Positions 1 through 64,000 of a stretch of DNA of 64,000 nt are shown in pieces. The notes under the pieces are model-generated. The model saw nothing but the letters and a program-made list of their open reading frames with translations, was not told where the DNA came from and searched no databases. Each line of letters starts with the position of its first letter. Position 1 is the first letter of the stretch. This stretch comes from Tausonia pullulans (lineage: Eukaryota > Basidiomycota > Tremellomycetes > Cystofilobasidiales > Mrakiaceae), in the NCBI GenBank assembly GCA_951802195.1, contig OX637632.1:186001-250000 (forward strand). Reading direction: 5' to 3'. The translations under genes and the position numbers were made by a program.

Positions 1-1151
1 TCGATCAATCTCAAAGTTGCCTTTGTTCACCTGAAACACGACACTGTGACCCATTTTTTCAGTCTTTGCTCATTTCAGAGATCTCGTTACCACATTCCTC
101 GTCTTCAACCTCTCCACCGTAACCGACCCGACGCTTGATGCCAAGAACGCCCGCCTCCAACTTGCATTCATCGACCAATTTGAGCTTCAAAGCCACATCT
201 CGGCCTTCAGGGATCGAATCGGAAACTCATCAGGGAGGAGATGCTTGGTCTACTCAAGCCAGCCACGTACCTACCGTACGTGTCTCAATACTCTGAAAAG
301 TCTTTGGCGCGCGCTGATCTTGGACGGTGCGCAGTCCTGGTTTTGTTGTCTATCGCCAGTCTAACAAGCGATCCATTCTGTCGGAGTTGGGGCTTCGTTC
401 CTTTCCGCAACAACCAACATCGGCCAGCCGTTTATCTCTTTTCCCTTGCGATCCGCACCACTTGGTCGCTAGCGACACATGCACCATCACATCATCCCTC
501 AAACCTCAGGTATCATTGCGCGCCCACGTGTGCTCAGACTCTCACCAAAGGTGATTGATCCCCCTGGCGCTAGGCGAAGCACATAAACAAACGAGGTCCA
601 GCTGCTTGTAAGGATCCGTAAGAGCTTGAGGGACTCTGCTAAGGAGAGAGAGGAATTGTCTATCCAGCGAGGATGCGGAAGAGTGTCGAGAACGAGATGA
701 ACAGAGGGTCACTGTGAGACCAGACGCGCGGGCGGTTCCGTTTTTTTTTCTTAACCTTTGGTTCGTAGGATCCAATGGGACTTTCTCTCTCTGAAATAAT
801 ACTTGATGAATCACTCTCTGAATCTCTCTCTGTCTCTGTGCTGCCTCTGAGACAAAAACTAGGACGAGCCATGATCGAGCGAGCGAGCCGAAGTGAGACC
901 AAAACAGAAAAAGATATGTCAAGAGAAGATGAGCCAGATGGGGGAGATTTGGATACCCTCTTAGAGGAGGATGTGGGAGAGGGGTGTGAAAGAACCAACA
1001 GGACCAAGAAGAGAGAGAAGAAACAAGGCAACACAGGAGGAAGAGAGGGATCGAAAACAAAGACAGACAAAAAGAAACAGAGTGAAAACAGGGTCGCGCT
1101 CGCGCCCGAAGAAATCGTCGAGAAAGAGAGGCAAACTAGGCTTGACATTCG
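1..1151. other. Region 3' of HD1, no confirmed gene
   Basis: No gene is confirmed here. On the plus strand a possible 3' splice site (tttcag near 78) is followed by an open frame to about 354, whose translation includes VTDPTLDAKNARLQLAFIDQ. I do not recognise it. It could be the last exon of a gene cut by the window edge, or a decayed fragment. From about 780 to 1150 the plus strand is rich in CT and then GA simple sequence, as expected of a 3' UTR or spacer downstream of the minus-strand HD1 gene. Confidence 0.35.
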
Positions 1152-3718
1152 TCAAGCCTTCGTCGCCGACTCCCCAGTGAGGTGGGCCTCCTCCCACCGG
1201 AGGGCCGCCTCCTCCTGGGCCTCGCGCCTCTCGAGCGCCCGACGCTCAGCGTCCCGCTCGGCCCGCATCCGCTCCTGCTTGGCCCGGAACACCGCGACAC
1301 GGGCGTCCGACTCGTCGCCCTGCATTGACGGCGGGGGAGGCGGCCCCATGCCAGAGGACGAGGCCGAGCCCGATCGGCTCATGGGGACGGCGGCGATGAC
1401 AGGGTGGACTGCATTGACCGGGTTGAAGCCGTCTGGCGCGCGAGGGGAGGGGTCGGCAGAGTGGTACCCCGTGTAGGGCTGGATCGGCTGCGGAGGTAGC
1501 GGCTGATGTTGATGCATGAGAGGAGGAGGGGGGCGAGGAGGACCGTGGCGCGAGACGGGAAGGGCAAGTCCCTGGCCGCTTCCTCCTGCCAACATCTCGG
1601 GCACCGCGAGGGGGCAACCGCTGTCGTACGAGTTGTAAGCCATCGGCGCCGGCTCGAGCTGGGGGTGTGAAGAATAGGGCATGAGGTTTCGAGCGACAGG
1701 GTACGGGACTGAAGGAAGAGGAGGCCGTGCCGGAGACTGCGGGTGGTATGCAGCGTAAAAGACATGCCTCGGGGGAGGCGGCTGCAAGTGCTGCTGCTGC
1801 TGCTCCGAGACGAGGTGCTGAAGGGGCTGGGCCGGGGCGTGGTAAATCTGACGAGGAGCCTGGGATGGGACTGAGACCGACCGAGGGACGGGAGGATGCT
1901 GATAGGGCTGGTGAGGGCGAGGGGAATATGCGTGTTGAGAATGAGCTGTGTGCGAGGCCTGATGGGCAGCCTCGGGAAAGAAGGTATTCGAAGGAGGCGA
2001 GTAGTACAAATCCTGCTCCGACATCTGAGAAGGAAGCGTCGAGACGTTTGAAGGCTCCGGTATGAGGCGCGAAGGATGGGATGCGAGGTGAGGAGGGCGA
2101 GAGGAGGTGGAGGCTGAACTGGGTGAGGGCTGCCGGCAAGCACGGAAATGATGGCCAGCCGGCGGTGTATCAAAAGCAACGGGAGGGGCCTCGACCGGAA
2201 CGCGAGGAGAAAGAATGATCTGCCGAGGAACCTGCGAAAAAAATCGCATGAGAAGACGTCAGATTAAGGCAAGAAGAGAGAGTGAAAAGGGCCAACCTGG
2301 AAGTGAGCGTTGACACCGGCCTGAGAGTCGGCCACCTCTTGACGCGAAGACCGACGACGACGGACAACGCACTGGGTAGGGGCAGAAACTTCCTCGCCAC
2401 GAGAAAGAGCAGATGGGCTCTGGGGTTCGGCCGAGAGAGAGAGCTTCCGCTTCTTGGATGCCCTCTCCTCCCCGCCCGACAGCTCCTCCTCATCCTCCCC
2501 ATCCTGCCCGCTGACACCAACGTCGAGCTCCGACGACGCTGGAGCCATCTTGTCAGAGGACTTGCTCCCTCCGCAGGCGCCAATAGCTCTGGCGTCGACG
2601 ACGCGGGCTTTGATGACGCTTTCCATCCAGTGACGGACCTTGTCCTGGCCGCGCTCGTCGATGTAGTCCTCGATCTCCCGAAGGTCTTTGACGAGCGCTG
2701 GGTCAAGTGTACCGTCCTCATCACGGTAGCGGCGGACGATCTTCTTCATCTGCTCCTTGGTCTGGCCTGTCGTCGTATAGGTGCGGGTAAAGTCGGTCCA
2801 CCCCTGAGCAGAGGGCAAGAGAAACGAATGTCAGCAGTTCTCAAAAACACGAGGAACATGAAAGGGAGCAGAATCCCACCGAGCGGCGGCGCATGTTGGT
2901 GAACCTGTGAGAGAATAGAGGATTGCCATTAATGAAGCCGAACGATGTCACAGGGATAAAGGGAGGGCGCCAGCGCGTGCGGGCGGAAGGAATGGCGCAC
3001 CAGAGGTTGAGACTCTGGACAGTGATACCCTTCTGGGCTGCAAGAACTTTCTTCTCATCGACCTTGGGGAAGGGGTCGTCCATGTGACTGAGGTACCAGT
3101 CGCGAAGGTGACGAAAATTGGCTGGGTTCTCGTTCACGGGCTTGCTCGACTCGGAGGTGACCGCGGTGGTGGACTTAGAATTAGTGCGCTTGAAGGTGGA
3201 GGCACTGGGAGCTGAGGCAGATGCAGAGGCATCTTTCGAGTCTGCAGATATATCCGTGTGGGAGAGTATGTCAGCCTCAGGACCTGGCAAGGCAAAGAAA
3301 GTAAGAAACAGGCCGTACCAGGACAGAATGTCGTCTGATCAAGGGCGGCGTCCACCTCTGCACGCATTGATGCCCTCGCCTTCTCGTCCGCCTCCTCGAT
3401 TTTGATCATCCGAGTAGCAAATTCTTCGATAAACTTCGAGACGATCCCTCCAATGGATCTATCCTCCGGGCTGAGAGACCCAGCAGCTTCTGCAGCGGCC
3501 AGAGTGTCGAGAAGGGCGGCGAGGCTGGCATTGAAACTATCGATGTTTCCATCCTTCAGCGCCGACAAGAAGGCGGGGACGGCGCTCAGAAGCTGTTGGC
3601 GGAGCTGCATGGTGCCGTCGCCGTCCGTGGTGGTTAGTAGAGAGGGAGAAGAGAGAACAAAGGCGCCGGGAGGCTCTCCGCTTGGACCAGGCCCGGCCGG
3701 ATGTGAGCCGTCGCTCAA
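1152..3718 (-). CDS. HD1: HD1 homeodomain mating-type transcription factor
   Basis: This is a nuclear homeodomain protein that, in basidiomycetes, pairs with an HD2 protein from a different mating type to switch on the dikaryotic or filamentous programme. I read five exons: 3718-3319, 3283-3001, 2904-2880, 2803-2297 and 2231-1152, giving 764 residues in one frame. The homeodomain spans about residues 176-236. It is of TALE type: DDPFP sits 25 residues before the tryptophan of WFTNMRRR (W228, F229, N231, R233), the spacing expected with the three-residue loop insertion. The following GW and the basic, acidic and KKRK-containing stretches are typical of HD1. The C-terminal third is rich in Pro, Gln and His and looks like a disordered activation region. 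The start at 3718 faces HD2 across a 192-bp promoter. Odd points are a 35-nt first intron and a 25-nt third exon. The family call is firm. The first intron is the least certain boundary. Confidence 0.93.
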
Positions 3719-3910
3719 ACGTCGCTCTCTTTAGCCTCCCATGATTCACAGCCGCGCAAGCGGGAGGACGTGAGGCGACGCGCCGCCGGAACTCACTTGC
3801 CCCTCCTCTCCCTTGTTCTCTCTCGCAAGCGCGTCTTGGCTGTCGCATCACGCCTGCCTCCTGCCGGGGCATGCTCTTCGCGCCCCAACCACCAGCCCTG
3901 CGGCCTCATC
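3719..3910. promoter_or_regulatory. Divergent HD1/HD2 promoter
   Basis: The 192 bases between the HD1 and HD2 start codons must hold both promoters and both 5' leaders. No clear TATA box is visible. The plus side carries a pyrimidine-rich stretch (ccctcctctcccttgttctctctcg), which is common upstream of start codons in these yeasts. A shared divergent promoter is the standard layout of basidiomycete HD pairs. Confidence 0.7.
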
Positions 3911-5815
3911 ATGCTCGAGCACCAGAGGACCCAGACTCTCCTCGGTCGGCTCAAGACGCTTTCGACTGCGCCGGCAGCCGTTGCGCTGAGGGTCCTCCAG
4001 CAGCAACGACGCGATGCCGCCCCCCTCCTCCCGACTCTCGAGTTCTCGCCGCATGACGCCGACTTCCGCCGCCAACTTCACTCCTTCGGCCTTACCAGCG
4101 TCCTCGAGGAGACAATATTGTCGGCATATGTCGCCCATCTCAGCCGGCTTCAAGCTGCAGTCGTCTCGCGATTGGACGGGGCGATCGACGATACCATCCT
4201 CGCGTTGACTCGGCTGAGAGGTTGTGTCTCTTTGGAGGAGTTCAGAAGGCAAGAGTCGTACCAATGGCCTGCCGTCGCTGCTGCATTCCAGGCACTGTAC
4301 AGAAGACACGAAGATCTCCTTCAGCAGAAGGTGCTACGGAAAGTCCGCGAGCGTCGAGCATTCGTGTGCGAGGCCAGACACCGTGGGCCCTTCAACAGCG
4401 TCAGTGTCCCGACCGTTTTCATTTATTTCAAGATCGGACTGTTTCCTTCTGATCTTTCAAATGCTACAGTACGCCACGATGGCCCTTCAGGGCATCTTCG
4501 ACGCGAACGACCACCCTAATCAGGCCGAAGTTGAGTTAATCGCAGAGCTGCTCGGGGTCAAGACCAAGCAAGTTAGCACCTGGGTGGGTGTCCCTCTTCC
4601 TCTTTTTTTCCTCTTCTCACACCAGTAGGACGGAGAAGAAGAGCTAGAAGACGGTGCTGAGAGGCGCGTCTTGACGGAGCGCCGATTTCCAGCTGACTCT
4701 GGCCCTCTCGCTCTCTCCCTTTCTCCTCTCCGCAGTTCTCGAACCGCCGGAGCCGCAAGCCGCCCGTCAAGTCGGTCGCTTCCAAGCGCAAGCCTCTAAA
4801 CGAAATCCAGTCTAGCACCCGCCCCAGCAAGAAGGCCAGGATGTCGATGCAGCAGCCGGCGCCGTTGACGCTTGAGCCGCTCGCGACCGTCGCCAGTACT
4901 GCTGACGTCGCCCATCACTTGGATGCGTCTCTCTCAACTCTAAATGGTCAAGCTGCGGGAGTCCATATCCACCAGGACTCCCACGCTCAAGAGACTGGTC
5001 GGCAGAAGGACAGAGACGTCGATAGGTCAAGCGGGCTCGACGATGCCGCCGTCTTGCCTCACCCCACCTCGGCTGCCCAGATTGGACTTGGCCTTCCTTC
5101 GACTCACCCTCGCAGGCTCAACGTCTCTCTTCCCATGGTCAGCTTCTGCCCCCCGCAGTCGGTCGCCACCTCCTTTGGCTCGGTCTCCTTCGACAGTCTC
5201 TCCTCTTCCGGACTGTCCTCCGACGCCGAGATCGCCCTCATCGAGCGTGTCGCCTCTGGAGCTTCCATCTCCTCCTCCACCTCCTCGTACGTCAGCGCCT
5301 CCTCCCTCTCGTCTTCGGCCTCGTCCGAGTTTGGCGGCGAGGACAGCGGCCCGCGGACCCTCTGGGCCCTAGTTGTCTCGGACCCAGCCTCTTACCTCTC
5401 CATCTTCCCTGCGCCGCCCAGCGTCGCCTCACACCTGCCCACCTTCGTCCTTCCCACCCCCGTCGACGAAGTTCAGCTCACCTTTGTACCCGAGCCGGAA
5501 TACTATGTCCCTCTCGTCTCTGGGTGGCCCATGGTCGAGTTCGCCCTCAGCTCGCAGCAGCGCCCTTGGTCACGCCTTACCCACTCGAGCGTCTCAGGCT
5601 GGTTCCCGACGGAGCTCGAATCGGAATCGTCACTCGCGCTCGACCTCCTCCCGGCCGAGCTCGACGACATTTTCGACTCGTTCGAGGCGAGCGGTGGCGG
5701 GTCCGGCTTCGACTTCCCTCTGGGCGTCGAGGAGGGTCGCCGCACTGGCGACTTAGTTTTTGACGAGTGCGAAGATAACCACCAGGACTCGAGCGAGGTC
5801 TACTCTTTCCTTTGA
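3911..5815 (+). CDS. HD2: HD2 homeodomain mating-type transcription factor
   Basis: This is the HD2 partner of the neighbouring HD1, expected to act in the nucleus as part of an HD1-HD2 heterodimer. Exons are 3911-4399, 4470-4583 and 4736-5815, giving 560 residues. The first part (about residues 45-160) is helical and likely the partner-discriminating dimerisation region. The homeodomain follows at about 165-212, of the typical 60-residue class without the TALE insertion, with helix 3 reading STWFSNRRSRK (W201, F202, N204, R205). Basic clusters just after it (SKRKP, RPSKKARM) look like nuclear localisation signals. The rest is Ser-rich, then acidic at the C-terminus, as in an activation domain. 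The frame is open further upstream, but I chose the ATG at 3911 because the paralogue HD2b begins with a similar ML...TL peptide. Introns of 70 and 152 bp are both phase 0; the second falls exactly after the homeodomain tryptophan codon. Confidence 0.93.
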
Positions 5816-8339
5816 ATGAAGACCGCGATGAACAGCTGGTCTGTCGCCGTCCCTTACATACTTTTGTTGGTTGATTTCTTCTCGTTGTTGTTGCACTTTC
5901 ATCCTGGACTCTCATCACACTCGCTCTTCTGAATCATTCTGTCGATTTTCGCACACTCTCTTCATACACGCCTCTGCGGACCAAAGGCTGCTCCGGAACC
6001 TCTTTTCTAGACTTGCTCGTCGTCGTTCGACCACTGCCGTCTGCCTCTTGCTGGTAGTTGCGCCAGACAATCCAGATGTCCTTGCGTCAAGCTATTTTCT
6101 CTCCCCCCCCCCCCCCCCACTCCTGACGCTAACAGGCCGCCCCCAATAGGCTACGATCGACAAGAATCTTCATCTGAATAACTCAAAAGGACTCTGCTGA
6201 TCTGCTCCCTCACATTCAGAAAGGAACGAGACAGACAAACAAACAACTTCAAGCGCCGCCCGTGCCTTCGGTCCCCCCTCAATCCAGCTCGCAAAACGAT
6301 CGGTGCACACTTTGATTTTCATCCGTTCAAAGAGAGCCGTCTTCGTCCCAACGACGAAAGTATTAAGCTGCTAAGCGACTTACTTCCTCCGGGTTGGGGG
6401 GGAGAAGGAGGAGGAAGAGGAAGAGAGATATGTGGGAGAGGAGGGGAGGGGTTAGGATAGGGGTGGAGAAGGAGGACTGGACCTATTGGAGTTGATATTT
6501 GATCCCATCTGGAAACAAGAGAGAGAGGGTTCTTCTGGGTCAAGAGACATGATGCCAAAGCTTTGGCATCCATAGGGAGGGGATTTACGCTTAGCTCAAG
6601 CGCGGCTCTTGCGATTCCCAAAGATGTGCAAGCTCGGCTAGATCGCTGCATCAACTCAACTGTGTCGGTCGGGCTGCGTCTGACCCAGACAGAAGAAAAC
6701 AGCCGGCTGCATGTGAGCTAGAAATCGGACCTCGCTCCGGCCTGGCGGAGTTTGAGAAGTTTGATGTGGGGGGTCGACAAGGCTCTTTTTTCGCCCGAGC
6801 ACGCGCGTTCAGCCGCCAGTGGCGTCTCAAAGATATGGGCTTGTCACTTTGCTGCCCTCCGTCGGGCATTTCTAAGCGCAGGCCCGATCGATGTCTGATC
6901 ATGGGCCCCCTAAATCTGAAAGGTGGATGGATGGGTGGTGAGCAGGTCCGTTGGGGGGATGGAATCATCGGATAAGCTTTATTTTTTCCTGCAATCTCGC
7001 CTCCCTTGGCTGTCTTCTCCTTTTCCAGGTCAAAGCTTCGATCAGGCAAGCACGCTAAGTCCGTCGATGGTGGGGCCGATGTTAGCTTTCTCGTCACCCC
7101 GCATCTAGACGCTCTCCTCTCCCCCTTGACGTTGCTCGCTTGCTTGGTCCGGAAAGTTGCTCTCAGGTCTCATGTCCGCGCTAAGAAGGGGCAGGGACTG
7201 TCCACAAGGGTGGTGGAGGGGAGCCGGAGAGGAGGACGTAAGTCAACGTCATGTGAAGGAGGCTTGCCCACTCCCTCCTCCACCGGCTGCAGCAGGAAAC
7301 AAAGCTACGAACCTCCAGATAAGCGAAACGTGAGGTGGCGGAACGGAGCATAAAGATACACTGGCCCCTGATCCAGGGTCCGGACACAGACGGCGGCTGT
7401 CGAGATTTCATGCTTTTACTAGAATGTTTGGCCATACTGCCGAAAAACACGCAGCCCCAACTGCAAGAACATAAGCGCCTTCGGCAGAAGGCGTAGTATG
7501 GGAAGGCAGGATCTGTCACCAACTGTCCGACAAGTGGCTAGCTTGATGGAGACCTGAAGCCTTACGTCAGCTCCAGTATATCTCAACAAGTTATTACTAG
7601 GAGTCATCTGTACATCAACCCTCCACCTGTCCTGACCTGTCGACATGGACCAACCATTCAGACATGCAAATTGTTAAGAACGGAGGTCAAGCTCTGACCA
7701 TTTTGACACATGGCCCGATGAAGGCACTTAATCGGATTGCAAGAGACCCGATTTCATAAGACTAAGTTAAGTAGCTAATTGCCAACCAGAACTGTGATGC
7801 TGACACAAACCACCTAACCTAGTCATCTGGACTGCTCGCCGTCGTGGACTAATCGGCACGGCTCGAACCAACTCTCCCCTTCCCCCCCTGGCCATATGAC
7901 ACATGACACACTCTCTGACCTCTCCCCAGGGGCTCTCAAGGCCACGGCGCATCCCCCGACCTACCCGCCTCTCCTCATAAGATGCCAAGTCGAACGAAGC
8001 CTTGCCCGCTCGAGACACGACTACTGCGCCCCCCATGCTACCGATCACCCCTGGACGCCCGTCAGCAAGAATACCCCGGGTGACCTCGCCACTCCCTCTC
8101 AACACTCACCCCGACGAGTTCTTCGACTTGCCGCATCACTAGGTCGCCTCGTGAGAACATTGTCGTTGGAAGCGGCATCATCCGGTCCAACCCGATGCCT
8201 CTCTCCTCCTTGCCCATCGGCGAGACTCTCAACAATCCGCTTTCGCATTCGTCGCCTTACCTCGCGCCAACACCGTCCGCCGCTCTTACGCGACGGTTGC
8301 CCCTACCTCCTCTCTCGCAGACTCTCGCCCTTCCACTAA
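5816..8339. other. Gene-poor stretch downstream of HD2
   Basis: About 2.5 kb without a recognisable gene. It includes the HD2 3' region and a run of C residues near 6102-6119 that may vary in length. There are several open frames on both strands, but none has a domain, a repeat or a splice pattern I can support. The end of the stretch (about 7.9-8.3 kb) may be the decayed 5' part of the LINE that follows. Confidence 0.5.
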
Positions 8340-11330
8340 CTCTCACCCCGCCTTCGCCTTCGTAGCTGCATCATATCTTCCTCATAACACTACTCTCTTC
8401 CCCTCTGCCCTCTCGCCAACCGTGGAAACCGCGTCGCCATCTCCGTCTCTTGGGACACTACTCCCCTCGAGATCTTCCCCGTTATATTCAAGTGCGACGA
8501 AGGGATCGCCTGCCTCGCCCGCCCACTTAAAGACTCAAAAGGAAGGATGCTTCTCCAGGACACGGACGGGAAGGACGCGCACGCCACCCTTACCCAGCTC
8601 AAGAGTTTCTCCTCCGAAGTCGCGGGTGTAAAGCCGCAGATCCACTCCTGCTACAACACCCGGCACGAGTGTCTGTGGGAGGGCTGGATATAAAGATTTT
8701 TGAAGAAGAGCCCGAGACGGAGGACGAGATCCGGAGGCAGGTGGCTGCCTTTGGTGACGGTGTCGTTATGTTTCAGCGCCAGTATGACCCAAGAGTACCC
8801 GGCGCTCCCACGGTCCGAGTCCGGGTCATGCCTGGACTCTCTGGATCCGAGGATATGCCCAAGGCTGACGTCCTTTGTCAGACATTCACAAGTTGGACGA
8901 ATCACGAGGGCATCTTCAAGCCTATCCAGCCTGCCTCCACCATTATCTCCCCCTCTCGCTCATTGTCGACGTACTGCTGCTACTGCCACTCGATGAAGCA
9001 CGAGCGAGTATAGTGCCCGGTCGACTGCATGCAGAGGATGCGGGCCGAGATTCCATCGCTCTGCTCGCTTCCCAGGCCGTCCCAAGGCCACTCTCCCAGT
9101 CGGGACGCAAGTGGCGACCGGAAAAGCGCCCGTAACAGTGGACAACAAGGGCGCCCAGCTCCCTAACAACTCAAATTCAAACAAGCAGCCGATGAACATC
9201 CCTCCTCCGCCCGACTCATTCTTTCCTTCTGTGGATGATCGAACTTGTATGGACGACGAATTACTCGACGGGATCAGCCCCCATACCAATAGTCACGGAG
9301 GGAATTAGAGGAGAGCGATCGCTCGCGCCTTCGCGCTCACAGACCGTTCCATAGTCTTGGATAATACAAGAACAGCACCCATCTCCTCAGACTCAGAGGG
9401 TTTTTTGAGTTCTCTCTTCGTCACATTCGTCCCCAGTTGGTTTCATAGAGCGCTCACAGATCTCGACGAACTCTTCCAGGTCTAGGACAAGACCAAGCTC
9501 CAAATTGCTCAATGGGCCTCCGACACCTCATGTCTTATCACCCACCTCGACAGATTTTTGGGAAGAAATCCACAAATGTCTTTGCTTGAAATCCATGCTT
9601 CCCGAGCCCACCTCGACCCGGCCAATACGAACGACTATGCCGTCAGACAACGCCTCAATATCGTCCGACAAGTCGACACCAACGGCGCTTTCCGCCTCAT
9701 CGACAACCCCTTGGCCGAAGAGGTCACCTCCATCCTCGATATCCTCGACTTCCTCGACATCCTCGTTACCGCCCACTCCTTCATCACTCTATATGAGCCC
9801 AAACCGACACCAGCCGACCAGGACGGTAAAGTCCTCGACTACGTCACTAGCAAACCCGGAATGTCCCAGAGCCGGGACCTCGTGAGTCCCTTCGATCTCG
9901 CCTCGCTCAAGTTCCGCCCTTTCAGATTGAACCGCAATAAGACGCCCGGAAGTGACGGAATCCCGGTCGAGATCTACCAGGCGACCTGGAGTGTGACGGC
10001 CCGATCCTCTCCGACTTGTTGAACCACGTCCCCGAGACAGGCTCTCGCTCCCTTCCCAGCGCGAGGCACACATCCACTTCATCTTCAAGGAGAAGGGCGT
10101 CCGAGACAATCTCATCAACTACCTCCCATATCCCTGCTCAGCGTAGACGCTCGTCTCTTCTCCTCACCATAAACAGCCGCCTGCTGTCTGTCATCGACTC
10201 GATCGTCGACGCCGATCAGGCGGGCTTCCTCCCGGGCCGCAACTCTGGTCGCGGCTCTAGCCGAAACATATCCGCACTCCAGTGACGCTCCACGACTGGC
10301 GTATCCTGACCGCGTCGTTCAAGCTCTTGAAGGTCTCTTGCGCGCGTGATGTCAATCTGGATCGCATCTGGTCGGCCGTCATCAAGACCCAGAAGACCCG
10401 CTTGACCCGTTCTCCGTTTCACGGCCTCCCGCTCATCGCTCGGTGCAAGTTCATCAGTCCGTACACCTACTCGAAGGTGATCTACCTTGACCGCTTTCAA
10501 CCCTGCCTCAAGCCCCTCCTCAACGACTTCGAGAACACAGATTACGACGCTACTTGGAGCTCACGCCGTCCGCAGATTCAAAGACTTGGACTGGGGATCC
10601 CCGTGAGCATGGCGGGATTGGCTTCCCCTCGCTTGTTTAAGGCCTCCGTCCTACTCGATCCCAGTGGATTTGCGACGTCCTCTTCCTACCAGAGCTTCAA
10701 TCGTTGGCCTGCATCCGGACCTGCCTCATCAACACGATCCGCAGCCAGTCAAACGACTTCAGGGTTGATACCATCGTCCGCAGGCCCGGCGACCGCACGG
10801 TACCTGTCCAGGACGAAATTTACGGCTGGGCAGGTCTCTTCATTCCCCTACCCTTCGACCCTCACTTCTCCTGGTGCTGCTGTTCCATTCAGGAGCTGCG
10901 ATGCGCTCTCCCCGCACGCTGGCGCGCCAACCTGGACGCCTGGAACAAGGAGCTTTACTTCGGTGCTAGGTATCGGGATGTGCGGCTCTGGAGGTGAACA
11001 GTCTACCTTATCAATAAGAACCTCCGCCCACTTTCTTAGATCCCTTCGTGCTTCTTGACGCAGCATGTGTCCACCACGACATCCCCGGACAAGCTCGCCG
11101 CCGGGCTGGCTAAGTAGGTTGGAAGCGACGCTGGCGTCGCGTCAGCTCAAGGACCTTTCCCGAGCCTCGCCTGAGGGCGTCGACCTCGCTCATCGTTTCT
11201 CCATCTTTGTCATCCATTCGGGCAAGCATTCCGCTTTGGCGTCGTTGAAGAAGTGGAAACGGAGTGGCGGAGGTGGCCCGGTTCGCTCCAAGGTCTTGGG
11301 CAGGTTTGTTGAGTCCAAATGATCGTCAAA
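8340..11330 (+). mobile_element. Decayed non-LTR retrotransposon (LINE, Tad/L1-like)
   Basis: Translated pieces of both usual LINE reading frames are present in order on the plus strand. ORF1-like sequence (about 8.4-9.1 kb) includes VVMFQRQYDP and a CCHC zinc-knuckle pattern, C-x2-C-x4-H-x4-C, near 8970-9015, with a stop codon inside the knuckle. ORF2 follows: reverse-transcriptase blocks NRNKTPGSDGIPVEIYQ near 9930, FKEKGVRDNLINYLP near 10085 and VDADQAGFLPGRNS near 10205-10250. The sequence then jumps to a thumb-like block ending in GLGIPVSMAGLASPRLFKAS (about 10590-10645), so the palm with the YxDD active site appears deleted. Frame changes and stops are frequent. I saw no poly(A) tail or target-site duplication, so both ends are approximate. 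The copy is dead and fairly old. It sits between the two HD2-type genes. Confidence 0.8.
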
Positions 11331-13672
11331 GCGCAGAACAAAAACCTATGATGAACTGGGGACAAGAGCGAGGAGGATGAGGAAGCAAAAGAGTGTGGGG
11401 CAGATGGCGAAGAAGAGAGAGGGAAGAATAACGATGCAAGGAGCGTGGGACGATGTGGCGAAAAAAGGAAATTAGGAACAGAAAGCAAGGAAGAGGTTAC
11501 AGAGGCGCGTAGTTGGCCAGGCGTAGTCCGCGAGATCCTGACAACCTCGCCGATGTCAAGGACGACGAGATCTGACTGGCCACATCCATCATTCGGCACA
11601 AACATCAGCCGACGAACACGAGGAAGTGGGAAGGTCAACGAGCTGGGACTGGGGGGGATGCTGATGGCGGTGAAGGGGGTGATGGTAGTGATGGCGGTGG
11701 CAATGGCGGCCATGGCGGCCATGGCGACGATGGCTGAGGGCTGAAGAGCGTCCGGATGTCGAGCGGTCGTTCGGACTCTCGGCGTCAGACTTGCGCCTTG
11801 CATCCCCCTTCCTTTCCAGCCTCCTATTCCTCCTCTCCCCCTTTTGTAATCTGTAAGCTCCCCTCCCCTTCCTCCCTAGTTAGATCCTTCCTCTTTTCCC
11901 CTCTCGCCAGCTCTCACTAGGTACCATCTTCTTAGCTTGATCCATGGCTTGGACACAGACACAAAACAGAACAAAAACAAGATCCTGACACAGTGTCGGG
12001 AGGAGTCAGCTCTGTCTCGCTTGGGTACGGGTATAGCCACCGGTACCTATCCGCTGAAACGAGACCTACATGAACACGGGTCATCGAAAAAAATAAAGAG
12101 GAGGCGCCCTGTCTCAAAAGGCGTCCGCTTGATGATGAAATCCGTCTGTCCTTTCCGTCGGACGGAGGAATCGATATGGGCTGAGAACGTCAGATGGCAC
12201 CCGGCGGCCGCTTGGACTGCTTCCGAGAAGGTTCATGGGCGGCACGCAGAAACAAACAGTCGCGTTCCTCCCGCGTCAGCAGCCCGCTATGCTCTGAAAC
12301 ATCGCTTGCTAGGACAGGAAACAAGGACGAAACAAGGGAGAACCGCCCTCCGGAAAAAAGGAGGCACGCGATCCTTGACTTCTCCGGACCGGATCGCGGA
12401 GAAGAAGAGAGAAGACGAACCGGATCGAAATAAGACAGTGACGGGCCCGGTGGGTGCGGCATGATCACTCAGGGACAGTCTTCCGGCCAGCAGTGGTGCC
12501 AGAGAAGACCAGATTGGATGGAAGAGGCAGGCGACAGATCGCTAGTCTGGTGGCTTCGCATGGGAGGAGAAACAAGCGAGGTGGCAATTGGCGCGGGGAG
12601 AAAGTCGGGGAGCATGGACGCCCGCCCGCCGGATCTGATCTCTCTCGTGTGGGCTCGGTTGCGCTTGTGTGAAATAAAGCCAAGGAACAAGCGGTGAAGG
12701 ATCCTGGGTTGATAAACGTCTCGAAAAGTGGCCAGGCTCGAGTGGCTCGAGAAAAAAAAATCATTTGCGTCGGTTGTGTGAGGGCGCTCGCCCGCCCACG
12801 CCTTGAGGTGAAGATTAAGGGAGCACGCGGTCCTGTCCGTTTCGTTCGGGGCCAAAGACCGTTCGTTGCCAAATGACCAAGGAGTGAACGAGAGATCATC
12901 CCTCGGGAGGCGCAATAACGCGTGCGCAGGAAGGGGTTCAAGGGTGAGGAGTAGGTTTCCGTCTGCGTGGCAACAGTCAGAGAGCCGAGGGTGGCAGTGG
13001 CGTGATGCGCACAAACCTGTCTGCTCATCTCCCAGCCGACCCCACCACCCACTCACCCGAGGGCGCCCGTCTTTGCTTGGGCTGCCCGCTAGGGCCTAGC
13101 TGTGACTGCTGCTGTCCGCACAGTCATAGCGATGGATGCAGGTGCGGGACTTGCTCGCTTCAGACAAGCAATGGATGGAGAAGCTCTCGTGGGGAATGAA
13201 ACGCGGAGGGCTGAAGCGAGAACTCGCCGTCGGAACACGTCAACTTTCGGGAAAGCGGGCAGCATTCGCCTCGGGGACTAATAATTCCCCGCCTTTCTCT
13301 CGAACAAGACAGGGAGGGAGAAGCCGGGGGAGGGGGGGGTTTCGCGGGTGTCGGTCGGCACTCCCCCAGATCCAACCAAAGTTGAGGGGAGGGCAAGGTC
13401 GGCGCCAATTGCAAGGCCGTCAGCCCCGCCCCCGCGCGCTGCCATCGAGCAGGGCACTCTCCTTATACCCGGTCGGTTGAACGGTGAACCCGTCCTGAGA
13501 GGGAGAAGAAGGTCCCGGGCGGCTCCTGTCTGCTTCTGATCGATCTGGCCAACAACCAACCCCCGCCCCCCATCCCCCCCGTGGTCTCGTCCCAAGGCCA
13601 AGGCCCCTTTCTCGAAGTCAAGGGAGACGTTTCCCTTTGACCACCTTCTTCGTCCTCGCCTACGCCCGCACG
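11331..13672. other. Gene-poor stretch upstream of HD2b
   Basis: About 2.3 kb without a supported gene. A short GC-rich repeat (units of atggcggcc and atggcggtgg) lies at about 11660-11745. I searched the minus strand for an HD1-like partner facing HD2b and saw no WFxNxR block or TALE motif. The final few hundred bases must include the HD2b promoter and are rich in pyrimidine runs. Confidence 0.5.
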
Positions 13673-16046
13673 ATGTTGAGACGCCCGGAGGATGACACTC
13701 TCGCGCTCGTGCGCAAGCTCCATTCCTTCACAAACGACAACTTCTCCAGCTCCAGCTCCTCAATCTCCCTCTCGCCGTCGTCATCACCTCCGCCACTGCA
13801 GGACACCTCCGCCGCATCGTCCCTCCGTTGGTCGCAGTCCTCGACGTCGACGTCCAGCGTCTCGCCGTCCTTCGACGACAGTGCCCCTATCGAGTTTGGT
13901 CAGCTCGCCCTCTCGGCCATCGAGGCCAACGCTACTACCGCTGCCTCCCCCCCCCCCTCTAACGATGCTTTTGCCCGGGAGCTTTCCACTCTCGGACTCG
14001 AGGATGCTGCCGTCACCGGTCTCCTTGACGTCTATCGGCGGGTCGTCCGGAGCGCAGAGGACACGACTGCCGAGGCCTACGAAGAGGCGACTACGATCTC
14101 CCGCCAGGCGCTCGCTCGCCTCCAGGCGGCTGTCACTCCTGACGAGTTTGATGAGCATTTCGCCCAGTCCGTGCCCCAGCTCCTACCTGCCGCGTACGAG
14201 CGCGCCCACCGTGAGCACCTCTCGGCCCTCAACGACGTTGCCCTCGCTGCGGTCCGAGCGCGCTGTCTTCAAAAACCACACGGAGTCAAGGTTCCCCGTC
14301 CTGGACTGGCGCCCGTGAGTGTTGACGTGTCTTTGTTGTGTCTCTCTGTCTCTATATATATTTCCCTCCATATATATTTCCTATCTTTCTCTGCCTTCTC
14401 TGCGTCTCTTTCACTCTTTCCCCCCTCACCCTCTCCCCTCTGCATCCGCCTGCGCGCGTCGTCGGCTTTCTCCCTGTGTCCATGTCCTGCCTCTCCTCCA
14501 TCCTCCCTCATCAACCCTCATCACTTTCATCTTCCTTCACTTTCCCGTCACTCTCACAGCATACAGCTCCCGTGCTTGCTAGCCTCGGCCTCTACTTCCG
14601 TCTCACGCCTCGGTCTTGTCTGGTCTACCTCCGATAAGGGGAGTGCCACTTGAAATTTCGGCCAGAGGTCGCTGACCCCTGTCTTTCGTCGTGTCTTTAG
14701 AAATCCGCCGCCCTCCTCAAGCAAGTCTACGCTCAGAACATGTACCCAAATTCGGCAGAGCTCCGGTCGCTGGCGTCGCAGATTGGCATCTCATACAAGC
14801 AGTGCCGCGTCTGGGTACGTCGCTTGGTCCATCTCGTCTGACCCACCGCCGGTGGCGCGCGCGCGCCCAGGTGAAACGCCGCTGACTCGGTTGGCCCTTC
14901 CTCCCTTCCTTCCTCCAACACTTGCCCTTGACTTCGTCCGCTTCTTCATGCCACTAAATTTCCATCTCACAGTTTCAAAATCGACGAAACCGCAAGGACC
15001 GCTCTGCCAGCGGCCCTGGCCCTGACAGGTCTGTCTCGACGAGCCCTGGTCACGACTCGTTCCTTTCGGTCGAGCCGCGGCCAGCTGGCGGCGCTGCTGT
15101 AGCCTCGTCGTCTGGGGCTGTCTTTGAGCAGCAGCAGAAGCAGAAACTTCGGTCTGTGTCGTCGACGTCGTTCAAGCGGGCACCTCGTCCCATCCGGATT
15201 GTCCAGCCCTCGGACTCGGAGGACTCGGTGCTCGTCGACTCGTCCTGGGGGCTCAACAGCTCGCCAACCACGCACAATGGCGAACGGAAATTGGGTCTCA
15301 AGTCGGCCGAGCTCTCGCCTCTCCCCTTCTCTCTCCGCCACGGTGACATCAACCTCGGCTTCCCCTCTTCCCAGCCTCAGCATCTCTCGAGCGCCTCTTC
15401 CCGGCCCACTTCTGCATATTCCTCTACGCCTTCCGCCTCCTCTGTCGAGTCCTCTGTTCCTGCTCAGTTTGCCTACTACGCTCCTCCCATCGCGGGCCCC
15501 TCAGCTCGTCCTCCGCGACACGTCCCTCTCTCATTCCATCCCTCCACCTCTCGGCTCGATATCGTTGCCTCAACGTCTTCCTCTGCTCCTTTCGATCTCC
15601 TTTCTACCATCCCCACCCACATCGACCCTGAAGCGCTCTGGTCCGTCGCCACGGAGGATCCCTCCCCACCATATGCGACCTTCACAGCGGCGCCTCTGGT
15701 CCCAACGCATCTCTCCTTTGAGCCTCCTCTACCGGCCAGCGAAATCGCCTCCGCCTCATACTGCCACCACCCGGCGTATGAGACCGTTGGCTCCTACGTC
15801 CTCCAAAGCCACGACACCCCACACCAGCCCTCGTTCGTTGTCCCGTCCGCCAACGAGAATTATTGGGCTGAACTCCTCGACCTGCCGCCCCAGGAGGCCT
15901 CGGCGTGGCAGGGCGCTGGTGAGCTCTCGGTCGGCTTTGACGACATGTTCAACGGCTTCTTTGGCTTTGGGCTCCCCGCTCCTGCTAGCGATTTTGTCGA
16001 CATCGACGGCGCTGGCTTTGAGGAGGGCTTTGTGATGGCCTGCTGA
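13673..16046 (+). CDS. Second HD2-type homeodomain protein (HD2b)
   Basis: A second homeodomain gene paralogous to the HD2 at 3911. Exons are 13673-14314, 14701-14814 and 14973-16046, giving 609 residues. The N-terminus repeats the HD2 plan: an opening ML...TLALVRKLHSF, then a region (about residues 95-205) aligning with HD2 around LGL, ALARLQAAVTPDEF and the AAVRARC helix. The homeodomain ends at W252 with VWFQNRRNRKDR (F253, N255, R256), typical class with no TALE insertion, preceded by YPNSAELRSLASQIG. A Ser/Pro-rich insertion fills residues 25-95. The C-terminus is acidic and aromatic (FDDMFNGFFGF), echoing the acidic tail of HD2. Both introns fall at the same positions and phases as in HD2 and the middle exon is 114 nt in both genes; the first intron is 386 bp. 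An in-frame ATG at 13637 is an alternative start. The protein looks intact. Identity to HD2 is low, so the duplication is old or has diverged fast. Confidence 0.92.
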
Positions 16047-19000
16047 GCTTCTCCACCCCCTTCTCCCCTCCCCGTCCCTCTCGGTCGTCTCTTGCTTATC
16101 TCCTGTTCTATATCCTCTCGCCTCTATCTCCCTCTTCAAAAAATAGGGCGTCTTTATTCTCCATAGACTCCCGTTCTGCTTTATCCTCATCTCACACTCC
16201 CGCATCTCTCGTCTCTATCCTCTTCTTTCTTACTCTCGCCCGCTCTTGTACTCGCTCCCCCGTCATGATTGTCCTCCCACCACTCGCCTGCTTTCTCCTC
16301 GGTTTCTTTTCTTTTCCCATTTTGTAAGATCATACCACCCACACATACATATTCTTACGCCATCTGCGAGCTTCTAGTCGCGATTACAATGCATTCTCAA
16401 GTCTCAATTCACTCTCGATACCTTTCCCAGGTGGGCCGATTCTCCCCCCTCACAGAGGGCGTGACCTGTACAAGACGTCGCGCTATCTGAATGGAACGAT
16501 CCAGCCCCCCGGAGTCTGTTTCCTAGGCTAATCCCCATGCCGCTTCGTTGGTGAAGAGTAGGCCTGATATGGAACTTGAGAGACAGCTCAAGCGGTTCTC
16601 CTGAAGAAACGAAAGCCAATGGATGGACCCCTGAACAGACGGCTGGCTCAATCCGTCTCATTATCCCAAACTCCGCTCCTCTTCTTCGTCAGAGAGCTTG
16701 CTTGTCTCTCCCTGATTTCACTCTGAGGTCTGCGTGTACCTTCCTTCTCCGCCCCTGGACGGAGGGCTTGCACTGAGGGGCTTTCGCCCCAGCCAGATAG
16801 TCCCCTCATTCGTCTCATCAGCCAGCGAGAAGTGACGCTCACGTCCCTCCTCCGTAGTCTCAACCACATTTCTGTCTCTTTCGCGCCGCAGTCATCTTCC
16901 GACGGCTTGCTATCGCAGCCAAGCAGGCTCGCCATATATGTGACATGTGAGTGAGACTTGTCGTGCGGCTGTAACCGCCGGCTAAGCAAGGCCGGAACCA
17001 TCGAGTTTCTTTAGTGGTCCGAAGCACCCCGAGGTGCCATCGGACGAAGAAAAAAGACGCTGACTGTTCCAGACAGGTGTCAGCTCAAGACTGTGGCGGC
17101 CCGACGAAAACGATCACTTCGAGCACTTTCCCTTACACAATGAGCTAAGACAAAGAGGTTGGCGATCTCGATCAACGTCTCTTATCCTTCCCCCGACCTT
17201 TTTTTTTGTATATGTATTACTTACTACTCTGAGAGCCATACGATAGATGAGTCGCGTGGGCCTGTCATCTTTTTTTTTGCACTTCCCCGTGGAGAGGTGT
17301 ATTTCTGTCTCGTCCATGAAAGACCATTCTACGGGGTCGGGCGAAGCAAACAAGGCAAGCAAGACTTGAAGCAATTCAAGCCGAAGGAGAGAGGAAAGGA
17401 CGGAAACAGCTCGGGATGGTTGAAAAGATACATCATGTGCTGACGAGTTGACGAGCTTGCAGAGAAAAGACTAGCCGAAGAACGTGAGCGCCAAGCACAG
17501 TGATACATAGCGCCTCAAGGGGGGCGACCTCTCGCTCGCCTTCCTCCTAATCGTTCCCTAAGAACGCCATCTGACCCTGAGAAGCTTTGAAGAAGTGTTG
17601 ATGGTCAGTGAGTCTGTTTCTTCCTCCGACGGCTTGACAGACACCTGTGGCGGGTGGCAGAGGATGAAACACCTCGAACGTGCGGCGGACAGTCGAAGAT
17701 ATCAGCTCGTATTTCATTTTATTTGATACCGTCGTCGGAGCAGCGTGGACACGCGTGGCATATCATCCCACGAGAGGCTTTCGGCTTCAGAGCAGATACC
17801 GTCCCTTGAGACAACTCGGATAAACACCGAGGGCCAGTGGAAGGCCCGAAGGGAACTTCCCGATGTGGCGAGAAGAGCATGGAAGTTGTCGCAGCTTTGC
17901 CCGTAAAGACCGACGCCCACAGTCAATCGACATGGTTCTTCTTTACGCACATTGCCACCGCGGTGTGTCGGAGAAACGAATAAACAACTCTTCCCCTATC
18001 ACCACATACCCGCGCTCACGGACAGATGTCCGCCGGTCATGTACATGTGGAGGAGAAATGCCAAAGAGAGGCCAACATGGCTCGGCATGCGAACACAGCT
18101 TGGCTAAATCTTTCGGTCATAGCAACCCAAATTAATCTGGGTCGAATTAACCACCCCGGGGTGCACTGTAAATATTTATGGATGTTGGTCAGGCAACGCG
18201 CATCGATCCATGTGGTGCTCGCAGCATGTAGCGCGGTTCATTGTGAGGAGGGAAGCGCCGGCCGTGGATGCCCATGTATTTGAAACTGGGGCGAAGACGG
18301 TTCTTGCTGAGATGCTACAAACCCCCTATTCAACTTAGCAGACAGACCTGACGAATGCTGCCCTTTTTCTAGAGGGAGTCAGCAGCCGAGGTACACATCC
18401 TTAGGGCGAGAAGCAGATGAAGCGCGTGCACGGGTCCTGCAGAGGAGGCTCCCCCTCCTAGATTCTCAACCTCGACCTCTCAAGCGTACAGGTGAAGTCT
18501 CACAAGAGTTGTTGCTCGTGGGCACTGGTACTTAGAAACCAGGCTCAGAGCGGCGTAGTATTCAGGGTTGAGTATCGGAAGCCTCAGCGAGACACCAACC
18601 GATCCGACATGCAGCCTCGCTGACAGCTGTAAAGCCGATCCTCCTCTCCATCAGCACTCCCAGCAGTCTCAGACGACCAATACTCGTCGCAACTAGTCTG
18701 ATCCCGGTGGATTGAGACAGCAGGTGTGCGCCGCTCGTACATGCAGAAACGAACAGTTACTAATCGACTCAAGCCATCCTCCTCGGGAAGTCACCCCAAC
18801 CTGAGTCGACTCAGTTGCCCGCGCCATCACTTGGCCATCGACCTCGTTCCTGCCTGCTCCCCACTTCCAGTTTCTCGTATCCAGAAAATTTCGCCCTGGT
18901 CCTTACTGCTTCCCTAATAAGTCCACGCCGCATGCAGCCAAGGTCGTCGTGGGGCGCTTGTCGACCAACTTTCCGCTTCCAGCGACCATCACCTCCTTTC

Positions 19001-19550
19001 CTGGTGGCCGCGAGCTTTGATGAGCCCCGTCAGCTGAGCAGCCCATCATCTCTCGTGTGCGAAATCGATCGATTCAGACGCACATCCCGCCATGTAGCGC
19101 AACACTCTCACCCCTCTTAGATGAGACACTTGTGTCGACTTCATCAGGTCAACTCGCCATCGCCTTGGTCGTTCTTGCACTAGCGGTAAGCCTGGCCAGG
19201 GTTTCCCATTCCCACCGGACCAACCCCTTTCTCTCGTCGATCTGGACAAGATGCATGATTGAGATTGCACAAGATGGGCACGAGGGAAGAAAAAAAGTAA
19301 GGAGTTAAAATATGCGTATGCGCGTTATGCCGCGAGGATAGAGAGCGAGGTTCTGCAACGACGACGCGGGCGTTTCGACGCAGCTCCCTCTTTTCAAAGA
19401 TGGAGAGGAGTCTGCACAGCGCGAGCCAACGTTCGCACCCACGTTCGTGTGGTCCAGAGCGAGTGAGCGGTGGAAAAAGAAGGCGGGACTTTACACGTCC
19501 TCCTTCGGGCGGTGGAGGAAGTCTGAGGTTGTCGATGGCGAAGCAAGGCG
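16047..19550. other. Gene-poor 3.5-kb stretch between HD2b and NPC2
   Basis: Two genes converge on this stretch (HD2b from the left, NPC2 from the right), and no gene is recognisable between them. Open frames are short and lack domains. I saw no tRNA-like B box, pheromone-type CaaX peptide or transposon domain. The length is unusual beside the dense layout after 36 kb. Confidence 0.5.
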
Positions 19551-20661
19551 TCAGGCGACGCGACGCGTTGGGATGCATGCGTGTACGTGCAACTGACCGA
19601 TGGACAGCTTGAGGCAGAGCATGTCGTCGTCCTCGGCGGTGAAGCCTCGGACATCGATGTTGAACTTGGCTGGAGAGAAGCAAGCGAGCGGACAAGAATC
19701 AGTCAACACGCGTATCTGTGCGAGGGAACGTGGGTTGTGCCTGGCCAGCCGCAACGCAATGTAAAACGCACCTCGTGGGATTTCCTTGGGGAGCTCGACG
19801 GTCTGCTCGACTGTGTAGGTGCCCGGAGCGACGGGGCACTGGATGGTCGCGTTGGCGTTCTCGCTAGAGAAGGGAAGGAGGGGGGGGAGGGGGGAGCGAG
19901 ACGGGTTGAGTGACCAGTCGGTTGCTTCGGAGCGAGCCGCTGCCAATCCGATAAGAGTGGACTTACGCCTCCTCGCAGATGTCGAAGCGCTTCTGGAGAA
20001 GTTTGATGAGGCCGAGCTTGACTAGGACGTCGGCGTAGGCGCCCTCCTACAGGAGAAAGCAGGTGGAGGGTGAGTTGAGCAAGCGGATCAGGACACCGGG
20101 CCGGATGAGGGCGGCAGTGCGACGCGAGTGGACGCATGACGACAAACCTCGATGCGTTCGACGACGAGACCCGAGGCAATGACGGTCAGGTTCTTGCCTG
20201 GGACCGGAGGATCGGGGAAGATCTGGATGTCGTCGACGAGGCTGGGAAGGGTACAGTCCGCGTCAATCGATGCTGAGACGTGCCCGAGATGAGAGCCATC
20301 GAAGGGAGAGAGGGAAGGTGGAGTGGGACGAGGAGGCCAAGACAGGCTGGGGAGGAAGGTCGGCGATTGGCAGGTGATGACCTGAGGACTCACACGGCAT
20401 CGTCCGGTCCACCTGCAGAGGAGACGCGCGCACACGATCGTCAGCTCACGGCTATCATGCCAAGAGGACAAGAGATGACGACAGACCGCAGGAGCTCCAG
20501 GACCAGTAGGGGCCGTCGGGTGGGGCGATGCCGTTGCGGCCGCCCTGGACGAGCTGGGACCCCCAGGTGGCGAGACCTGCGAGGGAGGATGCGCCCTCTG
20601 GCTTGGCTGCGACGAGGGAGGAGGAGAGGGCGAGGAGAGAGGCGATGGCGGAGAGCAGCAT
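19551..20661 (-). CDS. NPC2: NPC2-like sterol/phospholipid-binding protein (ML domain)
   Basis: A small secretory or vacuolar lipid carrier of the NPC2 / PG-PI transfer protein family, which moves sterols or phospholipids out of the vacuole or lysosome lumen. I read six exons: 20661-20487, 20412-20394, 20241-20148, 20046-19967, 19863-19772 and 19669-19551, giving 192 residues. The first 19 residues (MLLSAIASLLALSSSLVAA) are a clear signal peptide. The ML domain follows: YWSWSSCGGPDDAV, then FPDPPVPGKNLTVIASG, QCPVAPG and a final strand with MLCLKL. Cysteines lie where NPC2 disulfides are expected. The 19-nt second exon is needed to join SSCG to GPDDAV in frame. The last few residues could differ if one more intron is present (a GT lies just after KLSI). 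It is divergent from the polyubiquitin gene, about 0.67 kb apart. Confidence 0.88.
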
Positions 20662-21328
20662 GGTGGGTGGAGCGGGTGGTTGGAGGGCGGGGGGAAGAGA
20701 TGAGGGAGGCTGGGCTTGGCCCGATGGGGTGAGCCAGGGAGGCTTCTCGTGCCGTCCAGGCACGGCCGGCTGCCCTGCCTGAGCGTGGGAACCCTCCGCA
20801 GGTCCACGCCTGGTGGGACGCGGACGCCTCGTTCCCACCCTCGCCCTTGCCCCGCCTCGCTTGCTGACTCCCAACCACATCCAACCTCGCACATCTCCCC
20901 CCCCCCCCATCCACTCACAGTGAGTCTCTTATCGCCTGCTCCTCCTTCTCCTTCCCCTCCTTTTCCCCCACCCCTCTTCTCCTTCTCATCTCCATCTGTC
21001 GTCTCGCGCGAGATGGTCTCGCCCGGGCCTTGCCCTCGCCTGCACCCCACCCTCCTCCGCCCATCGCCACCGGGATCGGCCTTATACTGCCTCGATGGCC
21101 CTGCTACCCCTTGACCATGAGGGAAGCATCCATGCTGGCGTGCGAGGCTGCTGGTTGGTATCCTTCGGGGGGGTTATATGCGTCTCCACGTGGACCGCGC
21201 GTCCCTCGCCTCATCCGGCAGTCGCGGCGAGACTGGGTGGCGAATCGGTCCACATCGGGACTCTCCTTCCTGAGGTCTTCCCACTAACCACCTTTGTCCC
21301 TCCCACCCTCTCTCTCCCACAGCCCATC
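20662..21328. promoter_or_regulatory. Divergent NPC2/UBI4 intergenic region
   Basis: This 667-bp spacer holds the two promoters. It has a long C-rich and CT-rich tract at about 20880-20985 and a run of C near 20897-20908. I found no convincing TATA box or a clear array of heat-shock elements, which might be expected before a polyubiquitin gene. Confidence 0.45.
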
Positions 21329-23165
<1,837 letters not shown>

Positions 23166-24100
23166 AGGGTCGGCGTGTCACTTCGCCTCGCATTTGTTGG
23201 CACCGCCTGATCTTTGATTACCTTTTGATATGTGATGACCCGCTTCACCGCACCCCCCTCCCCCTGTTGATGTAACTCGAAATCAGAAAGAACAGCAGCG
23301 TCTCTGGCTCTGTGTGACGCCATATTAAGATAGAAATAAATTACACTTGTGAGTGAGCACGATGTTTGTCAGTCTCTTTGAGCCCGATGGAAGCCATCGG
23401 TCATCGGTCGTCGCTCTTCAATCTGTCTCTGCGCCTGTTCGCCCACATTCATTCCCCTTGCTCGCAACCGACAGGACTTTGCCCCTTTCCTCTCGCTGCT
23501 CTCACTCTGGCTCGACTGTAGACCCATCTTTCGGCCGACGCCTCCTCCACCTACCTCTCTCTCAATCAGCAGAGTCATTGTGCGCATGTGGCAATATATA
23601 TATATATATATATTTTGGTCATTGTTCAGTTGCACAGGCCGGCCAATGAAGAACCTTGCCCTCATCCTCATTGATCTCCGTCATGACTTCCGGGTTCGAC
23701 GTCCCAAGCCCAAGCCTGCCTCTCTCCATATCGCAAGGGATCCAATTCATCTTCCCCGTTCCGCTTGCTATCTATTGTACTTCGCTTTTTGACTGGCTGG
23801 ACTCTCTCTCTCTCTCTCTCCCTCAGTTTGCCGCCGTCCCTCCTCAGCCGACGAGGCTTCCAGGGCTCATGAGTCCGAAACGTCAGAAGCAAGGATGCAT
23901 GTATTACTGGGGAAAGATGAAGGGGAGAGGAGAGGAGAGAGACAGAGACAAAACAACAAGCGTCATGGAGGCAAGAAAGAACGACAAAAAGAAACACGTC
24001 ACCACCTAACCCCCCACCGATCACCCCGCCGCCATCAGCTTCCCCCCCCCCCCCCCCTCTCGCTCGCCTTCCGGTTGCTGGTCCGCTTCCTCGGCTCTCC
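23166..24100. other. Convergent UBI4/INO80 3' region
   Basis: The 3' ends of two genes face each other here. The stretch has a (TA)n run near 23594-23611, a (CT)n run near 23802-23822 and a poly-C run near 24042-24057. No gene is supported. Confidence 0.5.
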
Positions 24101-27100
24101 TCACGCCCTTCTTGCTCCACCTTTCTTCTTCTTCTTCGCCGCCGCAGGCACCGGTGTGCCCTCGACCTCCGCATCATCCATCTCCTCATCCTCCCCGCGC
24201 ATCGGTTTACTTGCCCCGAAGAAGTCGTCCTCGTCGACATCCTTCCACAGATCGCGGACTGCGTCGTTCTTGCTGGTGGACGCGGAAGTGGCGGAGGCCT
24301 TGATCGACTTGCGCTTGGCGGTGACGGTAGATGCGGTGGACGCGGTGGGATTGAGGGCAGCTTCGTCATCGGCTTGCTTCCGGCGGGCGAGGGACTCGGC
24401 CATCTCCTGTTTGGATGCGACAGGTCAGTGAGTGGGGGGGGAGAGAGAGAGGAGGAGAGGAGATAGAACGAGAGCAACGCACGTCGTCATCGAGCAGCAG
24501 CGACAGCACTTCGTTCGGCTGGGCCGTGTCCCCGATGGGCTTCGAGCCGGTGACAAGGTCCTGAACGTCCTTCTTCTGGCGGGACATCTTGATGATGCGC
24601 TCGTCGATCGTGCCCTTCGTGATGAGCCGGTAGACAGTGACTTGGCGGGTTTGGCCAAGTCGGTGCTAAAGGAGGGCAGGGAAGTTGGATCAGCTCGTCG
24701 TTCGTTGCGGGCGTGTGTAAGCTGGTGTGCGAGAGAGAAGGGAGACTCACAGCGCGGTCCATCGCCTGGGCATCATTGGAAGGGTTCCAGTCCGAGTCGT
24801 CTGCGGAGAGAGAAAAAGAAAGCGTTGTCAGGACCAAAGAGAGTACATCAAGGGTTTCACGAAGCTTCACGCACAGAAGATAACCGTGTCGGCGGCCGTG
24901 AGGTTGATGCCGAGTCCTCCGGCGCGGGTCGAAAGCAGGAAGATGAAGATCTCGGGGCTGACGTGCATGAGGAGACGTCAGCATTACATTACTGTCAAGA
25001 GAGAGAGAGAGAACTTGGGACTCACTCGGTCTGCCAGGCCGTGACCATGTCACGTCGGTCGGAGATCTTGGAGTTTCCATCGAGCCGGAGGTACTTGTAC
25101 TGGCGGTAGACACTGGGGAAGGAAAAGTGGGTCAGCGGATGGCTGATTGTTCCAAAGCGTGATGGCCGCAACGTACAGGTACTCCTCGATGAGGTCAATC
25201 ATCTTGGTCATTTGGAAGTAGAGTAGGACGCGGTGACCGCCCGCCTTGAGCTCCCGCAGGAGCAGGTCGAGCCTCGCGAGTTTAGCCGAGTCGAAGATGA
25301 GACGCTTCATCTCCGGCATCTGCATCGACGGCTGCGGCAACTGGTCCTGGGCAGAGACCGCAAGGAGACCCTGGGGTGGGACACCCGGAGGGAGGAGGTG
25401 CTCGCACGCAACCGCATCCTCCCGTTCCGTCGGTGATAGTCCGAAGAGGGCCAGCGAGGACGACGGCTCAGCGAGGAGCGAGGCCTGGTGGTTCATGTAC
25501 GAGGTCGATGTCGAGCTGGACGAGATTGGCGGGGCGACGACCGAGGGCAGGACAAAGTGGGCATCACGGCGCGAGAGGTACGAGTCGCGCCAGGCGGCCT
25601 GACCAATATTAGCGAGGTGCGGTAGACCGAGCTCGTCACCAGCGAGGTCCCCGAGCGGGAGAAGGGTGACGCGCGGATCGATGGTCGTCGGCGTCGAGGT
25701 GCATGCAGCAAAATCGGGATCGATGAGGTAGGGACGGCGAGCGGTGTCCTCGAGATCGTCCGCGGCGTCAAGGATGAGATTTTGAAGCGATGCCCGCTTG
25801 ACACGGCGGTGGACCTCAGACGGGCTCATGCCGAAGAGCGGGAGGGCCGAGAACGTTGAGTCTAGGAGGGAACCAGGCAGCAGTTCAGCGGGGGCAGGGT
25901 TGAAGCAGACAAGAGAGCTTTCCCACTCACTCGACTCGGCTAGCGACTCGTTTAGCCAATCACTCGACCAAATGCTCATCATGTTCTGCAGCCAGTGCGT
26001 CTCAGACCCTGCCGAGCTGCCCTCGCCCGGCACGCTGAGGACGCCTCCCTCTTCCCAGATAAGCCGGGGGATCTTTAGCTCGATCGGGTTACGCGTCGAG
26101 TCTGGGCAGTGGAGGACCTCGCCCTGCCGGAGCATGCTCGGCGTCCGGGCAAACGAAGCGAAAGCGTATGGCGCCTTAACGTCGGCACGTTCGAAGAGCT
26201 GGGGGTGGTTGCAGACCTAGCGACGGGAAAAAGTTTCAGAAAAGAAGGGTCGGTCGAGCAAACAAAGATAGCGAGACGCACCTTTCGGAATTGCATGACG
26301 AGGTTCATGAGCGAACGCACGCTGTCCTGGTCGTCGTTATTGGAGGCACGCTCCATAAGCTCGGCGATGGAGATGCGCGAACGGAGGTTCTGGTAGAGGG
26401 CCTTCTGTCGAGGGCTAAGGTTGACGTAGACGTCGATCTCGATCTACAAGCGAGAGTGTCAGCGTTCGTCATCCGTGAGCCAGGGAAGGAAGAGGAACCC
26501 ACTTTGTCGCCGAGTTCGTTCTGAACATTTTTTTTGACACGCCGGAGCATAAAGGGCTTGAGGATCATGTGGAGCCTCCGGAGCTGGTGCTCGTTGAGGT
26601 TTGAGCCCTTTTGGTCGCCGGCGGCGGCTTCAATGTCACGCGAGAACCACTCGCTGAACTCATCATGCGAGTCGAAAAGACTGGGCATGATGAAATGGAG
26701 GAGGGCCCAGAGTTCTGTGGGACGGAATCCGGCTCAGCACACACAGGTCTGAAGAGCGGAGAGCAGGCGTTGCTCACCGTGCATCGAGTTTTGGACGGGT
26801 GTTCCTGTGAGAAGTAGTCGGTTTCGGCAGTGAAACCCGAGGAGCGTCTTCCAACGGGCCGACTGGGAGCTCTTGATGGCCTGAGCCTCGTCGAGGATCA
26901 TATACTGCCATTTGACGCGCTGGAAGTACTTTTCGTCCGAGACAACCTGTCAAGGGTAAGATGGATCAGTGATGTGATGAGGAAAACGATGAGAGCTGAG
27001 GCTCGCTCACTAGCTGGTAGCTCGTGATGAGCACATGGAACGGCGCGTCCTGGTTGTAGCTGATCTGCTTGCGGTTCCAGAACTTGCGGAGCGTCGCCCG

Positions 27101-30100
27101 ATCCTTGACATTGCCCCAATACGGGAGGCACTTGAGTTGGGGCACAAACCTGGTGATCTCCTGCTGCCAGTTGTGGAGCGTCGACGCCGGAGCAATGACG
27201 AGGAAGGGACCCCAGATGTCATGGACTTCAGCGAGGTACGCCATGAGTGAGATAGATTGGATGGTCTAGGAGAGAACGAGTGTGTCAGCGGACTGAAAAA
27301 AAGTGGCATTCAAGTCCTCGACCCACTTTTCCGAGACCCATCTCGTCAGCGAGGATACCGTTGATGCCCTGCTCGTAGAGATTCGCCAGCCAGTTCAGAC
27401 CCTTGAGTTGGTACTCCTTGAGCGTCGCCGTGAGCATCCGGGGCTGCTTGACCGAGACGTCGCCCGCCATTGTCGGGTTTTGGAAGTTGAGCTCGTCCGA
27501 GTCCGGGTCGAATGGATTTGAGGCCACCTGGGTATTGATGCTGCTGCTGCCGTTGGCGACCTTTGCGAGCGCCTCGTTCTTCTTGCGCTCCTCAGCGGCG
27601 GTCACGTCGAAAGCATCGGCCTTGGCCTTTGCGGCGGCAACGGCGGCCTCGGCGTTCTTCTTGGCGTGAGCGATGAGATTGGCATCATCGTCTGGAGAAG
27701 AGAAAGGATCAGCCATGGTGGGAGTGAGGTGCGCTAAAAGCAAGAGCGACAAACCCTCATTGAAGTCGAGTTCGGTCAGCTCCTTTTGGGCAGCAGCGAG
27801 CTCCTCAAGGGCCGCTGATGGGGCCGACGAGACCGAGGGCATTCCGCTTCCAGCAGTGTCCTCTGACTCTTCCGCCTCGGCGGCTGCAGGACCAAGCGGT
27901 GTCAGCGTTGTTTGGGCTCTCCCACACGAAGGACCTCCTGAGACCTACTCTTGATCTTGCTCCCGACGAAGTGTGAGTAGAGCTCGGTCTGGGTGATGAG
28001 GAAGTTGAGCTTGCGTGCCTGTCGCTTCGACTCGCGTTCCTCCTCCTCCTTCTTGGCCCGGTCGAGCGCCTCCTTGCCAGCCTTCTTACGGTGCTCGCGC
28101 TCGTCCTTCTCGTTGCGCTTCCAGAACATGAGCATCTGCGGGCGAGGAGAAGCAGGGTTCAGGGCCAAAGTTTCACTCGAGAAGGAAGCGACTTACCTCG
28201 CGCATCATCTTCTTCGACCGGACCTGGACGTTTTTGGTCGTTTTGATGAGTCGATTCGTCTGTCGCTTCTCCTCACGCTGAACCAGCGCCGAGACCTTTT
28301 TGAGCTCTCGCTGGCGGGCGAGACACCCATCGACGGCGACGCGATAGACCTTGGGAACGTCCTTTTTAACGATCTGCGCCCAAACCTTGGCCTGGGCCTC
28401 TTCCATCCGTCGTATCCGCAGCTCGTCCTCCTCACGTTCTCGGGCGGCCGATGCTGCTGGCCCGCCTGTCAAGGACGGAGACGATGAACCCGCAGCGTCG
28501 TTAGCGGCGGCGCTGCTGAAATAGGAGGGAATGGAGGAGTGCGTCGTCGGCGGGAGTGGAGAAATGGAGCCGTTCGGGGAGGATGGCGGATGCGAGAGAA
28601 ACGTCGGCTGAAGGGAGGGAGGGAGGTAGGGAGAGTCGTAGAAAAACTCCATCAGAGTCGCATCCTGTTTATCTGCCTTCCTCGCAGGCGACGAACCTGA
28701 TACATGTTCAGCTCGGCGAGCCGCTGCTCATCCTCCTCGGCGGCCCTCTCTGCGGCAGTTTTCTTGAACTTCTTCTCGACCAGCGGCTTTGGTGGCCGCT
28801 TCCAGTTGCCCTGCAAAGAGAATGAGAGAGTCGGTCAGCTCACGCGCGCAAAATACCCCTGGGAGAACGCTCAAGCCGTACCTTGCCGACGCCCGGCTGC
28901 TTGACCCTCCCTCCTTTGCTCTTCGCCCGCAGCTCGCGCTCATCCATCTCTGTCAACCCGCTCTCCCCGTTCAGACCCCCGTCCGTCCCCGTCTCAGACT
29001 GTCCGTCATCATCGTTCAGCCTCCTACGCTTGGCCGCGCCTGGCTGGCCGAGGCTCTCAAAGTCGGAGAAGGGCGAACTCTCGCGGCTGTCGCCCTCATC
29101 TCCTCCTCCGCCGGTGAAAGGTAGCTGCTCAAGCGAGCTGATGGTCGATGGTCGGGGTTTGCTTCGCGAGGACGACGGCATCTCGTCAACGAGCGCCTCG
29201 AGTTCGTCCAGGGGGTCCGGAAAGTTCGATGACGACGATGGGTGGGCGACGTTGAGCTTGATGCGCATCGATGCAGACGAGCCCCCAGCCCCGGCTCCTG
29301 CTCCCGCCGCGGACGCCTCGAGTGAGGACATGTACTGTGAGGAGCCCCCCGCATGCAAAGGCTGTTGTAGCGAAGGAGGCGGAGGAGGATTTCTCGCTGC
29401 CTCCGCCGCCGCGCGAATCCTCGCCTCGGCCGCCGCCTGCTTCCTGGCCGCTGCCGCTTGCTTGGCCTCCCGCCTCTGGAGACGCTCCACTTCCCTACGC
29501 TCCGCCTCTTCGGCCTTGCGTTTCACGCGGGCGGCCTCGCGCTCGGCAGCGGCTCGAGCCTCGGCCTCGACGCGTTCAATGCGGTCGAGGTTGGACTTCT
29601 CCACCCGGGCGAGAGCTTCCGCGTGCCGTTTCTGGTGGTGAAGATCGCATATTGTCAGCATTCGTGAGCTATGAGCTCCTTCTCACGATGGAATAAAGGG
29701 CGAGAGACTGACCTTCTCGTCCTGCTCCGCCCATCGCTCAACCGCCGCCCTCCGCTCTTCCCGCTCCCTCTGATAGATCTCCATCGCGCCCTCCCAAATT
29801 TCCTCGTTGCCCTCGAGGTCGACGGGCCCGGTCTTCCTTGACGGCCTCTTGTTGACCTCGGCCTGTCCGCCGGGTCCAGGCCCGGCCCCGCCGCCAGCGT
29901 CCGAGGCGCGGGGCCGCTTCTTGCTACCCGAAGCGGTGGTTGGGGTTGCAGCCGATGTCGGCGCTCCGGCGGTGGTGGCTCTGCTGCTGCCCTCAGCCAA
30001 TTCTCCTGCGTCGGGCCCGAGACCAGGTGGGAGCTGCTCCTTGGCTCGAGAGGCACGAGGTTTTGGCGGTGCCTTGGGCTGCGAAGAAGCAAGCAAGGAG

Positions 30101-31929
30101 CGTCAGAGATCGTCGCGGGATGGACCGACCGACCGACGCGCCGTTCCTTTCAACACACCTTCGGCTCCTTGGGCGGCTTGGGCTCCTTGGGTGGCTTAGG
30201 CTCCTTCGGTGGCTTGGCCACCCTCGGCTTCTTGATCTTCCCACTCTTGGTCCTCTCCGGTCCCTCCGCCGCATCCGTTGCCTGCAGGACGGCTGCCGCC
30301 GCCGCCGCCGCCGCCTCAACGACCGCGAGCTCCTGCGCCTGCCGGCTCTGCTGGTCCCACGATGCTGAAGCTTCGTACGCGCCTGCATCCATCCATCCTC
30401 CCGCAGATGCAGCAGGCTCTCCACCGGCAGAAGGATAGCCCTCGTAGTAGTGCTGCTGCTGCTGTTGGTGTTCGTGCTGGGGCGAGTGTTGAGGAGGGGC
30501 AGGCAGGGCGCCACCTCCGGTGTACTGCTGCAGTTCGGGCGGGCCGTACCCGGGGTAGCTATGCTGGAGGTGGTGGGCGTGGGAAGGACCTTGCTGCAGC
30601 TGGGGGCCGGCGTACCAACCGCTCTGGGCGTACACTGCTGCCGCCGCGACGGCGGCGGCTGCGTCGAGCGAGGTGGCCTCGCCACCGTTCACTTCGTAGC
30701 CTGGATGCTGATGCGGGTGGTGGGGGTAGTGCGGGTGGTGGTGCTGGGTTTGTGCTTGGTCCGAGAGAGCTGGGTCGATGGCGAGCGACGGGTCGATGGC
30801 AGCCGCCATCTGCTGCTGCTCTGAGTTGGCAGCAGCGGCAAGCTGGCTGAGCTGCTCGGCTGTGATAGGTTGCTGCTGCTGCTCGCCGCCATCCTAGGAA
30901 AGAGATAGGAGGAGGAGGAGGATGAGGGGGGGTTGGAGGGGGGGAGAGAGATGGAAGGCGTCAGGTTGGAGAGCTCGCTCGCGACAAGACGTGGATCGAC
31001 GCGCTCCCAAGGAGCGCATACGGCGCGTAGACGGCACCACGCTCTCGAGCTGAATCCAAGGGAGGGAGGCCCCGGGGCGCGGATGGACAGCACGAGCGAG
31101 AAGGAGGAAGACGATGGCACACGGAGGGCCCTCTCCCAATGCTCGACAGACCCTCCATGACCCTTGCCCGCTCGCTGAGGGCAAGATCGCGCGCGACGAC
31201 GCGTTCCAGAGACCAAGAGACGGTAGCTATTGGGATCCCTGATGACAGGAGCAGAAGCCTGGTCGCGTGCTGAGTGGCCAGGGATGGCCTCGGGAGAGCA
31301 GAGAGAAAGGAAGGGACAGAAGCTGCTCCTCCCTCTCGCCTCGCCTCGCTCGACACCGGGACTCATCTTCCTCTCCTCGCGCCCTCTGACCTGCCTCTTG
31401 CCCTGGGCGCGCCTTCCCCCGTCTCGGCGCCAGCCAGGGCCAGCCGACACGTCGCAACGCGTCCAAGGAGATCCCCTCCGACGTCCCAAGCGAGAGTCGG
31501 GGCTCGCTCCGGGGGTCGAGCTGGACGGCTGATGGTTGAGATGCCGCACCGAATGGAGCCGCGAGTGTGCCCGCGAGAAACGAAAAGCCCAGGGCGAAGG
31601 GGAGGAGGGGAGGAGGGAAGTCGACCACGGCGGATCGACGCGATCTCCCTGGGTCCTCATCGCACCTCTTCCTGGGCGGCGATGGCGAGCCACGCGCTCT
31701 GAGCATGGCACGGCGAGGAAGCCTTGTCGGGGCCCTGGCCGGTGGGAGAGCGAGAGAGAGAGCGCGCGCCCCACCGACCTCGGCCGCCCCCCCATGCCGC
31801 CCCCCCACGCGACGGGTAGGCCTTCATCCAACGCGAGAGAAAGAGACAGGCCCAGCGACGTGAACTCACCTGAGGGTAGAAGAGCGGCGGAGAGCCGGCG
31901 TAGCTATGGTGGGGCGGGGCGTCTCCCAT
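24101..31929 (-). CDS. INO80: INO80 chromatin-remodelling ATPase
   Basis: Catalytic Snf2-family subunit of the nuclear INO80 complex, which slides nucleosomes and handles H2A.Z in transcription, replication and repair. About 20 exons and 1,800 residues, from [12 protein letters not shown] (31929) to the stop at 24101. The first 300 residues are low-complexity, with Gln, His and Ala runs and a KPPKEP repeat. Next come a long coiled coil of Arg, Glu and Ala (about 29.4-29.65 kb), then the HSA/DBINO region ([32 protein letters not shown]). The ATPase has LADEMGLGK (Walker A), [11 protein letters not shown] (DEAQ box) and LLTGTPVQN, followed by the long INO80-type insertion between the lobes (about 26.1-25.3 kb). 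The second lobe has [30 protein letters not shown] and HRLGQTRQV. The C-terminus is acidic, then KKKKKGG. An exceptional 976-bp first intron separates the 20-residue first exon from the rest. The start codon is the least certain part. Confidence 0.96.
30894..31869 (-). other. 976-bp first intron of INO80
   Basis: GTGAGT follows FYPQ in exon 1, and TTTCCTAG precedes the DGGEQQQQ start of exon 2, so the whole stretch reads as one intron. It is roughly ten times the size of the other introns in this gene. Open frames in it on both strands have no recognisable domain. Confidence 0.65.
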
Positions 31930-33576
31930 AGTCGAGCGACGAGGCGAGGCGGGCGTCGGGCCTCGAGGGGCAGGCGGCTGGCGGGGGACCGTAGGGGCGC
32001 CTGGGCTGGGAAGAGTCCGGCTGGTGGTGGTTGCGAACCGGGCTTGCGGGTGGGTGAAGGTATGGGGTGTTGGCGGTGAGTGGCGGGATAGGGTGGCCGG
32101 TCGAAAGGGCTGGTCACTCTCTCGTCGAGGGAGCTCAGGCGTGCGTCGTCGAGGGGAGGGGGAGGGGTTGGGTGCCGGGCGACGCGGGGCGAGGGAGGGG
32201 ACGAGAGGCGAATCGCGAGGGCGACGGCGCCAGGGAGGACGAACGAGGGTCAGCGCGCCCGCGCGGCGCGGAGAAGCCGAGGTGGAGGTCGCCGCCGCCG
32301 CCGGTCGCCTCAGCACACGCTGCGCAGAGGAGGCACATCCATCGCAGCATCCGTCTCGCCACCCGGGCCGCAACAGTGTACGCCGTGGCGGCCATGCAAT
32401 GCGCCGGCAGAGACATGGCCAGGAGTCCCGGGCGCCGCCATGCTCGTCGTCCCACAGACGCGTACGCTACCAGTCCACTGCGAGATCGGCGTCTTCCCAT
32501 CGACGAAGGGCAAGACAGGACCCGGAGATGGCCCTGCGTCCCTCCCATCAGCAAGCCTGTCCGTTGCACTCCGAGTCATTTCTTCCCGTGCTGGCCCTCC
32601 TTGTCTTCCGTTCCGGTTCCTCCGCAACGATTTCTAGCGTCCGACCCCGCCGTTCATTCACCCAGGGGCCACACGATTCAGTCCGCCTTTCCTCACTGCA
32701 ATGAAGGCGTGCTTCAGAGCGAGGAGGTCACGGAAGCCGAGGATCGAGTGCTCGACCAGTCCCGCGATGGTGGTGTCCCATGTCCATGCGTGACGACGAT
32801 GGGAAACCCTTGCAGGCCGCGTACCCACCGCTTCCAGAGCTCGCTATCGTGGCTGATGAGAGTCCTTCTACCGTAAAGCTGGAGGCGCCCGCTCGCCTGG
32901 TTTTCTGTCCAATGTCCTCTGTGAACTATGTGAACTAGGAGTCGATGAGCTATTGTTGCGAAGAGAAGCTGATGGTGCCGGAGAGCTAAACACCGCCACG
33001 CCGCTCCCTCTCAAGATGGCTCGATGGCTCGTCGGCCCTCGGTACACGGAGGCCAACAAGGGTAAACTCAGGCGCGCGAGAGAGACTCCAGCGTGCGATT
33101 GCACTTCCACTAGAGCACACCCGAAAATTTTCGATGAGGCTCAACCATCGCGGTCCACTCGCCCTCCTACTGTCTCGCTGGATGACTGCCCATAACCGTC
33201 GCGACTGGGCGACTGGTCGCTGCTCGAAGCCAGCCCTGATCTGAGACCAAGCATTGATAAATACAATAAAGGGTGGGCAAGTACACCCCGAACTCGGGGC
33301 TGAGGAAAGAAAGAGAAGAGGACACCTCGGAGAGATCGTAGGAACAAAGGAGTTTCGGACAAAGCTCGAGCAAAGAGGAACTGGGTGGAGCTGGGAGATG
33401 GGAGGTAGGACCATGGTTGGAAGGAGAACCAGGCGTGGAGGCAGAGCACGAGGTTGGACCTTCAGTCATGAGCGACGCACGGCCCAGGCCAGACGCCCCT
33501 CCACTTCCCACAACCTGACGCGTCCGTGTCTCGTCCTCAACTGCCACCAGTCCATCGCCAAGTGTCATCCTCGCCC
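31930..33576. other. Divergent INO80/G-patch intergenic region
   Basis: A 1.65-kb spacer between divergent genes. It presumably holds both promoters and leaders. The half next to INO80 is very GC-rich. No gene or element is recognisable in it. Confidence 0.45.
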
Positions 33577-34890
33577 ATGCCTGTCTACAACGACGACGAA
33601 GATGACGGCTGGACGGCCGCCGTCCCCGTCTACGCCCGCCCCTATCTCGCTCCGCGCTTCGTCAAGGAGGTCGGCCTCACCAAGACCAGGTCCACGTCGC
33701 CCTCAACCCTCGACGCGAACGAGCGCATCCGCAAAGGCGAGGAGGCCCGTCGGTGGTATGAGGAGTTCTTAGCCAGCGGTCCTTCGTCAGGCCGAACGAG
33801 CCCTCCTCCTCCCGCTCGCGCTCCTTCGCCGCCTCCCAAGCCTATCGTCGTCGTCGCTTCGACTCCCACGGCGCAGCCCGTACCACCGCCTCCAACTCCT
33901 CGGGCTCCGCCCTCGCCTCCACCCCCACCCCGGCCCTCCAACTCCACTCTCCCTCCGTTCCTTCGACCCTCAACCCTCCATGCCCAACCCCTCAGTTCCG
34001 CCTCCCAATCCAGCCGTGCCTCCGACCCCTATTGGTTCATCCTCCATTCCTCCGCCTCCGCCTCCACCACCACCAACTCTTCTTCTCCATCCTCATCGTC
34101 CTCCAGACCCCGCCCACAGCCCTTCTCTCTCTCTGCCCCACCCTCGTCTGGCCCCTCCTCGACCTCCCTCGCCTCCCTACTCGATCTCCCCGAGCCCGGC
34201 GCGGCGCCCGTCATCCACCCACCGACGCATTTCCACCTGGGGCCCTCGAATCGCGGGTATGCGCTCCTGAAGCAAAGCGGCTGGGCTGGTGGGGAGCTTG
34301 GGAGGGACAGCGGCCGAAGCACTCCTGGTTCGTCGGGAGCTTCGACACCCAAGGTAGCGTCGAGGAAGGGGAAGGAGCGCCAGGCGACACGCGGCGACGG
34401 CGGCGATGGGGAGAACGACGCGCCGCCACCACCACCAGTCCCACCCCGCGTCAAGGTCGAGACGGTCGACTTGACGGGGTCGGATGAGGAGGCTGTCGGA
34501 GGGGTCACGATCGTCTCGTCAGGCTCGTCCTCCTCGTCATCCTCGTCATCGTCTGAGGGCGACGACGACGACGACCTGGATCCCCCGGTGATCTCATCGC
34601 TACCACCCCGGCCTCCTTCTCCCTCCTCCTCCTCCTCCTCCACCCTTGCCTCGGACACCCGCCTCCGCCTCCTCGCCCCGCTAGCTACAACACTCAAGAC
34701 CGACCTCCGGGGGATCTCTTCCTCCTCCTCCCTCAAGCGCAAGATCACGCACTCGGCCAAGGACATCGCCGCTGCGCAGCGGGCGGGCGCCAGGGCGACA
34801 GAGCTCCAGTCGACGAGTGCAAGAGAGATACGGAGGAGGGTCGAGAGGGAGAGGAGGGAGAGGTTGGAGCTGATGGAGAGGCTGAGATAG
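33577..34890 (+). CDS. G-patch domain protein
   Basis: A 437-residue, single-exon protein, probably nuclear and linked to RNA processing, since G-patch domains generally recruit and activate DEAH-box helicases. I start at the ATG at 33577 (MPVYNDDEDDGW). After a conserved N-terminal block (YARPYLAPRFVKE, KGEEARRWYEEFL) comes a Pro/Ser-rich linker. A G-patch-like motif, SNRGYALLKQSGWAGGELG, lies at about residues 225-243. Then follow an acidic DLTGSDEE stretch, a serine run and a C-terminal block: TTLKTDLRGI, KRKITHSAKDIAAAQ and a final Arg/Glu helix, REIRRRVERERRERLELMER. The order G-patch, then a short DLRGI-type block, then a basic helix recalls GPATCH/GPANK1-like proteins, but I cannot assign the orthologue. 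The G-patch is short of the usual glycine set after the first GW, so it may be a diverged member. Confidence 0.8.
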   Translation: MPVYNDDEDDGWTAAVPVYARPYLAPRFVKEVGLTKTRSTSPSTLDANERIRKGEEARRWYEEFLASGPSSGRTSPPPPARAPSPPPKPIVVVASTPTAQPVPPPPTPRAPPSPPPPPRPSNSTLPPFLRPSTLHAQPLSSASQSSRASDPYWFILHSSASASTTTNSSSPSSSSSRPRPQPFSLSAPPSSGPSSTSLASLLDLPEPGAAPVIHPPTHFHLGPSNRGYALLKQSGWAGGELGRDSGRSTPGSSGASTPKVASRKGKERQATRGDGGDGENDAPPPPPVPPRVKVETVDLTGSDEEAVGGVTIVSSGSSSSSSSSSSEGDDDDDLDPPVISSLPPRPPSPSSSSSSTLASDTRLRLLAPLATTLKTDLRGISSSSSLKRKITHSAKDIAAAQRAGARATELQSTSAREIRRRVERERRERLELMERLR

Positions 34891-36865
34891 AAGCGATGCG
34901 ATGGGGTGTTGCCTCGGAGAGATGGAGAGGGGAAGAAGGTCCTGCCCTTTAGTGCAAGGGAGAAATGAACGACTGGCTCAGCCGATGGGCATTGATCGAC
35001 CCTGCTGTCGTCGCAGCAAAGATTTGAATCGGCGACGGGGATACAGCAGAGAGCGGTATAACAAGAGACGGCAAGATCTCAAGGGCGTTTATCCGCACGC
35101 TATCCATTGGCATATCGGCCAGTCCGCTCGTGTATGGGCCAAGCAGGAACCTGGAGTGACTGGCTGGCTGCTCGTGGACCTTACGCGCGACAGCCCACTG
35201 CCCCGCTTAGAGAGGCTTGCCAGCCGGGAGCCAATCGTCATCGGGCCCGACGACTCAGTCCGTTCTCCAGCCGCTCAACGTAGAGGCGCACCACCCGGAG
35301 CTAGGAATGTACGAGCTCGTCTCGGACTGGATGGAGGATGAGATGGTCCTCCGCCGTCGCGATTCCGCCACCCGCCATCCCAACAAGGCCGAAGAGCGGC
35401 GAGGAGGTTCTTGGGATGACATCATCGAAAGCCGAGTTTGTGTGGAAGGAGATCACCGGACTGGCATTCATTCGACCTTTGAATCTCAAGGGCGTCGTCG
35501 ACCGCAGACGGTGTGCTTCCCCTCCAGGGACTCGCTGGGCCCGCCCGGAATCTCCACGGACGACATCTCGGACGTCGCTCGACCAGTCTACGAAGAGGGT
35601 TTTTCTCGTCTCTGAGCTAGCGTGGGAGGCTGTCGTCCATCACGTCTGGGGATGAACCCGTATGCTCATTCCCCTCCGGCCGCCCTTGATGGAAAGACCG
35701 CCTGATTCGCGCTGGCTGGCACCGGGGCGAGAACATCGAGAGCCCCTGTATGGCGCAGCGTGAGGGCGCTGAAGAGAGTGAGGCCCGTCGGCTCCTTCGA
35801 GAAGGTGGTCATCGTGGACGTCCTTCGCCAGGGAGGATTGGCGAGGGTGGGGGGTTTGAGGCGCGCAGCTTGGGGAGATGGTTGACGGTAGAGATGAGGA
35901 CGCGAGCGGGTGACCAACCTCGATAAGCCGATGAGCTTGTGCGGTAGCCAGATTGAAAGACGCCGTGCAACAACATATCGAAAGCTTGAAGACAGGAAGA
36001 CCACGGTGGGCAGAGAGCGAGGAGCAGGCGCGCGCCGTTCTGTCACTCGCCACGCAGCTCTCAGCCGTCGGGTTGCTGAACTTGGAGGTGTCCTGAACCT
36101 GAACAACCTGGCTCCAGATTAGACAGACAGTCCGCTTTCAAGGAAGAGACACCCTGCATGAGCAGCAAGGCAACAGACGGACTCACGAGCTTTTCAAAAG
36201 CTCAGGTTACGTTCGGAGCTAGTCTCAGTCTTCTGGACACACCGCGAGGCGAGCTATCAATTTTTTTTGATGGTGCGTGGGCCACGCCAACAGGTGCGTA
36301 GGCGTAGTGGCTTCGCCATTGTGTACGATGTTGAACGCCAAGGGAGAAGGTCAGCTGGGAGACGCAGGAGCAGAAAGCTCTTGCATAATGCGCCTGCCGC
36401 GAGAGGGTGGCCCGAAGGAGAGCTTGAGACTCAAGCTTATGCAACCAACGGAGTTTTGAGCTGGGACCCCACTCGAGAGATGGGGGGGGGGCATCAACTT
36501 TTGCTCCAAAGGCTAGAATGAATCTGGGCAGGGTTGGGAATGACGAAGACGCGAGAGGATGAGGAGACGGACTCCGGCCCGGGCGACTCGTGCTTTTTGT
36601 GCCCCAAACGAACGCTCTCTCTCTCTCGGCGGTCGGGCGAAGAGCTTTCAATAAAGTGCGTCAACCACGGTGCATTTGCAGCCGGGGGATCGAGAGACGA
36701 GCGCTAAGGGGGTGGAGAGGAAGGGGGTGGGGGGGGGATGGACCACCTTGAGGCTCGGTGAGACGTGGACTGCGCACGCCCGCGCCCCTCCAGGTCGTCA
36801 CAGAGACATTGATACTCTAGAATTGAAGGGAAACCACCGGAAGAAAGGGAAAGAAAATGATATTT
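34891..36865. other. Gene-poor stretch between G-patch gene and LAT1
   Basis: Nearly 2 kb between two converging genes. There are several open frames of 60-150 codons on both strands, but none has a domain or splice pattern I can support. A decayed element is possible; nothing in the translations proves it. Confidence 0.45.
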
Positions 36866-39018
36866 TCAGAGCATCATGCTAAGAGGGTTCTCGAGCAGGG
36901 ACCGAAGGGAGTTGAGGAACTTCGCAGCGATCGCACCATCGACAACCCTGTGGTCGGATGTGAGGGTGAGGGACTAAAAAAGAATGGATCAGAAACACCA
37001 TGGGTGTTGGTCAGTGTCAAAGGTCGTCGAGAAGGAGGGCAGTGGTGGAGCGGAGGCGCAAACGGCGGAACGCACCATCTGGTCGACAGTCTTGAACGAT
37101 CCCTCAACGTCGCCCGGAACGACGACCTTGTGCGTGCCTCCGACAGCGAGAATGCACGACTGGGGCGGGTTGATGATGGCAGTGAAGTCCGAGACGCCAA
37201 ACATGCCGAGGTTGGAGATGGTGAACGAGCCACCCTGGTACTCCTCGGGCTTGAGCTTGCCGTCGCGGGCCTTGGTGGCGAGCGTCTTGGTCTCGGAGGA
37301 AATGGTGGCGAGACCCTTGGAACCGACGTTCTTGACGATCGGGGTGATAAGACCGGTGGGCGTGGCAACGGCAACGCAGATGTCGGCATTCTTGTAGGTC
37401 CGGATCGAGTCGCCGAGCCAGGCCGAGTTGCACTCCGGCACGTCCGCGAGGGCGAGAGAGGTCGCCTTGACAATGAAGTCGTTAACAGAGAGCTTGACCT
37501 TGCCCTCGGCACCAGCCGAGTTGAAGAGCGAGCGGAGCTTGGTGAGCTTGTCCATGTTGACGTCGACGGTGACGTAGAAAGAGGGGATCGACTGGGTCGA
37601 CTCGAGGAGACGCTTGCCGATGGTCTTGCGCATCGACGAGACCGGGGTGTCGACGTACTCGGCCGAGGCAGAAGCGGAGGCGGAGGCGGCAGCCGGGGCG
37701 GACGACGACGAGGCGGCAGGGGCCGAAGCCTTGGCCGGGACGAACTTCTCAACATCCTCCTTGAGGATGCGGCCGTCGGGTCCGGTGCCCTTGACCTCGG
37801 CGAGGGGGACACCCTTCTCCTGGGCGAGCCGGCGAGCGATCGGAGAGGCGAAGACGCGACCGCCCTTGGAGGCAGCCTCAGATGGGTGCTTGGGGGCCTC
37901 AGCGGGGGTCTCCTTGGTGCCGACGGCGGTCCTGGGCGCCGGCGTGTCGAGAGGGCCGGAGGTCTCCTTCTTGGACTCAACATCCCTGGCAGCCTGCTCC
38001 TTGGAGGGAGGGGTGGTGGGGGCAGCGTCCGAGCCGGAGGCGGCGAGGGCGTCGGCGCCGGAGAAGTCGTCGCCCTCCTCACCGACGATGGCGATGAGAG
38101 TTCCGACGGGAAGGCCCTTGGCTCCATCGTCAACCTATGGGGGAGGGAAAGGGGACGCGGCGCAGAGTCAGAGCGTCGTCTGGGGTCACACTGCGGAGGA
38201 GGCACCTACGATGATCTTGACGAGAACACCGTCCTCAGTGCTAGCAGGAGGCGAAGGAGGAAAAGTTCAGAATGCATGTTCTCCCGCCGCAGCTGCAGCG
38301 CTTGCTCGTGTGCACTCACGACTCGACGTCCATAGTGGCCTTGTCGGTCTCCTGCAGAGGCACGAAGGACGATGGGTGGGTCAGCGGTCGAATCAACGAA
38401 GGGTGAGGGCCGCCCTCGCGGTCTCTCGGTCTGCCGCGATGTTGGTTGGGGCGGGACGACAGCGGCAAGCGGGCGGCACACGCGGGCGCGAGAGGGGCCA
38501 AGAGCGGCAGTGGCCGCCGCGCTGGGGCGGCGGGGGCGAGAGGCGAGGCCAGGCTAAGGCAACTGGGACGCGCGCGCGACTCGCCCTGGGTCTATCTCTT
38601 CCTCGGTCACGCTCGGCCAAAGCTCTCAGGCCAGCATGATGGACGACGTCGCCGCTGCCGAGGGCGCAACCAGCGCGCCTTCCGCCCCATCCATCGCGAG
38701 AGGGACGGCAGCAGCAACTCACAATCTCGAGAAGGACGTCTCCAGCAGTGAAGGTCTCGCCCTCCTTCTTCTTCCACGACGCGATGCCACCCTCGGTCAT
38801 GGTGGGCGACATGGCGGGGAAGGTGTACTTGGCGAGGGCCTCGCGCCTCGCCGAGGTCGAGAGTCCTGACGATCAAGCAGGGCCTGCCAGTCAGCTCATC
38901 TCCGAGGAGGCGACCCGGACGAGCGGCCTGGATCGCTCGGGAAAAATAAGCACGCACCACGGGCGAGCGACGCCGCACGGGGGAGCGAGGAGGAGAGACG
39001 GAGGGCAGCGCGGTGCAT
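36866..39018 (-). CDS. LAT1: Pyruvate dehydrogenase E2, dihydrolipoamide acetyltransferase
   Basis: Mitochondrial core subunit of the pyruvate dehydrogenase complex; it takes the acetyl group from E1 on its lipoyl arm and passes it to CoA. About 475 residues in six exons. The N-terminus (MHRAALRLSSSLPRAASLARG) is a basic, Ser-rich import presequence, joined by an intron to LSTSARREALAKY. The lipoyl domain has MSPTMTEGGIASWKKKEGE and the lipoyl-lysine motif ETDKATMDVES, split by short exons, with TEDGVLVKII after it. A Pro/Ala linker leads to the E1/E3-binding domain (SPIARRLAQEKGVPLAEVKGTGPDGRI, read from about 37.75 to 37.85 kb) and an Ala/Ser linker. The catalytic domain starts at SSMRKTIGKRLLES and ends with SDHRVVDG, carrying the active-site His and Asp, in the last exon (36973-36866). 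The final intron runs 36974-37075, joining VDQM to SLTLTSDHR. Confidence 0.96.
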
Positions 39019-40553
39019 GCTGGGCGGGCTGGAGGGGAGAAGGCGGAGGAAGGAGAGGAGGGGAGAGGAGGAGGGAGACGGAGGAGAGGTTGGGGAAACG
39101 AAGCAGCAACCCAAGAACGGCGCTCCGTCGAGGGAGAGCCCAGCGCCTTCGCTCTTCACCCAGGCAGCGCCGCCGGCCCGCTGGGGGTTCGTGCGAGAGT
39201 GGCCCGCCTGGCTTCCTGGCCCGCGCTCGCCAGCTGGCCGCCGACAGCCACCCCGCCCGCCCTCGCCTGCGTCAACCAGCTCGGCGGGCGGCCCAGGGAA
39301 CGCCCGAGGCCTGCCTCCACGGTCGCGTCGGCGGCGGGCACGGCGACGGAGCTCGCGATGAGCCAGCTGGACCGTCGCGCGTCGGGATCGCGCCCGTGCC
39401 CGGGCTGACCCCCTGAGCTTGCTCCCATCTCTCACCCCCAAAGACATGGGGCTGCACTGAGGACGAAGCCGCAGGAGAGGGCGATGGCGACCTCCTGCTG
39501 CGGCCTCGGCCCGTGGACAGGCGCAGGATTTGGCTCGCATACTCATGTCGGCCATCGAGTGTCACAGCGTTCTCTCGGAGCCTTCGAGCATCGTTTGCTA
39601 GTGGATCTAGGTGGTTCAGCGTTCAGGATGCGATGGGCCTTGGGTGCCGGGGGACAATACACCTCCGCACCCGAGTGGCAATCACCCGCGAGGAGGCGAG
39701 TGATGTTCCTGCCATGTGCCGCCCTGGCCGGCCAGGAGGCATCACCCTCTAGGTTGCACGTATCGTGGCCCTGAACTCGGAGCGAACGAGCGCTCCATGT
39801 CGGCGTGCTCTCACTCTTCTGGTAGGCCCGGCTCTCCTATGACTGCACATCGTCGACCCGCTGGGGACATCGTACGCCCGCCAGCGCCATCTCGCTGGCG
39901 TTGTGATGCCTTCGGATGCCATCAGTCCACCACCGAGACGGTCTCCGTGGTGCTTGCTTTCGACATGTCTCTATGGCATGTCTGCGACGCCACAAGTGGG
40001 GGCTCATCTTCGGTTGTTCATTCGCTTGCCTTCCTAGCCCGGGCCAATTGCGGAGATGGCCTTGCGATGAAGCCGTTCAGAGTGGTGTTGCACGTGGAAG
40101 GGAAGGTGGGGGTGTATGCGATGGCATGAAACGACTATTAGGATCTCGCTCTGGTTTCGTCATTGGCAGCTTAGTCTCATGCATATCGGATGTCTGACCA
40201 TCCGAGTTAGTGCCTTAGACCGGGCCACGTGGCAAAAGGGCGATTGAAGACCCCAAGCCTCACCACGGCAGGGTGGGAGTTGGCCGGATTCGCCGAATGG
40301 CAGGAAGATCGAACGCGCGTTCGAGAGAGATGGGAGGGTCCCTGTGCGCGATGCTGGGACGAGCTGGAGCGAAGAGGAAGAAGAAAGACCTTCTCCAGAC
40401 CGTGATCAGAGAACGAGCGGCTGTGAGTGGTCAGTGAGAACGAACGCACCAGAACGGGGAGCGCGCGGTCCCGCTGAACGCCGGACCCTGTTCTCTCCCA
40501 ACTTCCACCTTCGCCTGCTCGGCTTTTGAGACTCCCCTCTCAACTTCCCGCTC
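39019..40553. other. Intergenic region between LAT1 and the NDUFAF2-like gene
   Basis: 1.5 kb between divergent genes, presumably holding both promoters. The first 400 bases are very GC-rich. No gene is supported in it. Confidence 0.45.
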
Positions 40554-41823
40554 ATGCAGCCCTCTCTCGTTCGACGTGGTCTCTTCAGCAGGCTCTTCAG
40601 CTTCGGCAACTCTAGTGTGGGCTCGTCGCCAACCGGTCGTTCGGGCCGGACGAGAACGCTGACCCCCGCCTGCTGTCCGGATGTCTCCTTGCACAGGGTC
40701 GCGTCGTCGGCTACGACCTACAAGGTATGGCATGCTTACGAATGTATGTCAAGATATCTCTGGACTGATCAGGAGTCCTCATTCTCGTACGACAGGCAAC
40801 AAGTACATCGAGCTCCCGCCACCGGAAGGTCCGTTCAATCTCGCCCCCTCACGGTCTACCTCCCTCCCTCATTCATTTAACATCCTCTCTCTCACTCGCA
40901 GAGGGATACAACACCAAGCGCGTCGTTGAATACGCCGGCCCTGCCCGGAATCCAGCCGATTACGCTCGGAACCACGCTCTCCCTCGTATGTCCTTGCTCC
41001 CGTTCGCTGACCTGTCTCTTTTCGACGCGTCAATATCTCTCCCCCAGCTTGCCTGACGCGCTTGCAAGCCTTTCCGTTCTTTTCCCTCCTCCCTTTTCTC
41101 CACCCGGACCGCTTAGCCCAATGGACCGCTTGGATGACCCACACCCGGCGGGAACCTCCGACGATTGAAGAGCTCCAGCACGATGCCAACCGACGAGCCG
41201 TCCTCGCCGGACGCGTCGCGGCCCTCGAGGCACGAGACGCCGAGGAGCAGCAGCGGCAGAGGCTCGCGGCCCTGTCGAGGCCGGCGTACTCGCCCGAGTC
41301 CGGGGCGGTCGAGAGTGGCGAGCTGGCGAAGACGTTCCTCTCGTCGCCTGCTGCGGCCGCTGGCGATCAGACGCGGTCAACGACATCCTCGCTTGCCGGC
41401 GCCGCCTACGCCGCTGCCGCCTCAAGCCCGACGGCCGGATCGATGTCCTCGTCCGATCCTGAATCAAGACGATGGACGGGAAGCACCCTCGAGACCCAGC
41501 CATCGCCCAACCCCCCTCCTTTGCCCACGCCCGTCCCGGCCCCTCGATCCGGCCAAGCCCCCCTCACACCCGAGACCGAGGCTCTCCGCCGTGCGTCCCA
41601 GGAAGCACTCATGGGCTCCGAGGAGCAGCGCAAGTTTGAGGCTCGCCGGAAGCAAGAAGAGGAGGAAGCGAGGCGGGAGCAGGAACGGCTCTTCAGGCCG
41701 GCGAGCAGCAGAGGGAGCGGACCGGAGGCGGTGAGGAATCCGGCGAAGACGGGGCCGGCGGGGGAGTGGAAGCCGGAGGGATGGAACCCGGCGGTGAGGA
41801 AGAGGAGCCAGAGGGAACGTTGA
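40554..41823 (+). CDS. NDUFAF2: NDUFAF2 (mimitin/B17.2L)-like complex I assembly factor
   Basis: Likely a mitochondrial assembly factor for respiratory complex I, a paralogue of its B17.2 subunit. The protein begins MQPSLVRRGLFSRLFSFG, a basic amphipathic start suited to import. Short exons then give GRVVGYDLQ, GNKYIELPPPE, EGYNTKRVVEY and NPADYARNHALPPQWTAWMTHTRREPPTIEEL. The VGYDLxGNKYxE, RRxVEY and PxQW.AWMxHTR blocks are the family signature. The last exon adds about 200 residues beyond the family core: Ala/Ser/Pro-rich with an Arg/Glu coiled coil (RRKQEEEEARREQERL), ending WKPEGWNPAVRKRSQRER. Fungal members often carry such tails. The end lies 61 bp from the end of CSL4, which is convergent. 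The first intron has two possible donor sites near 40616 and 40635; only the first keeps the frame. Confidence 0.85.
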
Positions 41824-41884
41824 TGCATGGCAAGACCTGCCTTTGCAACGAGGACTGAGCTTTGCATTGGAAAACTACATGAAT

Positions 41885-43063
41885 CTAGAGGCCATCCGGC
41901 TTGGCCACCTGTGCGAGTTAGAGAGAAAGTGACGAGATCAGCGGAGGTGCCACCATCTCGAGCGACAGGCGCGGCCAACGAACCTTGCGCTTCTCCACCT
42001 GGCCCGTCGCCGAACAGGCCATCTCTGGAAGATGCAGCGGATGTATCAGCACATCATGTGGATGGAAGCGTCTGGACTAGATCATCTACCCTGCCACGAT
42101 AGCGGTTTCAGGGGAGCACCTGGATGCAAAAGCGTCGCGTCAGCCCCCTGGGCGTCTTTTCGATGCAGCAGAACAAGCGACCACCCACCGGCCTCCGAGT
42201 TGGCGAAGATGACGCCGAGATCGTTCCGCGCCGTCGACAGATAGTAACTGCGCGCGTCTCCGAGTGAGATCTGGCGGCGCATGCATGGCAGGTCAGCGTC
42301 AGCGTCGGCGTCGCGTCGCGCCCTCATCCTCCTACTCCCGCCCCCACGCCTGCCATAGGTTGCCCGGAAGGACTATCTTCTATCAACCAGCCTACGCACG
42401 ACTACTGCTCGAACAACATCGCCCAACCGGAAGCTGTCCGCAATCTTGACCTTGTCCTTCTCGGTGAGCCGGACGTCCTGCACACGCACGACGCCCTGGA
42501 ACTCCTCGGGCGTCGGCTGGTTGCCGACGACCGTAATGGCGAGCGTCGCCTGCTGAGGTGTGAGCCGGGTGATGTGGCCGATGACCTGGAGAGAGAAGGG
42601 CGTGGAGAGGGAATCAGAACCAAGTGTGCAGGCGGACGCGTCCGTCGCGTCGTGAGAAGTGCGCGAGGGCGAGGAGGGACGCACGACCGAGTCGGGTTGC
42701 GGAATGAGGGTCGAGGGCTGATGAGAAGCAATGGATATGGACTGCGACGACGTTCCAGAGAATTCAGCAAGGAGGGCAACAGCTTGCGAAGGTGGAAGAA
42801 TGGAGGCCAGAGGGACGCACCGAGCCGTCCTTCTGAACACGTCCAACGAGAGAAGAGAGGATCACATCGCCACGTGTGTAAGTTCCAGGCCTGCAAGATA
42901 GACACAAGGATGACCAGCCAGTCGAGGTCGAAGTTGTCAATTTGGGGACGCGTCGCAACTGACAGCGTCGCGGAAGCACCCACCCGGTCGAGGGCAAAGG
43001 CGCCTTCAGGCCAGGAATAGGCTGGCCTGGCAAGAGAATCTGGCTTGTAGAGGGCTGGCTCAT
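41885..43063 (-). CDS. CSL4: Exosome complex subunit CSL4
   Basis: Cap subunit of the RNA exosome, the 3'-5' RNA degradation and processing complex of nucleus and cytoplasm. About eight short exons give roughly 200 residues. The N-terminal domain reads ILLPGQPIPG, then PGTYTRGDVILSSLVGRV. The S1 domain follows: PDSVVIGHITRLTPQQATL, FQGVVRVQDVRLTEKDKV, FRLGDVVRA, then VVISLGDARSYYLSTA and GVIFANSEAG. The zinc-ribbon-like end reads APLKPLSWQEMACSATG, QVEKRKVAKPDGL. Only one cysteine is visible there, so the classical zinc site is probably incomplete, as in many fungal and animal CSL4 proteins. Joining SEAG to APLKP and WQ to EMAC needs two phase-1 introns, both with clean GT..AG ends. The last intron, just before VAKPDGL, is inferred from the family ending. 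Confidence 0.9.
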
Positions 43064-44557
43064 GATGGAGCAAGATCGGACTTTGCGAAGGAAGAACGGA
43101 GGGAAGTAGAGCGGGTGGTTGATCGTAGCTTAACAAACAGACAGCTGGTCGACTGGTTTTCGGAAGTCACCCGAGAACGCCCTGACCTTGCCCCGACCGG
43201 GTTGCATCCTAGGATCCTGCGATATCGCAGGTGCCTGATTTTCGTCGAAGCATCGCAGTGGTCAGATATGTTTAAAGTAAAGCGACTCGACTCAGGAGTG
43301 CTTTTTTCCGCTCCATTCCTGACGGCGATCCAGAAGATACTGTATAGTTGTGGTGATCTCTGAGACCACCATCATTTGGACTAACAAGAATCATTTCAAC
43401 ATCAAGATTCACTCTTCAAACCTGGCCACCAAATCACCCTTCTTGCCTTCGATCACGTATCTGCCCTCAACTCTGAGCTCGCTATCCTTTTTTCCATCAT
43501 TCTTTCTCGCATCAGGGCCTGCATGAGGGACGCCCAGCGAGACTGAATGGCTTTCCGCCGTATCCTCTCCGATAACCCATGTTGAGAGCATGGCAGGTAG
43601 ATTTCGTCAGCACGTGAGAAAGGCTCAGTCAGGGGGGCAATCTTGCGCACGAGCGGTAGCAGAGAGAGGAGGTCTGGACCTACTTACCTACTTACCTACA
43701 TCTCATGTCCCGCTCGCTCACTCGCTCACGCAGTTGAGGTTTGCGAGTATCGCGAGAGAGAAACTAGAGATAAGTTGCAGCACTCACCAAGGACCAGCCG
43801 GCTGCACACCAACCAATATACAGACATTGCTGATGTCGATGTGACCAAACCCGAAGAGTATTCCCCTTCCCCCCCCCCCCCCCCCCCCCCCGCCCACCTC
43901 CCATCGGATTCTGCGTGATCATCATACAAGAGCTGCTGCTCCAACCTTCATCTCCCACATCAGAGAATTTTTTTTTCGTAGCGAAGGCGGTCCGTCGGAC
44001 TAGCCACTTGAACCAACATCGCAGCTTGTTCAATCGACATGCGCATGAGCTGAATCTCCTCGACTCAATCGCCCCCGTGTCGGGAATCCATAACTCAAGA
44101 GTCCGTGGCTCAAGAAAGGAGCGTGTAGGTGGATCCTGGTAAGTTTCAGAGCAAGGGAACGACCCACAATCAACTGAAGAGGTGGAAATGAAGGAAGGAT
44201 ATTTGCCAGATCAGACAGACCCGCGTGCGCTGGGTCGCATTCGTCGGCTCATCACCGCCGGTCCTCGGGGGTTGCGACTTGCAAGATCGGTGGATCAAAG
44301 TGTGCGTCTGGTTGGTAACTTTATATAGTTTCTCTCTGCCTGAGCTGATTGGCCAGAGAACGCCAGGCTGGGGGGATTGAATCGTTCGTTGAGAGGGTGG
44401 ACCGCCGAGAAAGCCAGCTATCCAGAGAAGCGGATCCAGATCGCATCGCTTGCTCTCCTGACGTAGAAGAAGGGTACCGTCAAAAGGCATAGCAGATCGC
44501 TCAGTCTCCCCCCTCTAAAGCTCGCTCGTTTCCCCTTCCCCTCAGGCTCTCGCCAGT
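43064..44557. other. Intergenic region with a poly-C tract
   Basis: 1.5 kb upstream of CSL4 and downstream of the Rossmann-fold gene. It has a run of about 21 C residues at 43870-43890 and a short (actt)n-like repeat near 43680-43700. No gene is supported. Confidence 0.45.
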
Positions 44558-45593
44558 TCAAGCATCCGACAACTGTGGCGCCTTCCCAACCCACCTCCCC
44601 ACCTGCAATTCCTCCAAACACCACGCCGCGCATCTCTCCCTCGCCAAATACGACGCCCTCCACTCGTAACCCGCGTAGACCTCCCCTTTCTCGCCGCCGG
44701 GGGTGTTGTGGAGGATCGGCACGCGGAAGAGCGTGTGCTCGATGGACTCGAGCGGTTGAGATGCCGTGAGGGCGGAGAAGCTGACGATGTCGGCGTAGGC
44801 AGCCGGTTGGGTGTGTCGGATCAGACGGATGATGACGTCACGCTTCCAAGAGGGCTGTCGATGGCCAGAGAATGGTTGTCAGACAGAATCGGGCGGATGT
44901 CGCACGATGTAGAAAGACAGACGGACGACGTCCAGAGGGTCATGGTGTGATGCAGTAGAGAGAACGAGAACCCGCTTGACGCCCGTTTGCTTCATCGCTT
45001 CAAAAAGAACGGTGTAGCCTTCGGTGAGGGGCTGTGGAGATGTAATCAGTGAGTGAGAGATGCAGCGCGTCGATCAAGGAAGGTAATGCGGCGTCAATCA
45101 AGGAGATGTGGGGCGTCGGTCAAGGTGATGCGGCGACGACCGATAGAGGGATCGAATGAGGATCGGACGCACCTTCTCCGAGCTGGATACAAACGGTAGA
45201 GCAGGGGACGGCCCAGCAAACGTGATGACTGATCCAAGAAGTCTCAAGGTAAGCAGGGATCAGGGCTGCATCTCCCTCGACCTCACATACCCGCATCCAC
45301 GCCGTCCTTGAGTGCGCTCGCGAGCGTCTCCCGATCAACCAACTCCCCCTCGACCACGGTAACTCCCCCAGGGCTGTTCGCAAGCAATGGGTCGAGCCGA
45401 GACTTATCCCGGACGTAGAGGACGAGGGTGTGGTTGGATGCGAGGGCTTGCTGGCAGAAGCGGAGGCCGATGGCGCCTGGATGAGAAAGGAGGGGGGGGA
45501 CGAGGGGAGGAGACCGATCGGCTGAGCCGAATCTGAAGAGACCTCCTGGAGGGGATGATACGAACCAGTTGATCCAATAACGAGATATCGCAT
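44558..45593 (-). CDS. NAD(P)-binding Rossmann-fold protein (atypical SDR/NmrA-like)
   Basis: A predicted cytosolic NAD(P)-binding protein of the atypical short-chain dehydrogenase / NmrA type; substrate unknown. Five exons. The N-terminal MRYLVIGSTGAIGLRF carries the GxxGxxG dinucleotide-binding motif, split by an intron after STG. It continues ALASNHTLVLYVRDKSRL and VEGELVDRETLASALKDGVDA. Then come VITFAGPSPALPF, PLTEGYTVLFEAMKQTGVKR and VLVLSTAS, matching the usual strand, helix and strand order. The last exon (from PSWKRDVIIRLIRH) includes TLFRVPILHNTPGGEKGEVYAGY, and ends APQLSDA. The exact join between LVLSTAS and PSWKRDV is uncertain. Many fungi have such a gene of unknown role. Confidence 0.8.
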
Positions 45594-45854
45594 GAGAGGT
45601 GATGGTGGTTGGCTATCAACCGGTTGGTCAAACGCACTGCCAGATCGAGTGTCGAATGCGGTTGGCTTGGTCGAGGCGCTCCGGAGCGATGACGAGCTTG
45701 CGTTGACAAGTCGCGGTGATCTCAAACTAGCTGCTGTCGTTGACACGTGCTGAAGTACACAGCCGCCGCTCGATAAGATGAAGAAGTAATCCATGTAGAA
45801 AAGGAGAAGAGGAAAAAGAAAAGGGGAACTCTGTAATCAACCCTGCACCATCCA

Positions 45855-48800
45855 TCAAATGGCGCCCATCACCAGCTGCACGGCCGCCTCCTTCTCGGCC
45901 CTCACGCTCAGCTCGAGCGTCACGCCCTGGCCTGAAGAGAACGTCATGCGGGACCGGGCGAGGACTTTGCCTCCACCACCGGCAACGAGACCGGAGAGCT
46001 GGAGGGTGTGGACGGAGTTGGAGGTCGGCTGCTCCGAGCCGCCTAGGGGCTCCATGCCGAGGACGTCGATGAGGGAGTCACAGGCCGCTAGCAGGGAACA
46101 AAAAGAGAGTGTCAGCGGAAAGCAAAGACGAGAGAGGGGAGGGAGAAGAGAGAGAGAGCAAGCGCGCGCCCAACACACCCTTTATGCTCTCACTAGAGCT
46201 GAGCGCAAAGACCTCGGTCTGCCCCGGTCCAGCCTTGAGCCGCTCCCACTCGCTCGCAAACGTCGCGTAGCTCGGGACGATGTAGTCCGCAGCGCCGAGC
46301 TCAATTTCCTCGCAGCCGTACTCGTCCGGGTAGCCTTCCTCCTCCGGCTCGCCAGACGTCGGGTCGACCTCCTTCGCGACGAACTTGAGCGTGCAGGGGA
46401 AGGAGCCGACGGCGTAGATCGAAGGGTTCTCCCGCGTGAAGGAGACGTAGACGGTTTCGGGGCCCGTGGAGGAGGCGAGCGAGGGAATGGGGATGATGAA
46501 GTCCTCGACGAGACCACAGTCCTCGGAAGGCTGCATGAGGACAGAGACTTGTTCGAGGACCGTGTCGGGGATGGTATTGGAGACGTTGAACTGAGGGGGG
46601 GGGGAACAAAGGGACGTCAGATGCCACTCCAAAAAAGGAAGGAAAGTTTGCGACTCACCTGGAAGACGATGTGCTCCTCGAAAATATGCTTGACGCCCGA
46701 GACGACATACTCCATGTCGCTCTCTGTGAGCTCGACGGGCTTCGCCGAGCTCTTGAGGACCTTGCCGTAGTCCGCAAACTCCGGAACCTGCTCCAGCTGA
46801 CTCTGGTATGCCGACTGAGCCTCCGCAGCACTTGGAGCCGGAGCCTCGATAGCCTGCTGCTTGGGAGCGACTGAGGCGTTCATGATCTCGAGTGTCGAGG
46901 GCCTCGCGGACTCCTGGGCAGCCTGCTCCCTCGAGATCTTGGGGACCGAGCTGGCATCGAACGCCTCCGCCGACGCCTCAGGGTCGTTGACGTATGCAAC
47001 GAGCTTGGCCTCAAGAGTGGAGAGCGAGAACTGGGCCTCCTCTCGAACATAGACGTCCGCAAGAGGTTGGTCGTGGAGGACCTTGAGGTACATCGCAGCA
47101 CGATCGCGGACCTCGTCATCGACGTCGTCGAGGCACCGGTTGAGCAGGACCTCAACGGACCGACCGATGGCTCCACCATCCTTGTCGCCGACTTGAACGC
47201 CAAACTTGCCGAGTGAGGCGACGGCAGCGGCGCGGACAACAGCGTTCTCGAGGACGACGCGGTTGTAGATGTAACGAATGTACTTCGTTGGGTTGGGCGT
47301 CTTGGGGCCCTCGATGCCGAGGAGGTGAAGGATCCGGACGGAGAGCTTCGTGAACTCGCAGTCCTCGATGAACTCGCAGAGGTGGGCGAGGGCTAAGCAA
47401 GCCGAGGGGGGGGGGAAGGATAGATGTCAGCGTGCCTCGACTCTACGCAGGGAAAGTTCGGCCACCCACCTGTCTCCTTGCAGTCCCTGATAAACTTGAT
47501 CATGTCGAAGATGGCCTCGACGATCGTCCGCTTGAAGTCGTAGCCACCCTCGTCGCGGAGCATGTTGCTGAGGAACGTAAGCATCGCCGCCTGCTTCTGG
47601 GGGAACTTGAGCGAGAGCGACCGAATGGCCTCGACGACAATCATCTTGAACTCGTCCGTGAGCTCCGAGAGGAAGGCTCCGATCTGCTTCATAAGCCGGT
47701 CTACCGATTGCTCCGTGCCGGTCTGGGAGAGGGGGCAAGCGATCTCGTCAGCCAGCATGTCACCCCAGCAAGACGACTGCCACCCACCTTGAGGAGAGTC
47801 GTGATGGCGTACGTCGCCATACTCCGGTTTTGGTCTGTGATCATGTTCTCCATCTCGTGGTTACACGACGCGACCGCCGCCGGGTGGCTCTGAGCGAGCT
47901 TGTTGAGCGTCCGGATCGCCGCAAACTTGAGCGCCGGCTTGGGTGACGTCAGGAATAGCTGGAGGACCGCGACCGGTCGGTAGAGCTCCGCCGCAGTGAC
48001 GTTGCGCATCTCGCAGATAGCGCGGGCGGCCTCGATGTTGACCATGTCCGACTTGTGGCGGAGCCAGTTCTCGAGAAGGTCGTACATCTGCTTGTGAACG
48101 CTGAGAACACGCAAAGGGGAAGGAAGGGGTCAGCTCCTCCCTCAAGTGACACACCGCCTCATCGAACGCGCTCACTTCGGGTCCTCGTCCATGACCTTGC
48201 CAGCGTAACGGATGAGCATGCAGACGGCCATCGGGTTCCTCAGCACGCTGGCCGCCGAACCGCTCTTGCCGCCACTGAGCTGCTGGATCATTTTGGTCAC
48301 GGCCATGCGGTCGCCCTGGCGGATGAGGAACAGCAGGCCAAGCGCATGGTACTGTGTGATGTGGCTCGAGCTTTGGACGGCCTGGTACCCGCTCGGAGCC
48401 TGGGAGGAGCCGCCGAAGCCGAGGTAGGACGAGGCCGAGGAGGACGAGGCCGTCTTGGGTGTGAGGGCTTCGGAGGCTTCGTTGGACCATCGCTTGATGA
48501 TCTCACGGGCCATCGGGTGGAGGTGGTACGCTGAAACGAGCGAAGCCGAGGAGATGGAAGTGGAGCGGTCGACGATTGCGGTCTTGAAGAAGCGCTCGAC
48601 GGACTGGATCGCTTGGGCCTGGAGGAGCATGCGCGACGTGAGGAAAAGAGAGAGCGAGATGGAAAGAGAAAAAGAGAGGGAGACAAAAGCGAGTGAGTTG
48701 AAGCCAACGAAAGACAGCGCAGGGCAAGGGCCGCGTGTCGCTCAAAGACGGGCGACGACGCGAGGGACAAGAGAGGGAGGGAGAGGAGGCGGCGACGCAC

Positions 48801-49648
48801 GTCTGTGATGCGGCAGAGGGCGCGGATCGCGTTGGCGCGGTAGACGACCTCGAGGTTCGGCTGCATGTCCTTCATGATGGATGAGGTGACCATGATGACA
48901 TCCTCGGCAATCGGAGAGAGCTCCTTGATGACGAGGTACATCATCTGACGAAGGGCCGGCTGTGTAGAAGAGAGGGAGCACGAGGAGAAGGGAAGGGAGG
49001 GGTGAGAGGAGCGAGGAAGAGGTCAACGTCCGCTCGTTCAGACCCAAATCAAGCGTCTAGCCAAAACCAGAGCCGAGACCAGAGGCATGTTTCGCAAGCT
49101 GGGGCAAGGCGAGGGAGCCAGAGAAGGAGGGGAACGGATGGCTGGCTCGCTAGAGGTGAGGGGCTCGTTCCTCCCGGCCAGCCAGCCAGCGTGCGAGAGA
49201 CGAGCGAACGCGTCGACCTCGGTCCGCCTCGCCCCCTTCTCGTCCTCGCGCTTGCTCTATCTCCGCCCCCGCGCCGCAGACACTCACGTCCTTGTGCTGG
49301 AAGAGCTTGGTGACGCCAAAGAAGAGCTGAGTGGCCTCCTGGACGCTGAACGTCTCGCCGCAATAGAGGAGGTAGACGATCCGCGCCAGCAGGGACCGGC
49401 ACTTGCGCGGCGAGATGGGCGACTCGTTGAAGCATCGAGCCTCCTGGATCACCGTCGACTTGTCGTGCACTGTGGGCGGGCGTGGGAACGAGCAGATCGG
49501 TGTGAGCATGGCGAGCATGGGTGAGCGGCCGGAGCGAGATGGGGGGCCAGAGCGGGCGGGGTGGGTTGGCTGGCCCGCTGGCTCGAGAGGGAGGACACGG
49601 GCACGCACGCATGGGTCCGCGGTCATCATCGTCCCGTTTGGAGGCCAT
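45855..49648 (-). CDS. SEC21: COPI coatomer gamma subunit
   Basis: Large subunit of the F-subcomplex of COPI, the coat of retrograde Golgi-to-ER vesicles; it links the coat to Arf1 and cargo. About nine exons and 920 residues, close to the family norm. It starts [14 protein letters not shown], then [19 protein letters not shown] and [11 protein letters not shown], the expected start of the alpha-solenoid trunk. Helical repeats continue through [11 protein letters not shown] and [32 protein letters not shown] and [28 protein letters not shown] and [13 protein letters not shown] linker around 46.8-46.9 kb is rich in Ala, Glu and Gln. The appendage domain follows ([21 protein letters not shown] joined across an intron, [21 protein letters not shown]), ending [13 protein letters not shown]. 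The start codon exon is only 40 nt. The gene is divergent from the TMEM115-like gene (475 bp). Confidence 0.95.
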
Positions 49649-50123
49649 GGCGGATGAGAGCAGGCCCTGAGTGGTGTCTGGGTGGGTCGGGGGTGGTGGA
49701 AGGAGCGAGAGCGGGGGCGAGGAAGGCTGGCTGGCTGCTGATGGTCGACTGGCGCTGGCGTGCGTCGGGCGCTCGCTGGGTCGTTCGCTGCCCTCGCGCG
49801 CTGCGACCGCCGCCCTTCTCGCTGGGCCTGTTCCCACGCCCGGCGCCACCAACGCGCCTGCGGCACCGACCAACACGCCGGCAGGCGCAAGCGTCGCCGC
49901 CGCCGCTTCTTCCCGCTAGACGGCCACCTTCCCTTCCTGCCTTCGCACCCGCCGCACCAGGCTCTCCACCAAGGCCCCGCGTCTCTCACGCACTCCCTCT
50001 TCACGAGCCCGCCGCCGCCAACGCCCTTCGTAGACGACTGCCAGCCCCGTCCCCGGCGGCCCCTTCCCCCACGCTCCCACGCATACACGCACCTCCCGCC
50101 TCGACGGACGACTCGTTCCCGGC
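49649..50123. promoter_or_regulatory. Divergent SEC21/TMEM115-like promoter region
   Basis: 475 bp between two secretory-pathway genes. The sequence is GC-rich with CGCC and GCCG runs near 49810-50050. No TATA box is obvious. Shared regulation is possible but not shown. Confidence 0.5.
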
Positions 50124-51890
50124 ATGCCTGCCATCAACTTCCTCCCGGCCCTCGCGTGAGTGCATCATCTCGTGGATCTTGTAGCCCGACGCGCAACTTT
50201 CGCTCGGTGCTCTCCAGCTTGCGCCGCGGTCGGACGAGCCGCATGTGGGATGGCGTCTTTCATCGCGCGATGCTTCCGTTGTTTGGGAGGGCCGAGCGAC
50301 AGAGAGCGAGGACGCGTCTGGGCAGCGAGCGTGTCATCTCAGGCGGGAAGGAGCCAGCAGGGGCGGCAGGCCATCTTTCTACTTGCGAGAGCAAGAGTCT
50401 GCGTGTGTCACCCTTGCTCTGTCACCCACCCTTTCCCTCCTCGGCCCGTCTTTTGTCGTTCGACCGTGCGCGATGGACGATCTCATCGCGTCGCGTTTCC
50501 GATGTCCCAGCCTTTCTCGGCCCTCTCCGCCTATGCTGACATCTCGCTTCTCTCCTCAGCTCCGTTCCGCCCGCGACGCGCTACCTGACGATAGCGCTTT
50601 TCGCCGTCTCGTCGCTCGGCTTCCTCCTGCGGACGACGTCGTCCTCGATCCCGCCTTCTCCCTCATCGTACCCGTCGGGCTCGAAGGAGTCTGTCACTTC
50701 GTACAATCTCTTCCACCCGGCACCGAGAGCCGACTACCCGTGGCTGTACCTCTCCCCGGGTAGGGTCCTCTGGAACCCGTGGACGTTGCTCACCGCTGGC
50801 TTTGCGGAGGGCAACCTCATCGAGGTGGGTCGCGCCTTCCCGCTTCTCTCTCCCTTGCTCTCTCTCTTTTTCTCCCTCTCTTTCTTTCTTTCTCTCTCTT
50901 ATAAACCTAACTCCTCAATCCTTCCTGCGTATCAGTTCATCATCTCCGCCATCACTCTCCCGCTCTGCGCTAGGTACCTTGAGCGCATTTGGGGCGCCCG
51001 CGAGCTCCTCAAGTTCTGCTTTGTCGTCATTGTTGCGTCCAACATCATCGGAGTTGGCCTCTCGTGGATCCTGTTCTTCGTCTTGGGCAAGGCAGACCTC
51101 TTCCTGTGCGTGTGGAGTGGAGACTAAAAGAATACTCCTCTCACAAAAGCAAGGCGCGACTTCACTGACACCCGCCCTTCCGAATCTCAACAGCTACGGT
51201 CCCACCATCCACGGTCTCTCCGCCCTTCAATGCGGCTTCCTCGTTGCTTTCACCCAGCTCATCCCGGAGCACCAAGTCCAGCTCTTCTCCGGCGCGCTCA
51301 AAGCCCGCGTGAAGCGTCTCCCGGGGATCTACCTCCTCATCTCGAACGCCCTCACCTTGCTCGTCGCCCAGAACCCATACATCATCATCCAGTTCGGTTT
51401 CTTCACCGCGTGGGTGTACCTCCGGTTTGTCAAGGTCCAGGAGTCGGCCGGAGGGGAGTTCCGAGGCGACCGGAGCGAGACATTCGCGTTCACGACGTGG
51501 TTCCCGCCCGTCCTTCACCGGCCGATCGGAGCGCTCGGCAACACGGTGTTCAGGCTGTGCGTGAGGCTGAGGCTGGTCCAGCCATGGGGGGAGGACGGCT
51601 CGTCGGGAGGAGCGTACCAGCTTCTGCCGGGCCCGAATGCGGGTCCTGGAGGTGCTCGAGCGGAGGCGGAGAGGAGAAGGACGCTCGCGCTCAAGGCGCT
51701 CGATGCGAGGCTCGCTTCGGCGCCTTCGGCGGGAGGTCCATCGTCGTCGACGTCGGCGGCGGCATCGGCGGGCGGGGCGGGAACAGGAGGAGGTGCCAGC
51801 ACGGGCGCGGGTGTTGCGGCTGGGGCGAGCGTGAGTGCGCCGCCGGCGGCAAGGCTTGAGGAGGCGGCGGGTGGGGTGACTGCCAAGTAA
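50124..51890 (+). CDS. TMEM115/rhomboid-like Golgi membrane protein
   Basis: A multi-pass membrane protein of the TMEM115 family (yeast YOL107W-like), rhomboid-related but without protease activity, placed in the Golgi and linked to retrograde transport. Exons are 50124-50155, 50560-50824, 50936-51105 and 51194-51890, giving 387 residues. Hydrophobic segments include YLTIALFAVSSLGFLL, FIISAITLPLCARYLE, FCFVVIVASNIIGVGLSW and ALQCGFLVAFTQLI. The signature motifs are present: WNPWTLLTAGFAE, ERIWGARELLKFC, HGLSALQCGFLVA, LIPEHQVQLF and a LRF segment followed by GDRSETFAFTTWFP. The last 120 residues are a disordered Ala/Gly/Ser tail. No catalytic Ser-His dyad is visible. It lies beside SEC21, which works in the same transport step; this may be chance. 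Confidence 0.93.
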
Positions 51891-52468
51891 ATGAAGGAGA
51901 CGCGGCAGGAAGACAGAGGAGGAGAGAGGGGGGGGGGGAGGGAAGGAACGACTTGAGGACGGAGTGTCAAGGGTTTACAGGTTCTCTATTCTGCCTTTTC
52001 TCTTTGTTCGTTCTCTTTTCTTTTTCCCCTTAGATGCGTCTATCTGTCAGTCAAGAACAACGATGAAGATGACGACGACGGCTCGCACATCCGGCAGGCG
52101 GCAGCTTCTGCGATGTCCAGAGAGATCGATGCAGGTGGTTAGGACGATCTTCATGCCAATGAAGAGAGGAAGAGGTAAGGAGGCCGACGCTCTTCTCTCT
52201 CTCTCTCTCCCCCCCCCCCTCCTCTCGGGGGGAGCTGGCTTTCTCCTTGCTGGCTCCCTCAGGTCTCCGTTGGCTCCTTACTCGAGAGACGATCTCGGTC
52301 TGCCCTTTACTAAGGTCGGAGCGAATGCGAGCCCAACTTGGCATGCAATGCCTACGTCTACTTGTTCCGCTCGCTCCCTCTCTGCCTAAACTGACGCGTC
52401 CAAGTCCTTCATTCGCATTTCGACATCACACTGGTCCCCTGATCGAGCGAGCACAGAGAGCAGGTCGC
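51891..52468. other. Convergent 3' region, TMEM115-like gene and DPS1
   Basis: 578 bp between two converging gene ends. It includes a poly-G run near 51930-51938 and (CT)n with poly-C at about 52193-52219. No gene is supported. Confidence 0.5.
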
Positions 52469-54827
52469 TCACGGCTCGAGCCTCTGCGGGTCGCGAGGGA
52501 AGAGCGACGCCCGACGGATGTTGCCGAGGTTGAGGTAGAACTGGACGATGCGCTCGAGACCTAATAGGGGGTTGGGAGAGCGGTGAGTTAGTCGAAAGAG
52601 AGAGAGAGAGAGAGAGTGTGTGTGTGTGTGTGTGTGTGTTTGAAGGAAAATGTGAGTGAGACCTACCGAAACCAGCACCCGCGTGCGGCGGCGCTCCAAA
52701 CCGGAAGGCATCAACGTAACCCTTCATCGACGCAGGGTCGACACCCTTCTCCCTCATCTTCTCGCACAAGAAGTCCGCGTCGTGGATCCGCTGAGCTCCC
52801 GAAAGAATCTCCTCCCCGCGCATGAAGAAGTCGTACGAGTTAGAGTAGTTAGGGTCCTCCGCATCGGGCATGGTGTAGAACGGGCGAATGGCCAAGGGGA
52901 ACTTGTCAAGGATGAAGTAGTCCGTCTGGAACTTGTTCTTGACGATCCGACCGAGTCGCTTCTCATTGGCCGTCGAGAGGTCCTCGTAGTCCTCGAGCGG
53001 TGCGCCGGTCTCGGTGTTGGTGGCACCGTCCTCTCGGAGGAGGGCGATGGCCTCCTTGAACTTAAGGCGGACGGTCTTCTCGGGGATAAGGAACTCCTCC
53101 GTCGGGAACTGCTTGCGGACGGTGGCAACGTCGGCGGCGTAGGTCGTCTTGAGAGCCTTGAAGATGCAGAGGAGGAGATCGTCTAGAGAAAGTAGGGCGG
53201 GGGAGGTTCAGCTGTTGTGGATGAGGCACGTATTCAATGGCGGCACTCACCGAGAAGGTCGACGACCTCGTGGTAGTGCTCCTCAAAGGCCATCTCCAGA
53301 TCGAGACCGGTGAACTCGGTCAGGTGGCGGTGCGTGTTGGAGTTCTCGGCACGGAAGACTAGTGGGAAGCAGGCTGTCAGCTAAAGATAGGGAGATTAAG
53401 CCAGAGAGAGATCCGTCAACCTACCCGGGGCAATCTCGAAGACGCGCTCCATGTCACCAGCGATGCACATCTGCTTGGCAAGCTGAGGCGACTGGGCAAG
53501 GAACGCCGGGCCACCAAAGTACTCGACCTTGAAGACGGACGAGCCGGACTCGGTCGCGGCACCCTGGAGCTTAGGGCTGTGGATCTCAATGAACTTCTGC
53601 TGGGTGAGGAACTCGCGGAAGAGGTTGCCGACGGCCGACTGGATCTTAAAGATCGAGAGGTTGGTGTCGGTCTGGAATGAAAGGTGCGGCATGAGTACAC
53701 GGGCGGGGAACGAGGAGGCGGGCGCGTGACGACGACTCACGCGCAGGTCGATGACGCGCGCGTCGAGACGAGTCTGGAGCGAGACGTTGGCGTAGGTGGT
53801 ATCCTCCTTCTCAAAGTCGGCGGCGGCACGCGAAGCGTCGGCGTAGAGCATGGGGAGAACGCCCTGGACCTCGACCATGGAGTGGATCTGAGTGGGGAGA
53901 AAGAGCGGAAGACGTCAGAAAAGACAGACAGAAACAGACAGAACCAACGGCGCATACCTTGCGGATGATGACTTCGGCGTGCTTGATGGACGCCGACTTG
54001 ATCTCCTCCTTGGACTCCTTGACCTCACCCTCGACGAGAACGATGCTCTCGTTCGGGATTGAGGCGGCCCACTTGAGCATCTGCTTGGAGACCTGGTGCG
54101 GGTCCTCGGCCGTCGCGGTAAGCGAAAGGATGGCCTGAATGGAGGCGGACTGCTGGCGGAGCGAAAGGAAGACCATCTTGGATCCTAGAGAGGGGAAGGA
54201 AGAGGGGCAACGGGGAAGGCAAGTCAAGCATCAGAACCTCAGCCAATACAACGACAGGGAGCGAGCGAAGGACAGCACCCTGGGCACGAGAGTTGACTAC
54301 GCGGGCCCGGAAGTAGACGACCTCGCCGACGTTCTTCTCCGAGACGTCAGCGAGCGCAGTGTGCTTCCTGCGCTCCCGAGTCTGCGACTGATGAAGCGGG
54401 AGCTTGCCGTAGTTCTGCTTGGCGAGGTCCTGTCGGGTTGAGAACGAGCCAAGGGGTCAGCTTTCTCACTCTCCCTTTGTAGCTCGCTCGACCTGTCTCA
54501 ACGCACAAGGTCGTCCTTCTCCTTCTTAAGACGAGCGGCCTCGGCCTCCTTGGCCCGACCCGCAGCGGCCTTCTCGGCCTTCGCAGCCTCCTTGGCGCGT
54601 TTCTTAATCTCGTTCTTGGACAGAGGGAGACCGTCCTCTCTAGAGAAGGGAACGGAAGGGGCAAGGTCGCGCGCAGGAATCGAGGCGAGGGGTTAGCGCT
54701 CGCTCGCTGATCAAGTCGATGATCGCTCGACTCACCCAAGGAGAACGTCGGCGGCGGCCGGGGCGGCAGCAGCAGGAGCGGCAGCAGCGGGGGGAACAGC
54801 GGCGGGGGCGGCAGGGGCGTCGGACAT
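52469..54827 (-). CDS. DPS1: Cytosolic aspartyl-tRNA synthetase
   Basis: Class IIb aminoacyl-tRNA synthetase that charges tRNA-Asp in the cytosol. About ten exons and 550 residues, the usual fungal length. The N-terminal extension is Ala/Pro-rich then Lys-rich ([22 protein letters not shown]), as in eukaryotic AspRS, where it helps bind tRNA. The OB-fold anticodon-binding domain has [18 protein letters not shown] and [18 protein letters not shown]. Class II motif 1 lies at [19 protein letters not shown]. It is followed by [14 protein letters not shown]-type sequence (read as [19 protein letters not shown]) and motif 2 [23 protein letters not shown]. Motif 3 is [26 protein letters not shown], joined across the last intron at 52.56-52.67 kb. 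A simple (GT)n/(GA)n run sits inside that intron. The 160-bp gap to VPS29 is a divergent promoter. Confidence 0.97.
52596..52640 (+). repeat. (GA)n(TG)n microsatellite in a DPS1 intron
   Basis: A run of ga dinucleotides passes into tg dinucleotides within the last intron of the aspartyl-tRNA synthetase gene, seen as CA and CT repeats on the coding strand. It is probably length-variable between strains. Confidence 0.85.
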
Positions 54828-54987
54828 GGTGGTGATGATGGTTGAGGGTTGAGCTCGACTTTTGACTCGACCAGAGACGGCGGCGGGCGTCAGCGTGGGA
54901 GTTCGCCGTCCTCTCGCTCCAACCCCTTCCATCGCAGCTCACCGCACGTGGTTGACCACCAACCAACACTATCTCACTCCACTCGCC

Positions 54988-56316
54988 ATGGTCCTGTGCG
55001 TTTAGTCGGGTCACTGCTACGGGCAAAGCGAGAGCCTCGCGCTCTGACACGCCCGCATACACCCTCAGCGTCCTCATCATCGGCGACCTCCATATCCCCG
55101 ACCGTGCCGGCGACCTCCCGGCCAAGTTCAAGCGGCTGCTTGTTCGTCCTCATGACCTTTGCTCGCTGGTTTCATTGCTGGAACTGATTCTCATCGAGGA
55201 ACTGTTCTTTGCCGGGGCTTCTCCGCGCGCCGCTTCATTCAGGTCCCTGGTTAGTCCGGTCGCGTCCGACCCCCTCTCTCCACTACACACGCTGACGTCC
55301 GGTTGTTTTCCTCCAGGCAAGATTCAGCAGATTATCTGCACGGGCAACGTCTGTGACAAGGAGACACACGAGTACCTTCGCTCAATAGCACCGGACGTGC
55401 ATGTCGTCAGGGGTGACACGGATGAGGTGCGTTTTGAGGTTCTGCTGCTCTCGCCTTGAATAACAGCTTGGGCTTGGTATAAGCTTCGCTAGGCAAGGAG
55501 CTCTCTGGTCCTTCCCTTCCTGGGACCCGGGGAAGGGGGATGGGATAAAGCTCGCCGGCCAAGCGCGCCGGCGCGCTCCGACCCCGTCGTTGGGAGATCC
55601 TTTGTAGTGTTGCCTTGGACTGCCGCTGCAGCATAGGCGAGGCTCTGGCTGGACTGCGAATCATTCGTCTTATTGGAGAAAGTGGCAGCTCTCAATTCAA
55701 GGGACAGCAGATGATCTGGCAGAGCGGTGTGCACAGCGTCGACCACGCGCCACGCTTCTCTCTGACGCGTCTCCCTTCCATCTACTGACCCTCTCGCTCT
55801 CTCGGCCCACCCACAGAACATTCATTACCCCCTCTCCCTCTCCCTCCCACACCCTCCGTCCCTCCGCATCGGTGTCCTTGGTGGCCAGCAAACCATCCCT
55901 CCAGGGGATCACGACTCTCTCGCGGGAGTCGCTCGCTCCATGGACGTTGACGTCCTTGTCACGGGCGGAACCCACACATTCGAGTCGTTCGAGACGGAGG
56001 GGAGGTTCTTCATTAATCCAGGGAGCGCAACGGGAGCTTGGACGGGGCTGCTGCCTGGGTCAGTGGCGTGATTTATCTTGGCTCGCGGAGACTTGAGCTG
56101 ACGATGGAAACGATGCCGACCACCAGCGAGCCCGTGACGCCTTCCTTTGCTCTCATGGACATCCAGGGACCTCAAGTCGTCATGTATGTTTACTCGCTCG
56201 TCGACGGCGACGTCAAAGTCGAGAAGGTCGAGTATCGCAAGTCGATCGAGAGCCAGGGTACTCCGGTCTCGACGGCGAGCGCTGGACAGCAGGCCAAGGG
56301 GGATGGGAACTGGTAA
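54988..56316 (+). CDS. VPS29: Retromer subunit VPS29
   Basis: Core subunit of retromer, the endosome-to-Golgi cargo recycling coat; it has a metallophosphoesterase fold. Exons are 54988-54995, 55069-55141, 55243-55249, 55317-55426, 55817-56058 and 56127-56316. The sum is 630 nt, 209 residues, with one frame throughout. The protein reads [21 protein letters not shown], then [39 protein letters not shown] and [18 protein letters not shown], all family signatures. The 7-nt exon GTCCCTG supplies the V-P-G needed between KRLL and KIQQ, with clean AG before and GTTAGT after. Two usually conserved His positions are Gly here: the IGLCHGHQ-type block reads IGVLGGQQ and the GHTH block reads GGTH. The phosphatase-like site is therefore further degraded than in relatives; retromer binding does not need it. 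The fourth intron is large (390 bp). Confidence 0.95.
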
Positions 56317-56451
56317 AGTTTGGGACTGCTTGATGAATAACGACTTGCTCTAGGAAATTCGTAGCAGTCATGAATAAAGGCGTAGCAACAAAGGGTCCAT
56401 GGGTGAGAAGGGCGCAGCGAGGGAAAGCGAAGACTAAGCTAGGACAGGCGA

Positions 56452-57440
56452 CTACACCTCCGTCTCCTCCTCCGGCTCGGGCTCGTTCACCTTGAGCGAC
56501 TTTTAAAGGATAGGTCAGTTCTGATGACATGCGCGCGGATGAGGACGGGAGAGCACACCTTGATAAACTCGCGGTAATTGAAGAGTCCCTTGCGTCGGTC
56601 GGTGAATCGCGACGAAAGAAGGTGGTTGATCTGGTGCAGGCAGCAAGAGGGGTGCGGGAGAGTGGTCAGCATGCAGCCCAGCTCGAAATGTCTCAGCTAA
56701 TGGCCGCCGTTTGCTTCTCTCGGCGGTCTGGTCTCAAAGACGGCATGGCCAGAGACCACACCACAGTGCGCGCATGTGTCACGTCGTCATGACGCGCCCC
56801 ACCCAAACAGACCAGCCAGCCAGTCAGCCCAGCCTAGACTCACTTCGTCCACGCTCATCCTGTCCCCCGTGGTTCCCAGCCACTCCCTTAGGTCTTCCAC
56901 GCGGACGACGCCCTCGTCACCCTCATCGAAGCTCGCAAACGCCTCCCCCAGCTCCTCCTGCGTGTCGAACTTGAGCAGGTGCTCGCCCATCATCGAGAGG
57001 AACGCCGTAAAGTTGATCTTGCCCTGTTGTTCCGAGCTGAAATAGCTTTCCAGCGCCGCCGTCGGCAGGCCGAGGTTGGTGAGTGAGGAGAAGAGGTCGG
57101 TTGGTGTGATGAACCCGTCGCGGTCGACGTCGAGGAGATTGAAGGCTTCTTGAAACTGTTTGATTTGGGAAGGAGAGAAGAGAGAGAAGAGCGGGGCCGA
57201 GGGGATGCGAGGGTGGCTGAACATATTGGGAAATGAGGATGGGGAAAGAAGCAAAGTCAGCGAGGACGAGGCGAGAGGACGCGTCGTCGTCGGTCGACCG
57301 AGCGAGAGGGGCTCGCGAGACAGGGGACGAACTTGGAGCGCTTGACCGTGCTTGGTAGGCCATGGGAAAGAGACTAGGGAGCGGGAGGTGTGAGCTTGGA
57401 GAATACAGGCTGTGTAAGAGGGGCAACTCACGGAAGCCAT
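56452..57440 (-). CDS. RLC1: Myosin regulatory light chain (EF-hand)
   Basis: A calmodulin-superfamily protein of the myosin II regulatory light chain type, expected to bind the neck of a myosin heavy chain at the division ring. About 165 residues in five exons. The first exon is just MAS (9 nt). The core begins APLFSLFSPSQIKQFQEAFNLL, as in RLC. EF-hand 1 has a full calcium loop, DVDRDGFITPTD. Later EF-hands are degenerate: AFASFDEGDEGVVRVEDLREWL lacks the standard ligands. The end joins INHLLSSRFTDRRKGLFNYREFIK to SLKVNEPEPEEETEV. The second exon and its join near 57.2-57.35 kb are uncertain; the best reading gives TVKRSN before HPRIPS, which would place a Ser in the basic N-terminal context that myosin kinases use. 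A calmodulin-like or Cdc4-like essential light chain is less likely, given the single canonical first loop. Confidence 0.85.
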
Positions 57441-57760
57441 GACTGTTTGTTCACGTGCTAGTGTTGGTGGTGGCTGGGCGAAACAAGTCAAGCGCGTCTC
57501 TCCTCGGCTTAAACCGTCGACTTCGCGAGTCGACGCCACGTTAGTCGTTTCGAGTCGATGTAATGCTTTCAGGGAGCAACACATGCCAACTGAAACGCAG
57601 GAAATTCATTTGGTTCATTCGTGGCATATTTACACCGAGCTGGTGTCGTCATGGAGAGTAGCCGACGCGCAGCGCAAAGGCCACGTCGCGTCTAAGCGAT
57701 TCGACTCCTCTCCCCCTTCTTGTCTCTCTTCTCATTGCCTCCGCGACCGGTTCCCTCCCA
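57441..57760. promoter_or_regulatory. Divergent RLC1/SAP-protein promoter
   Basis: 320 bp between two divergent start codons. It holds both promoters. A CT-rich run directly before the ATG at 57761 is typical of start contexts in this window. No specific factor site is recognisable. Confidence 0.5.
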
Positions 57761-59533
57761 ATGCCCGACATCTCTAACTACCTCGTCAAGGATCTCAAGG
57801 CCGAGCTCACCCGCCGTCGCATCTCGCACAAGTCGACGGCTAAGAAGGACGAGCTGAAGGCCCTCCTTCAAAAGCAGCTCGACAAGGAGGAGGGAACAAA
57901 GCAGATGAAAGAGGCGAGCAGCACGAGTGCAGCCAGCGGCTCCAAGGCTACTTCAGACAAGACGGCAAAGAAGAGGAGGCGGGAGGAAGAAGAGAGTAAG
58001 TGGTTGCGAACCTGTTTCTGTCGCCTCGTCCACCTTCCCTTCCACCATTCACCGTCGACGCGATTCGCTTGTCCCCGTCATATCCGGGAGTCGTGGAATA
58101 CAATCTCTTATTCCGGACACAGACGCAAACAGTTCTGTCGTTGAGAATTCCCCTCCTCTTCCTGGTCAGCTCCGTCAGGCAAGAAGGCCAAGACCTCAAA
58201 GGGGCAGTCCTCGTTGCCAGCTTCCACTAAGGCCTTGTCGCCGACCAAGTCGAAGGTCAAGACCGCATCCACGTTCCCTTTGCCTACGTCGGTTCTCCAT
58301 CTCATCAAGTCATTCCTTTCGCCCTTTGACCTTCGGACGCACCTCGCGCTCTCTGGTGTCGCTCGCAAGGTCTCCGACGACCTCTATCCGACGTCGGTCC
58401 AGTGGAAGAGCCTCGTCCTCGGGGCGGGCTATGGTCGCCCGATTAAGAGCCTCGCTGGTGGAGCGAACAAGCTTTCCTGGAAAGAGGTCGTCGCGGCTAT
58501 CGTTAACTGCCCGTGCTGGGGTCTCGTGGAGGAGCTCGGGGCTGAGGCGTGGAACGGTTAGTACCCCTCTCGCCTTGTTTGTCTCACGCCAGATAATCGC
58601 AATCCTATCTCAACACGTCGGCTGCGCTCTCTGTCCCCCGTTCACCCACAGCTGCGATCCTCGCAAGGAAGGGCTCAAAGCCTCTCACGGCCGCCCAGAT
58701 CGTTGAGGAAAAGATGGAGCTCGAGCCAAATCCGGTCATCTCCGTGATCGAAGGCGACGTCGGCCACATCGAGGATCTTGAGGTCGATTATGACACGGGC
58801 AGGAAGGTCTATACGGGGGTGCTTAGTACGCGCCCGAGTGTGGCCTTTGCTGTGAGTAATGCCCGTCCGAATTGCTCTTGTTCGTCGGACGAAGACTGAC
58901 GGGCTGTTCCATCTCCTGTTTCAGTTCGCCACTAGCCCCGTCGCCGCGCAACTCGCCCTTCGCACCGGTTGGGCTCTTGCTTGTAACGCGGACGGCGTAA
59001 CTATTTGGGACCTATTCTCCGTGCTCCAGGACAAGTGATGCCGTTTCACGTTCCCTCATCCCATCTCCCCCGTCTGACTTGGCCTCCCCATCTCTCTAGG
59101 TGCTCTGAAAAAGTGCAAGAACCGCGTCTTGCGATGCACTATGCCTCGCTTCAAAAGAGCCTGTCGATCAAGAAGGAGAAATGGGACAAGTACAATCAGT
59201 CGAGGTATACCCAGTGGCTCACGGTGAGTTGAGCGGGCCGGTTGCGCCAGTAATGCACGTTAGCTGACTAGTTAACTACTGCATGCATGTACGAACAATA
59301 GCACGATATCAGGGCCAAGGACAAGGGCTGGGTGCTCGGGTCGGATCTCATCCTTAAGACCCAGGAGTCAGTAGTGCTCTTGCTCGCAGCGCTCGTGCTC
59401 ATTTACTGATCCTGATATATGCTCGTCCAGGCTCTTCAACGGTAACCTCATTCAACTAGGCTCCGGCTCGATTCTCTTTGCGCTCGGTTTCACCAAGCAT
59501 GACGACTTGTACGAATCGGACGAGGACTACTGA
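57761..59533 (+). CDS. SAP-domain and F-box-like protein, function unknown
   Basis: A protein of about 390 residues, likely nuclear, that I cannot name. Exon 1 is 57761-57995, exon 2 is 58170-58556, and further exons run to the stop at 59533. The N-terminus (MPDISNYLVKDLKAELTRRR, continuing to ALLQKQL) is a SAP domain, a helix-turn-helix that binds DNA or scaffold regions. A basic linker with KKRRREEEE and GKKAKTSKG would serve as nuclear signal. At about residues 108-150, LPTSVLHLIKSFLSPFDLRTH and VARKVSDDLYPTSVQW fit the F-box pattern. Two F-box-like features are the LP start and the SPFDL turn. A conserved C-terminal block follows (EDLEVDYDTGRKVYTGVLST, SLSIKKEKWDKYNQSRYTQW, GFTKHDDLYESDEDY). 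An acidic tail ends it. The pairing of a DNA-binding SAP domain with an F-box suggests a ubiquitin-ligase adaptor at chromatin; this is inference. Confidence 0.8.
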
Positions 59534-59932
59534 GGGGGTGGTATCTGCATTCCTCTCTTGCTTTCTTTCCTTGCGCCTTTTAGACCTCGTTTCCTGCTTG
59601 TATTATCCCACGACACTCAGCCTCGATTTTTGTTACTTCCTCTTGCATGACCCTGATGATCTTTTCGACGAGTGAGGCTTGGAGTAGACAACCGGCGAGC
59701 GCCGAGACAAAGGGAATTGCATATCTCTCAGTGTATTAAACTAAATAGATGTACTCAAAAACTTCAATCTGGATCTCCAGATTCTTGCTTCAGTCTTACG
59801 ATGTTTAGCATGTGCGCCCTACTTGACGACGGCGCGTCTCCTGGCGGGCCTCCTCGATTTCTCGCGTTTGGATCGTGGGCTTCCCTTGACCTTCAATTAC
59901 CACCTCAGCACACGCTGTCGACTCTGTCCACG
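59534..59932. other. Spacer between the SAP gene and the tRNA dehydratase gene
   Basis: 399 bp between two plus-strand genes. It should hold the terminator of the first and promoter of the second. The frame of the second gene is open back to an ATG at 59672, but the peptide there is not conserved-looking, so I left it out. Confidence 0.4.
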
Positions 59933-61955
59933 ATGCCCAACTCTCTCCCCAGCCTCCCCGAAGGTCTCACCTCGAACCCGCGTCTCCTTATCGCTACGAC
60001 TGCCGCTGTCTCCTGTACGCTCACTGCCGTGAGCGTCCTTGGCTTCCAGGCCGTCCGCCGGGCGACTCGGCGCGACGCTCTCAGGAAGGACGTCAAGCGG
60101 AGCGTTGGGCACTCATGGGAGGAGGATGAGCTCCTTGCTGGGCCGAACCCGGGCAAGTCATCGTCTAGCTCGTCGTCGATGAGGCTGGGGGAAGGCAGCG
60201 ACGCGAAAGGCAAGGAGAAGGCGGCGAAGTCTGGACCGAAGGAGTTTAGCGAGGAGCTTATTCGAGAGCAGGTGAGTTAGTTGGGGTCCTCTCTTTCGAT
60301 GGTTCCAAGGCTCGGCGTCGGCTTGTAGAAAGGTGGACGTCCCAAGTTGACGGGCCGATGCGCCCCTGTTCCGTTCGCAGCTCGCCCGCAACTACGTCTT
60401 CCTCGGCGAGGAGGGCATGGAGAAGGTGCGCAAGTCGTTCGTCGTCATCGTCGGCTGTGGAGGCGTCGGCAGCTGGGCCGCCCTCATGCTTCTGCGATCG
60501 TGAGTTTGACCCCACCTGAGCCTGCTCGGGATTTCGTCTGCTCATCATGTCTATATACAGTGGAGTTACCCATATCCGACTCGTCGACGTGGGTCCTTCG
60601 CTGAACTGGGAGCTCTTGTTCATGTGCTGACATCTAATTCCCTCCAAGTTCGACCTCACAACGCTCTCCTCGCTGAATCGCCACGCTTGTGCGACCCTCG
60701 AGGACGTTGGCACGCCGAAAGTCCAGGCCACGAAGAAGTTCCTCGAGAAGATTGCTCCCTGGGCAACGTGAGCCCTATTTCCCCCATCCCAGGGTAGAGC
60801 TGCCACTCACCCGCAGTTCCTTTCCCCCCAGCATTGAAGCCAAAGTTGGCCTTTGGCGCGATGGCCAGGAGGGCTACGACCTCGTCGCCGGCGCCGACTG
60901 GGTCGTTGATGCGATCGACAACATCACCACCAAGGTCCAACTTCTCGCCCACTGCCACAAGTCGGGCCTCAAGGTCTTTTCTTCCATGGGCGCTGGAGCT
61001 AAGGCCGACCCGACACGCGTCCAGATAGCTGACCTCTCGCTGACGAGCGAGGACCCGCTCGCGAGGTCAATTCGGCGGTCGCTGAGGCTCGAGGGTGTCA
61101 CCCATGGCATTCCGTGCGTTGTTTGTGGTTGCCGGTGTGAGATATGACGAGGCTGACCTTCTAGCTCGTTCTCCAGAGTTGTCTACTCGACCGAGGTCCC
61201 TGCCGATGTCAAGCTCCTTCCGCTGCCGGACGAGGAGTTCGAGAAGGGCAAGGTCAAGGAGCTGAGCGCTTTTGACGACTTCCGGGTGGGTCGCATTCAG
61301 TCGTTTGTGCGATGAGAGCGCCGCTAACTCAGCGCCTTCCTTCAGGTCCGCATTCTCCCCGTCCTCGGCCCGCTTCCCGCCATCTTTGGTCTCGCCATCG
61401 CGACCTATGTACTTCAGGACCTTGCCGACCGACCGATTCTCCAGCCGATGGAGCACAAGAACCGGAAGAAGATGTACCAGGCGCTTCAGATGAACCTGAC
61501 GATCCGCGAGGGCAAGCTCTCAGGGGACACCGTCGGATTGTGAGTATCACGCTCGCTCTGCGGTCGTTTCCTCTCAGCTCACCCCTATCCCTCCCCCTTT
61601 CTTCAGCAAACTTACGCTCGACAACGCGACCGTCGGCCACATCTACGAGGAGCTTCACCACTCCGGCCGCTCGATTCTCCCTGCTTCTCGTGAGCCTGGT
61701 GCCCCGTTTGCGCCTTTCACACACCACCCTATCTGCACCCGGCCCGCCCTCGTTCGATGGGACTTCTCCCAGCCGCTCTCGGTGACCAACTGCGTCGTGA
61801 TGGAGATGAAGGATGCGCTGCGGCACGAGGAGGAGTGCGCGAAGAACGGCAAGACTGGGAGGGAGCTTTGGGGAGATGAGGTCCAGCGTGGGGTCGAGGG
61901 GCTCGCGAGGGATGCGCGGAGGGTCGCCGAGTGGAGGGAGCGAACGTATCTTTGA
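59933..61955 (+). CDS. TCD1: tRNA threonylcarbamoyladenosine dehydratase (Tcd1/Tcd2, TcdA family)
   Basis: ATP-dependent, E1-like enzyme that converts t6A37 of ANN-decoding tRNAs to its cyclic form (ct6A). In yeast the two paralogues sit on the mitochondrial outer membrane. Exons are 59933-60271, 60381-60499, 60561-60588, 60649-60767, 60832-61113, 61177-61285, 61346-61539 and 61607-61955, giving 512 residues in one frame. An N-terminal membrane helix (RLLIATTAAVSCTLTAVSVL) fits membrane anchoring. The catalytic domain has YVFLGEEGMEKVRKSFVVIV, then GCGGVGSWAALMLLRSGV (nucleotide-binding loop). It continues IRLVDFDLTTLSSLNRHA and DWVVDAIDNITTKVQLL, the adenylation motifs, then SMGAGAKADPTRVQI. 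No conserved catalytic Cys of the ubiquitin-E1 kind is expected in this family. An upstream in-frame ATG at 59672 exists, but the chosen start places the helix correctly. Confidence 0.95.
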
Positions 61956-64000
61956 TGTATGAGAGATCTATGGGGTCTCATGGCCACACTTTGCGCAAAG
62001 CTAGATGGCTACTCGCCCTTTGACGATGATCTGGAGAGTGCGCTCACGTTTTGCCGGCCTCGTTAGGCGGCAGTACCCCGAGTCAGCCTGTCTCCAGATT
62101 CTCGTCAGATCAAATTGATCTGATTATCAGGACCACGTGTAACGGATGACCATAAAGTGTGCGGATCAGCAAGGAGTTAAAGGCCTCGTATATGTGTTTC
62201 AAGCTTCAGCACAAATTCCAACCAACTTACAGCAAACACTGAGGTCGGCCGATGCCCGACTCAGTATCCTCTTCGCCAGAAGACATTTCTAGACTGGACT
62301 GGTCGGAGATCTGTCTGAGAAACTTGATTGAGCGCCACACATGACCTTTGATTCTGCAGATCAATGCCTTCAGTTATTTAATTGCTAGCCGTTAATGCAT
62401 TCTGGCCACGTTCAGCCGTGGAAGGACCAAACTCCCGGAGGGCCGGGATCTGCCCCCACCTCCCCCCTTCTCTTTCTCTCAATCCCTTCACCATCAAACC
62501 ATCACCTCTCGTCCAAACTGGCTCCCTTGGTCTGACTCGAATGGCCGGCCCTCCGCCATGCACGATCTTCCATGGTTGCTCTCGACCAGAGGTACCTGGA
62601 TGACTCCACCTAGCAGGCGCCGTTCCAGCATATCCTCTGGCCTTGTGACTCATTCTGACCTTCATCGCTGTGAAGATGGCCGTCATGGTCGGCCTTCCCC
62701 CTCCCGGCGCCGTCTCCAAGCAGTCAGCGCGTAGATCTAATGCACACGGAAGAGAGTTCAGCACTACCTCAAGGCGTGGCCCATTCGGGTGCCGACTAAC
62801 TCCTACCGCGTTACTCTTTGAGTGAGTATGCGCAGCAGCGCAGACCATAACTTCAGCCTCTCAGAGATTCTGAGCCCTTTTCGATGTTTCGATCACCTTC
62901 GCCTCGCATCGCTCGAAAGAACCGCTTTCATCAAGTTGTTCCGGACCACGGTAGGGCTGCTTCCCCCCGGCCGTATAACTGGATCCGACGAGCTCTCCGA
63001 ACCGGATCGAGGTTCGTGCAGCAGTCGGCCGTGCACGCGCTGCAGTCTGGTTCCCATTTCTTCCCTTGTCAAGTTGAGGGATTTTGCCTTTGTTGGAATG
63101 AATGACTCGTGACCATCGCCTGCTACGTACATGATGGGGGCAGAGGTATGCTCATCGTGGTGCTTCATGCTTGAATGAACCCTTGGAAGATGGATGGGAG
63201 GGGCGATGGTCCACAGTCCTCTCTCCTCCCTCTGCGCATCAGGTTGTTTTAGGAGGACTGCTGTGTACTCGCCGCTGACTCTCCGTTTCCTTCGGCGGCG
63301 CACGGTAGGTTCAAAGTCCTCCCAGGGAGAATAAGGAGGACGACGCTGGCTTCATGGGCAATGGGGTCGGGTTTGAATCCAACTGAGCAAGCACGAAGCA
63401 GGCATGCGAGAGAAAGGAGAGGAGAGGGAGTAGCTCCTCGGTAAATCGTGATGTGAGATGGAAGAGAGAGCGGGGGGGGGGAGGGGAGGCAGTGCGAGCA
63501 GGGCTCGACATACTGGGCTAGGCAAGGATCTATCGACTGCGTGGGCTATGCTGCGCGCCTGTGGCCCAATGCATGCCGCCCATGCCTGAAGGGGGTAGGG
63601 TGTCCAAGCCTGTGCCGTCGCTATCGGTGCCCATTCTCGATCTACAGTCGGTGGCGGGGCGCGGTGTCGACGTCCATGGCGTCCAGGTGCGAGGGGAGGG
63701 AGTTCGTCAAGGCGTGTGTGTATCATACGGAGAAGAGAGAGTGAAGAAACGAGGTAGAGGGAGCCAGCTCGCATGAGGGGAGAGAGAGTATGTGGACGAC
63801 GAGGGGTGGGTTGTAAAAATAAAGGAAGACGGATGAGTCGTGAGAGGCCGGCGAAAGATGTAAGCGAGCAGAAGCCGAAGAGAAGAGCGAGCGAAGAAAA
63901 GTAGCAAGGACAAAACCAAGGGGGTTAAGGGGGAAGGAAAGGAGACAGTGAGGGAAATAAGAAGAGTCTGAGGCAAGAGTAAGGACAAACGATTCACATG
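61956..64000. other. Unassigned right end of the window
   Basis: About 2 kb with no gene I can support. A plus-strand open frame at 62884-63105 (RKNRFHQVVPDHGRAASPRP region) is the most protein-like piece but has no recognisable domain. From 63.4 kb onward the plus strand is GA-rich, which could be the CT-rich promoter or leader of a minus- or plus-strand gene starting beyond the edge. Confidence 0.4.

Follow-up and report, generated by a model that had tools for sequence, protein, structure and literature searches.

Self/non-self recognition between HD1 and HD2 homeodomain proteins is a textbook compatibility system. The HD locus considered here raises the question of what a second, unpaired HD2-type gene is doing beside such a pair, that is, whether it descends from a mating HD2 and whether it would still take part in recognition. 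The window, by which we mean the whole 64-kb stretch of DNA analysed (C13:186001-250000 of a 21-contig, 23.86 Mb genome), contains the following features:

1152..3610, minus strand: HD1, TALE/KN homeodomain gene (exons 3610-3319, 3241-3001, 2904-2880, 2803-2297 and 2231-1152; 714 aa modelled)
3611..3910, no strand: divergent HD1/HD2a promoter region, about 300 bp between the start codons
3911..5815, plus strand: HD2a, the HD2 gene paired with HD1 (exons 3911-4399, 4470-4583 and 4736-5815; 560 aa)
8400..11300, no strand: degenerate multicopy element in the HD2a-HD2b spacer, recognised by its genome matches
13673..16046, plus strand: HD2b, putative orphan second HD2 (exons 13673-14314, 14701-14814 and 14973-16046; 609 aa)

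Rebuilt gene models confirmed the layout described in the initial annotation, a divergent HD1/HD2 pair with a second intact HD2-like gene 8 kb downstream on the same strand; HD2b has an intact frame and starts 7.9 kb downstream of HD2a. HD1 matches Homeobox_KN (PF05920) at 40.6 bits when the first 356 of its 714 modelled residues are scanned, and one phase-2 intron splits its Trp48 codon in the rebuilt model. HD2a and HD2b match the Pfam family Homeodomain (PF00046) at 45.1 and 45.0 bits, respectively (cut-off 22.9), with the recognition helices WFSNRRSR and WFQNRRNR; the homeodomain of HD2b is of the typical (non-TALE) kind with the conserved WFxNxR. Both genes carry two introns, all four GT-AG and phase 0, and a middle exon of 114 nt. 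The first intron is 70 nt long in HD2a and 386 nt in HD2b, the second 152 and 158 nt, respectively. Acidic residues (D+E) outnumber basic ones (K+R) in both tails, by 43 vs 20 in HD2a and 35 vs 18 in HD2b, and within the last 60 residues by 16 vs 2 and 11 vs 0. Non-TALE homeodomains with WFxNRRxR, acidic tails and a common exon architecture, all previously proposed for the two HD2 genes, were thus upheld, while the 'ML...TL' start also listed as a shared feature is too short to count. HD2b is a real and intact unpaired tandem gene, most likely an HD2 paralogue.

Published loci offer points of comparison, cited here from the accessible portions of the respective papers. For Sporidiobolus salmonicolor, Microbotryum lychnidis-dioicae and Puccinia, one HD1 and one HD2 are described per haplotype (PMC2916851, PMC4469406, PMC10977897, PMC5295586), as the initial annotation stated for the usual known Pucciniomycotina locus. 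The locus in the window has the adjacent, divergently transcribed HD1 and HD2 in common with these pairs but contains two HD2 genes instead of one, and in the accessible open-licence literature we found no second HD2 gene for Pucciniomycotina. To call it the first such case in that group would be conditional on the class to which the fungus belongs. In mushrooms, a tandem extra HD2 is already known. Agaricus bisporus var. bisporus H97 has two tandem HD2 genes beside one HD1, read as an incomplete second pair (PMC8305134), and the window resembles it in combining one HD1, a divergent HD2 partner and an extra tandem HD2 on the same strand. The distance between the HD2 genes differs, being about 0.7 kb in H97 and 7.9 kb, with a repeat in between, in the window.

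Whether HD2b behaves like a recognition gene was approached through its variability. A profile search in which 7999 candidates were scored listed 19 proteins at E<=10. Nine of these (P0004-P0008, P0010, P0013, P0015 and P0018) were used as tree or N-terminal references and seven others were dropped from the counts, while P0001-P0003, three records on four contigs, correspond to HD2b exon 1 plus a read-through part of the adjoining intron. Compared with these three records, which may represent close relatives among strains or even a single sample, HD2b exon 1 shows 3, 3 and 4 changes in 214 residues and no indel; the comparison covers exon 1 only. Exon 1 reads the same in P0001 and P0002, and 3 residues set P0003 apart from both. 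In the intron read-through, 8 of the 88 residues that align are changed in P0002, and P0001 and P0003 shift frame. An exon 1 free of indels next to an intron that shifts frame in two of three records points to coding constraint and low polymorphism, and HD2b exon 1 thus looks constrained and nearly invariant in the records found. A search of the same database with HD2a exon 1, word-based and run on predicted ORFs, gave none of 548 candidates at E<=10. The HD2a allele of the window should have surfaced if it were present in the sources of these records; therefore, the HD2a alleles in these sources are probably different ones, or else the ORF is missing from their assemblies or ORF predictions. 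HD2a seems variable, as this result weakly suggests. A full-length HD2b search scored on residues 95-270 yielded none of 7588 candidates at E<=0.01, and 318 pattern stretches from GTDB contigs included no HD2b relative. In published HD2 alleles the N-terminus is the most variable part, as far as the accessible text describes them (PMC2916851, PMC10977897), and on the limited evidence of three records HD2b would bear no mark of a specificity gene.

The explanation we favor, with a probability of roughly 55%, is that HD2b arose by duplication of the mating HD2, kept its place in the HD locus with no HD1 gene as a partner, and dropped out of self/non-self recognition. HD2b would then be an unvarying DNA-binding protein of the HD2 type that would still dimerise with another HD protein through its helical N-terminal region, while the compatibility test would remain the allele mismatch between HD1 and HD2a. 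The likeliest role for HD2b would be that of a non-allelic regulator of a step in sexual or filamentous development, partner and function both being inferred. An intact and seemingly non-polymorphic HD2 beside a polymorphic pair would represent a recognition gene freed from recognition, and the contrast between HD2a and HD2b would provide a natural test to tell the part of an HD2 protein required for specificity from the part required to bind DNA.

Homeodomain positions 47, 50 and 54 influence DNA specificity. They are occupied by T, S and S in HD2a and by V, Q and N in HD2b, while N51 and R53 are retained in both. V or I at position 47 together with Q at position 50 is found in all six HD2 references and in three listed non-HD2 proteins, all of them retrieved by words shared with the query; since these references resemble HD2b at both positions, HD2a is the unusual one. 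The two proteins may bind different targets, and a duplicate outside the recognition system would probably bind different or additional ones because its recognition helix differs at positions 47, 50 and 54. A scan of the window with the HD1/HD2 heterodimer-site pattern GATGN9-10ACA gave 10 matches against 10.7 expected, i.e. no signal.

Alternatively, HD2b could be what is left of a second HD1-HD2 sublocus of the kind found in Agaricomycetes, and could still serve as a specificity gene by forming dimers with non-self HD1, which we consider rather unlikely. The layout of A. bisporus H97 and the HD2a-like N-terminal segment of HD2b would both fit such an origin. However, the extra HD2 of A. bisporus, b2-2, has a counterpart in var. 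burnettii that lies in a complete pair and shares 26% protein identity with it, according to the accessible text (PMC8305134), whereas HD2b exon 1 is nearly invariant in the three records found. Specificity genes, in contrast, vary most at the N-terminus. Further, HD2b has no divergently transcribed HD1 partner gene, and tblastn with HD1 found no HD1 relic beside it at E<=1. The near-invariance of exon 1 in the three records disfavours an extra specificity heterodimer contributed by HD2b, as suggested initially.

A near-invariant HD2 beside HD1 would also be available in each haploid cell, and could pair universally with HD1, or with HD2a in an HD2-HD2 dimer, thereby bypassing the HD check and producing self-activating cells. 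Cystofilobasidium capitatum supplies a precedent for an HD2 possibly acting without HD1, in that strong Hd2 homodimerisation has been proposed to substitute for Hd1/Hd2 in homothallism, although the protein concerned is, in the accessible description, an ordinary paired HD2 and not a second gene (PMC8545103). Variability of HD2a, for which the evidence is weak, would be purposeless if HD2b were always a substitute, and the pheromone receptor gene STE3 was found only once in the genome, as two adjacent pieces on contig C14. We regard universal partnership as unlikely. The corresponding general proposal, that an invariant HD2 paralogue in a multiallelic HD locus forms dimers with any allele of HD1 or HD2a and so provides basal sexual-development activity in every haploid cell, uncoupling HD function from mate recognition, is likewise unlikely; if true, a bypass of the check by HD2b would be a route to self-fertility.

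Both these alternatives and the favored duplicate origin presuppose that HD2b is of HD2 descent. Here, the N-terminal regions carry most of the argument. The helical segments of HD2a (46-155) and HD2b (95-205) align with one single-residue gap at z 9.6, a score reached by none of 1000 shuffles, and the whole N-termini align at z 8.7 (0 of 2000 shuffles). Because whole N-terminus comparisons with controls are noisy from serine-rich stretches, the helical segment was used instead. The HD2a-HD2b score exceeds those of all 14 controls compared, a set that leaves out homeodomain genes L008 and L002/L010 and whose own-genome segments were cut from open frames, in one case after a stop sign had been taken out. 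Against HD2a, the Sporisorium protein bW reached z 4.8, the other five HD2 references 0.6 to 3.1 and HD1 2.5; against HD2b, the values were 3.9, -0.5 to 4.3 and 2.3, respectively; seven non-HD2 homeodomain proteins ranged from -0.4 to 1.7. Two of the six HD2 references bear a mating-type name in the database and four are hypothetical proteins assigned by architecture; having been retrieved by words shared with the query, they make comparisons lean towards HD2b. In an N-terminal HMM built from these six, HD2a ranked first with 10.7 bits, and HD2b scored 7.0 bits, below two shuffles (8.7 and 7.7), so that the HMM gives HD2b no independent support.

AlphaFold models of exon 1 contain corresponding helices, in line with the earlier remark that the N-terminal regions are alike and helical. 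HD2a (mean pLDDT 78.5) has helices at 50-58, 63-103 and 108-157, and HD2b (mean pLDDT 69.2, with the first 90 residues mostly below 60) at 97-106, 111-153, 156-165 and 170-200. Both models, which share alignment rows and are not independent, show a short helix and a long one of 41 or 43 residues, and the rest is helical as well. When the HD2a exon-1 model was compared with PDB folds, none of 78 matches reached E<=0.001.

Outside the N-terminal segment the likeness is less telling. Single-exon genome searches with HD2b listed no HD2a and those with HD2a no HD2b, and tblastn cross-matches were confined to the C-termini (E 0.016-0.018), where the likeness (z 6.7) lies within low-complexity sequence and is given little weight. 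DNA comparison of the two gene neighbourhoods gave short matches only (best E 0.021). Both introns interrupt HD2a and HD2b at matching codons, the second one between homeodomain residues Trp48 and Phe49. Since a phase-0 intron at Trp48|Phe49 is also present in L004, a non-HD2 homeodomain gene on contig C5 of the same genome, the first intron alone is distinctive; no intron was seen at its position in the open frames of L003, L004, L007 and L009.

The homeodomains have 17 of 46 residues in common over the compared stretch and score 97 against each other, and their likeness is greater than that of shuffles. Engrailed, however, reaches 94 against HD2b, for which two HD2 references give 102, and a non-HD2 Trametopsis protein reaches 93 against HD2a; judged from these alignments, the homeodomain alone discriminates poorly between HD2 and other types. 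Among seven other homeodomains of its own genome, HD2a is the best match of HD2b (97, next 83). In the best homeodomain tree, calculated without the three long-branched rows HD1, L007 and L009, HD2a and HD2b pair at 81/85 inside an eight-row HD2-type group at 83/93; the 17-row tree was poorly resolved. The tree tool gave a warning about the long branches of both HD2a and HD2b, and an AU test did not reject a placement of HD2b among other homeodomains (p 0.113). Their pairing inside the HD2 group is suggestive only. The tree check proposed initially thus came out in part, with HD2b among HD2 proteins in the best tree and a grouping with other homeodomains not rejected.

HD2b could also be an unrelated homeodomain gene that came to lie near the HD locus by chance. 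The AU result, the engrailed score and the presence of the Trp48|Phe49 intron in a non-HD2 gene would be compatible with this, but N-terminal homology above every control, the shared first intron, the top rank of HD2a among own-genome homeodomains and the position in the HD locus argue against it, and we consider it very unlikely. The homologous N-terminal segment, the first intron in common and the place in the best tree support the initial designation of HD2b as a second HD2-type gene, and we take it to be most likely a paralogue of HD2a.

Misassembled haplotypes, raised in the initial annotation, are most improbable as a source of the layout, in spite of the repeat between HD2a and HD2b. 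No second HD1 was found, and a single full match in the assembly was obtained for each of HD1, HD2a, HD2b, STE3 and the gene for a 2-oxoacid dehydrogenase subunit nearby. HD2b gave three matches in the 23.9 Mb assembly, all within HD2b itself, and HD2a three strong ones, all within HD2a, plus two weak others (E 0.07-0.08). PF05920 has two matches genome-wide, HD1, the sole one on C13, and a TALE gene on C10. For the dehydrogenase subunit gene, three weak partial matches on C4 accompany the full one. The one-copy pattern and the missing HD1 relic agree with a haploid assembly that contains an unpaired HD2 in tandem.

The spacer element has 49 genome matches including itself, the others being 67-82% identical (40 of 159 candidates scored). 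Three of its ORFs matched no Pfam family when tested, and we take the element to resemble a LINE-type reverse transcriptase remnant. Gene order around STE3 did not confirm a placement in Microbotryomycetes. On C14, STE3 lies about 3 kb from a gene for the second subunit of RNA polymerase, as in red yeasts, but the ribosomal L18ae and L6e genes are located on other contigs.

The two HD2-like genes, HD2a and HD2b, are separated by a stretch that contains the following feature:

Window 8400-11300: a multicopy, degenerate element in the HD2a-HD2b spacer

A search of the genome, in which 40 of 159 candidates were scored, placed relatives of this element with 67-82% identity on many contigs; a core of ca. 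880 bp recurred on several contigs at the same length and 69-70% identity.

The divergent HD1 gene also carries an intron at homeodomain position Trp48 (window 2880-3001). This intron lies within the codon (phase 2), one base off the phase-0 site common to HD2a, HD2b and L004, a non-HD2 homeodomain gene on contig C5.

Two further loci are located on contig C14:

G000:C14:619500-639200: L013/L014, region of the pheromone receptor gene STE3
G000:C14:442502-445624: L007, long open frame, homeodomain match at 1501-1623

Genes near STE3 encode an RNA polymerase second subunit, a ubiquitin-conjugating enzyme, an ABC1 kinase and a proteasome-lid-like protein (PCI/PSD13). The red-yeast P/R gene order, as presented in PMC3236058, differs in that the ribosomal L18ae and L6e genes detected here lie on C15 and C7, away from STE3. 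L007, ca. 185 kb from STE3, contains a homeodomain-like helix (WFKARERR) missing the usual Asn51 inside a 409-codon long open frame.
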